DNA of 35,211 bases, from assembly GCA_955652675.1 (NCBI GenBank), contig CATPBP010000011.1:1-35211 (forward strand), read 5' to 3'. The stretch is from Candidatus Dormiibacterota bacterium (GTDB lineage Bacteria; Chloroflexota; Dormibacteria; Dormibacterales; Dormibacteraceae). The notes below the pieces were generated by a model. That model was not told where the DNA came from, did no database searches, and worked only from the letters and a program-made list of their open reading frames with translations. This document shows, one piece after another, positions 1-35,211 of the stretch (position 1 is its first letter; every line of letters starts with the position of its first letter). Made by a program: the position numbers and the translations under genes.

Positions 1-654
1 CCGGTAGCCGGCGCCACGCACGGTGACGATCCGGACGTCGGAGCCGGAGAGCTTGCCTCGCATCCTGCTCAGCTGCACGTCGATCGCGTTGGAGCCCAGC
101 GGCTCCGTCTCGTCCTGCCAAGCGTGCTCGGCGATCAGCTTGCGGGTCACCACGGCCGGTGAGCGGCGCATCAGGAGCTCGAGGATGTTGTACTCCGTCA
201 CCGTCAAGTTGACGGACCGACCCTCCAGCACTACCTCCCGGCGGGCCGGGTCCAGCCAGAGGCGGCCTCGCACCACGAGCTCACCGTCGATCCCGCGCGG
301 CCGGCGCTGCAGGGAGCGGATGCGCGCCAGCAGTTCGCCGAAATCGAAGGGCTTGACCAGGTAGTCGTCCGCCCCGGTGTCGAGGCCCAGGATGCGATCG
401 GAGGCGGTGTCTCTGGCAGTCAACATCAGGATGCCGGTCGGCCGCCGCTGCTTGCGGAGCCAGGAGACAACGTCTATGCCCTCACGTCCGGGCATCCGCC
501 AGTCGAGCACCGCCACGTCATATTCGTAGAACTTGAGCTGCTCGACCGCGTCATCTCCGCGCTCGACGGCGTCCACCTGGTATCCGGCGTCCTGCAGGCC
601 CTCAACGAGCACCTCCCGGAGTCCGGGGTCGTCCTCGGCGACCAGGATTCGCAT
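1..654 (-). CDS. OmpR/PhoB-family response regulator, C-terminus cut by window edge
   Basis: DNA-binding response regulator of a two-component system; it would be phosphorylated by a partner histidine kinase that must lie outside the window. The protein starts MRILVAEDDPG. The receiver domain (about residues 1-118) has the acidic pocket E7-D8-D9, phospho-acceptor D51 in VLDWRMPG, T79 and K101 in LVKPFD. A winged-helix domain follows, with the typical end SNAIDVQLSRMRGKL and VRGAGYR, so only the last few residues are missing. The ATG lies 6 bases after the ferredoxin stop, behind a GGAGGG ribosome site. It is therefore the last visible gene of the electron-transfer operon and probably senses a state linked to it (inference). 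Confidence 0.93.
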   Translation of the reverse strand, partial: MRILVAEDDPGLREVLVEGLQDAGYQVDAVERGDDAVEQLKFYEYDVAVLDWRMPGREGIDVVSWLRKQRRPTGILMLTARDTASDRILGLDTGADDYLVKPFDFGELLARIRSLQRRPRGIDGELVVRGRLWLDPARREVVLEGRSVNLTVTEYNILELLMRRSPAVVTRKLIAEHAWQDETEPLGSNAIDVQLSRMRGKLSGSDVRIVTVRGAGYR

Positions 655-660
655 GGTGGC

Positions 661-891
661 TCAGGCCCTCCTGCCCGACTGGATGGCCGCCGCCACCCGC
701 TCAAGGCGCAGAGCCACGACCGGACAGGCGGCGACCGCTTGCCTTGCGTGCTCTCGCAAATGCTCAGGTACGGGACCGGGGGCCAGCAGTGGGTACCCCC
801 AGTCGTCGAGCTCGATCAGCTCGGGGAGCAACTCGGCGCAGAGACCGTGGCCGTCGCAGCGGATCCGGTCGATCCTGATCTCATCCGCCAT
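661..891 (-). CDS. [3Fe-4S]-type ferredoxin
   Basis: Small electron carrier of 76 residues. Three cysteines, C12 and C18 in RCDGHGLCAE and C56 in AACPVV, match the C-x5-C...CP pattern of single-cluster [3Fe-4S] ferredoxins, as does the PELIELDDWGYP segment between them. I chose the ATG at 891 because it directly follows the TGA of the upstream NuoF-like gene (TGAGATG) and has GAAAGG about 10 bases before it; a start at 921 would run 29 bases into that gene. It probably exchanges electrons with the NuoF-like protein encoded just upstream. The ferredoxin family is clear from sequence; the partner is inferred from gene order. Confidence 0.9.
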   Translation of the reverse strand: MADEIRIDRIRCDGHGLCAELLPELIELDDWGYPLLAPGPVPEHLREHARQAVAACPVVALRLERVAAAIQSGRRA

Positions 892-892
892 C

Positions 893-2128
893 TCAAGCCG
901 CCTTTCGCTGCGGCGCTCCATGCTGGCAGGCGCCCCGCTGGTGGAGGCTGAACTCTTCGGCGAAAACCTCTAGCGCGCTGCGCATGAGGCCGGCCGCGCC
1001 GTCCGGGTGCCGGCAGCCACCGCGTCCTGGGAGCTGCGCCGACCAGCGGCTGATCCGGACCAGGTCTTCGGGCGCGGGCGTGCCGCCGGCCAGGCGTCCG
1101 GTTGCCTCGGCGATCGCGCGCAGTCCGAAGAGGCAGGGCCCGCACTGGCGGGCGCTGGCCGCGGCCATGTAGCTGATGATGTCCGCGGTCGCGGCTACGC
1201 CGCAAACGGCGGCTGGAAGGAAGGCGACGACGCCGCAGCCGAACGCGACGCCCCGAGCGCGCAGGGCGGCAGGGTCGAGCGACAGCGCGAGCGCCTGCTC
1301 ACTCGGCAGCCAGGCGCCGAAGTAGCCTCCGATCAGCGCCGCCTGGACGTGCGCCTGGAGTCCCCCAGCCGCGGCGACCAACTCGCTCACCGTCGTGCCC
1401 AGCGCTATCTCGTGCACCCCGGGACGGGCGACGGGACCGGACACGGTGACGAGGGCAGGTCCGGCTGCCGGACGGCGCCCGGCCTCGCGGTACCAGGCAT
1501 CGCCGAAGCGCGCGACGAGCGCCGAAAGGGCGAGACTCTCCACGTTCTGGACGAGAGTCGGGCGGCCACCGACGCCTTGCTCGAAGGGCCGAGGAGGTGT
1601 GGAGGTGGGGAGCGCCACGCCCTTGTTCAGGTAGCGGACCGCGGCCGTCGCCTCGCCGCTCACGTATCCGGAAGGCGCCACCACGACGCCGGCTCTTCGC
1701 ATCACCTCGCCGCCGCGTTCTGTGATTGCGCGGCGCAGGGAGGCAGATGCCGCAGTGTGCTCTTGCCCGACATAGAGCGCTATGCGCTCCGCTCCGACCG
1801 CCTCGGCAGCCAGCAGCGCTCCGTCGAGGACCAGGTGGGGCCGCGCGGCCATCAGCGTCCGGTCCTTCATGCTCAGAAGTTCGCCCTCCGCTCCGTTCGC
1901 CAGGACCACCGCACGCCCTCCGGATCGCTCGGCCACCGACCGCCACTTGCGGCCCACCGGGAATCCGGCGCCGCCTCGGCCCTGGAGCCCGCTGGCTTCC
2001 AGCATCGGGATCAGCCCCTGGGCCTCCGAACCGACGGGGAGCCGGCCCAGGCGCGCCTCGTGGGAGGCCAGACCCTCGGCGCCCGCCGCCGGCGGCGGCC
2101 CGTCCAGCAGACCGACTGGAGATCTCAC
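893..2128 (-). CDS. NuoF-like flavin/iron-sulfur oxidoreductase
   Basis: About 411 residues, related to the FMN- and NADH-binding 51 kDa subunit of complex I. Visible signatures are GRGGAGFPVGRKW (glycine-rich nucleotide site), NGAEGELLSMKDR, SGYVSGEATAAVRYLNKG, and near the C-terminus SARQCGPCLFG followed by GRGGCRHPDG for a cluster. The first cysteine of the usual C-G-x-C-x-P-C motif is Ala here, leaving three standard Cys ligands plus one more in HQRGACQ. There is no NuoE or NuoG neighbour, so this is a stand-alone paralogue that probably passes electrons between a nicotinamide or ferredoxin pool and the adjacent haem membrane protein. The GTG at 2128 overlaps the upstream stop as GTGA, with AAGG upstream; the open frame runs further 5-prime but only through the preceding gene. 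Confidence 0.85.
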   Translation of the reverse strand: MRSPVGLLDGPPPAAGAEGLASHEARLGRLPVGSEAQGLIPMLEASGLQGRGGAGFPVGRKWRSVAERSGGRAVVLANGAEGELLSMKDRTLMAARPHLVLDGALLAAEAVGAERIALYVGQEHTAASASLRRAITERGGEVMRRAGVVVAPSGYVSGEATAAVRYLNKGVALPTSTPPRPFEQGVGGRPTLVQNVESLALSALVARFGDAWYREAGRRPAAGPALVTVSGPVARPGVHEIALGTTVSELVAAAGGLQAHVQAALIGGYFGAWLPSEQALALSLDPAALRARGVAFGCGVVAFLPAAVCGVAATADIISYMAAASARQCGPCLFGLRAIAEATGRLAGGTPAPEDLVRISRWSAQLPGRGGCRHPDGAAGLMRSALEVFAEEFSLHQRGACQHGAPQRKAA

Positions 2129-2748
2129 CACTTCGATGCCTTGTCGGACCTTGTGCCGCTCACCCCAGACCAGGCCGGGGCCGGGGAAGCAGGACGCGGT
2201 GTAATCGGGGCCGGAGGAGATTGCGGACGCCGGCTTCCGATCAGCCGTGCCGCCACTGCCGTCAGGACCATTGCGACGCAGACGAGGTAGATGACCAGCA
2301 TCCAGGAGCGGGTGTCGGTGCCGGTGCCGAGGCTGTGCGCCATGGCCACTGGCCAGCATGCGTAGGCAACCCAATGGACCAGACGCCAGGTCCGCGGGCC
2401 GATGGCTCGGCGCAGCAGGCTGGTGAGCAGCAGGGCGACAAAGAGGTCCACGGCAACGACGCCCAGCCCGAGCCAGAAGGTCCGGTAGTACGACGAGAAG
2501 GGAACCAGCGCAGCGGCCCAGCCGAGCGAGGTGTAGGGATCAACCACCGCCGTGACAATGTGCAGGGCAAGGAAGACAACAGAGAGCAGCGCCAGGTTGC
2601 GATGCAGACCGACGGTGAGGAAACGGGGCCAGGCGGTCGCCCGCCAGCGCAGCGCCGAGAGGATGCCGAGCGCCACAACGCTGCTGAGAAGGATCAAGGA
2701 GACAGCTCCCGCCCCCCGGGTGGCGTACCAGAGGATCGAACTCGTCAT
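2125..2748 (-). CDS. ferric-reductase-like transmembrane haem protein
   Basis: Integral membrane protein of 207 residues with about six hydrophobic segments. Two histidine pairs with the spacing of ferric-reductase-like domains are seen: H49/H63 (GLHRNLALL...ALHIV) and H125/H138 (RLVHWVAYA...AMAHSL). Each pair likely ligates one b-type haem, one near each membrane face. It lacks the FAD/NADPH domain of full ferric reductases, so the neighbouring NuoF-like protein and ferredoxin are the likely cytosolic electron donors. The start overlaps the FMN-transferase stop (ATGA) and its stop overlaps the next gene, so expression is coupled. The C-terminal 35 residues are Pro/Ser-rich and probably disordered. 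The terminal acceptor is unknown. Confidence 0.88.
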   Translation of the reverse strand: MTSSILWYATRGAGAVSLILLSSVVALGILSALRWRATAWPRFLTVGLHRNLALLSVVFLALHIVTAVVDPYTSLGWAAALVPFSSYYRTFWLGLGVVAVDLFVALLLTSLLRRAIGPRTWRLVHWVAYACWPVAMAHSLGTGTDTRSWMLVIYLVCVAMVLTAVAARLIGSRRPQSPPAPITPRPASPAPAWSGVSGTRSDKASKW

Positions 2749-3740
2749 CTCCGCAAACCCCCCGGCTCTTCCATGGCGTCATCATCCGCCGCGCCAGCTT
2801 GCGAAGTCGTTACCGGCTCGGCCGGTCGGTCCGCCGGCCAGCGGCACGAGCGGATGACGCTTCCATCGATTGCGACGAGGCGGGCGTCGAGGCCGTTTGC
2901 CTCCAGCCATGGGAGAGCCCTGGTGCCGAGCACGATCGCGGCGGTGGCGGCAATGTTCGCGTCCAGGCAGCTGGCTGCGTAGACGCTCACCGTGCGCCAG
3001 GGACTCGCCGCCGGCAGCCCGGTGGCCGGGTCCACGATGTGGTGGTATAGCTGCTCACCCCGCCGCCAGCGACGAACGGTGATGCTGGAGGTGGCCAAGC
3101 CGCCGGCGCTGATGCTGACCGTCTGGCCCTGGCTGCTGGGTGGCAGGGCGGAATCTTCAGCCGCCAGAACCCGCCAGCCGCCCTCCGGCGCCCCTCCGGC
3201 GACGGCGATGTCGCCACCCAGGCCGACCAGGACGCCGCCGCTTCCGGCTGCGGCCATCGCCTCGGCAGCAGCCAGGTCGGCTGCCAGCGCCTTGCCGGTG
3301 GAGCCCAGATCAAGCTCCACGCCGCGCGGGACACTAATACTCTGCAAGGCAGGCAAGAGCTGCACCACCTGCCAGCCGGGAATCCGCTCGGCGGGCACCA
3401 GCGGGCCTCCGCCCTGGTCGATGAGTGAGAAATCCTTGTCGTAACCGATCAGGCGGAGTGTCGCACCCACGGTCGGATCGACGGCTCCTCCTGTCAACCG
3501 GCTTGCCCGAAGGGCCTCGGTGACGGCGCGATAGAGCAGCGGGCTGACCGGGACCGGCTTTCCACTCTGCCGATTGAGGCGGCTCAGCTCGCTGTCCTCG
3601 CGAAACCGGCTGTAGCACGCGTCCACCTCGGCCAGCACCCGAGCCACGGCCCTGGCAGCGGGCCCGGCCCCCTCGGGCTGGGTCGTGAGCACCAGGACGC
3701 CGGTGCCCAGAGCCCGCCAGGCCCGCTGCCTGACGGCCAT
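2745..3740 (-). CDS. apbE: FAD:protein FMN transferase, ApbE family
   Basis: Transfers FMN from FAD onto a Ser/Thr of a target protein at or outside the membrane. Of 331 residues, family marks are DPTVG (89-93), LDLGSTGKALAAD (144-155), GLGGDIAV (173-180), SISAGGLATSS (209-219), HHIVDPATG (233-241) and the Mg-binding DANIAATA (260-267). I chose the ATG at 3740 because a strong AGGAGG sits before it and it overlaps the upstream stop (TGATG); the open frame extends to 4088 only through that gene. No signal peptide or lipobox is visible, so it may act from the cytosolic side or be exported by an unrecognised signal. No FMN-bind-domain gene is present in the operon, which leaves its substrate open. 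Confidence 0.92.
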   Translation of the reverse strand: MAVRQRAWRALGTGVLVLTTQPEGAGPAARAVARVLAEVDACYSRFREDSELSRLNRQSGKPVPVSPLLYRAVTEALRASRLTGGAVDPTVGATLRLIGYDKDFSLIDQGGGPLVPAERIPGWQVVQLLPALQSISVPRGVELDLGSTGKALAADLAAAEAMAAAGSGGVLVGLGGDIAVAGGAPEGGWRVLAAEDSALPPSSQGQTVSISAGGLATSSITVRRWRRGEQLYHHIVDPATGLPAASPWRTVSVYAASCLDANIAATAAIVLGTRALPWLEANGLDARLVAIDGSVIRSCRWPADRPAEPVTTSQAGAADDDAMEEPGGLRR

Positions 3741-4024
3741 CAGGAACCTCCTGAGGTGGCCTGGCCGCTGCCCGACGAGGCGCTCGAAGGCGCCTGCGGG
3801 GAGGCCTGCACGGCGCCGCTGCTCGCCCCGCTGGTGGTTGACGTTGAGGACTTGCTGCTCGAGGCGCTCGCGCTCGCGGTGGTCCCAGGGTGGGTCGCCG
3901 CAGCCGCCACGCCGAGGCCGGCGGTGGCCAGGACGGCTGCCACGCCGGCGCTGACTGTGAGGCGGCGAAGCATGCCGAGGGCGCGGTCGCGTCCTCGGGG
4001 TGAGGTCGTAGGTGTCTGTGTCAT
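3740..4024 (-). CDS. small Ser/Thr-rich single-pass membrane protein, possible FMN carrier
   Basis: Unrecognised 94-residue protein and first gene of the electron-transfer operon. After a short basic N-terminus there is one hydrophobic segment (about residues 23-43, LTVSAGVAAVLATAGLGVAA) and then a 50-residue low-complexity tail of Ser, Thr, Ala, Gly and Gln that should lie outside the cell. The tail contains SGAS (65-68), which resembles the [ST]GA[ST] core at which ApbE enzymes attach FMN. This is suggestive only, because such tetrapeptides are easily found in Ser-rich sequence. The start at 4024 has GGAG close upstream; an in-frame GTG at 4048 is less likely because the repeated leader lies there. 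It may be the flavinylated wire or an anchor for the complex (inference). Confidence 0.65.
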   Translation of the reverse strand: MTQTPTTSPRGRDRALGMLRRLTVSAGVAAVLATAGLGVAAAATHPGTTASASASSSKSSTSTTSGASSGAVQASPQAPSSASSGSGQATSGGS

Positions 4025-4065
4025 GGCTCCGATCCTGCCGCCGGCCACCTTTCGAGTTGGTTACC
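4025..4065 (-). promoter_or_regulatory. conserved leader, copy A, of the electron-transfer operon
   Basis: Read on the minus strand, this segment has GTAACCAACTCGAAAGGTGG, then a short variable piece, then AGGATCGG just before the ATG at 4024. The same block occurs before the genes at 7582 and 8893 and, more weakly, at 10294-10331. The GTAAyCA and GAAAGGTGGCC parts are the most constant. It lies between the hairpin at 4126-4157 and the first gene, where promoter and control sites must be. No standard sigma-70 hexamers could be assigned, so the motif may be an alternative-sigma promoter or a regulator site. Confidence 0.5.
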
Positions 4066-4125
4066 GGTCCCAGCTCCACAAGCTGCACAGAGGAAGGGCC
4101 AGCCCCACATTGAGGAGGGGAGACA

Positions 4126-4157
4126 AGTGAGGGCTCCCTCGTCGGGAGCCCTTCACT
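4126..4157 (-). terminator. hairpin terminator of the glycosyltransferase operon
   Basis: GGGCTCCC and GGGAGCCC pair around a 5-base loop (TCGTC), and AGTGA/TCACT extends the stem across a one-base bulge. It starts 21 bases past the stop of the GT39 gene and precedes the leader of the next minus-strand operon, so it likely separates the two units. There is no long U tract, as is common in high-G+C genomes. Confidence 0.7.
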
Positions 4158-4177
4158 GGTAGAGCGTTCGGACGGCC

Positions 4178-6193
4178 TCAGGAGGCGGCTGCCCCCTGCA
4201 AGTCGTAGACGGTGACGCCGCTGACGCCGGCGATGGTGACGGCCTTGCCGTGCGCCTCGGCCCAGCTGACGACCTGCGCCACGGTGCCGCCGCGGTCCCC
4301 GCCGGCCCGGGCTCCGCCCCCACTCTGAACGACCAGATAGCGAACCTTGCCCTGGGCAACCAGCGACTGGAACTGGCTGAGGGTCGGCGTCGGGTCGCTG
4401 CCCGAGAAGCCTCCCATGGCCATGACCGGCTGTCCGCTGGTCAGCTCCAGCCCGCCGGCGTTCATCGAACCCTCCACCGCGGCGATCCAGCTCGCCTGAC
4501 CGCGATGGGCGAGCAGGTACTTCACCAGCGCCGGACTGGCGCTGACCTGCTGCCCCCGGTTGCCGAACGCTCCCCCAGGCGGCGTACCGCCGGAGGGCAC
4601 GCCGGCTGATCCAGCCCGCGGCCCAGGGAAGCCCCGGACGCCCTCAGGCGGCTGGAAGCCGCCGGCCCCTCCCGAGCCGCCACTCCCCACAGCGGTCACG
4701 GCCGGACCGGCGCTGGTTATGGCGCCGGAATGGGTCGTCAGGACTGTGTCGACTGTGTATGCGGTGGGGCCCGCAAGGACGGCGACCAGACCGGCCGTGA
4801 TGGCGGCGAGGGCCAGCCGGCGCGAGAGGGGCATGAGGAGGAGCAGGGCGGACAGGAGGCTGACGGCCAGGAGCGCATAGCGCAGCCAGCCGAGGAAATC
4901 CGGCGTTCTGCCCAGCAGGACGAAGGCCCAGACGCCGGTCGCTGCGAGCCCGGCCGGCAGCAGCCAGCGCGTCAGGGAGCTCCGACGCAGCCGCCAGAGA
5001 TCGACCAGCCCCATTCCCACCAGCGCCCCGACGGCGGGCGCCAGCGCCACCGTGTAGTAGGGATGGAAGATGCCGGTCATGAAGCTGAAGACTGCGACGG
5101 TCACCATGGCCCATCCGCCCCAGAGCAGATAGCCGGCGCGGTTGAGGTCGGTGCGCACGGCTCGCCACCTGAGGGCGAGGCCAACGACCAGGGCCAGTCC
5201 GGCCAGCGGCAGCAGCCAGCTGACCTGGCCGCCATTCTCGGCATTGAAGAGCCGGCCCAGGCCGGCAGCTCCACCGAAGCCGAAGCCGCCTCCGGCTCCG
5301 CCGGGACCTGAGCCGCCGAAGATCCGGCCCAGCCCGTTGTAACCGAGGATCAGGTTCCAGATCGAGTTGTTGGTGCTGCCGTCGATGTAGGGCCGGTCCG
5401 CTGCGGGGATCAGCATCACGGCCAGCGGCCACCAGCCGGCGGTGACGAGGAGAGCGATCCCGCCGCCGACCAGGCCGAGGATCCGGCGGCCGAGCCGGAG
5501 CGGCGCGGCCAACAGGTAGACGACCGCGAAGGCTGGCAGGACCAAGAGGGCCTGCAGCATCTTGGTGTTGAAGGCGAAGCCGAGGAGGACGCCGGTGGCA
5601 ACAAGCCAGCGGACACTACCGCCCTCGACTGCTCGGAGCGTCGTGTACGCCGACGCCACCAGGAGCAGGGTCAAGATGCCGTCCGGCTGGTTGTAGCGGA
5701 ACATGAGCGCGGCCACCGGAGTGAGGGCAAGCACAAGGCCGGCGATCAGTCCGGCAGCCGCCCCCGCATGGCGCCGTACGGTGACCGCCGTGAGACCGAC
5801 AGCGGCCACGCCAGCGAGAGCCTCCGGGACCAGCATGCTCCAAGAGCTGAATCCGAAGATGCGGGCGGACAGCTCCATCACCCAGAGCGCCACAGGCGGT
5901 TTGTCCACGGTGACGAAGCTCGCCGCGTCGAAGGAGCCGAAGAAGAAGGCCTTCCAGCTCTGGGCCCCGCTCATGACCGCGGCCGCGTAGAAGGTGTTGG
6001 CCATGCCCTCGCGGCCCAGGTCCCATAGGTAGAGCAGAGCGCTGAAAGCGAGCAGGCCGAGGAGCGCCGGCAACTCCCAGGCGGGGGTAGACGCGCGGCT
6101 GCCTACCAGCCGTTGCCAGAGTGGGAAGGCTGCCGCCCGCGCCTGGGGGAAGGCGCCCGAGGGCCCTTCACGTGTCCAATCGGTAGTTCTCAT
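4178..6193 (-). CDS. GT39/YkcB-like membrane glycosyltransferase
   Basis: GT-C fold transferase of 671 residues that would move a sugar from a polyprenyl-phosphate donor onto an acceptor on the outer face of the membrane. About a dozen hydrophobic helices lie in roughly residues 40-480. YkcB-type signatures include GMANTFYAAAVMSG, AFFFGSFDAASFVTVDKPP, LMFRYNQPDG and FNTKMLQALLVLPAFA. A Gly-rich loop (GGSGPGGAGGGFGFGGAAG) and a second Gly/Pro-rich linker lead to a soluble C-terminal domain of about 120 residues (ALVKYLLAHRG...VMAMGGFSGSDPTP...VRYLVVQSGGG) typical of this family. The ATG is 4 bases after the GtrA stop, with GAGGTGA overlapping that stop. It is the last gene of the three-gene operon and needs the donor made by the GT2 enzyme. 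The sugar and acceptor cannot be read from sequence. Confidence 0.88.
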   Translation of the reverse strand: MRTTDWTREGPSGAFPQARAAAFPLWQRLVGSRASTPAWELPALLGLLAFSALLYLWDLGREGMANTFYAAAVMSGAQSWKAFFFGSFDAASFVTVDKPPVALWVMELSARIFGFSSWSMLVPEALAGVAAVGLTAVTVRRHAGAAAGLIAGLVLALTPVAALMFRYNQPDGILTLLLVASAYTTLRAVEGGSVRWLVATGVLLGFAFNTKMLQALLVLPAFAVVYLLAAPLRLGRRILGLVGGGIALLVTAGWWPLAVMLIPAADRPYIDGSTNNSIWNLILGYNGLGRIFGGSGPGGAGGGFGFGGAAGLGRLFNAENGGQVSWLLPLAGLALVVGLALRWRAVRTDLNRAGYLLWGGWAMVTVAVFSFMTGIFHPYYTVALAPAVGALVGMGLVDLWRLRRSSLTRWLLPAGLAATGVWAFVLLGRTPDFLGWLRYALLAVSLLSALLLLMPLSRRLALAAITAGLVAVLAGPTAYTVDTVLTTHSGAITSAGPAVTAVGSGGSGGAGGFQPPEGVRGFPGPRAGSAGVPSGGTPPGGAFGNRGQQVSASPALVKYLLAHRGQASWIAAVEGSMNAGGLELTSGQPVMAMGGFSGSDPTPTLSQFQSLVAQGKVRYLVVQSGGGARAGGDRGGTVAQVVSWAEAHGKAVTIAGVSGVTVYDLQGAAAS

Positions 6194-6197
6194 GACG

Positions 6198-6653
6198 TCA
6201 CCTCACTGGTTCAAATGGGTTTGAGGAAGACGCGCCTGCTCGTGTGAACACCCAGGCGCGAAGCAGTGCGAAGCGGAGAGCGGTCGCCGCGGCGTTCGCT
6301 ACGACCAGCACGGAAAGCTCAAGGATCCGGCCGGGATGGGACGAGACCAGACGCAGGAGCTCCAGGGCGCCGGACGTCAGCGCCAGGCCAAGGAGGAACA
6401 CGGCCAGGCCCTGGAGTTGGTGGCGTGCAACGCCCTCGCGGCCGCCGATGCCGAACGTGAACCGGCGATTGGCGGCCGTGTTAGCCACCGCGGTGACAAG
6501 CAGAGCCAACGCGTTGGCAAACTGCGCGCTCAGGGCGCCTCGGAGCAGCGTGTAGAGCGCGAGGTAGGCGGCTGTGCTGCAGAGCCCGATCAGGACGAAG
6601 CAGGTGAGCTGCCGGACCGTCCCGGCCCTACGGATCGAGAGCAGGACTTTCAA
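6198..6653 (-). CDS. GtrA-family membrane protein, putative lipid-sugar flippase
   Basis: Four-helix membrane protein of 151 residues. The GtrA pattern is visible: RQLTCFVLIGLCSTAAYLALY, then FANALALLVTAVANTAANRRFTFG, two more helices and the C-terminal RFALLRAWVF. GtrA proteins are thought to move polyprenyl-phosphate-linked sugars across the membrane, here from the GT2 enzyme to the GT39 transferase. I chose TTG at 6653, which overlaps the GT2 stop as TTGA and has GAGGAGG just upstream. The open frame continues to 6848 but only within the GT2 gene. Function comes from the family and the classic neighbourhood. Confidence 0.87.
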   Translation of the reverse strand: MKVLLSIRRAGTVRQLTCFVLIGLCSTAAYLALYTLLRGALSAQFANALALLVTAVANTAANRRFTFGIGGREGVARHQLQGLAVFLLGLALTSGALELLRLVSSHPGRILELSVLVVANAAATALRFALLRAWVFTRAGASSSNPFEPVR

Positions 6654-7582
6654 GGTTCCTCCTCGGCTGTCGTCGGGCGGATGTGCCAGGACTGGCGCCG
6701 GACCCGCCAGAGGCCCCGCAGGTCCTCCAGCGCCGTGCGTGGGATGTCGACCCGACTGTCGAGGTCCTCGATCCAGTCGACGGGCACCTCGAAGATCCGG
6801 TAGCCCAGGCGTTCGGCGAGCAGCAGGAGCTCGGTGTCGAAGAACCATGACTCATCCCGCACGAGCGGGAGCAGACGCTGAGCCGCGCTCCTGGTCATCG
6901 CCTTGAAGCCGCACTGGGCATCCGAGAACCCGACTCGAAAGGTTAGGTGGACCAGAGCGTTGTAGCCGCGGGAAAGGATCTCCCGGCGGGGCTGGCGTCG
7001 GATCCTCGAGCCCGGGAGCAGCCGGGACCCGATCGCCAGCTCGCTGTGGCCGCTCAGCAGCGGCGCCAGAAGGGGCAGGAAGCACCTCAGGTTGGTCGAA
7101 AGGTCGACATCCATGTAGCTGACGACGTCGGCCTCGCTCGCCAGCCAGGCGGTGCGCAGGGCGAGACCTCGTCCTTTCTGATCGAGGTGAAGAGCGGTGA
7201 CCCCGGGAAGCAAGTCCGAGAGCGCCTGGGCGATCTCCCACGTGGCGTCAGTGCTGGCGTTGTCGGCGATGACGATGAGCCAGGGGATGGGAAGGTGGTC
7301 CGTCAGATAGGCCTGCAGTTTGAGGATGCTGCTCTCCAGCTGCGCCTCCTCGTTGTAGGCGGGGATCACCACGTCGACCGAGGCAAGTCTGGCCGAATGT
7401 CCCCTGCCCACCGCACTGCCGGCGCGCTGGTCGGCACTCGCCTCCGAGGCGACCTGCAGCGTCCACATGGGACCGGGGCTCGGCACGGCTGCGGGCGGTG
7501 ACGGAAGGACGCTGACGCCACGGCTATCGGGGAGATCGGCCGGCGGGAACAGGGTGGTCGGGGTAGCTGCTGATCTAGTCAT
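6650..7582 (-). CDS. GT2 glycosyltransferase, DPM1/GtrB-like, with an unusual N-terminal extension
   Basis: Cytosolic enzyme of 310 residues that likely transfers a sugar from a nucleotide donor to undecaprenyl phosphate. The GT-A core starts near residue 69: VDVVIPAYNEEAQLESS, ADNASTDAT, the DxD site in YMDVDLSTN, and GFSDAQCGFKAMTRSAAQRLLP. No C-terminal membrane helices follow, as in DPM1-like members. The first 60 residues are Pro/Ala/Ser-rich and outside the family fold; the first 29 codons match, without gaps, the start of the protease gene at 8893. I chose the ATG at 7582; an in-frame GTG at 7606 is excluded because the same leader in the second copy has a 1-base shift that breaks that frame. 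First gene of the operon. Confidence 0.88.
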   Translation of the reverse strand: MTRSAATPTTLFPPADLPDSRGVSVLPSPPAAVPSPGPMWTLQVASEASADQRAGSAVGRGHSARLASVDVVIPAYNEEAQLESSILKLQAYLTDHLPIPWLIVIADNASTDATWEIAQALSDLLPGVTALHLDQKGRGLALRTAWLASEADVVSYMDVDLSTNLRCFLPLLAPLLSGHSELAIGSRLLPGSRIRRQPRREILSRGYNALVHLTFRVGFSDAQCGFKAMTRSAAQRLLPLVRDESWFFDTELLLLAERLGYRIFEVPVDWIEDLDSRVDIPRTALEDLRGLWRVRRQSWHIRPTTAEEEP

Positions 7583-7622
7583 GACCCCGATCCTCGATCT
7601 GGCCACCTTTCGGACTGGTTAC
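7496..7622 (-). repeat. duplicated 5-prime module, copy B (leader plus first 29 codons)
   Basis: This 127-base block contains the leader and the first 29 codons of the GT2 gene. It matches 8807-8932 in the same orientation. In the leader, 26 consecutive bases beginning GAAAGGTGGCCAGATC are identical between the copies. In the coding part, TCCTTCCGTCACCGC is identical, and the peptides share M1, SAAT (4-7), L11, PP (13-14), G22 and LPSP (26-29). A single-base length difference just before the ATG shows that the leader itself is not conserved as coding sequence on this strand. Confidence 0.8.
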
Positions 7623-7738
7623 AGGCGCGGTGTCTTGCGGGAGCTGGTCAGCCTGGGAGGATCAAACGTGATAGCGCTTGCACATGCTGCGGGGGGAGTT
7701 CGACGGTGGGCGCAGACGGCTGACGACCGTGGAGCTTG

Positions 7739-8893
7739 TCAACCGTTGGAATGCTTCGCGTGCCCCCTTCTGGCACGCCTGTGGCCACCCAGTTCCCCGG
7801 GACTTGCTCGTGCGCTCGTCTTTGTCCTGGCCGATGAGCGTCGAGCAAATGGCACTCCATCCCGGCTACACCCTCCCCGGCGTACGCTCCGCTCCAGCCG
7901 AGCCGAGCTCGAGCCCGGAGTGGGAGCGCCGATGCGCCAGAGATGACCGACAGTCGCTAACCCAATCGCGGAGATGACAGCCGAGCCGCCAATGTCCAAT
8001 GCCCAGCCGGTGAGTTGTGTCCCGCTGCCGTGCAGTAGCCACTGCGCTGTCGCCATCGCGATCCCGTCCAGCGAGTCCCAGGTGGCGTGTAGCGCCACGA
8101 CGAGGGCATAGGTGCCGGCCACAAGCAACGCCGCGTGCAGCCGCCGCCGGGAGCCGAGGCCAGCGAACAGGACCCCGCCCAGAATGCCGGTCCAAAGACC
8201 GTGCCCCAGCGGTGCAGTCGCGGCCCGCAGGACCTCGGTCCCGAGCAGGTTGGTCAGCGACCACCCAGTGGTGAATGCGTAGAGCGCGTATCCGCTACTC
8301 TCCAGGGCTGCGAATCCGAAACCAACCGCCGCGCCGAGCAGAATCCCATCGCGGACGGCATAGCGCTGGAGTCCGACAGCGAAGCCGACCAGCACCGCGA
8401 GCTTCGCGGCTTCCTCGAACACACCCACCTCGACGTAGTTGGAGGTCGAGCTCAGGAACCAGTACTCGATCAGGGCCGCTGCCATGATGCCCAGGACACC
8501 ACCCGCCATGAAGGCCGAGATGACCCGTTCCCCAGTGAGTGGCGTTGCGCGGGTCCGGTCGAACGCCCAGATCATGATTGCCATGGGCACCAGGAAGGTG
8601 CCGATAACGATCACGGTCGGAACCAGTATGTAATTCCAAGTCGCGACCAGGACCCCGACGGAGATCAGCCAGAGCAGAATCCCGGTGGTGAGGAATCTGA
8701 GCCAGCGTGGAAATCTCGCATTCACAGTTGGCGAATTCAGCGGCAGCCAATTGTGGACGATCGCGTGCTTTATCCCTGAGCGTCCGTGTCCCAAGGCCGT
8801 TTGGAGCGGTGACGGAAGGATGGTGATGCCCGGGTAATTCTTTGACTCGGGCGGTGGGGACAGGTTGCTAACGGTGGCTGCTGAGCTAGCCAT
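7739..8893 (-). CDS. PrsW-family intramembrane glutamic-type protease
   Basis: Membrane protein of 384 residues with about eight or nine hydrophobic helices. PrsW-family hallmarks are EEAAK (160-164) in VFEEAAKLAVLVG, E198 in FAALESSGYALY, H231 in APLGHGLWTGILGG and H269 in ALHATWDSLDG. B. subtilis PrsW cleaves an anti-sigma factor, but this family is broad and no anti-sigma gene is nearby. The first 45 residues belong to the duplicated 5-prime module, and the last 60 or so (from about APTPGSSSARLE) are Arg/Ser/Ala-rich with no family match, so both ends look acquired or drifting. I chose the ATG at 8893, equivalent to the GT2 start, rather than the frame opening at 8965. It appears monocistronic, with 156 bases to the next gene. 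Confidence 0.85.
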   Translation of the reverse strand: MASSAATVSNLSPPPESKNYPGITILPSPLQTALGHGRSGIKHAIVHNWLPLNSPTVNARFPRWLRFLTTGILLWLISVGVLVATWNYILVPTVIVIGTFLVPMAIMIWAFDRTRATPLTGERVISAFMAGGVLGIMAAALIEYWFLSSTSNYVEVGVFEEAAKLAVLVGFAVGLQRYAVRDGILLGAAVGFGFAALESSGYALYAFTTGWSLTNLLGTEVLRAATAPLGHGLWTGILGGVLFAGLGSRRRLHAALLVAGTYALVVALHATWDSLDGIAMATAQWLLHGSGTQLTGWALDIGGSAVISAIGLATVGHLWRIGAPTPGSSSARLERSVRRGGCSRDGVPFARRSSARTKTSARASPGELGGHRRARRGHAKHSNG

Positions 8894-8932
8894 GGCCCGA
8901 TCCTCGATCTGGCCACCTTTCAAGCTGATTAC
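8807..8932 (-). repeat. duplicated 5-prime module, copy C (leader plus first 29 codons)
   Basis: This is the 126-base counterpart of 7496-7622, here joined to the PrsW-like gene. The minus-strand leader reads GTAATCAGCTTGAAAGGTGG and then the same block as copy B up to the ATG, but one base shorter. The encoded peptide begins MASSAAT and reaches ITILPSP at residue 29, against MTRSAAT and VSVLPSP in copy B. Its outer edge (8930-8932) is exactly where a decayed MarR reading frame begins on the plus strand. Confidence 0.78.
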
Positions 8933-9234
8933 GCCCAGCTCGCTCACATCGCCACTTTCCGCCATAGATTGCGGGGATGGTCGCGGATTGCACCGGCCGC
9001 AGCGGGGTGACCCAATCGGTCGATGGCCTCGAGTAGCTCGGACTCGTGTCGCCTAGTGATGATCGGCGCCTCGTGCTCACCGCCATCGCGCCACCGGGAC
9101 TTGCCCTCTTGGCGATCGGGCATCAGGTCATTGACGCCCTGGCCCCCCGGTTCATCACGGAGCCGCTCACTGAGTCTCAAGCAGTGGCGTTGGCCGCCGC
9201 ACTGGCCAAGGTCGCAGACGGCCAGGCCATGTGA
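8930..9234 (+). pseudogene. MarR-family regulator, decayed remnant
   Basis: Pieces of a MarR-type repressor lie in two plus-strand frames. One frame gives YAQLAHIATFRHRL and then RIAPAAAG, ending in a stop. The next frame gives GVTQSVDGLE, a TAG stop, then LGLVSPSDDRRLVLTAIAPP, LALLAIGHQVIDALAP, and a normal-looking end at TGA 9232-9234. GVTQ, D-LE-GLV, the wing SPSDDRR and the PLT helix are MarR landmarks. The N-terminal helix is missing, with a frameshift and an in-frame stop as well. The remnant abuts module copy C, divergent from the protease gene, and may be the relic of a divergently transcribed regulator. Confidence 0.68.
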
Positions 9235-9514
9235 CGTCGAACCGTATTGACCTGCGCTCCAGGTCGGATCGTTCGACCCACAGCGCCACCGTCCACGAGT
9301 TTAGTGATCCCCCTCTTGATCGCCCATGCCGCCCTGGCGAAGCCTGGAGCCAACCTCTCAGCTGCGTCCCACGACCCGCCTCCGTCAGCGGTGGCCGTGT
9401 ACTGCACGTACCGGGCCGCCGCTGACTATTCGTTGTACATGCCTACTTCAGCTGCTGACCGTCAACAGCTTCTCACACACCTCGCCGAGAAGGTCGGATG
9501 GTGGTTCGTGTGTT
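9235..9514. other. intergenic stretch with no recognisable gene
   Basis: Short open frames occur on both strands, but none shows a family motif or a credible ribosome site, and neither strand gives a convincing transposase remnant. It lies between the MarR pseudogene and the small membrane-protein gene and is probably decayed sequence. Confidence 0.5.
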
Positions 9515-9706
9515 TCATCGAGCGGCTGTGCTCCGTTCCGCGCCCGGGCGATGGACTCCCGCGGACACGGGGCGGGACGGCCGGACCGGAACCGGGAGGT
9601 AGGCTGGATGCAACCGATCTCCGAGACTGGCGACTAGCCACCAGGCAAACCACAGGACGTAGGCGATCGGTACCAGGGCCAGCAGGACGAAAAAGCTCAC
9701 CAACAT
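9515..9706 (-). CDS. small single-pass membrane protein of unknown function
   Basis: Unrecognised 63-residue protein. It opens directly with one hydrophobic helix rich in aromatics (MLVSFFVLLALVPIAYVLWF, continuing to about residue 28), followed by a Pro/Arg-rich tail. The strongest evidence that it is real is the near-ideal ribosome site AAGGAGGTGA placed 4 bases before the ATG. It follows the four-helix membrane protein at 9770-10246 by 63 bases on the same strand, so the two may be co-transcribed. No function can be assigned. Confidence 0.6.
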   Translation of the reverse strand: MLVSFFVLLALVPIAYVLWFAWWLVASLGDRLHPAYLPVPVRPSRPVSAGVHRPGAERSTAAR

Positions 9707-9769
9707 GACTCACCTCCTTGGATGAAATGGTCAGAAACGAGTTCACTGATCCTTTTTCCTGAGTGACAT

Positions 9770-10246
9770 CTATGCCTCACGTGGGCGGAAGCCGTAGCGG
9801 CCCAGCAGGAAGACCGCGATACCTGCGGCCACCACGTGCAGGGACATCAGGCCCAGGATTTCCGCCAGGGTGGTGCCGTAGCTGCGCTCGCTGGCATAGA
9901 GGAGCAGGTCAGGCACCCAGGAGATCACCAGTGCGATCGTCGCCACCGCGGTGAAGGCCCGAACCGGATCAGGGCGGAGGCGAGCCAGCACCGCGAAGAC
10001 GATGACTGCACCGGCCACGCCGATAACGGTCAGCGGGGCCACGCTGGCCGTTTGCAGGGACCTGAACGTGGCGGGGACCTGGAGCAGGCTGACCAGCGCC
10101 TGCGCGACCAGGACGTTGGCGATCGTGCTCGCGACCACCGCCCCGACGCCGACGACCAATAGGCGCCCCCAGCGCACGCCAGGCCAGCGGCCGGCACGCC
10201 GGACGTCTAGGTGCGCCTTTCGAATCTCGACTCTCTCGGTTGCCAT
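9770..10246 (-). CDS. four-helix membrane protein, DUF6069-like
   Basis: Protein of 158 residues with a basic cytosolic N-terminus (about 28 residues) and four hydrophobic helices: LLVVGVGAVVASTIANVLVA, VAPLTVIGVAGAVIVFAVLA, FTAVATIALVISWVPDLLL and LMSLHVVAAGIAVFLLGRYG. The layout and the ...AFTAVATIALVISWVPD... stretch recall the DUF6069 family of actinobacterial membrane proteins; this assignment is from memory. I chose the ATG at 10246 because AGGAG lies 8 bases upstream; a GTG at 10300 would start inside the upstream hairpin. No function is known. Confidence 0.72.
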   Translation of the reverse strand: MATERVEIRKAHLDVRRAGRWPGVRWGRLLVVGVGAVVASTIANVLVAQALVSLLQVPATFRSLQTASVAPLTVIGVAGAVIVFAVLARLRPDPVRAFTAVATIALVISWVPDLLLYASERSYGTTLAEILGLMSLHVVAAGIAVFLLGRYGFRPREA

Positions 10247-10293
10247 CTCGCTACTCCTGTGTTTTGGTTTTGGCTGGTTGTCCAGCCGTTCAT

Positions 10294-10331
10294 GGCACAC
10301 CGTGCCGAATCAAACCTGTCGAGTTGATTAC
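10294..10331 (-). promoter_or_regulatory. diverged leader element, copy D, with a small hairpin
   Basis: On the minus strand this reads GTAATCAACTCGACAGGT, matching copy A at 16 of 18 positions, followed by GGCACGGTGTGCC, a perfect 5-base-pair hairpin with a 3-base loop. It lies 48 to 85 bases before the start of the four-helix membrane protein. The GGCCAGATC part shared by copies B and C is absent. It is probably a related promoter or regulator site. Confidence 0.4.
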
Positions 10332-10587
10332 GGCTCGAGGTCTCTTGGTTATCTGTAGCTATGACGGGTCCAGTGGGCACCAGCGAGTAGGAGCGCCGGG
10401 CCGTGCGAGCCGAACTGCCGGAGCTGCGGCCCCGTGTGCTCATCCTCCGCGGCAAGTCGAGGGCCAGATGACCAATCGCTCAGGCGCCTCCTCCTACAAG
10501 TGCTAGTGCTGCTGACAGCTCGGTCCTTGCTCGGTGGGAGGCTCAGCCGCCCAGGCGTCTGGCAAAGCGGCTAAGTCGTCGCGGGGC
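10332..10587. other. intergenic stretch with nothing recognisable
   Basis: No credible gene, RNA or repeat was seen on either strand. A plus-strand reading from the ATG near 10361 stops after nine codons, and the continued frame carries no motif I recognise. It leads into the M20 peptidase remnant and may be part of the same decay. Confidence 0.5.
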
Positions 10588-11034
10588 TGGAACGGCGACG
10601 ACGACGAGCTGCGAAAGATCAACGAAGTGCAGGCCTTGCTCGAGTCCCGGGGCGACGAGATGGCTTTGGCTTCTCGCCGGAGCTGATCGAGCTTCCGCGG
10701 CGCCACGAGCTCGAGGAGCCGTGCATCGTTCGCGGCAGCGTCGGCTCGGGTCTGCAGACGCTCTATTTTCACGGGCACTTCGACGTCGTACCCCGCGCAG
10801 CCCCCGGCCCAGTTTCGACCGCTGAGAGCGAGCGGCACGATCGTCGGCCGCGGCACCGCCGACATGAAGGGCGGCCTGATCAGCATGCTCTACGCCGCCG
10901 CTGCCGCCCGGGAGTTCGACCTCCTCGGCGACGGGAGGATCGTCTTCCACTTCGTCTGCGACGAGGAGAACGGCAGCATCGCCGGGTCCGGGCATCTACG
11001 CGAGGCGGGCATGATTGCCAGCCGCCGATCGTGA
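10588..11034 (+). pseudogene. M20-family metallopeptidase (ArgE/DapE type), frameshifted remnant
   Basis: Three frames together spell the N-terminal half of an M20 peptidase. The first gives VQALLESRGDEM. The second gives FGFSPELIELP and then GLQTLYFHGHFDVVP, which holds the first metal-ligand motif (H-x-D). The third gives GTIVGRGTADMKGGL (the second metal-binding Asp), REFDLLGDGRIVFHF and VCDEENGSIAGSGHL (catalytic and ligand Glu pair), and then stops at 11034. About half of the normal protein, including the lid domain and the last metal ligands, is absent. No start codon or ribosome site is evident. It is a dead gene with active-site motifs still readable, so decay is fairly recent. Confidence 0.8.
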
Positions 11035-11142
11035 GGTTGCGGTTCGCGTTATGTAAGCTGCGGCCCACCAAGGCCCTGACAACACGAACCCTGGTTTGGG
11101 AGCCAACTTCTCCTCTCGACGGGAATAGGTGGGGCCGCTCAA

Positions 11143-11168
11143 CTCGTTTCCAGTCCTTAAGAAACGAG
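11143..11168. repeat. perfect 8-bp inverted repeat in the leader of the COG4280-like gene
   Basis: CTCGTTTC and GAAACGAG are separated by 10 bases (CAGTCCTTAA). A second small palindrome, TTCCGTCCGGAA, follows 4 bases later. The pair lies about 130-150 bases before the membrane-protein start and about 110 bases after the M20 remnant. It could be a regulator operator, a leader hairpin or a weak terminator; there is no U tract. Confidence 0.45.
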
Positions 11169-11222
11169 ACGTTCCGTCCGGAAATGGAGCTAGTGGCGAC
11201 CGAACATGGAGGTCAGACGGAG

Positions 11223-11300
11223 ATGAATCTGTCTTCGAACCAGCGGCAAGAGGATCTGAAGGGGCAGATATGGGCTCCTCGCTGGCGGACTGAGTCATGA
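11223..11300 (+). CDS. possible 25-residue leader peptide coupled to the COG4280-like gene
   Basis: The ATG at 11223 has GGAGG about 10 bases upstream and CGGAG directly before it. The 25-codon frame (MNLSSNQRQEDL...) ends in a TGA that overlaps the next start codon as ATGA. The downstream membrane-protein gene has only a weak ribosome site of its own, so translation of this frame could feed it. The peptide is hydrophilic and unrecognised. Such a short frame could arise by chance. Confidence 0.3.
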   Translation: MNLSSNQRQEDLKGQIWAPRWRTES

Positions 11301-12031
11301 GCAGCGGAATCGGTTTCGTCCTGCTCACGACCTTCCTCGCCTCCAGCGTCGAGGCCATCGAAATGGTGACGATCGTGGTCGGCGTGGGGGCGACCCGCGG
11401 CTGGCGAGCCACCCTCATCGGCACGGTAGCCGGCTTTCTGGTGCTGGCGGTCGTGGTCGCCGTCTTCGGCCTGGCGCTGAGCGCGATTCCTATCGGACCC
11501 CTGCGCCTGATCGTGGGTGCGCTGCTGCTCGTCTTCGGGCTGCAGTGGTTTCGCAAAGGCATCGCGAGGGTGGCGGCGCGCGGCCTGGCCGGAATGCGGG
11601 CGGGCGAGGCGGAAGAGCGGGCGGAGTGGACCGGCCCGGGCCTGGACTGGACCGCCTTCGCGCTTGCCTTCAAGGGTGTGCTCCTTGAGGGGCTGGAGGT
11701 GGCGTTCATCGTCGTTACCTTCGGCGCCGGGGCCAACCAGCTGGGGGCCGCCGTGATCGGCGGCGTGGGCGCGGTCGTCCTCGTCGGCGGCATCGGAGCG
11801 GCCGCCCACCCGCTGGTCTCCCGGATTCCTCGCAGCCTTCTCCAGCTGGTCGTGGGAACGCTGCTGACCACCTTCGGCACCTTCTGGGCGGTCGAAGGCC
11901 TGGGCGTGGTCTGGCCTGCCGGCGACGCCATCATCCTGGTGCTGCTCGTCCTCTACTCGGCGACCGCCCTCGCCTACATTGGCATCGAGCGGAGCAGAGC
12001 GTTCGGGTTCAGTCCGAGGAGGCTGGCATGA
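11297..12031 (+). CDS. COG4280-like multi-pass membrane protein, putative transporter
   Basis: Integral membrane protein of 244 residues with about six hydrophobic helices. Two related halves carry acidic motifs inside helices: SSVEAIEMVTIVVGVGATRG near the N-terminus and GVLLEGLEVAFIVVTFGAG in the middle. Paired E-x2-E helices of this kind occur in metal-ion transporters such as the GDT1/TMEM165 and FTR1 groups, and this layout matches the COG4280 family as I remember it; cation transport is an inference. A soluble loop (AGEAEERAEWTGPG) joins the halves. It overlaps a small leader frame upstream and the next small membrane-protein gene (ATGA), so it heads a likely operon with the redox-signalling genes downstream. 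Confidence 0.7.
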   Translation: MSSGIGFVLLTTFLASSVEAIEMVTIVVGVGATRGWRATLIGTVAGFLVLAVVVAVFGLALSAIPIGPLRLIVGALLLVFGLQWFRKGIARVAARGLAGMRAGEAEERAEWTGPGLDWTAFALAFKGVLLEGLEVAFIVVTFGAGANQLGAAVIGGVGAVVLVGGIGAAAHPLVSRIPRSLLQLVVGTLLTTFGTFWAVEGLGVVWPAGDAIILVLLVLYSATALAYIGIERSRAFGFSPRRLA

Positions 12032-12237
12032 AGCTCATCTGGTCCTGGCTGGTCGGCTTCGGCCGCTTCTGGTACCGGTTCATCGTGGGCGACGACTGGA
12101 CCGTGGCGGCTGCTGTGGCGGTGGCCCTGCTGATAACCGCGCTTCTCAACGCGCAATCGGTCCCGGCCTGGTGGGTGGTTCCGGTCACCGTCGTCGTGAT
12201 CATCGGCGTGAGTCTCCGTCGGGCAAGCCGAGCCTAG
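12028..12237 (+). CDS. small two-helix membrane protein
   Basis: Unrecognised 69-residue protein. It starts with an aromatic-rich amphipathic stretch (MKLIWSWLVGFGRFWYRFIV) and then has two short hydrophobic helices (AAAVAVALLITALL and VVPVTVVVIIGVSL) ending in RRASRA. The ATG overlaps the stop of the COG4280-like gene, showing tight coupling; it may be an accessory subunit of that protein. It ends 16 bases before the next gene. No homologous family is recalled. Confidence 0.72.
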   Translation: MKLIWSWLVGFGRFWYRFIVGDDWTVAAAVAVALLITALLNAQSVPAWWVVPVTVVVIIGVSLRRASRA

Positions 12238-12253
12238 CGCGACCTTCTATCTC

Positions 12254-13911
12254 ATGCGCAAGCCGACCATCCTGACGGTCGACGATGACCCCATGGTCTC
12301 TGCGGCGATCACCCGCGACCTGCGCGGCCGCTACGGCGCCGACTACCGCCTCGTGCGCGCGACGTCGGGGTCCGAGGGGCTGGACATCCTGGCCAAGCTG
12401 GCTCTGCGCGACCAGCCAGTCGCGTTGATCGCCACCGACCAGCGGATGCCGCAGATGACGGGCATCCAGATGCTCGAGCAGGCGCGTACCCATGCCCCCG
12501 GCGCGAAGTTCGTGCTGCTCACGGCGTACGCCGACACAGACGTCGCCATCAAGGCGATCAACGAAATCGGTCTCGACTATTACCTGCTCAAGCCCTGGGA
12601 CCCTCCCCAGGACCGGCTGTACCCCGTCATCGACGACCTGCTCGGCGACTGGCGGCGGGCCAACCCGGACCACGCATCCGACGTGCGCGTGGTGGGGCAC
12701 CGGTGGTCCGAGCGCAGCCACGACATCAAGAGGTTCCTGGCCAGCAACCACGTGCCCTACCGGTGGTACGACATCGAGCGCGACGCCGAGGCCCAGCGCC
12801 TGCGCGACCTCGCCCAGGCGACGCCGGCCGACCTCCCGCTCGTGCTGATCCCCGAAGGCGACACGCTCCGCTCGCCCTCGACGCTCGATCTCGCCGGCGC
12901 GCTCGGGCTGCGCACCAGCGCGCAGCAGCCGCTGTACGACGTGTGCATCGTGGGCGGCGGGCCGGCCGGCCTGGCCGCCGCCATGTACGCGGCCTCGGAG
13001 GGCCTGAGCACAGTCATCGTCGAGCGCGAGGCGCCGGGGGGCCAGGCAGGGCAGAGCGCGGCGATCGAGAACTACCTGGGGTTCCCGAAGGGCCTGGCCG
13101 GATCCGACCTCGCCCAGCGTGCGATCGCTCAAGTCACCCGCTTCGGCGCCGAGATGGTCCTCGCCCGCGAAGTCGTCGGCTTCGAAACGCGGGGGCCGGT
13201 GCGCGCCGTCTCCTTCGACGGTTCGGGCGAGATCGAGGCAAGGGCGCTGATCGTGGCGACAGGTGTGTCCTACAGGCGTCTGGCGGCAGGAGGGCTCGAC
13301 GAGCTGATCGGCCGGGGTGTCTACTACGGCGTGACCGCCGGCGAGGCGAGCCAGTGCCAGGGCGACGACGTCTATATCATCGGTGCCGCCAACTCGGCGG
13401 CCCAGGCCGCACTCAACCTCGCCCGCTTCGCCAAACGGGTGGTGCTGGTGGTCCGTGCTGCAACGCTCACGAGCACGATGTCCCAGTATCTCGTCGAGAG
13501 GATCGCGTCCACGCCTGCCATCGAGGTGCGGTACCACAGCCAGGTGGTGGCGGGCCGTGGCGAAGGTCATCTCGAGGCGCTCACCCTCGTCGACAGGGAT
13601 TCCGGAGTCACAGAGGAGGTCTCGTCGAGCTGGCTGTTCATCTTTATCGGGGCCTCCCCCCGCACCGAGTGGCTCGGCCCCGAGGTCGTCCGGGACGAAA
13701 GAGGGTTTGTCGTAACCGGTCAAGACCTCCTGGGTCCCATGCACGCCAATCGCTGGCCGCTATCCCGTGCGCCTTTCGCCCTCGAGACGAGCGTTCCGGG
13801 CGTGTTCGCCGCAGGCGACGTGCGGCTCGACTCAATGAAGCGGGTCGCCTCGGCCGTGGGTGAGGGTGCCATGTCGATCTACCTCGTGCACCGCTACCTG
13901 GCCACCGTCTG

Positions 13912-13912
<1 letters not shown>
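12254..13912 (+). CDS. fused response-regulator receiver / thioredoxin-reductase-like flavoprotein lacking CxxC
   Basis: Cytosolic protein of 552 residues in three parts. Residues 1-130 are a receiver domain: D10-D12, phospho-acceptor D62 in ATDQRMPQMTG, T90, K113 in LLKPWDPP. Residues about 145-222 resemble a thioredoxin/glutaredoxin fold (VPYRWYDIERD) but have SERS (152-155) where a redox Cys pair would sit. Residues 228-552 are a thioredoxin-reductase-like domain: FAD site GGGPAGLAAAMYAA, APGGQAGQSAAIENYLGF, NADPH site IIGAANSAAQAA and C-terminal AGDVRLDSMKRVASAVGEG. The usual active-site C-x-x-C is absent: GRGVYYGVTAGEASQCQG has one isolated Cys. It may therefore report flavin or NADPH state rather than reduce thioredoxin. 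No clear ribosome site precedes the ATG. Its stop overlaps the histidine-kinase start (TGATG), so the two act as a pair. Confidence 0.9.
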
Positions 13913-15333
<1,421 letters not shown>

Positions 15334-15343
15334 GGTACTGCCC

Positions 15344-15848
15344 TCAGGCCGCTTTCTCTAGCGCCGGTCCGCGCGGCGGGGCCGCGAAATCGAGCGGTGG
15401 CCGGAGCACCTTGATCCTGCCGTCGGGGTACAGGAAGAGCTGCCAGCGGCCCTCATGCACCTGCATATGATGCCGGTTGCAAAGGAGCAGCAGGTTGCTC
15501 AGGGCGTTCGCCCACGGCGCGCTTCGTGCGTGCCACGAAAACCAGGTGCTGAAAGCCGATCTCCGAATCTTCAACGGCTGCCACAGAAGCGCCGGGCGAA
15601 TCCATCTCCTGCCCGACACAGACCAGGTCGGCGGCTGCCTGGAAACCCATCTTGCACTCGTGACGAATCCAGTCCAGCGTCGAGATGGAGTCCATCGTCT
15701 CGCCGTACTCGACACGGGCAAGGTCGGCAGCGATACGCGCGGCACGTAGTCCCAGCCTGTCTCGCAGACGCTGGATGAAACGCAGCTGCTCGGCGGCGGT
15801 ATCGGCCTGCTCCCCGCTGAACGATGCGCTGTCGGCTTCCTCGAGCAT
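15344..15848 (-). pseudogene. DUF222/13E12-type HNH endonuclease, internally deleted and frameshifted
   Basis: From the ATG at 15848 the first frame reads MLEEADSASFSGEQADTAAE, then LRDRLGLRAARIAADLARVE and STLDWIRHECKMGFQAAADL, which is the DUF222 N-terminal helical region. The frame is lost after about residue 110. A second frame then gives only the end of the HNH nuclease: NALSNLLLLCNRHHMQVHEG and WQLFLYPDGRIKVLRPP. Most of the roughly 400-residue protein between these parts, including the first HNH cysteines, is gone. A sequence close to an SOS box lies 14 bases upstream of the start, as known for 13E12 genes in mycobacteria. Confidence 0.82.
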
Positions 15849-15861
15849 GAGTCAAATCTAG

Positions 15862-15875
15862 CGCACAAATGTTCG
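15862..15875. promoter_or_regulatory. SOS-box-like LexA site
   Basis: CGCACAAATGTTCG fits the CGAAC-N4-GTTCG type LexA operator with one mismatch. It shares its AAAT centre with the site at 33213-33226 before the Y-family polymerase. It lies between the DUF222-HNH remnant (minus) and the AraC gene (plus) and could have controlled either; the remnant is the more likely original target. Confidence 0.5.
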
Positions 15876-15895
15876 CCTGCCAACGTCGATATCTG

Positions 15896-15925
15896 TTAAG
15901 AAACGCCCGCCACGCTACCTATGCT
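15896..15925 (+). promoter_or_regulatory. possible promoter of the AraC gene
   Basis: TTAAGA and TATGCT are spaced 18 bases apart and end 11 bases before the ATG, which would give an almost leaderless message. The match to TTGACA is only partial and the assignment is tentative. Confidence 0.3.
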
Positions 15926-15936
15926 GTCTGTGCGGT

Positions 15937-16386
15937 ATGAGCCGATCCGTGGAGGAGTCGAACCGGCGGTTGCTCCGCGCCCGGGATGCGATGGACAGAA
16001 ACTATGCGCGACCTCTCGACATCGAGAGCCTCGCGCGGGTCGCCCACGTCTCCGAAGCTCACTTCATCCGCTCGTTCCGAGCGACCTTCGGCGAGACTCC
16101 GCATCGCTACCTCCAGCGCCGCCGCGTCGAGCGGTCGATGTTCCTCCTTCGTGAGACCAGCCGGAACGTGACCGAGGTCTGCTTCGACGTCGGCTTCACG
16201 AGCCTGGGCACCTTCAGCCGGACGTTTCGCGACATCCTGGGTGTGACGCCCTCGGCCTACCGCAACAGTGCCGAAGTCAGGGCGGTACCAACGTGCTTCA
16301 CGATGGCTTGGACAAGACCGAGCAGTTTCGGAGAAGCCGGGAGCGCAGAACGCCTCCTACGATGGCGGCTGAACGTCCCCGATTAA
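15937..16386 (+). CDS. AraC-family transcriptional regulator (DNA-binding domain only)
   Basis: Protein of 149 residues with the two helix-turn-helix motifs of AraC regulators: LDIESLARVAHVSEAHFIRSF and NVTEVCFDVGFTSLGTFSRTF, ending in ILGVTPSAYR. No ligand-binding domain precedes it, so it may act constitutively or through a partner. It lies 11 bases before the VOC gene, a frequent pairing in actinobacterial-type genomes, and probably controls that unit including itself. No clear ribosome site precedes the ATG. The last 40 residues are outside the fold. Confidence 0.9.
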   Translation: MSRSVEESNRRLLRARDAMDRNYARPLDIESLARVAHVSEAHFIRSFRATFGETPHRYLQRRRVERSMFLLRETSRNVTEVCFDVGFTSLGTFSRTFRDILGVTPSAYRNSAEVRAVPTCFTMAWTRPSSFGEAGSAERLLRWRLNVPD

Positions 16387-16397
16387 AGGAGGTCCGA

Positions 16398-16841
16398 ATG
16401 CTGACCGGGATCAACATCTCGAACGTCTTCGTCCTCGACCAGGACGAGGCTCTCAAGTTCTACGTCGACACGCTCGGGCTCGAGGTCGCAAACGACATGG
16501 ACCTCGGCTTCATGCGCTGGCTGACCGTCCGAGTCCCTGGCGAACCCGGCCGCGAGATTCTCCTCGAGAAGCCGGGCTCCCCGGCCATGGACGAGGCCGC
16601 GACCGAGCAGATCCGCGAGCTGGTGACCAAGGGCGCTACGGGCTTCGCCGTCGGCTTCACGACGGACGATTGCCGGAAGACCTACGAGACGCTGGTGGAG
16701 CGTGGAGTGGAGTTCACTCAAGAGCCGACCGAGCAGTTCTACGGCATCGACATCGGAATCCGCGATCCGTTCGGCAACCACATCCGGATCGTGCAGCCGG
16801 CCCCCGTCCAGCAGCAGACGGCCTCGCGCGCGACCACGTAA
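16398..16841 (+). CDS. VOC-superfamily (glyoxalase/dioxygenase fold) protein
   Basis: Protein of 147 residues with two beta-alpha-beta-beta-beta modules: ISNVFVLDQDEALKFYVDTL, GLEVANDMDLGFMRWLTVRV and EILLEKPG, then VGFTTDDCRKTYETLVERGV, FTQEP and the ending GIDIGIRDPFGNHIRIVQP. Members bind a metal and act as glyoxalases, dioxygenases or drug-binding proteins; the substrate is not evident. AAAGGAGGTCCGA gives a strong ribosome site directly before the ATG at 16398, and the AraC stop lies inside that spacer region. A longer open frame from 16293 overlaps the AraC gene and is not needed. Confidence 0.9.
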   Translation: MLTGINISNVFVLDQDEALKFYVDTLGLEVANDMDLGFMRWLTVRVPGEPGREILLEKPGSPAMDEAATEQIRELVTKGATGFAVGFTTDDCRKTYETLVERGVEFTQEPTEQFYGIDIGIRDPFGNHIRIVQPAPVQQQTASRATT

Positions 16842-16847
16842 CGCTCC

Positions 16848-16878
16848 GGAAGCCTTGCGGCTGTCCGCTAAGGCTTCC
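16848..16878 (+). terminator. hairpin terminator after the AraC-VOC unit
   Basis: GGAAGCCTT pairs perfectly with AAGGCTTCC, and inside it GCGG pairs with CCGC around a CTGT loop across a one-base bulge. It starts 6 bases past the VOC stop. A short pyrimidine run (TCTC) follows rather than a U tract. It isolates the AraC-VOC unit from the repair operon. Confidence 0.78.
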
Positions 16879-16950
16879 TCTCGAGGCTCAGCCGCCCTCG
16901 CTTCCAGCCGACGCCGCCCTGGGCAACCGGCCTAGGCTGACGAGCTGACG

Positions 16951-17910
16951 ATGACAGTCTTCGTCGAGGATTGGCAGGCTGCCTACGGCTCGCCGTACCT
17001 CGTGCAGCCGGACGACCAGGGCGTCTCAGGAGCGGCCCTCGTCGAGGACGGTCCCGAGTTCAAGGCGCACCCGGGCGTGCCCGTGAACGGCCGGCACGAG
17101 CGCATTGCCTTCGTGGACGGCGTCCGCCGTGGGGAGGCGGCCCTCTACCAGCACGACCAGCTGAGCGGCCAGGTCGCCCGAGGCGTGGCCGGGAGCCATG
17201 CCTGCGGCGGCGTGATCGCCGACGGCGAGCACCGGCCGGAGTACACGGATCAGGTGGTTCAACGCCTGGTCATCTGGGGCTCGGGCAAGACCGGCGGGCT
17301 CCCCGACGTGACCGGCGGCTGGCGGTGGGATTGCCGCTCGATTGCCGACGAGGCGCCCGAGGCACCGCTTGCAGCGCTGCAGCAGCGAATGCGTCAGCAG
17401 GAAGCCGTGCTCGCCGACCGGCTCTGCGCGGACGGTTACCTGGTCGTGGTCGACGGCCCGCTGAGCTACCTGCGCAACCTGGACCTGCCGGTAGTGGGGT
17501 ACGTCAAGACCCACAGCAAGGCGCTGCTCGCTCCCGAGTATCACAGGCGCATTCCCGAGCTCCGTCCAGGCGAGCGGTCGAGCATCTTCAGCCTGGGCCG
17601 CGACCGCTACTCCTGCTACATGCGCCTGGCGCCCGTCAGCGGACTCTCGGGCCCCTGGGCCGGCGTGGTGAGGCTGGAGGTGCCGCAGTCGGCCGGGCTG
17701 CTACCCGCGACCGAGGTCGTGGATAGAGTGGCGGGAATCGTCCCCCGCTACGCCGGCATCGCCTACCGTGATCCCCGGGCGCCGCAGAACCTTCAGCCCG
17801 TGGGGGCCCTGGAAGCCACGCTCCGACACCTGCTCGGCGATCCGGGCCTGGCCTACAGAGCGGTCAGGGAGGCGATCCACAAGCTGTCCCAGGTGGAGGC
17901 GCCCGCGTGA
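16951..17910 (+). CDS. nurA: NurA-family nuclease
   Basis: Protein of 319 residues. NurA is a 5-to-3-prime exo/endonuclease that works inside a HerA hexamer to resect DNA ends. The two acidic motifs of the RNase-H-like NurA fold are present: D56 in RIAFVDGVRRGEAALY and D168 in YLVVVDGPLSYLRN. VVGYVKTHSKALL (181-193) matches the conserved strand after the second motif, and RDRYSCYMRLAP lies further on. The C-terminal end, AYRAVREAIHKL, is helical. The stop overlaps the HerA start as GTGA. This is the first gene of a four-gene operon. No ribosome site stands out before the ATG. Confidence 0.83.
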   Translation: MTVFVEDWQAAYGSPYLVQPDDQGVSGAALVEDGPEFKAHPGVPVNGRHERIAFVDGVRRGEAALYQHDQLSGQVARGVAGSHACGGVIADGEHRPEYTDQVVQRLVIWGSGKTGGLPDVTGGWRWDCRSIADEAPEAPLAALQQRMRQQEAVLADRLCADGYLVVVDGPLSYLRNLDLPVVGYVKTHSKALLAPEYHRRIPELRPGERSSIFSLGRDRYSCYMRLAPVSGLSGPWAGVVRLEVPQSAGLLPATEVVDRVAGIVPRYAGIAYRDPRAPQNLQPVGALEATLRHLLGDPGLAYRAVREAIHKLSQVEAPA

Positions 17911-19715
17911 GCGAACTCACAACACCGGGCCCGCCATCCGCTGGGATCGGGCTCGTCGACGGCGCCGTTGAAGCCACCACAAGGCGGTTTTCACTGCTGC
18001 TGCAGGACGACGCCGTCGTGCAGCTCGACGATCTGGTCGCGGTCACCCAGGACCTGCCCGACGGCCGCAGCCTCACTCATTACGGAATCGTGGTGGAGGG
18101 CTTCGGCACCATCGAGGGCGCTGAGATGTCGAGCGACACCCGGCGCATCGCCGGCACCCGGACCATGCCGGGGGAGGCGATCCGCCGGGTCGACGTCCAG
18201 GTCCTGCGCACGGTGCCCGAGCTGTGGTTGCCACCCGCGCCGGGTGCCGAAGCTCACCGTGCCTCCGGCCCCCACCGCGCCAACGCGCTCTTCCTCGACC
18301 AGATGGAGCAGCCCATAGCCGTCGGCCTGGACCAGGGCACCGAGCCCGTGTACGCCGACTTCGCCTTCATGAACGGAGACAAGGGCGGCCACATCTCGAT
18401 CTCCGGCATCTCCGGTGTCGCCACCAAGACCTCGTACGCGCTCTTCCTGCTCTACATGCTCTTCGAGACAGACCCCGGCCGGGCATTGCTGGGCGCGCAC
18501 GGCCCACAGACCCGCGCCCTGGTCTTCAACGTCAAGGGCGAGGATCTCCTCCACATCGACCGCCCGAACGGAAAGTTCCGCGCGAAGCCGGAGGCCGCGG
18601 CGCAGTGGGCGCAGCTTGGCGTGGACTCGCCGGGCCGTTTCGAGAGGGTCCGCCTTTACTCCCCCCGCTCCCAATCCAGCAGGCCGGGCTCGATCTCGAC
18701 CGACGTCAAGAGCCGGCCGGCGGCCGAGGTGAGGGCGTTCGGCTGGTCGCCATTGGAGTTCATCCGCCAGGGCCTGCTGCGCTTCTGCTTCTCGGACGCG
18801 AGCGACCAGCGGAACCAGATCTCCTTCGTCGAGCAGCGGGTTCGCCTCCAGCTCGCCCGCTGGGCCTACCCGCTGGAAAACGAGCCTGGCGCAGTAGTGC
18901 TGGCGCCCCCGCCGGCGGGCACCAGCTTCAACATGGCGCGCGTCATCCAGGAGCGCCGCCCGCCCCGGCCGGCGGGGCAAGGCAGGCCGTTCCGAGACTT
19001 CTCGGACCTCCTCGACTTTCTGACCGACGTTCTCGTGCCCGAAGAGGGAGCGGCGGGGGACTCCACCTGGACCGGGAACGTCGCCCCCGCCACCGCGCTG
19101 GCCTTCATCCGCCGCCTGGCCGCCCAGACGCCGCGCATGGGCCACGTCATCGCCGCCCAGGCCGAGCCGGTGGCGCTGGAGGAGCCCGTGACGGTGGTCG
19201 ACATCCACGCCCTGCACGAGGACGCCCAGCGCTTCGTCGTCGGGGCGCTGCTCAGCCAGATCTTCGAGGAGAAGCAGGGGCAGGGGCGGGAGCCGCTCCG
19301 GTTCGTGGTGCTCGACGAGCTGAACAAGTACGCCCCCAAAGAAGGCACCAGCCCGATCAAGGAGATACTGATCGACATCGCCTCCCGCGGCCGGAGCCTG
19401 GGGGTCCTGCTGATCGGCGCCCAGCAGTCGGCAAGCGAGGTCGAGCCGGCGATCATCCGCAACGCCGCCCTGAAGGTCGTGGGCCGTCTCGACGCGGGGG
19501 AGGCCGGCGAGTACAGGTTTCTGTCCTCCGAGCTCCGCGAGCGAGCCAGCCGCTTCCTGCCCGGAACCATGGTGCTCGACCAGCCGCTCATCCCTGCCCC
19601 GATCCCGGTCCGCTTCCCGTTCCCCGCCTTCGCGACGAACGTCTCCGAGGGTCGAAGCGGGACCGAGGAGGAGCGGAAGGCAGCCTCGGCGGAGGCCTTC
19701 GCGAGGCTCGGGTGA
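17907..19715 (+). CDS. herA: HerA-like DNA-translocating ATPase with a deviant P-loop
   Basis: Protein of 602 residues in the FtsK/HerA group; a hexameric pump that feeds DNA to NurA. An N-terminal barrel-like region (about 20-110) is followed by the ATPase. The nucleotide loop reads ISGISGVATKTSYALF, with K174-T175 in place but one residue longer than the usual G-x-x-G-x-G-K-[ST], and Thr where the last Gly is expected. Walker B is RFVVLDELNKYAP (D470, E471). IASRGRSLGVLLIGAQQSAS carries the sensor and arginine-finger region, and IIRNAALKVVGRLD follows. A basic and acidic tail ends the protein. GTG start and stop both overlap neighbours. The HerA assignment rests on the ATPase core plus linkage to NurA. 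Confidence 0.85.
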   Translation: MSELTTPGPPSAGIGLVDGAVEATTRRFSLLLQDDAVVQLDDLVAVTQDLPDGRSLTHYGIVVEGFGTIEGAEMSSDTRRIAGTRTMPGEAIRRVDVQVLRTVPELWLPPAPGAEAHRASGPHRANALFLDQMEQPIAVGLDQGTEPVYADFAFMNGDKGGHISISGISGVATKTSYALFLLYMLFETDPGRALLGAHGPQTRALVFNVKGEDLLHIDRPNGKFRAKPEAAAQWAQLGVDSPGRFERVRLYSPRSQSSRPGSISTDVKSRPAAEVRAFGWSPLEFIRQGLLRFCFSDASDQRNQISFVEQRVRLQLARWAYPLENEPGAVVLAPPPAGTSFNMARVIQERRPPRPAGQGRPFRDFSDLLDFLTDVLVPEEGAAGDSTWTGNVAPATALAFIRRLAAQTPRMGHVIAAQAEPVALEEPVTVVDIHALHEDAQRFVVGALLSQIFEEKQGQGREPLRFVVLDELNKYAPKEGTSPIKEILIDIASRGRSLGVLLIGAQQSASEVEPAIIRNAALKVVGRLDAGEAGEYRFLSSELRERASRFLPGTMVLDQPLIPAPIPVRFPFPAFATNVSEGRSGTEEERKAASAEAFARLG

Positions 19716-20944
19716 GACTCCTGCACACAGCCGACTGGCACATCGGGCGCGTCACCATGGGGATCGCCCGCGACGAAGACATACACGCCTCGATCGAAGA
19801 GGTGATCCAGATCGCGCGCGACGAGAGGCCGGATCTGATCGTCCACGCGGGCGACGTCTTCGACAGCTTTCGGCCGGCCTGGGCCGACCTCCGCTGGGCC
19901 ACCGACAAGCTGCGCGAGCTCGCCGAGTTGGCGCCGACGGTGGTCCTGGCCGGAAACCACGATTCCCAGGCCCTCTTCGACCTGCTTCAAAAGCTGCTGG
20001 GCCCGGCCTCCCGCCTCCGATTCGTGGCAAAGGCGCTGCCCCCCTCGATGGGTGGAGTTCTCGAGTTCCCCGGACGCGGGGACGAGGTGGTGCGGCTGGC
20101 GCCCATCCCCTTCATCCACGCCAACCGGATGATCGAGCAGATGGAGGATCCGTCGACCTGGATGACGTCGTACGCCGACCGCGTCGACCTGATCCAGTCA
20201 GCGCTGGGCCGCGGGCTTCTCGAGGGCTACGACCAGACGCGCCACGTGCTGCTGCTGGCGGCCCACCTGCACGTGACCGGCGCCAGCTTCTCCCAGAACG
20301 ACCGGCCGCTCCACGTGACCGACACCTACGCGACCCACTACGAGCGGATCCCTCCCGTCAGCTACGCCGCCTACGGGCACATCCACCGTCCCCAGGCTCT
20401 CCGTGGCCCGGTCGCAGGGCGCTTTGCCGGAAGCGCAGTCCAGCTCGACTTCGGGGAGGTAGGCGAGGAGAAGGGCGTCGTGATCGTCGACGCCGCTCCC
20501 GGGCGGCCGCCCGAGGTCTCCATCCGGCGCCTCGCCGCCGGCCGCCCACTCAAGCGCATCCACGGCACCCTGCCCGAGATCGAGGCTCTCGCGCCGGCGG
20601 TCGGGCGCTCCATCTGTCAGGTGGTCGTCCGGACCGAGGTGCCCACGCCCGACCTGAGCGAGCGCCTGGCGGCGATGATGCCCGGCGCGGTTCTCGACGT
20701 CCGCGAGGACTGCGCCGCCACGCGGGTCAGGGTGCTGACGGCGGACCACGTCTCGACCGACCGCGAGCCCAGCCTTGGTGAACTCTTCACCGAGTACGTG
20801 CGCGGCCGGGGAACCCGGGCCGGCTCGGCCGACCGCGTGGTCGACACCTTCGTCAGGCTGCTCTCCGCGGTGGAGCAGGCGGAGGAGGTCAGCTTCCCGG
20901 AGGTCGAGTCCCTGGAGGCGCCGCTGGTCGAGTCCGCTCGGTGA
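19712..20944 (+). CDS. sbcD: SbcD/Mre11-type DNA-repair exonuclease
   Basis: Metallo-phosphoesterase of 410 residues that cuts DNA ends and hairpins together with its SbcC partner. All phosphoesterase motifs are seen: LLHTADWHIG (D and H), DLIVHAGDVFDS, VVLAGNHDS, LLLAAHLHVTG and AAYGHIHRPQ. The capping domain and an acidic C-terminal SbcC-binding tail (VDTFVRLLSAVEQAEEV...) follow. I chose GTG at 19712, which overlaps the HerA stop as GTGA and gives VRLLHTADWH at the very N-terminus, as expected for the family. The same frame is open upstream to 18224, but that is the shadow of HerA. Confidence 0.93.
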   Translation: MRLLHTADWHIGRVTMGIARDEDIHASIEEVIQIARDERPDLIVHAGDVFDSFRPAWADLRWATDKLRELAELAPTVVLAGNHDSQALFDLLQKLLGPASRLRFVAKALPPSMGGVLEFPGRGDEVVRLAPIPFIHANRMIEQMEDPSTWMTSYADRVDLIQSALGRGLLEGYDQTRHVLLLAAHLHVTGASFSQNDRPLHVTDTYATHYERIPPVSYAAYGHIHRPQALRGPVAGRFAGSAVQLDFGEVGEEKGVVIVDAAPGRPPEVSIRRLAAGRPLKRIHGTLPEIEALAPAVGRSICQVVVRTEVPTPDLSERLAAMMPGAVLDVREDCAATRVRVLTADHVSTDREPSLGELFTEYVRGRGTRAGSADRVVDTFVRLLSAVEQAEEVSFPEVESLEAPLVESAR

Positions 20945-23940
20945 GGCCTGTGCGGATCTCGCTGCGCGGCCTCCGGAGCTACCGCTCCGAGGTTTCCATC
21001 GACTTCACCGGCAAGTCGCTTGTCGCCTTCGTCGGCCCCACCGGCGCAGGCAAGAGCTCGATCCTGGAGGGCATCACCTACGCCCTCTACAACGCGACCA
21101 CCTGGAACGCCGGCGAACCCAAGTTGCTGATAGCGGACGGCCTCCAGACCATGAGCGTGGTCCTTGACTTCGAGGCCGGGGGCAATGTCTGGCAGATCCA
21201 CCGGGCCTGCTCCCGAACGAACTACCCGCCGTCCGTCCACAGGCTGAGCTGCCTCAGCGAGCCGGGGCTGCCCGACCTTGACGGCGAGGACGCGGTCAAC
21301 CGGGAGGTGCAGCGACTGGTCGGCATGAGCCATCGCGCGTTCATGGCCGCGGTGATCCTCCCCCAGGGCCGCTTTCAGACTCTTCTGCTGGCCCGTCCGA
21401 ACGAGCGCATCGCGATCCTCGAGGGCATCTTCAGGCTGGCCGAGCTGCGAGACGTGCGTACCCGTGCCGAGGAGCTGCGGAACCGCGTCAACCCCACTCT
21501 GACGCGCCTGATAGGACGTCGCAGCGGGCTGCTGGAGGATCCCGCCGCGGAGGCCGCGCTCAGGGATGCCGAACTTGCCGGAGCGACCGAACGGGAAAAA
21601 GACCTGCTCGCGCTCCAGGAGCAGGTGAGGAGGCGCGAAGAGGCCGAGCGCGAGTCGAGGGCCGAAGTCAAGCGGCTGCGGGACCCGGTCCAGCGGCTGG
21701 CATCGCTCGGCGGCGGCGCGGCCCGGTCCCTCAGCGGGCTGGTGCAGGTCGCCGCCGGGCTCGACGGGGAGATCGCCGGCGCCAAGTCCAGCCTGAGCAA
21801 GTTCGAGCAGGAGGAGCAGCGGCTGGCCGCGGCCCTCGTCGAGGCGGGCCAGGCAGGTGAGGGATTCGAGCGGCTCTCCGAGCTGGCGGCCAGCCTCCGA
21901 GGCCTGAAGGCGGAATTGATAAGGATCGCCGCCGAGACGGCGGCGGCGGCCGTCGAGGAGACGACGCTCATTCAGGAGTCGGAGGCCCTTGAAAAGGAGT
22001 CGGCCGCTATCGCCGCGCTCGACGAGGCCTGGCAGGCAGCCGGCGAGCTGGCCGGCCAGGCGGAAGCGGCCGTCGCCGCTCACCTGGAACGGCGCCTCAA
22101 GGTCAGAGACCGCCTCGGCGCAGTTCGGAGTGCGGAGAAGCACGCCGAGGAAGCGCGGGCGGAGGAGGCGAAGGAGCGGGCCAAGCTGCCGGCGCTCCAG
22201 AAGGCGGCGGATCTGGCGGCAGAGTCGGTCAAGAGCGCCGAGGCCAGCCTCGACCGCGCGCGGACAGCGCTCCGTCAGCTGGAGCGAATGCACGCCGCGG
22301 CCCACGCCGCCGAGGGCCTTGAGTCGGGTGACCTCTGCCCGGTTTGCGGCGAGCTGGTGCAAAAGGGCTTCACGCCGCCCGACCCCGGTGAGCTCGGGCC
22401 CACGCGTGATACTGCCGACTCTGCCGAGACCGAGCTCGCGCGTCAGCGCGAGGCCGGCACGAGAGCGCAGGCTGCCGCCGGCGCTGCCGCCGCCGGCATG
22501 GAGAGCCTTCAGTCGCGGCGCTTAACTCGGGAAGCGGAGGCGAGCCAGCGCCTGGGTGCGCTGCTCGAGCTGATGCCGGGCTTCGACCCGTCCAGGCCTG
22601 ACGACCAGATGCTCGAGCCGGTCGAGGCCGAAGGCCGGGCGCTGGCAGCCGACGCCAGGACCAGGCGCTCGGCGGCCGAGGAGGCCAGGACCGCCTGGGC
22701 GCGGGCGGACTCAGCTCTGATACCGAGGATGGACGCCCTGGCGCAGGGCCAGACCAGGCTCGCCGGCAGGAGGGCCGCGCTGGCGGCGGCATTCGCTGCG
22801 TGCGAGCGCGAAGCTGCCGGCCTCCCCAGCTTCGCCCGGCCGGCGGCTCTTGAGGCTGCCGCGATCGAGACGCCCACCGAGGAGGTGAATCGGCGGCTGA
22901 CCATGGCTCGCAGGGCCAACGAGGAACGTGAGGACCTGCTGCGGAAGGTCGCTGCCGCGAGGACGGCGCTGACGAGCACCAGAGAGCGGCGCTCCAACCT
23001 GGTCGAGGAGCCACAGCGGAAAGCAGCGGAACTTCTCGCCCGGCTCCTGCCGCGCGTCAACGATTGCCTCGAGGTGCTGAAGGCGCCGGCCTTCCGCGAG
23101 GCGCCGGAGGGCGCAGGGCTCGGGCAGTTCGCCGCCTGGGCCACCGATGTGGAGGCGTGCGCCGAGAACGTCGCGCGCCAGCTCGACGAGCGCGCGCGGG
23201 CTGTCGAGCGCGAGGTGGCCTCGGAAGCGGCGAAGCTCGGCCAGCGACTCCAGGAGGCGGGCTTCGCCGAGGCCGCCGGCGTTGCGACCGAGCTGACCTC
23301 GGCCCAGCGTTTGATCGGCCAGCTCAGCGGCGCCCGGGACAACGCCCTCAAACAGGTACCCCTGGCGGCCGATCTCGACCGGCGCGTCCAGTTCGGGACG
23401 GAGCTTTCGGAGTCAGCTCAAGAGCTGGTGCGGCTGCTGGCCGACGGCCAGTTCGTGCGTCACGTGATCGAACGCCGCCAGCGCAACCTGCTGGCTGTCG
23501 CCTCGGAGATTCTCGGCTCCGTCACCGCCCAGCGCTACGGGTTCTCCGACGACTTCGAGATCGTCGACCGGCTCTCGGGCCAGCCCCGGCCCACCCGAAC
23601 CCTGTCCGGCGGCGAGACCTTTCTCGCCAGTCTCGCGCTGGCGCTGGCTCTGGTGGAGATGGCGAGCCGGTCCGGCCGGCAGATCGACGCGCTCTTCCTG
23701 GACGAGGGCTTCGGCGCCCTCGATCCCAATGCGCTCGACGAGGCACTCGGCGCCCTCGAGCGCCGGGCCGGACAGGGCCGCCTGGTGGCGGTGGTCAGCC
23801 ATGTCAAGGAGGTGGCTGACCGCATCGAGTCCGTCCTGGAGGTGACCAAGGGACCGTCGGGCAGCCGGGCCGACTGGCGTGGGCCCCGCGAGCGTGAAGC
23901 TCTGGCGCAAGAGGACCTGAAGGTCGGCCTGATCGCCTGA
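20941..23940 (+). CDS. sbcC: SbcC/Rad50-type SMC-like ATPase
   Basis: Protein of 999 residues, ATPase partner of SbcD. The N-terminal half-head starts with RISLRGLRSYRSEVSIDFTG and the Walker A FVGPTGAGKSSILEGI; VILPQGRFQTLLLA follows. Two long coiled-coil arms rich in Ala, Glu and Arg flank a zinc hook CPVC (466-469) in DLCPVCGE. The C-terminal half-head has the signature RTLSGGETFLASLALALAL and Walker B IDALFLDEGFGALDP, with VVSHVKEVADRI as the His-loop region. The GTG at 20941 overlaps the SbcD stop (GTGA). It closes the NurA-HerA-SbcD-SbcC operon. Confidence 0.94.
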   Translation: MRPVRISLRGLRSYRSEVSIDFTGKSLVAFVGPTGAGKSSILEGITYALYNATTWNAGEPKLLIADGLQTMSVVLDFEAGGNVWQIHRACSRTNYPPSVHRLSCLSEPGLPDLDGEDAVNREVQRLVGMSHRAFMAAVILPQGRFQTLLLARPNERIAILEGIFRLAELRDVRTRAEELRNRVNPTLTRLIGRRSGLLEDPAAEAALRDAELAGATEREKDLLALQEQVRRREEAERESRAEVKRLRDPVQRLASLGGGAARSLSGLVQVAAGLDGEIAGAKSSLSKFEQEEQRLAAALVEAGQAGEGFERLSELAASLRGLKAELIRIAAETAAAAVEETTLIQESEALEKESAAIAALDEAWQAAGELAGQAEAAVAAHLERRLKVRDRLGAVRSAEKHAEEARAEEAKERAKLPALQKAADLAAESVKSAEASLDRARTALRQLERMHAAAHAAEGLESGDLCPVCGELVQKGFTPPDPGELGPTRDTADSAETELARQREAGTRAQAAAGAAAAGMESLQSRRLTREAEASQRLGALLELMPGFDPSRPDDQMLEPVEAEGRALAADARTRRSAAEEARTAWARADSALIPRMDALAQGQTRLAGRRAALAAAFAACEREAAGLPSFARPAALEAAAIETPTEEVNRRLTMARRANEEREDLLRKVAAARTALTSTRERRSNLVEEPQRKAAELLARLLPRVNDCLEVLKAPAFREAPEGAGLGQFAAWATDVEACAENVARQLDERARAVEREVASEAAKLGQRLQEAGFAEAAGVATELTSAQRLIGQLSGARDNALKQVPLAADLDRRVQFGTELSESAQELVRLLADGQFVRHVIERRQRNLLAVASEILGSVTAQRYGFSDDFEIVDRLSGQPRPTRTLSGGETFLASLALALALVEMASRSGRQIDALFLDEGFGALDPNALDEALGALERRAGQGRLVAVVSHVKEVADRIESVLEVTKGPSGSRADWRGPREREALAQEDLKVGLIA

Positions 23941-23943
23941 TCC

Positions 23944-23972
23944 TTGACAGGCGGCGGGCATTGATCTTCAAT
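23944..23972 (+). promoter_or_regulatory. sigma-70-like promoter of the amylosucrase operon
   Basis: A perfect TTGACA lies 17 bases before TTCAAT (four of six matches to TATAAT). It begins 4 bases after the SbcC stop and is the best housekeeping-type promoter noted in the window. It would drive the four genes from amylosucrase to the TIM-barrel protein, with a leader of roughly 100 bases to the probable start near 24080. Confidence 0.6.
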
Positions 23973-24247
23973 AGCCGAAGATCGACTGAAAGCGCTTCCA
24001 TCGGAGGGGCGGGAGGCCCCGAGCGCTACGTAAGGTCGTCGACCGGGGAGGGGATACGGTCCAATCGGGATTTGGCCGTCTGGCGGGAGGTCTTCGCGCA
24101 GAAGTCCAGGCGATACTCCAGACTCGGGACGCAGAGGCGTTCCTGGCCCGGGCTGAGGAGCACCTCCCCGATGCATACGACGCGCTCAGCCGCCTCTATG
24201 GGAATGGGCACGATCTCGAAGAGCTCTCAGCACGGCTGCTTCGCACG

Positions 24248-25999
24248 ATGCTGGACGCAGCGAGCGCTCGGCAGGAAGACCTGCGGGTGCTGGACCATCG
24301 CCGGGAGATCGTCCCCGACTGGTTCCAGCGGGAGCGCATGGTCGGCTACGTCTGCTACGTGGACAAGTTCTCGCACACGCTTGCGGGATTGGAGCGCCAT
24401 CTCGACTATCTGAACGAGCTCAAGGTCACCTACCTGCACCTTATGCCCCTGCTCCAGCCCCGGCCTGCGCCCAACGACGGTGGCTATGCCGTCGTGGATT
24501 TTCGCGCTGTCGACTCACGCCTCGGTTCCATGGACGACCTCGAGCACCTTGCCGGCGAACTGAGGGCGCGCGGGATCAGTCTCTGCATCGACCTTGTCGT
24601 CAACCACACGGCTGCGGAGCACATCTGGGCGCGAAAGGCGCTGGCGGGAGAGGTCGAGTACCAGAGCTTCTACTTCACCTTCCCCGATCGGTCCCTTCCC
24701 GATGCCTATGAGCGCACGCTGCTGGACGTCTTTCCCAGCTTCGCTCCGGGCAGCTTCAGCTGGGTACCCGACCTTCAGGCCTGGGTGTGGACCACGTTCA
24801 ACGACTACCAGTGGGACCTCAACTACGGGAATCCCAACGTGTTCCTGGCGATGCTCGAGACGATGCTGTTCCTTGCGAACAGAGGCATCGAGGTCATGCG
24901 TCTCGACGCGGTGCCCTTCATCTGGAAACGGCTGGGAACGGATTGTCAGAACCAGCCGGAGGCGCACCTGCTCCTCCAGGCCTTTCGCGCCCTGGTGCGC
25001 GTGGTGGCCCCCGCGGTGGCCTTCAAGGCGGAGGCCATCGTGCCGCACCACCAACTCGTCCAGTACCTCGGAAAGGGTGAACGCGAGCGAACCGAGTGCG
25101 ATCTGGCGTACCACAACCAGCTCATGGTGCAGCTCTGGAGCGGCCTTGCCGCACGCGATGCGGCGCTGATGACGCATGCGCTGATGGCGATGCCATCTCC
25201 ACCACAGCAGACGAGCTGGGTCACGTACGTGCGCTGTCACGACGACATCGGCTGGGCGGTGTCCGACCTCGACGCGGCCGCAGCCGGCTTCAATGGGTTT
25301 CGCCATCGGCGGTTCCTGAACGACTTTTACGCGGGGAGGTTCCCCGGCTCCTTCGCGAGGGGTGCGCTCTTCCAGGAGAACTTCGCCACCGGCGACGCCA
25401 GGATCTCGGGGACGGCGGCCTCCCTCTGCGGGTTGGAGCAGGCCCTCGAGGTGGGTGATGCTCTGCTCATCGACCAGGCGATCCGCCGTCTGGTCCTTCT
25501 GTACAGCGTGGTGTTCTCCTACGGCGGGGTTCCGCTCATCTACATGGGCGACGAGGTGGCGCTTCGCAACGAGCACTCGTACGAGAAAGACCCCGCTCTC
25601 GCTGACGACAACAGGTGGATGCACCGGCCGTTCATGGACTGGGATGCTGCGGCACGCAGGTCTGACCTCAACAGCGTCGAGGGTAGGGTCTTTTCGGAAT
25701 TCTGCCGTCTGGTCGAAGCCAGGCAGCGCGTCCCGGCCCTGCAGGCCGCCGGCTCGGTGACGCCTCTGTGGACCGACAACGGCCGGATCTTCGCCTACGT
25801 CCGCGCTCATCCCCGTGCCGGCCAGTTCCTGGGTCTGGCGAACTTCGGAGACGGTCCCGAATCGTGTGATGCTCGAATCCTGGCTGAGGCGAGGCTGTCT
25901 GATCCACAACTGGCTCTGAGCAGCGACGGGAGACTCGATGTGCGCGACGGGCGCATTCACATGCCGCCGCTGGGTTGCCTCTGGCTCGTCGACCGCTGA
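24248..25999 (+). CDS. amylosucrase-like GH13 glucansucrase; true start probably upstream
   Basis: GH13 enzyme that would split sucrose and build alpha-1,4-glucan, releasing fructose. Amylosucrase landmarks: PDWFQRERMVGYVCYVDKFS, YLHLMPLLQPR, VDFRAVDSRLGSMDDLE, nucleophile D220 in EVMRLDAVPF, acid/base E262 in AFKAEAIV and the HDD site (331-333) in VRCHDDIGW, then PLIYMGDEVALRNEHSYEKD. Numbers count from the ATG at 24248. The same frame continues upstream with family-like helical sequence (AEVQAILQTRDAEAFLARAE, HLPDAYDALSRLYG) as far as a TGA near 23987, with no ATG, GTG or TTG. A CTG at 24080 would give 639 residues, the usual length. No signal peptide, so it is cytosolic unless exported otherwise. 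Confidence 0.88.
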   Translation: MLDAASARQEDLRVLDHRREIVPDWFQRERMVGYVCYVDKFSHTLAGLERHLDYLNELKVTYLHLMPLLQPRPAPNDGGYAVVDFRAVDSRLGSMDDLEHLAGELRARGISLCIDLVVNHTAAEHIWARKALAGEVEYQSFYFTFPDRSLPDAYERTLLDVFPSFAPGSFSWVPDLQAWVWTTFNDYQWDLNYGNPNVFLAMLETMLFLANRGIEVMRLDAVPFIWKRLGTDCQNQPEAHLLLQAFRALVRVVAPAVAFKAEAIVPHHQLVQYLGKGERERTECDLAYHNQLMVQLWSGLAARDAALMTHALMAMPSPPQQTSWVTYVRCHDDIGWAVSDLDAAAAGFNGFRHRRFLNDFYAGRFPGSFARGALFQENFATGDARISGTAASLCGLEQALEVGDALLIDQAIRRLVLLYSVVFSYGGVPLIYMGDEVALRNEHSYEKDPALADDNRWMHRPFMDWDAAARRSDLNSVEGRVFSEFCRLVEARQRVPALQAAGSVTPLWTDNGRIFAYVRAHPRAGQFLGLANFGDGPESCDARILAEARLSDPQLALSSDGRLDVRDGRIHMPPLGCLWLVDR

Positions 26000-26070
26000 T
26001 TGTTCTAAGCTCACTGTCGCGGCGGCATCGGCATGGCAGGCGCTCTCTGGGATTTTGGGGGAAGGGCATC

Positions 26071-27834
26071 ATGAAGAAGAGCCTCGACAGGGGCCAGTTC
26101 TGGGACACATTCAAAAGCAGGGTCGTGGTTGTGACAGTGATCCCGCCCGGACGCAGCCGGGATCTTGCGCAGCAGGCCAACCAGGCGGAGGGCAGCGGTG
26201 ACGCCTCGCTTCGAACCAGGGCCGAGTTCTCAGCCCTCTTCGATCTCCTGCTCGACGGGCGAAGCCAGGCGCCGGGGCAGCCGGAGCTGACCGTGCTCGA
26301 CAATGGCGCCGCGCTGACCTCCGCCGGGCAGGCGATACAGGATTACCTGGCGGCCTCGCGCGGGAAGGACGAGATCTTCGAGCAGGCCATGTACATGGTC
26401 CATGTGACCGGTTGGCCGCAGCAAGACATGAAGCCGGAGCAGGCGGTGAGATCTTCCGGAGACGCTCGCCTCGCCCTTTGGCGGACCGAACCCGGCGACG
26501 AGCGACACATCGCGTCGCCGGATGCGGAGGGCGTTCTCCTCGCGACCTCGACGTTCTCCTTGATGAACAGCGGCAATCGAACGCTGCGCGCGCCGAAGCG
26601 GTCGTGGAAGGTCAATTTCGGCCTGAAAGGTGGCGACGACCGGCTCGCCGGCATGTCCCGGCTCAACCTCAAGTCGATGGTGAACGATCCCTCGCAGATG
26701 CGCGAGTCGCTGGCCTGGCGTCTGTTCGAGAGAGCCGGGATACCGGCGTCCCGGCACACCTACGCCAAACTTGGAATCAACGCCGCCTACATGGGTCTCT
26801 TCTTCTTCGTGGAGCAAGTCGACGGGAAGTTTCTGAAGGACCATTTCGGCAAGAACGACGGCGGCAACCTCTACAAGGCATACTGCGGCGACGTCGGCTG
26901 CGCCACCCTCGAGCGCCGGGTGGGCGCTGACGGTGACGACCGCGGCGTCCAGTACTTCACGCTGGGCAGCTCAGACAGGACATACCGTCTCAAGACCAAC
27001 GAAGACGATCCCTCGTACAACACCTACGACGACCTGGCCGCCCTGATCAGGACTGTCGGCGGGGTCGGCCTAGCCGGCGCTGACGAGCGCTTCCGATCCG
27101 ACGCTTTCCGGGAATCCGTGGAGAGCATGATGAACGCGAGGTGCCTGCTGAGATGGGCTGGCGCCAATCTGCTTCTCGGCAGCTGGGACAACTACTTCGC
27201 CACACCCGCCAACTATTACCTCTACAACTCGGGACGCAAGGGAGGCGCCAAGGACTTCGTCCAGTCGCCCTACTTCACGCTGATCCCGTGGGACTACGAC
27301 AACAGCCTGGGCATCGACTACTTCAACACCGAATGGCAGTACACCGACCTCCTCGACTGGGCGAGCAGCACGGCGAACTATTGCAAGAAGGTCGGATACC
27401 CGGCCCGAACGTCCCCGACTCCACTGGTCCAGAACCTGCTTCGCAACCGGGACTTCCGGCGCTACTACCTGGACCATCTCGAGCACCTGCTCGACACCGA
27501 GTTCAATCCCGAAGCCATCTCGGCGGCCGTCGGGTCGGAGGGCGGCGACGGGCTCTGGGAACGGGTGCGCCACGCGGCGTACCTGGAGTCCCACACGCCA
27601 TACGATCCACCCTTCACGGGGCGCCAGTTCACCAACGAGGAGGTCTATCAGACGGGATTCCGGCAGCAGAGCCTGCGACGTGGAGACGCCGGCATCGAGG
27701 GGATCGTCAACTTCGTCCGAATGCGCCACGACAGCGCGCGCAAGCAGCTGGCCGGACTTCGTAAGACCGATCCAGCCGGGTCCAGCGGCGCCAGCTTTTC
27801 CGGCGCGATGGAACCTCTGCCGGCGCGAGCTTGA
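26071..27834 (+). CDS. CotH-family (atypical kinase fold) protein
   Basis: Protein of 587 residues. CotH proteins are atypical kinases known from spore coats and other surface structures. Core motifs: SRLNLKSMVNDPSQMRESLA (candidate ATP-binding K201), RHTYAKLGINAAYMGLFFFV, NLYKAY, GSWDNYFATPANYYLY and LIPWDYDNSLGID with catalytic-type D408 and D410. An N-terminal 180-residue beta-rich part precedes the kinase core. No signal peptide is evident: the only hydrophobic stretch (SRVVVVTVIPPG) is short. The ATG at 26071 has GGGGGAAGGG upstream; an earlier in-frame start at 25975 would overlap the amylosucrase gene. The stop overlaps the next start as TTGA. Its substrate may be a product of the amylosucrase pathway or the neighbour proteins (inference). 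Confidence 0.85.
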   Translation: MKKSLDRGQFWDTFKSRVVVVTVIPPGRSRDLAQQANQAEGSGDASLRTRAEFSALFDLLLDGRSQAPGQPELTVLDNGAALTSAGQAIQDYLAASRGKDEIFEQAMYMVHVTGWPQQDMKPEQAVRSSGDARLALWRTEPGDERHIASPDAEGVLLATSTFSLMNSGNRTLRAPKRSWKVNFGLKGGDDRLAGMSRLNLKSMVNDPSQMRESLAWRLFERAGIPASRHTYAKLGINAAYMGLFFFVEQVDGKFLKDHFGKNDGGNLYKAYCGDVGCATLERRVGADGDDRGVQYFTLGSSDRTYRLKTNEDDPSYNTYDDLAALIRTVGGVGLAGADERFRSDAFRESVESMMNARCLLRWAGANLLLGSWDNYFATPANYYLYNSGRKGGAKDFVQSPYFTLIPWDYDNSLGIDYFNTEWQYTDLLDWASSTANYCKKVGYPARTSPTPLVQNLLRNRDFRRYYLDHLEHLLDTEFNPEAISAAVGSEGGDGLWERVRHAAYLESHTPYDPPFTGRQFTNEEVYQTGFRQQSLRRGDAGIEGIVNFVRMRHDSARKQLAGLRKTDPAGSSGASFSGAMEPLPARA

Positions 27835-28727
27835 AATCGCAGGAACCAAGGCTCGAGCTGCTGGGGGAGGCGAAGCTCCATGAGATTTTGGGCCGGGAGC
27901 TGCTCGACAGGCTGGAGGCGAGCGGCGTCATCGCCAAGGATGGGCTCTTCTACGTCGTGTTCGACAGCTCTACCGAGATCGCATCGGTCCATGGCCGGCT
28001 GGACCCGTACGCGGACTGCAACGGCATCGTCGGTCAGGGCCCTGCCGGCGCTGTCGGCTACGAGGACATCGCCCACGATCCGGGTCGGGATCGCTACTAC
28101 GCCCTGGTCGAGGCGCGCCGGCACCGGGACATTTTCATGGCGCAGGTGGACGAGTACGACCAGAGCTTTCGCCATGTCAGGAGCGCCTGGCTGGACTTCC
28201 CCCTCGACGAGGTCAACAAGGGCATCGAGGGGCTGACCTGCGTCCATAGAGAGGGCCGGACCTACCTGCTCGGACTCTGTGAGGGTAATCGGTGCCGCGG
28301 CGGGGCGCCGGGGCGAACAGTGGGTGAAGGCAGGATCAACGTCTTCTGTGAGGGTGAGCGCCACTGGGACCATGTCCACACCATCCGGCTTCCCGAGAGC
28401 TTGCGATTCGAGGACTACAGCAGCCTAGCCCTCTCCGGAGATCGACTCGCCGTCCTCTCGCAAGAGTCATCCGCGCTCTGGCTCGGCGCCCTCCAGCCTT
28501 CGAGCTGGGAGTTGGCCTCGGAAGGGAGCACTTACCGGTTTCCGAGGGACGACAGGGGGAGGGCGCTCTACTGTAACGTCGAGGGGGTGTCGTGGCTGTC
28601 GTCTGACCGGGTGGTGATCGTCTCCGACAAGGCCAAGGTCGCGACGCAGCGAAGGGGGTGCCGGGCCAAGGACCAGTCCATTCACCTCTTCGCCATCCGA
28701 GAAGGCTTTGACGACGTAAACAGCTAA
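27831..28727 (+). CDS. unassigned protein, possible beta-propeller
   Basis: Protein of 298 residues of no family I can name with certainty. Repeated blade-like strands are suggested: LFYVVFDSSTEIASVHG, YEDIAHDPGRDRYYALVEAR, NKGIEGLTCVHREGRTYLLG, FEDYSSLALSGDRLAVLSQE and NVEGVSWLSSDRVVIVSD. Repeats of x-E-[DG]-[IYL] followed by a short strand recall SdiA-regulated and esterase-like propellers. LCEGNRCRGG and RRGCRAKDQS hold Cys. The start is TTG at 27831, overlapping the CotH stop; no other start lies nearby in frame. Its place between CotH and the TIM barrel implies a shared job. No signal peptide. Confidence 0.72.
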   Translation: MKSQEPRLELLGEAKLHEILGRELLDRLEASGVIAKDGLFYVVFDSSTEIASVHGRLDPYADCNGIVGQGPAGAVGYEDIAHDPGRDRYYALVEARRHRDIFMAQVDEYDQSFRHVRSAWLDFPLDEVNKGIEGLTCVHREGRTYLLGLCEGNRCRGGAPGRTVGEGRINVFCEGERHWDHVHTIRLPESLRFEDYSSLALSGDRLAVLSQESSALWLGALQPSSWELASEGSTYRFPRDDRGRALYCNVEGVSWLSSDRVVIVSDKAKVATQRRGCRAKDQSIHLFAIREGFDDVNS

Positions 28728-29774
28728 GTGAGCCCTGCGCCGTCCCCGAGCCGCCAGCGGGCGGTCCACCCGGCTGTACATGCGCTCTTTCAGCGCCGCC
28801 TGGAGGGCGACGACGCCCTGCTTCGGCTTGGCAACCTCCGATTTGCCCAGGCCGGCCTGGCCGCGGAGGTGTACGCCGACACGCCGGAGCAGCTCCAGCA
28901 TGTGCTCGGCTTTGTTTCGCCGCTCCCGAACCTGCCCATGGTGCACCTGAACCGCAGCGTGAACCTGCTTCACGAGCGGGACAGAAGCCTGGTAGAGGAA
29001 TTCGCGACCCGGTTCAGCGGACGGGTCTCCGGTCTCGTGGTGCACGACCAGCGGGACATGGCGACCCGCGTCCCTGAGCTGATGGCCGGCCTCCGGGAGC
29101 TCGCTGGTCGATCTCCCGCGCCCTACATATTCCTCGAGTACGCGGCGGGGCTCGAACCAGACCTTTTCGTAGACATAGCCCAGCGGATGGGGGAGATGGA
29201 GCGCGTCAGCGTCTGCGTCGACGTGGGGCACGTCGGAATCAGGCAGGCCCGCATGCACTTCAGGAATCGTCATCCCGATCTGGACCTTGCGGCTCTGCAC
29301 CCGGAGGACCCGAGGCTGCCGAGCCTGGCGGCGGATGTCCAGGCGGCGGTCGACTCCGCGCTGCCTGCCGTGCTGGAGATGACCCGCGCGCTTGGCCGGA
29401 TCGGCAAGCGGGTGCACTTCCACCTGCACGACGGGCATCCGGTGATACCCGGACTCTCCGACCATTTCAGTTTCCTGACGCAGATTGCCGTGCCTTTCGA
29501 GCACCGGGGCCGGCGCTCGCTGGACCCGATGTACGGTCCCGGAGGGCTTGCGGCGATGGTGTCCGCCGCGATCGACGCCCTCGGCGGGGAGCGGGCATCG
29601 CTGACCCTGGAGATTCACCAGTCAGAGGGCCGTCTGCCAATTGGCGACGCCGCACCTTTGTTTCGGCACTGGCAAGACCTCAAGAACGCGGAGCGCATGA
29701 ATTACTGGCTGTCGGTCCTGACCGAGAACAACGTGCTGGTGTCGAACGTGATCGAGCCCAGGCCGGGGCGTTAG
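28728..29774 (+). CDS. xylose-isomerase-like TIM-barrel protein
   Basis: Protein of 348 residues with the pattern of the sugar-phosphate isomerase/endonuclease IV-like barrel. Likely metal ligands sit at strand ends: E in YIFLEYAAG, D and H in VSVCVDVGHVGI, H in VHFHLHDGHPV and E in SLTLEIHQSEG. Such enzymes isomerise, epimerise or dehydrate sugars and polyols, or cut DNA at abasic sites. With an amylosucrase in the operon, a sugar role is more likely (inference). The GTG start follows the upstream TAA with no gap. It is the last gene of the unit; no clear terminator hairpin follows. Confidence 0.75.
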   Translation: MSPAPSPSRQRAVHPAVHALFQRRLEGDDALLRLGNLRFAQAGLAAEVYADTPEQLQHVLGFVSPLPNLPMVHLNRSVNLLHERDRSLVEEFATRFSGRVSGLVVHDQRDMATRVPELMAGLRELAGRSPAPYIFLEYAAGLEPDLFVDIAQRMGEMERVSVCVDVGHVGIRQARMHFRNRHPDLDLAALHPEDPRLPSLAADVQAAVDSALPAVLEMTRALGRIGKRVHFHLHDGHPVIPGLSDHFSFLTQIAVPFEHRGRRSLDPMYGPGGLAAMVSAAIDALGGERASLTLEIHQSEGRLPIGDAAPLFRHWQDLKNAERMNYWLSVLTENNVLVSNVIEPRPGR

Positions 29775-29780
29775 GCGCCG

Positions 29781-30294
29781 TCAGCGTTCGGGACTCGAGG
29801 CCGGGCTTTGATCAGGCCTGCGCCGCGCCGTCCTCGAGCTCGATTCAGGTAGTCGGCCGCGCCAGGCGGCCACGGCGAGCAGGACCTGGCCGAGGAAGGG
29901 ACCGGCAAAGCCCGGGATGCCGATGCCGACAATCATCCACGAGTTGGCGGCGAGGTGGGCGTCGACGGTATGCGCTTGGTCAACGTGGAGAGGTTGCCGA
30001 AACCGATCACGGCCAGCACCACGCCTAGGGCGCCGGGCAGCCGCGCGCGGCCCTGAAGAAGGACGTACAGGCCGATCGCCGCCGGGGCCATCGCAGGTAG
30101 CCTGTGTGCGGCACCGTGGCCGCCAGTGACGCCTGGGTGGGATACTCCGCCAGCGACCGGAAGTAGTCGCCACCGGTGAGGTCGCCCTCCCATGGCGTGA
30201 GCGCGAAGCTGAGCACGGTCAGCCCGGCAGCGCTCAGCATCGAGGCACCGATGAAAATCCGATTGACCGTGCTCAGCGACTTGACAGACTGCAT
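29781..30294 (-). pseudogene. small membrane protein gene with two frameshifts
   Basis: From a good start (AGGAGG, ATG at 30294) one frame gives MQSVKSLSTVNRIFIGASML, SAAGLTVLSFALTPWEG and FRSLAEYPTQASLAATVPHT. The frame then shifts to MAPAAIGLYVLLQGRARL and VVLAVIGFGNLSTL, and shifts again to AHLAANSWMIVGIGIPGF and FLGQVLLAVAAWRGRLPE, ending at 29781. Joined, these give a plausible four-helix membrane protein of about 165 residues. Either the gene is recently broken or the assembly has two single-base errors here. The family is not recognised with certainty. Confidence 0.62.
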
Positions 30295-30371
30295 CTCGAA
30301 CCTCCTGTGGGGTGGGACCGTGGTACCTCCATGGGAGCCATGCTCCGTTGTCGAGGCGGGCTGAACCAGCG

Positions 30372-30401
30372 GGCCACCCCCCAGGCTGAGAGGGGGCGGC
30401 C
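30372..30401. terminator. G/C-rich hairpin before the DUF4188 gene
   Basis: GGCC-A-CCCCC pairs with GGGGG-C-GGCC around a loop of about ten bases, with one A/C mismatch, and CCCCGTTTTCT follows on the plus strand. It may be a terminator on the plus strand or a structure in the leader of the gene at 30474. No plus-strand gene ends within 590 bases upstream. Confidence 0.4.
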
Positions 30402-30473
30402 TCCCCGTTTTCTGGTACGGCCTACACCGCTCCGCCGGTGGGGCCAACACCACCGGTTCGAGGAGGAGACGCG

Positions 30474-30983
30474 ATGAGCAAGGTGTTCAAGGGGCGCTAC
30501 ACCGCCGCCATGGAGGGCGATCTGGTCGTTTTCTTGATCGGTGTCCGCATCAACAAGCCCTGGAGGGTGCGGGAATGGTGGCGTGTCGCGTCGGCAATGC
30601 CGCGGATGCTGCGGGAGCTGACCGCAGACCCCCAGAGTGGCTTCCTCGGCGCCGAGTTCTTCATCTCTCCGGCCAACCGGGCGCCGATGCTGGTCCAGTA
30701 CTGGAGGTCGTTCGAGGACCTCGAGCGCTACGCGCGAAGCCGTGACCACGAGCACCTGCCGGCCTGGCGTGAGTTCAATCGCACCACGGGCAAAAGCGGC
30801 AGCGTGGGCATCTGGCACGAGACCTACCAGGTCCGGGCCGGCCAAGCGGAAGCCGTCTACGGCAATATGCCCAGCTTCGGGTTGGCCAAGGCGACGGAGC
30901 ACGTGCCTGCCACGGGCCGGCGGGAGACCGCCCGCCGACGACTTGGCGGTGACAGCGAGCCGGCCACGGCCACGACGTACTGA
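30474..30983 (+). CDS. DUF4188-family protein (monooxygenase-like fold)
   Basis: Protein of 169 residues. The family pattern is clear: [80 protein letters not shown] and [20 protein letters not shown]. It is related to dimeric alpha-beta barrel monooxygenase-like proteins; no reaction is established. GAGGAGGAG directly before the ATG at 30474 gives a strong ribosome site. The tail (about 25 residues) is basic and disordered. The EamA transporter gene starts 4 bases after its stop, so the two are co-transcribed. Confidence 0.85.
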
Positions 30984-30987
30984 CGGC

Positions 30988-31893
30988 ATGACACGCAGGG
31001 GCCTGCTGCTGTTCGTGGCCATGTGTGTCATCTGGGGGATCCCGTACCTCTTCATCCGGGTCGCGGTCAGCGAACTGACGCCCGCCACCCTCGTGTTCCT
31101 GCGCGCCGGGATCGCCGCGCTCATCCTGGTCCCGATAGCGATCAGGCGCGGCGAGCTGCGCCCGGTTCTGGCGAAGTGGCGGCCGCTGATCGCCTTCGCG
31201 GCCATCGAGATCGGCATTCCCTGGCTGTTGCTTTCCAGCGCCGAGCAGAAGATCTCCAGCTCACTCACGGGGCTCTTGATCTCGGCGGTGCCGCTGGTCG
31301 CCTTCGTGATCGCGCTGGTCCTCGGCAACCGCGACCGGATGGGCTTGGCCGGCGTGGGCGGCCTGCTGCTCGGGATCGTTGGCGTGGCGGCGATCGTCGG
31401 TTTCGACCTGCGGGCGACCAGCACGGTCGCGCTGGTCGAGATAGCGCTCGTGGTTGTCGGCTACGCCCTGGGACCTGCGATCCTCGCGCGCTACCTGAGC
31501 GAGCTGCCCTCGGTGGGGGTGATCGCCTCTTCCCTGGCTTTATGCGCCGTGGCCTATGCGCCCTTCGCGGTGATCCAATGGCCCTCGCGCGTCCCCAAGC
31601 CAGGCGTGCTGGCATCGGTGGCCGTGCTTGCGATCGTATGCACCGCGCTCGCGTTCCTGGTCTTCTTCGCCCTGATCGCTGAAGTGGGGCCGGTGCGGGC
31701 GACGGTGATCACCTACGTGAACCCGGCTGTGGCGGCCATACTCGGCGTGGCGGTGCTCGGCGAGGCCTTCACCGCGGGCATGGCAGTCGGTTTCGTGCTG
31801 GTCCTCATCGGCTCGGCCCTCGCCACCGGCCGCGGCCCGCGCTGGCAACGCTTTCGCCTGGACCGACTGGTCGGGCGCGCTCCCCCGCCCTAA
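30988..31893 (+). CDS. EamA-family (DMT) membrane transporter
   Basis: Protein of 301 residues with ten hydrophobic helices in two EamA repeats. Landmarks are MCVIWGIPYLFIRVAVSELT and PATLVFLRAGIAALILVPIA near the start, SSLTGLLISAVPLVAF in the middle, and EVGPVRATVITYVNPAVAAI with LGVAVLGEAFTAGMAVGFVL near the end. DMT transporters export amino acids, nucleotides and other small metabolites; the substrate is unknown. It ends 3 bases before the convergent stop of the Y-family polymerase. The ATG at 30988 has only a weak ribosome site, consistent with coupling to the upstream gene. Confidence 0.9.
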   Translation: MTRRGLLLFVAMCVIWGIPYLFIRVAVSELTPATLVFLRAGIAALILVPIAIRRGELRPVLAKWRPLIAFAAIEIGIPWLLLSSAEQKISSSLTGLLISAVPLVAFVIALVLGNRDRMGLAGVGGLLLGIVGVAAIVGFDLRATSTVALVEIALVVVGYALGPAILARYLSELPSVGVIASSLALCAVAYAPFAVIQWPSRVPKPGVLASVAVLAIVCTALAFLVFFALIAEVGPVRATVITYVNPAVAAILGVAVLGEAFTAGMAVGFVLVLIGSALATGRGPRWQRFRLDRLVGRAPPP

Positions 31894-31896
31894 GGG

Positions 31897-33168
31897 CTAT
31901 TCGTCGGGGTGGCCGGTGTTGCCGAAGGCGATTCGGTCGCGGACCACCCGGGCGCGGCCGAGCAGACGGGCGCGCTGGACGGCGTCCTCGCCGAAACGGT
32001 CCCGTATGGCGTCCATGGCCGACTCCAACCGCTCCTCCCGTGGCCGGGAGGGGTCAGAGAACATATCCATCTGCCCGCTCCCGACCTCGGTGAGGCCGGA
32101 GAGCCCCACGCCGAGAGTTCCCACATCTTGCCGGCGGTCCCGGGCGGCCAGCAGCTTCAAGGCCGTCCGGTAGATCTCCTCTCCTGTGCTGATCGGAGCT
32201 GGCAGCTTGATCTGCTTCGACATGCGTGCAACGTCGGGTCGATAGACGACGCCCACGGAGACGACGCTTCCCCGGCGGCGAGCCGCGCGCAGCCTCCTGC
32301 CTACCATCTCTGAGAGCCGCATCAGCAGCTCCTCGAGCTCCCGCTGGGATCGCGTTGCCCGAGCCAGCACGTGCGAATGGCTGTAGCTCTTCCGAGCCGC
32401 CGCCTCGAAGGTGCTGACCTCGAAGCCTCTCAGCCGCTTGAGCCAGGCGTCGGCCACGTCGCCATGCATGCCCGCGGCTCGAAGCTGTGGTTGGGCGGCG
32501 CGCAAGAACTCCAGGGGCGTGTGTATCCCTGCTCGCTGCAGGCGCCGGGCGCTCGCCTCGGCGATGCCGGATAGGTCGGTCAGCCGCAGCTGCCCGAACA
32601 CCGAGACCAGGTTGGTGTGGTCGATCCGCTCCAGGCCGTCGCGCTTGTCGAGGTTGGACGCCTGCTTCCCCATCCAGATCGAGGTCGAGATACCTACCGA
32701 GCAGGTGACGCAGTCGCCGACCTCTTCGCGGAGCGCGCGCTTGACCGCCCGGCCCACGCCTTCCGGTCCCAGCCTGGCGAGGTCTGGGGTCCCGGCCAGG
32801 TTCATCGACGCCTCGTCGATCGACATGCGGAGGACGTCTGGGCTGTGGCGCTCCATGATCTCGATCAGCTGGTCGGACACGGCCCGGTACCGAGGCGGGT
32901 TGGGCTCCATGATCGCGACCCGGGGAAAGATCGCTTTCGCCTCGAAGACCCGCATCCCCGTCTTGATGCCAAGGTCTCGCGCCTCTTTGGAGGAGGAGAC
33001 GACGGTGGCTGCGTCCGTCGCATAGGCGGCGATCGCCAGCGGCCACCCACGGAGGCCCGGATCGTGCTGCTGCTCGATGGAGGCGAAGGCACAGTTGAGG
33101 TCGACCACGATGGTCGCCGGGTCAGCTCGGTTGAGGTTCGGCTCCTCGGCTGCCGGGGAGGTCCTCAC
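31897..33168 (-). CDS. Y-family DNA polymerase (DinB/UmuC type)
   Basis: Translesion polymerase of 423 residues. Catalytic motifs: D23 in IVVDLNCAFASIEQQ and D118-E119 in LRMSIDEASMN. The opening segment DPGLRGWPLAIAAYATDAAT and SKEARDLGIKTGMRVFEAKA resemble UmuC-like members. SGIAEASARRLQRAGIHTP is the helix-hairpin-helix, and a little-finger domain follows. QMDMFSD near residue 380 looks like a beta-clamp-binding motif. The aromatic steric-gate position reads N-C-A-F-A-S rather than the common F-F-A-S. GTG start at 33168 with AGGTGAAGG before it. An SOS-like box lies 45 bases upstream, so induction by DNA damage is likely. Confidence 0.9.
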   Translation of the reverse strand: MRTSPAAEEPNLNRADPATIVVDLNCAFASIEQQHDPGLRGWPLAIAAYATDAATVVSSSKEARDLGIKTGMRVFEAKAIFPRVAIMEPNPPRYRAVSDQLIEIMERHSPDVLRMSIDEASMNLAGTPDLARLGPEGVGRAVKRALREEVGDCVTCSVGISTSIWMGKQASNLDKRDGLERIDHTNLVSVFGQLRLTDLSGIAEASARRLQRAGIHTPLEFLRAAQPQLRAAGMHGDVADAWLKRLRGFEVSTFEAAARKSYSHSHVLARATRSQRELEELLMRLSEMVGRRLRAARRRGSVVSVGVVYRPDVARMSKQIKLPAPISTGEEIYRTALKLLAARDRRQDVGTLGVGLSGLTEVGSGQMDMFSDPSRPREERLESAMDAIRDRFGEDAVQRARLLGRARVVRDRIAFGNTGHPDE

Positions 33169-33212
33169 CCTTCACCTGGCGCGTACATGGCGGCCACGGT
33201 AGGGCGACATGG

Positions 33213-33226
33213 CGAGCAAATGTTCG
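33213..33226. promoter_or_regulatory. SOS-box-like LexA site before the Y-family polymerase
   Basis: CGAGCAAATGTTCG matches the CGAAC-N4-GTTCG operator with one mismatch, and its centre (AAAT) and right half are the same as in the site at 15862-15875. It sits in the divergent spacer between the polymerase and the methyltransferase gene and could act on both. Confidence 0.6.
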
Positions 33227-33242
33227 CACATGCACACGCCTG

Positions 33243-33920
33243 GTGACCAATGGGAGGCGACAAACATCACACTTGATGCCGATGCGCGCCGGAGCGTCCT
33301 CTTCGGGAGATTCGGGTCAATCGGGCCGCCGGCCGTCAGGCGCGGGAGGGTTCGACGCGCTCTATGCCGGCCACCCGCCGTGGGACATCGGCCGCCCGCA
33401 ACCAGCCTTTGTGGGGCTGAGCAAAAGGGGCCTGCTCCAGGGACGTGTGTTGGACGCCGGCTGCGGGACGGGCGAGCACGCCCTCATGTCCGCCGCCCTC
33501 GGCCTCGAGGCGACGGGTATCGATCTGGCGCCGACCGCCATCGAGCTCGCCAAGCGCAAGGCGGAGGACCGCGGCCTCGAGGCGCGCTTCCTTGTCTGGG
33601 ACGCTCTGCAGCTGCCGGCGCTCGGGGAGCAGTTCGACACCGTTCTCGATTGCGGACTCTTCCACGTCTTCGATGACGCTGAGCGAGCCGCCTTCGTGAC
33701 GAGCCTGGGCGCCGCCATCCCGCCGGGCGGTCGCTACTGCATGCTCTGCTTCAGCGACCGTATGCCCGGCGGCGTGGGTCCTCGCCGAGTTACCCAGCAG
33801 GAGATTCGGTCGAGCTTCTCGGACGGGTGGCGCGTCGACTCGATCGAGCCGGCTGAGCTGGAGATCAACGTCGGGCCCCTGGCCGCGCTGGCCTGGCACT
33901 CCGTGATCACCCGCCTATAG
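33243..33920 (+). CDS. class I SAM-dependent methyltransferase
   Basis: Protein of up to 225 residues. FDALYAGHPPWDIGRPQPAF precedes the SAM site VLDAGCGTGEHALMSAALGL; GIDLAPTAIELAKRKAED and FDTVLDCGLFHVF follow, and the C-terminal part holds the remaining strands. The methyl acceptor is unknown; close relatives are often annotated as generic or thiopurine-type methyltransferases. The start is uncertain: GTG at 33243 gives the longest form, ATG at 33276 or 33282 a shorter one that fits the family better, and none has a good ribosome site. Divergent from the polymerase, with an SOS-like box between. Confidence 0.85.
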   Translation: MTNGRRQTSHLMPMRAGASSSGDSGQSGRRPSGAGGFDALYAGHPPWDIGRPQPAFVGLSKRGLLQGRVLDAGCGTGEHALMSAALGLEATGIDLAPTAIELAKRKAEDRGLEARFLVWDALQLPALGEQFDTVLDCGLFHVFDDAERAAFVTSLGAAIPPGGRYCMLCFSDRMPGGVGPRRVTQQEIRSSFSDGWRVDSIEPAELEINVGPLAALAWHSVITRL

Positions 33921-33995
33921 GAGAGGCCGCCACAGAGGGCCAGTCACTTGCGCTTGAAGTGCAGCGCCGGCAGGACATCCTGCTAGCATCGCCCC

Positions 33996-34940
33996 ATGAA
34001 GTTGCGCAACCACCTTTCGCCAGGACTCGCATTGACCCTCTCGGCGCTGATGCTGGCCTTGACGGCTTGTGGTGGCGCCACGACGACCGGCGGCCCTTCG
34101 ACTCAGACGGCCCAACCGGTCTACGCCTTCGACTCCACGGCCATCACGGTGACGGGGACGGAGAACTTCTACGCCGACGTGCTCCACCAGCTCGGCGGCT
34201 CGAAACTCAAGATCTACTCCTTCCTCAACGATCCCACCGCCGACCCTCACGCCTACGAGAGCAACTCGAGCAACGCCAGGGCCGTAGCCGACTCCAGGCT
34301 CGTGATCGAGAACGGCCTCGGCTACGACAGCTTCATGGACAAGCTGCTCAAAGCGTCACCGAAGCGGGACCGGGTGGTGATCAACGTGCAGCAGTTGATC
34401 GGGGCCACGGACGGCGACAACGTCCACGTCTGGTATGACCCGACGGTCATGCCCAGAGTGGCCAGGGCCGCCGCCGATGCGCTCGCCCAGATCGACTCCG
34501 CCAACGCCGCCCGATACTCCGCCAACCTGGCCACCTTCGACGCCTCACTGAACCCGATACGAGACGAGGTCGCCTCGCTCAAGCAGCGCTACGCAGGATC
34601 GCCGATCGCCTTCACCGAGCCTGTCTTCGGCTACATGGCGACCGCCATCGGGCTGACCGTGAAGTCACCTCCCGAGTTCACCAAGGCCGTCGAGGAGGGC
34701 AACGATCCGCCATCCCAGGCGGTGGCCGCGGAACAGGATCTCCTCAGCAAGCACCAGGTGAAGGTGCTGCTGTACAACAGCCAGACCGTGACCAAGGTCA
34801 CCACCAACATGAAGGACCTGGCGATGAGAAGCGGCGTGCCCGTGGTCGGCGTCTCGGAGACCGCGCCGCCCGGAAGGAGCTTTCAGGAGTGGCAGACGGC
34901 GACCCTCATGGATCTCGAGAAAGCGCTGGGAGGCCAGTGA
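33996..34940 (+). CDS. zinc/manganese-type ABC transporter substrate-binding lipoprotein
   Basis: Cluster A-I binding protein (ZnuA/TroA fold) of 314 residues. The signal peptide ends in a lipobox LALTACGG, so Cys25 is likely lipid-anchored. Then come TGTENFYADVLHQLGGSKLK, the metal-ligand His in DPTADPHAYESNSSNA, NVHVWYDPTVMPRVARAAAD and PIAFTEPVFGYMATAIGL; a long His-rich loop typical of many ZnuA proteins is missing, and the third ligand position has Glu/Pro (FTEPVF) instead of the usual His. Zinc or manganese cannot be told apart. The stop overlaps the ATPase start as GTGA. No Zur-like operator was recognised upstream. Confidence 0.88.
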   Translation: MKLRNHLSPGLALTLSALMLALTACGGATTTGGPSTQTAQPVYAFDSTAITVTGTENFYADVLHQLGGSKLKIYSFLNDPTADPHAYESNSSNARAVADSRLVIENGLGYDSFMDKLLKASPKRDRVVINVQQLIGATDGDNVHVWYDPTVMPRVARAAADALAQIDSANAARYSANLATFDASLNPIRDEVASLKQRYAGSPIAFTEPVFGYMATAIGLTVKSPPEFTKAVEEGNDPPSQAVAAEQDLLSKHQVKVLLYNSQTVTKVTTNMKDLAMRSGVPVVGVSETAPPGRSFQEWQTATLMDLEKALGGQ

Positions 34941-35211
34941 TCGCTTCCGACGCCATCCGGATCGAGAGCTCGACGCTGCGGCTCGCCGGCCGGCCGATCT
35001 GGCAGGACCTGACGCTGTCGGTTCCCGAGAGCGAGTTCCTGGCCGTGATCGGGCCCAACGGCGCCGGCAAGACCTCCCTGCTCAAGGGCCTGCTCGGGCT
35101 GCTGCCGGCCGGCGGAGTCGTCGAAGTGCTGGGGCTGCCGCCGCGGCGCGGGAACCGGCGAATCGGCTACGTCCCCCAGCAGAAGGCCATTGACCCGGAT
35201 CTCCCCGTGCG
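34937..35211 (+). CDS. ABC transporter ATP-binding protein (ZnuC/MntB-like), cut by window edge
   Basis: Only the first 91 codons lie in the window. GTG at 34937 overlaps the lipoprotein stop. The Walker A reads FLAVIGPNGAGKTSLLKGLL, followed by the Q-loop region RIGYVPQQKAIDPDLPV, which is the typical form of metal-importer ATPases of this family. The signature motif and Walker B lie beyond the edge. A permease gene is expected next. Confidence 0.9.
   Translation, partial: MIASDAIRIESSTLRLAGRPIWQDLTLSVPESEFLAVIGPNGAGKTSLLKGLLGLLPAGGVVEVLGLPPRRGNRRIGYVPQQKAIDPDLPV

Follow-up and report, generated by a model that had tools for sequence, protein, structure and literature searches.

A leader common to a flavinylation operon, a GT2 glycosyltransferase gene and a PrsW protease gene in a Dormibacteraceae genome, and the candidate local regulon it suggests

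Why should two genes of unrelated families begin with nearly the same leader and a similar first stretch of codons? The question is raised by a contig of Candidatus Dormiibacterota that we analysed over its positions 1 to 35,211 (CATPBP010000011.1; this whole 35,211-nt stretch is called the window). Here a GT2 glycosyltransferase gene and the ORF of a PrsW-family intramembrane protease carry a common 5' block (Table 1). An earlier note on this DNA had described 26 identical leader bases before both genes, a one-base length change just 5' of the ATG and a gap-free similar N-terminus (SAAT at residues 4-7, PP at 13-14, LPSP at 26-29). It took the block for a duplicated, perhaps mobile or amplified 5' cassette that gives different genes the same control and the same N-terminal tag.

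The block shared by the GT2 and PrsW genes

Alignment reproduces what the earlier note had described: the 26 bases read GAAAGGTGGCCAGATCGAGGATCGGG on the minus strand, the length change and the gap-free peptide similarity are present, and the starts assigned to GT2 (7582) and PrsW (8893) are correct, with both Pfam families confirmed. The block measures 128 bp (leader plus about 29 codons) and its two copies, on the minus strand, are 75-78% identical, a match with E=1.8e-19 in BLAST against the 4.2-Mb genome and E=8.8e-20 in self-comparison of the window. A 19-mer core occurs twice in the window versus 0.03 occurrences expected by chance. The duplication of a 5' segment thus stands, as homologous leaders beyond chance precede non-homologous genes. 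Between the two copies, 5 of 42 leader positions are substituted versus 26 of 87 in the coding part (Fisher p=0.028).

Table 1. Features of the window discussed in the text, in order of position.
Feature	Positions	Strand	Basis or remark
OmpR/PhoB-type response regulator, cut by contig end	1..654	minus	PF00072 + PF00486
Ferredoxin	661..921	minus	PF13459
NuoF-like NADH-binding protein (long-ORF start; real start probably near 2130)	893..2374	minus	PF01512, PF10589
Ferric-reductase-like (MsrQ-like) membrane protein	2125..2748	minus	PF01794 E=1e-7
ApbE flavin transferase; start overlaps small-gene stop	2745..3741	minus	PF02424 E=5e-51
Small protein, 94 aa, one apparent membrane segment, Ser/Thr-rich tail; first operon gene	3740..4024	minus	
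Leader copy 1, GTAAC...ATG before the small membrane-protein gene of the ApbE operon	4022..4064	minus	
PMT_2 / YkcB-like mannosyltransferase	4178..6193	minus	PF13231, PF24878
GtrA-like membrane protein (true start probably further downstream)	6198..6848	minus	PF04138
GT2 glycosyltransferase, first gene of GT2-GtrA-PMT	6650..7582	minus	PF00535 E=2e-20
Shared block, GT2 copy	7495-7622	minus	alignment, BLAST
GT2 first ~29 codons, common to PrsW	7495..7582	minus	70% DNA identity, codon-position bias absent
Leader copy 2, GTAAC...ATG before GT2	7580..7622	minus	alignment; profile R1 E=2e-13
PrsW-family intramembrane protease ORF	7739..8893	minus	PF13367 E=8e-19
In-frame GTG, codon 57 of PrsW ORF, likely native PrsW start	8723..8725	minus	homologue alignment
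Shared block, PrsW copy	8806-8932	minus	alignment, BLAST
PrsW ORF first ~29 codons, common to GT2	8806..8893	minus	alignment, BLAST
Leader copy 3, GTAAT...ATG before PrsW, one base shorter 5' of ATG	8891..8932	minus	

The N-terminal extension had been called unusual for both families. This is right for PrsW, whose homologues mostly align from about query residue 54-62 onward, and the closest of them (G019, 63% identical) has its ATG at the place matching the in-frame GTG of the window. Most homologues begin near residue 54-62, where this GTG sits; the 29 codons have therefore been added to PrsW, which may still be translated from the old GTG start. For GT2 the claim is only half true, as its closest relatives, in G004 and G016, also have about 49 residues before the catalytic core, of unrelated sequence; aligned with them, the GT2 N-terminus of the window scores 27 versus 24+-6 for shuffles. 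GT2 as the ancestral owner of the peptide found no support, as the GT2 N-termini of related genera are without detectable similarity to it; the copying between GT2 and PrsW may have gone either way. Upstream of PrsW, about 800 bp (8965-9770) contain no recognisable gene and are possibly a decayed region beside the duplication; a longer ORF found there (9247-9708+) has no Pfam match.

The third leader and the operon that carries it

The earlier note had proposed a search for copies of the block before other genes. This yielded one extra copy only, at 4022-4064 on the minus strand (genome search match 4022-4076(-)), which that note did not contain. It consists of the leader alone, without the peptide, with 77% identity over 48 nt; it reads GTAACCAACTCGAAAGGTGGCC...AGGATCGGAGCCATGAC and runs to the ATG at position 4024, the start of a 94-residue protein. 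The three leaders lie within 5 kb on one strand, at an ATG distance equal to within one base, and theirs are the only places in the 4.2 Mb genome that fit the pattern GTAACCA-N4-GAAAGGTGG with at most one mismatch.

The 94-residue protein opens a minus-strand operon that continues with ApbE, an MsrQ-like protein, a NuoF-like protein, a ferredoxin and an OmpR/PhoB-type response regulator. ApbE and PF01794 occur in one cluster, which is the criterion for an MsrQ-like flavinylation operon, and the gene order is conserved in relatives. A gene for an FMN-binding-domain substrate was not found in the ApbE operon, which has instead the small protein, without a match in the Pfam search. It is possible that this protein is an unrecognised flavinylation substrate. 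Its tail ends SGSG(Q/H)AT(S/T)GGS, conserved in three species.

A sequence-only profile (R1) made from the three window leaders was run over 42 family genomes, the window's genus being represented by this genome alone. Beyond the window copies, the best full-length matches were G016:C39:8546-8590 (E=1.7e-4) and G004:C27:28672-28716 (E=0.003), in two species of another genus; the G004 match is by itself weak after correction for 42 genomes, and its strength is its orthologous place. Both leaders stop precisely at the start codon (ATG) of a 113-residue protein, the orthologue of the window small protein (alignment score 182 versus 55+-8 for shuffles), which is followed in kept order by ApbE, MsrQ-like, NuoF-like, response regulator and histidine kinase genes. 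The response regulator of the window is 85-86% identical to that of these two operons and its position is distal in all three; in G004 the histidine kinase follows it. Between the genera, the leader is 65-67% identical and the coding start 66-68%, and the DNA just upstream falls to 46-47%, the background level. As the leader matches of the relatives reach to the start of the orthologous small gene, in the same operon, the flavinylation operon is the likely ancestral owner; copy 1 would most likely be the original and the GT2 and PrsW copies derived from it.

In G004 and G016 the GT2 gene is situated elsewhere, not adjoining the operon, and has a different, single-copy leader, which was not retrieved by the three-leader model. 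This sequence, GGGAGGTGGTCAGGCGGCAGTGAGCCAGGAGCAATG (L115:6640-6725 and L116), might be a strongly diverged leader; against the window small-gene leader it scores 15, the best of 1000 shuffles reaching 14. A second profile from all five leaders, run over 101 genomes, gave no further convincing copy, the remaining matches starting at E=0.007. The count is therefore three leaders in this genome, one each in two relatives and none convincing in 98 other genomes. A pattern match in G008 (L122:1501-1530), where GTAACCACCTCGAAAGGCGTCC and then CGTTT stand 51 bp ahead of the gene for an ECF sigma factor, resembles the upstream half of the leader and was set aside, being at the chance level of a reversed-pattern control.

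Common to the five leaders are GTAAY-A-N4-GAAAGGTG and, beyond a stretch that varies, AGGAT-GG and the ATG; the distances from GTAAC to GAAAG and from GAAAG to AGGAT are the same in each. In the upstream half, GTAAC and GAAAG are seen by eye to lie 11 bp apart. GAGGA, 8 nt 5' of the ATG, is at a suitable position for a Shine-Dalgarno sequence, and similar words are found at a like distance before other starts in the same genome. By consensus, no sigma-70-type promoter was found in the leader. Three to five leaders do not suffice to tell promoter constraint from that of an operator or of ribosome binding.

Proposed shared control, a probable passenger peptide and the competing explanations

The most direct reading of a common N-terminus would be a functional tag, 29 residues long, that gives GT2 and PrsW equal localisation or turnover. 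The frame is indeed open and indel-free in both copies, but after that many substitutions it would have stayed open anyway with a chance of 62%. Moreover, the differences between the two genes over the first 29 codons are distributed 9/9/8 over codon positions 1/2/3, and the residue identity, 13 of 29, is at the 13.9 expected for as many random substitutions without selection. A peptide search with a 67-residue query over 61 genomes found no other copies, and the GT2 peptide query retrieves even the PrsW copy only at E=0.2. With no signal of selection, and with the peptide missing from the third leader copy, the tag advanced in the earlier note is not borne out and we regard it as very improbable. 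The shared peptide looks like a passenger that moved along with the start region. The case is also a caution that a common N-terminal peptide can be hitch-hiking start-region DNA and not a tag.

The mobile or amplified cassette fared no better. A small promoter-spreading repeat element, for example, would agree with multiple copies before unrelated genes; however, the three copies are confined to 5 kb, and no dispersed copies at non-orthologous places came up when the genome and up to 100 relatives were searched by DNA, by pattern and by profile. The relatives hold one copy, always at the orthologous gene, and terminal repeats were not seen, so that we give this explanation hardly any credence. 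Control might also be exerted after transcription, by a structured 5' UTR in which a hairpin UGGCC...GGYCA encloses the Shine-Dalgarno and the AUG and governs translation. The GT2 and PrsW leaders both fold in this way and a C/U change keeps the pair, but the folding energy does not go beyond shuffles in two of the three copies (z=0.8, -1.6, -0.25), the third copy favours another fold, in relatives the stem is broken, GGCC being replaced by GAGG, and there is no Rfam match. We find such a hairpin improbable, if less so than a tag.

A neutral local duplication deserves more weight, even though we consider it rather unlikely. Unequal recombination would have copied the 5' end of one gene while PrsW and GT2 were being inserted and rearranged beside the operon, and the copies would give a usable start without specific co-regulation and would now be decaying. 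This agrees with the lack of constraint in the peptide part, the confinement of the copies to 5 kb of one genome, the in-frame GTG that PrsW retains at its native start position, and the GT2 of G004 and G016 lying apart from the operon. Against it, divergence is lower in the leader than in the coding part beside it, the segment is conserved across genera before the operon, and the two internal spacings are the same in every leader copy.

The joint explanation that we prefer, with slightly better than even confidence, is that the control and start segment of the flavinylation operon was copied locally to GT2 and PrsW, putting them under shared control, with the peptide as a passenger. The earlier idea of the same control for different genes survives in part, as the third copy and those of the other genus argue for a functional cis-element; the direction of copying, the co-expression and the identity of the regulator are what we infer. 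The segment of about 43-45 nt, GTAAC-N6-GAAAGGTG...AGGAT...ATG, would be the native 5' cis-regulatory and translation-start element of the operon. In this genome the leader would have been copied locally to the neighbouring GT2-GtrA-PMT unit, and the leader plus the first ~29 codons between GT2 and PrsW, in either order relative to the other copying. Three units would then answer to a single control element, making up a local regulon. The upstream half of the leader (GTAAC, GAAAG, 11-bp period) would be a candidate core promoter or binding site that works when the OmpR-type response regulator encoded in the operon is active, GAGGA would serve as the Shine-Dalgarno, and the peptide would have travelled along with no specific job. 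An 11-bp period is typical of OmpR-family binding sites.

The link between regulator and leader is putative, since sister families have regulator orthologues (70-78% identical) in genomes where no leader is detected; also, the co-occurrence of leader and regulator is partly trivial, as both are in one operon. Elsewhere, GT2-GtrA-PMT operons begin with a related OmpR-type two-component pair at about 40 actinobacterial loci, and in four genomes of a sister family FerrRed-NuoF-GT2-ApbE clusters are headed by another OmpR-type pair. As both neighbourhoods sit with such two-component systems elsewhere, a common regulator is plausible. The actinobacterial loci (L130-L206, in about 40 genomes, Streptosporangiales and Catenulispora) have the order response regulator-histidine kinase-GT2-GtrA-PMT. 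Additionally, in the sister family (L247-L250; G072, G055, G091, G093) GT2 lies within RR-HK-FerrRed-NuoF-GT2-ApbE, an independent link of GT2 with flavinylation. A wider proposal, possible but on balance doubtful, is that of a regulon growing stepwise, in which an operon with a response regulator, serving extracytosolic electron transfer by flavins, copied its promoter-to-start module onto neighbouring envelope genes, namely the glycosyltransferase operon and the protease, the leader being a local regulon tag that links surface glycosylation to flavin-based electron transfer.

Relation to known systems

Promoters re-used through local duplication (regulatory-region recruitment, 'mobile promoters') are familiar, and the window resembles such cases in having the same short upstream segment before unrelated genes. 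It differs in that the copies are local only and include the start codon, one pair comprising also the first 29 codons, and in that a second genus allows the ancestral owner to be named. What is new here is the putative element conserved across genera and the candidate three-unit regulon, and not the kind of event.

Meheust et al. 2021 (PMC8238504) counted 1797 MsrQ-like flavinylation clusters, of which 31 have NuoF. The operon of the window is like these NuoF-carrying clusters (PMC8238504) in combining ApbE, a PF01794 membrane protein and a NuoF-like protein. Unlike MsrQ-like clusters, it has the small Pfam-less protein in place of the usual FMN-binding-domain gene, it includes a response regulator and a ferredoxin, and its leader is common to GT2-GtrA-PMT and PrsW.

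With the two-component-linked operons of Streptosporangiales and Catenulispora, the window shares the order GT2, GtrA, PMT_2 and an OmpR-type regulator nearby. In contrast to them, its regulator sits distally in the adjacent ApbE operon, and what ties it to GT2 is the leader that both units have in common. If the preferred explanation is true, this would be a regulon that grows by copying a promoter-start module to an adjacent gene, with the donor identified from another genus. Furthermore, it would predict a functional link, in uncultured bacteria, among a flavinylation/ferric-reductase-like operon, a GT2-GtrA-PMT glycosylation operon and a PrsW protease.
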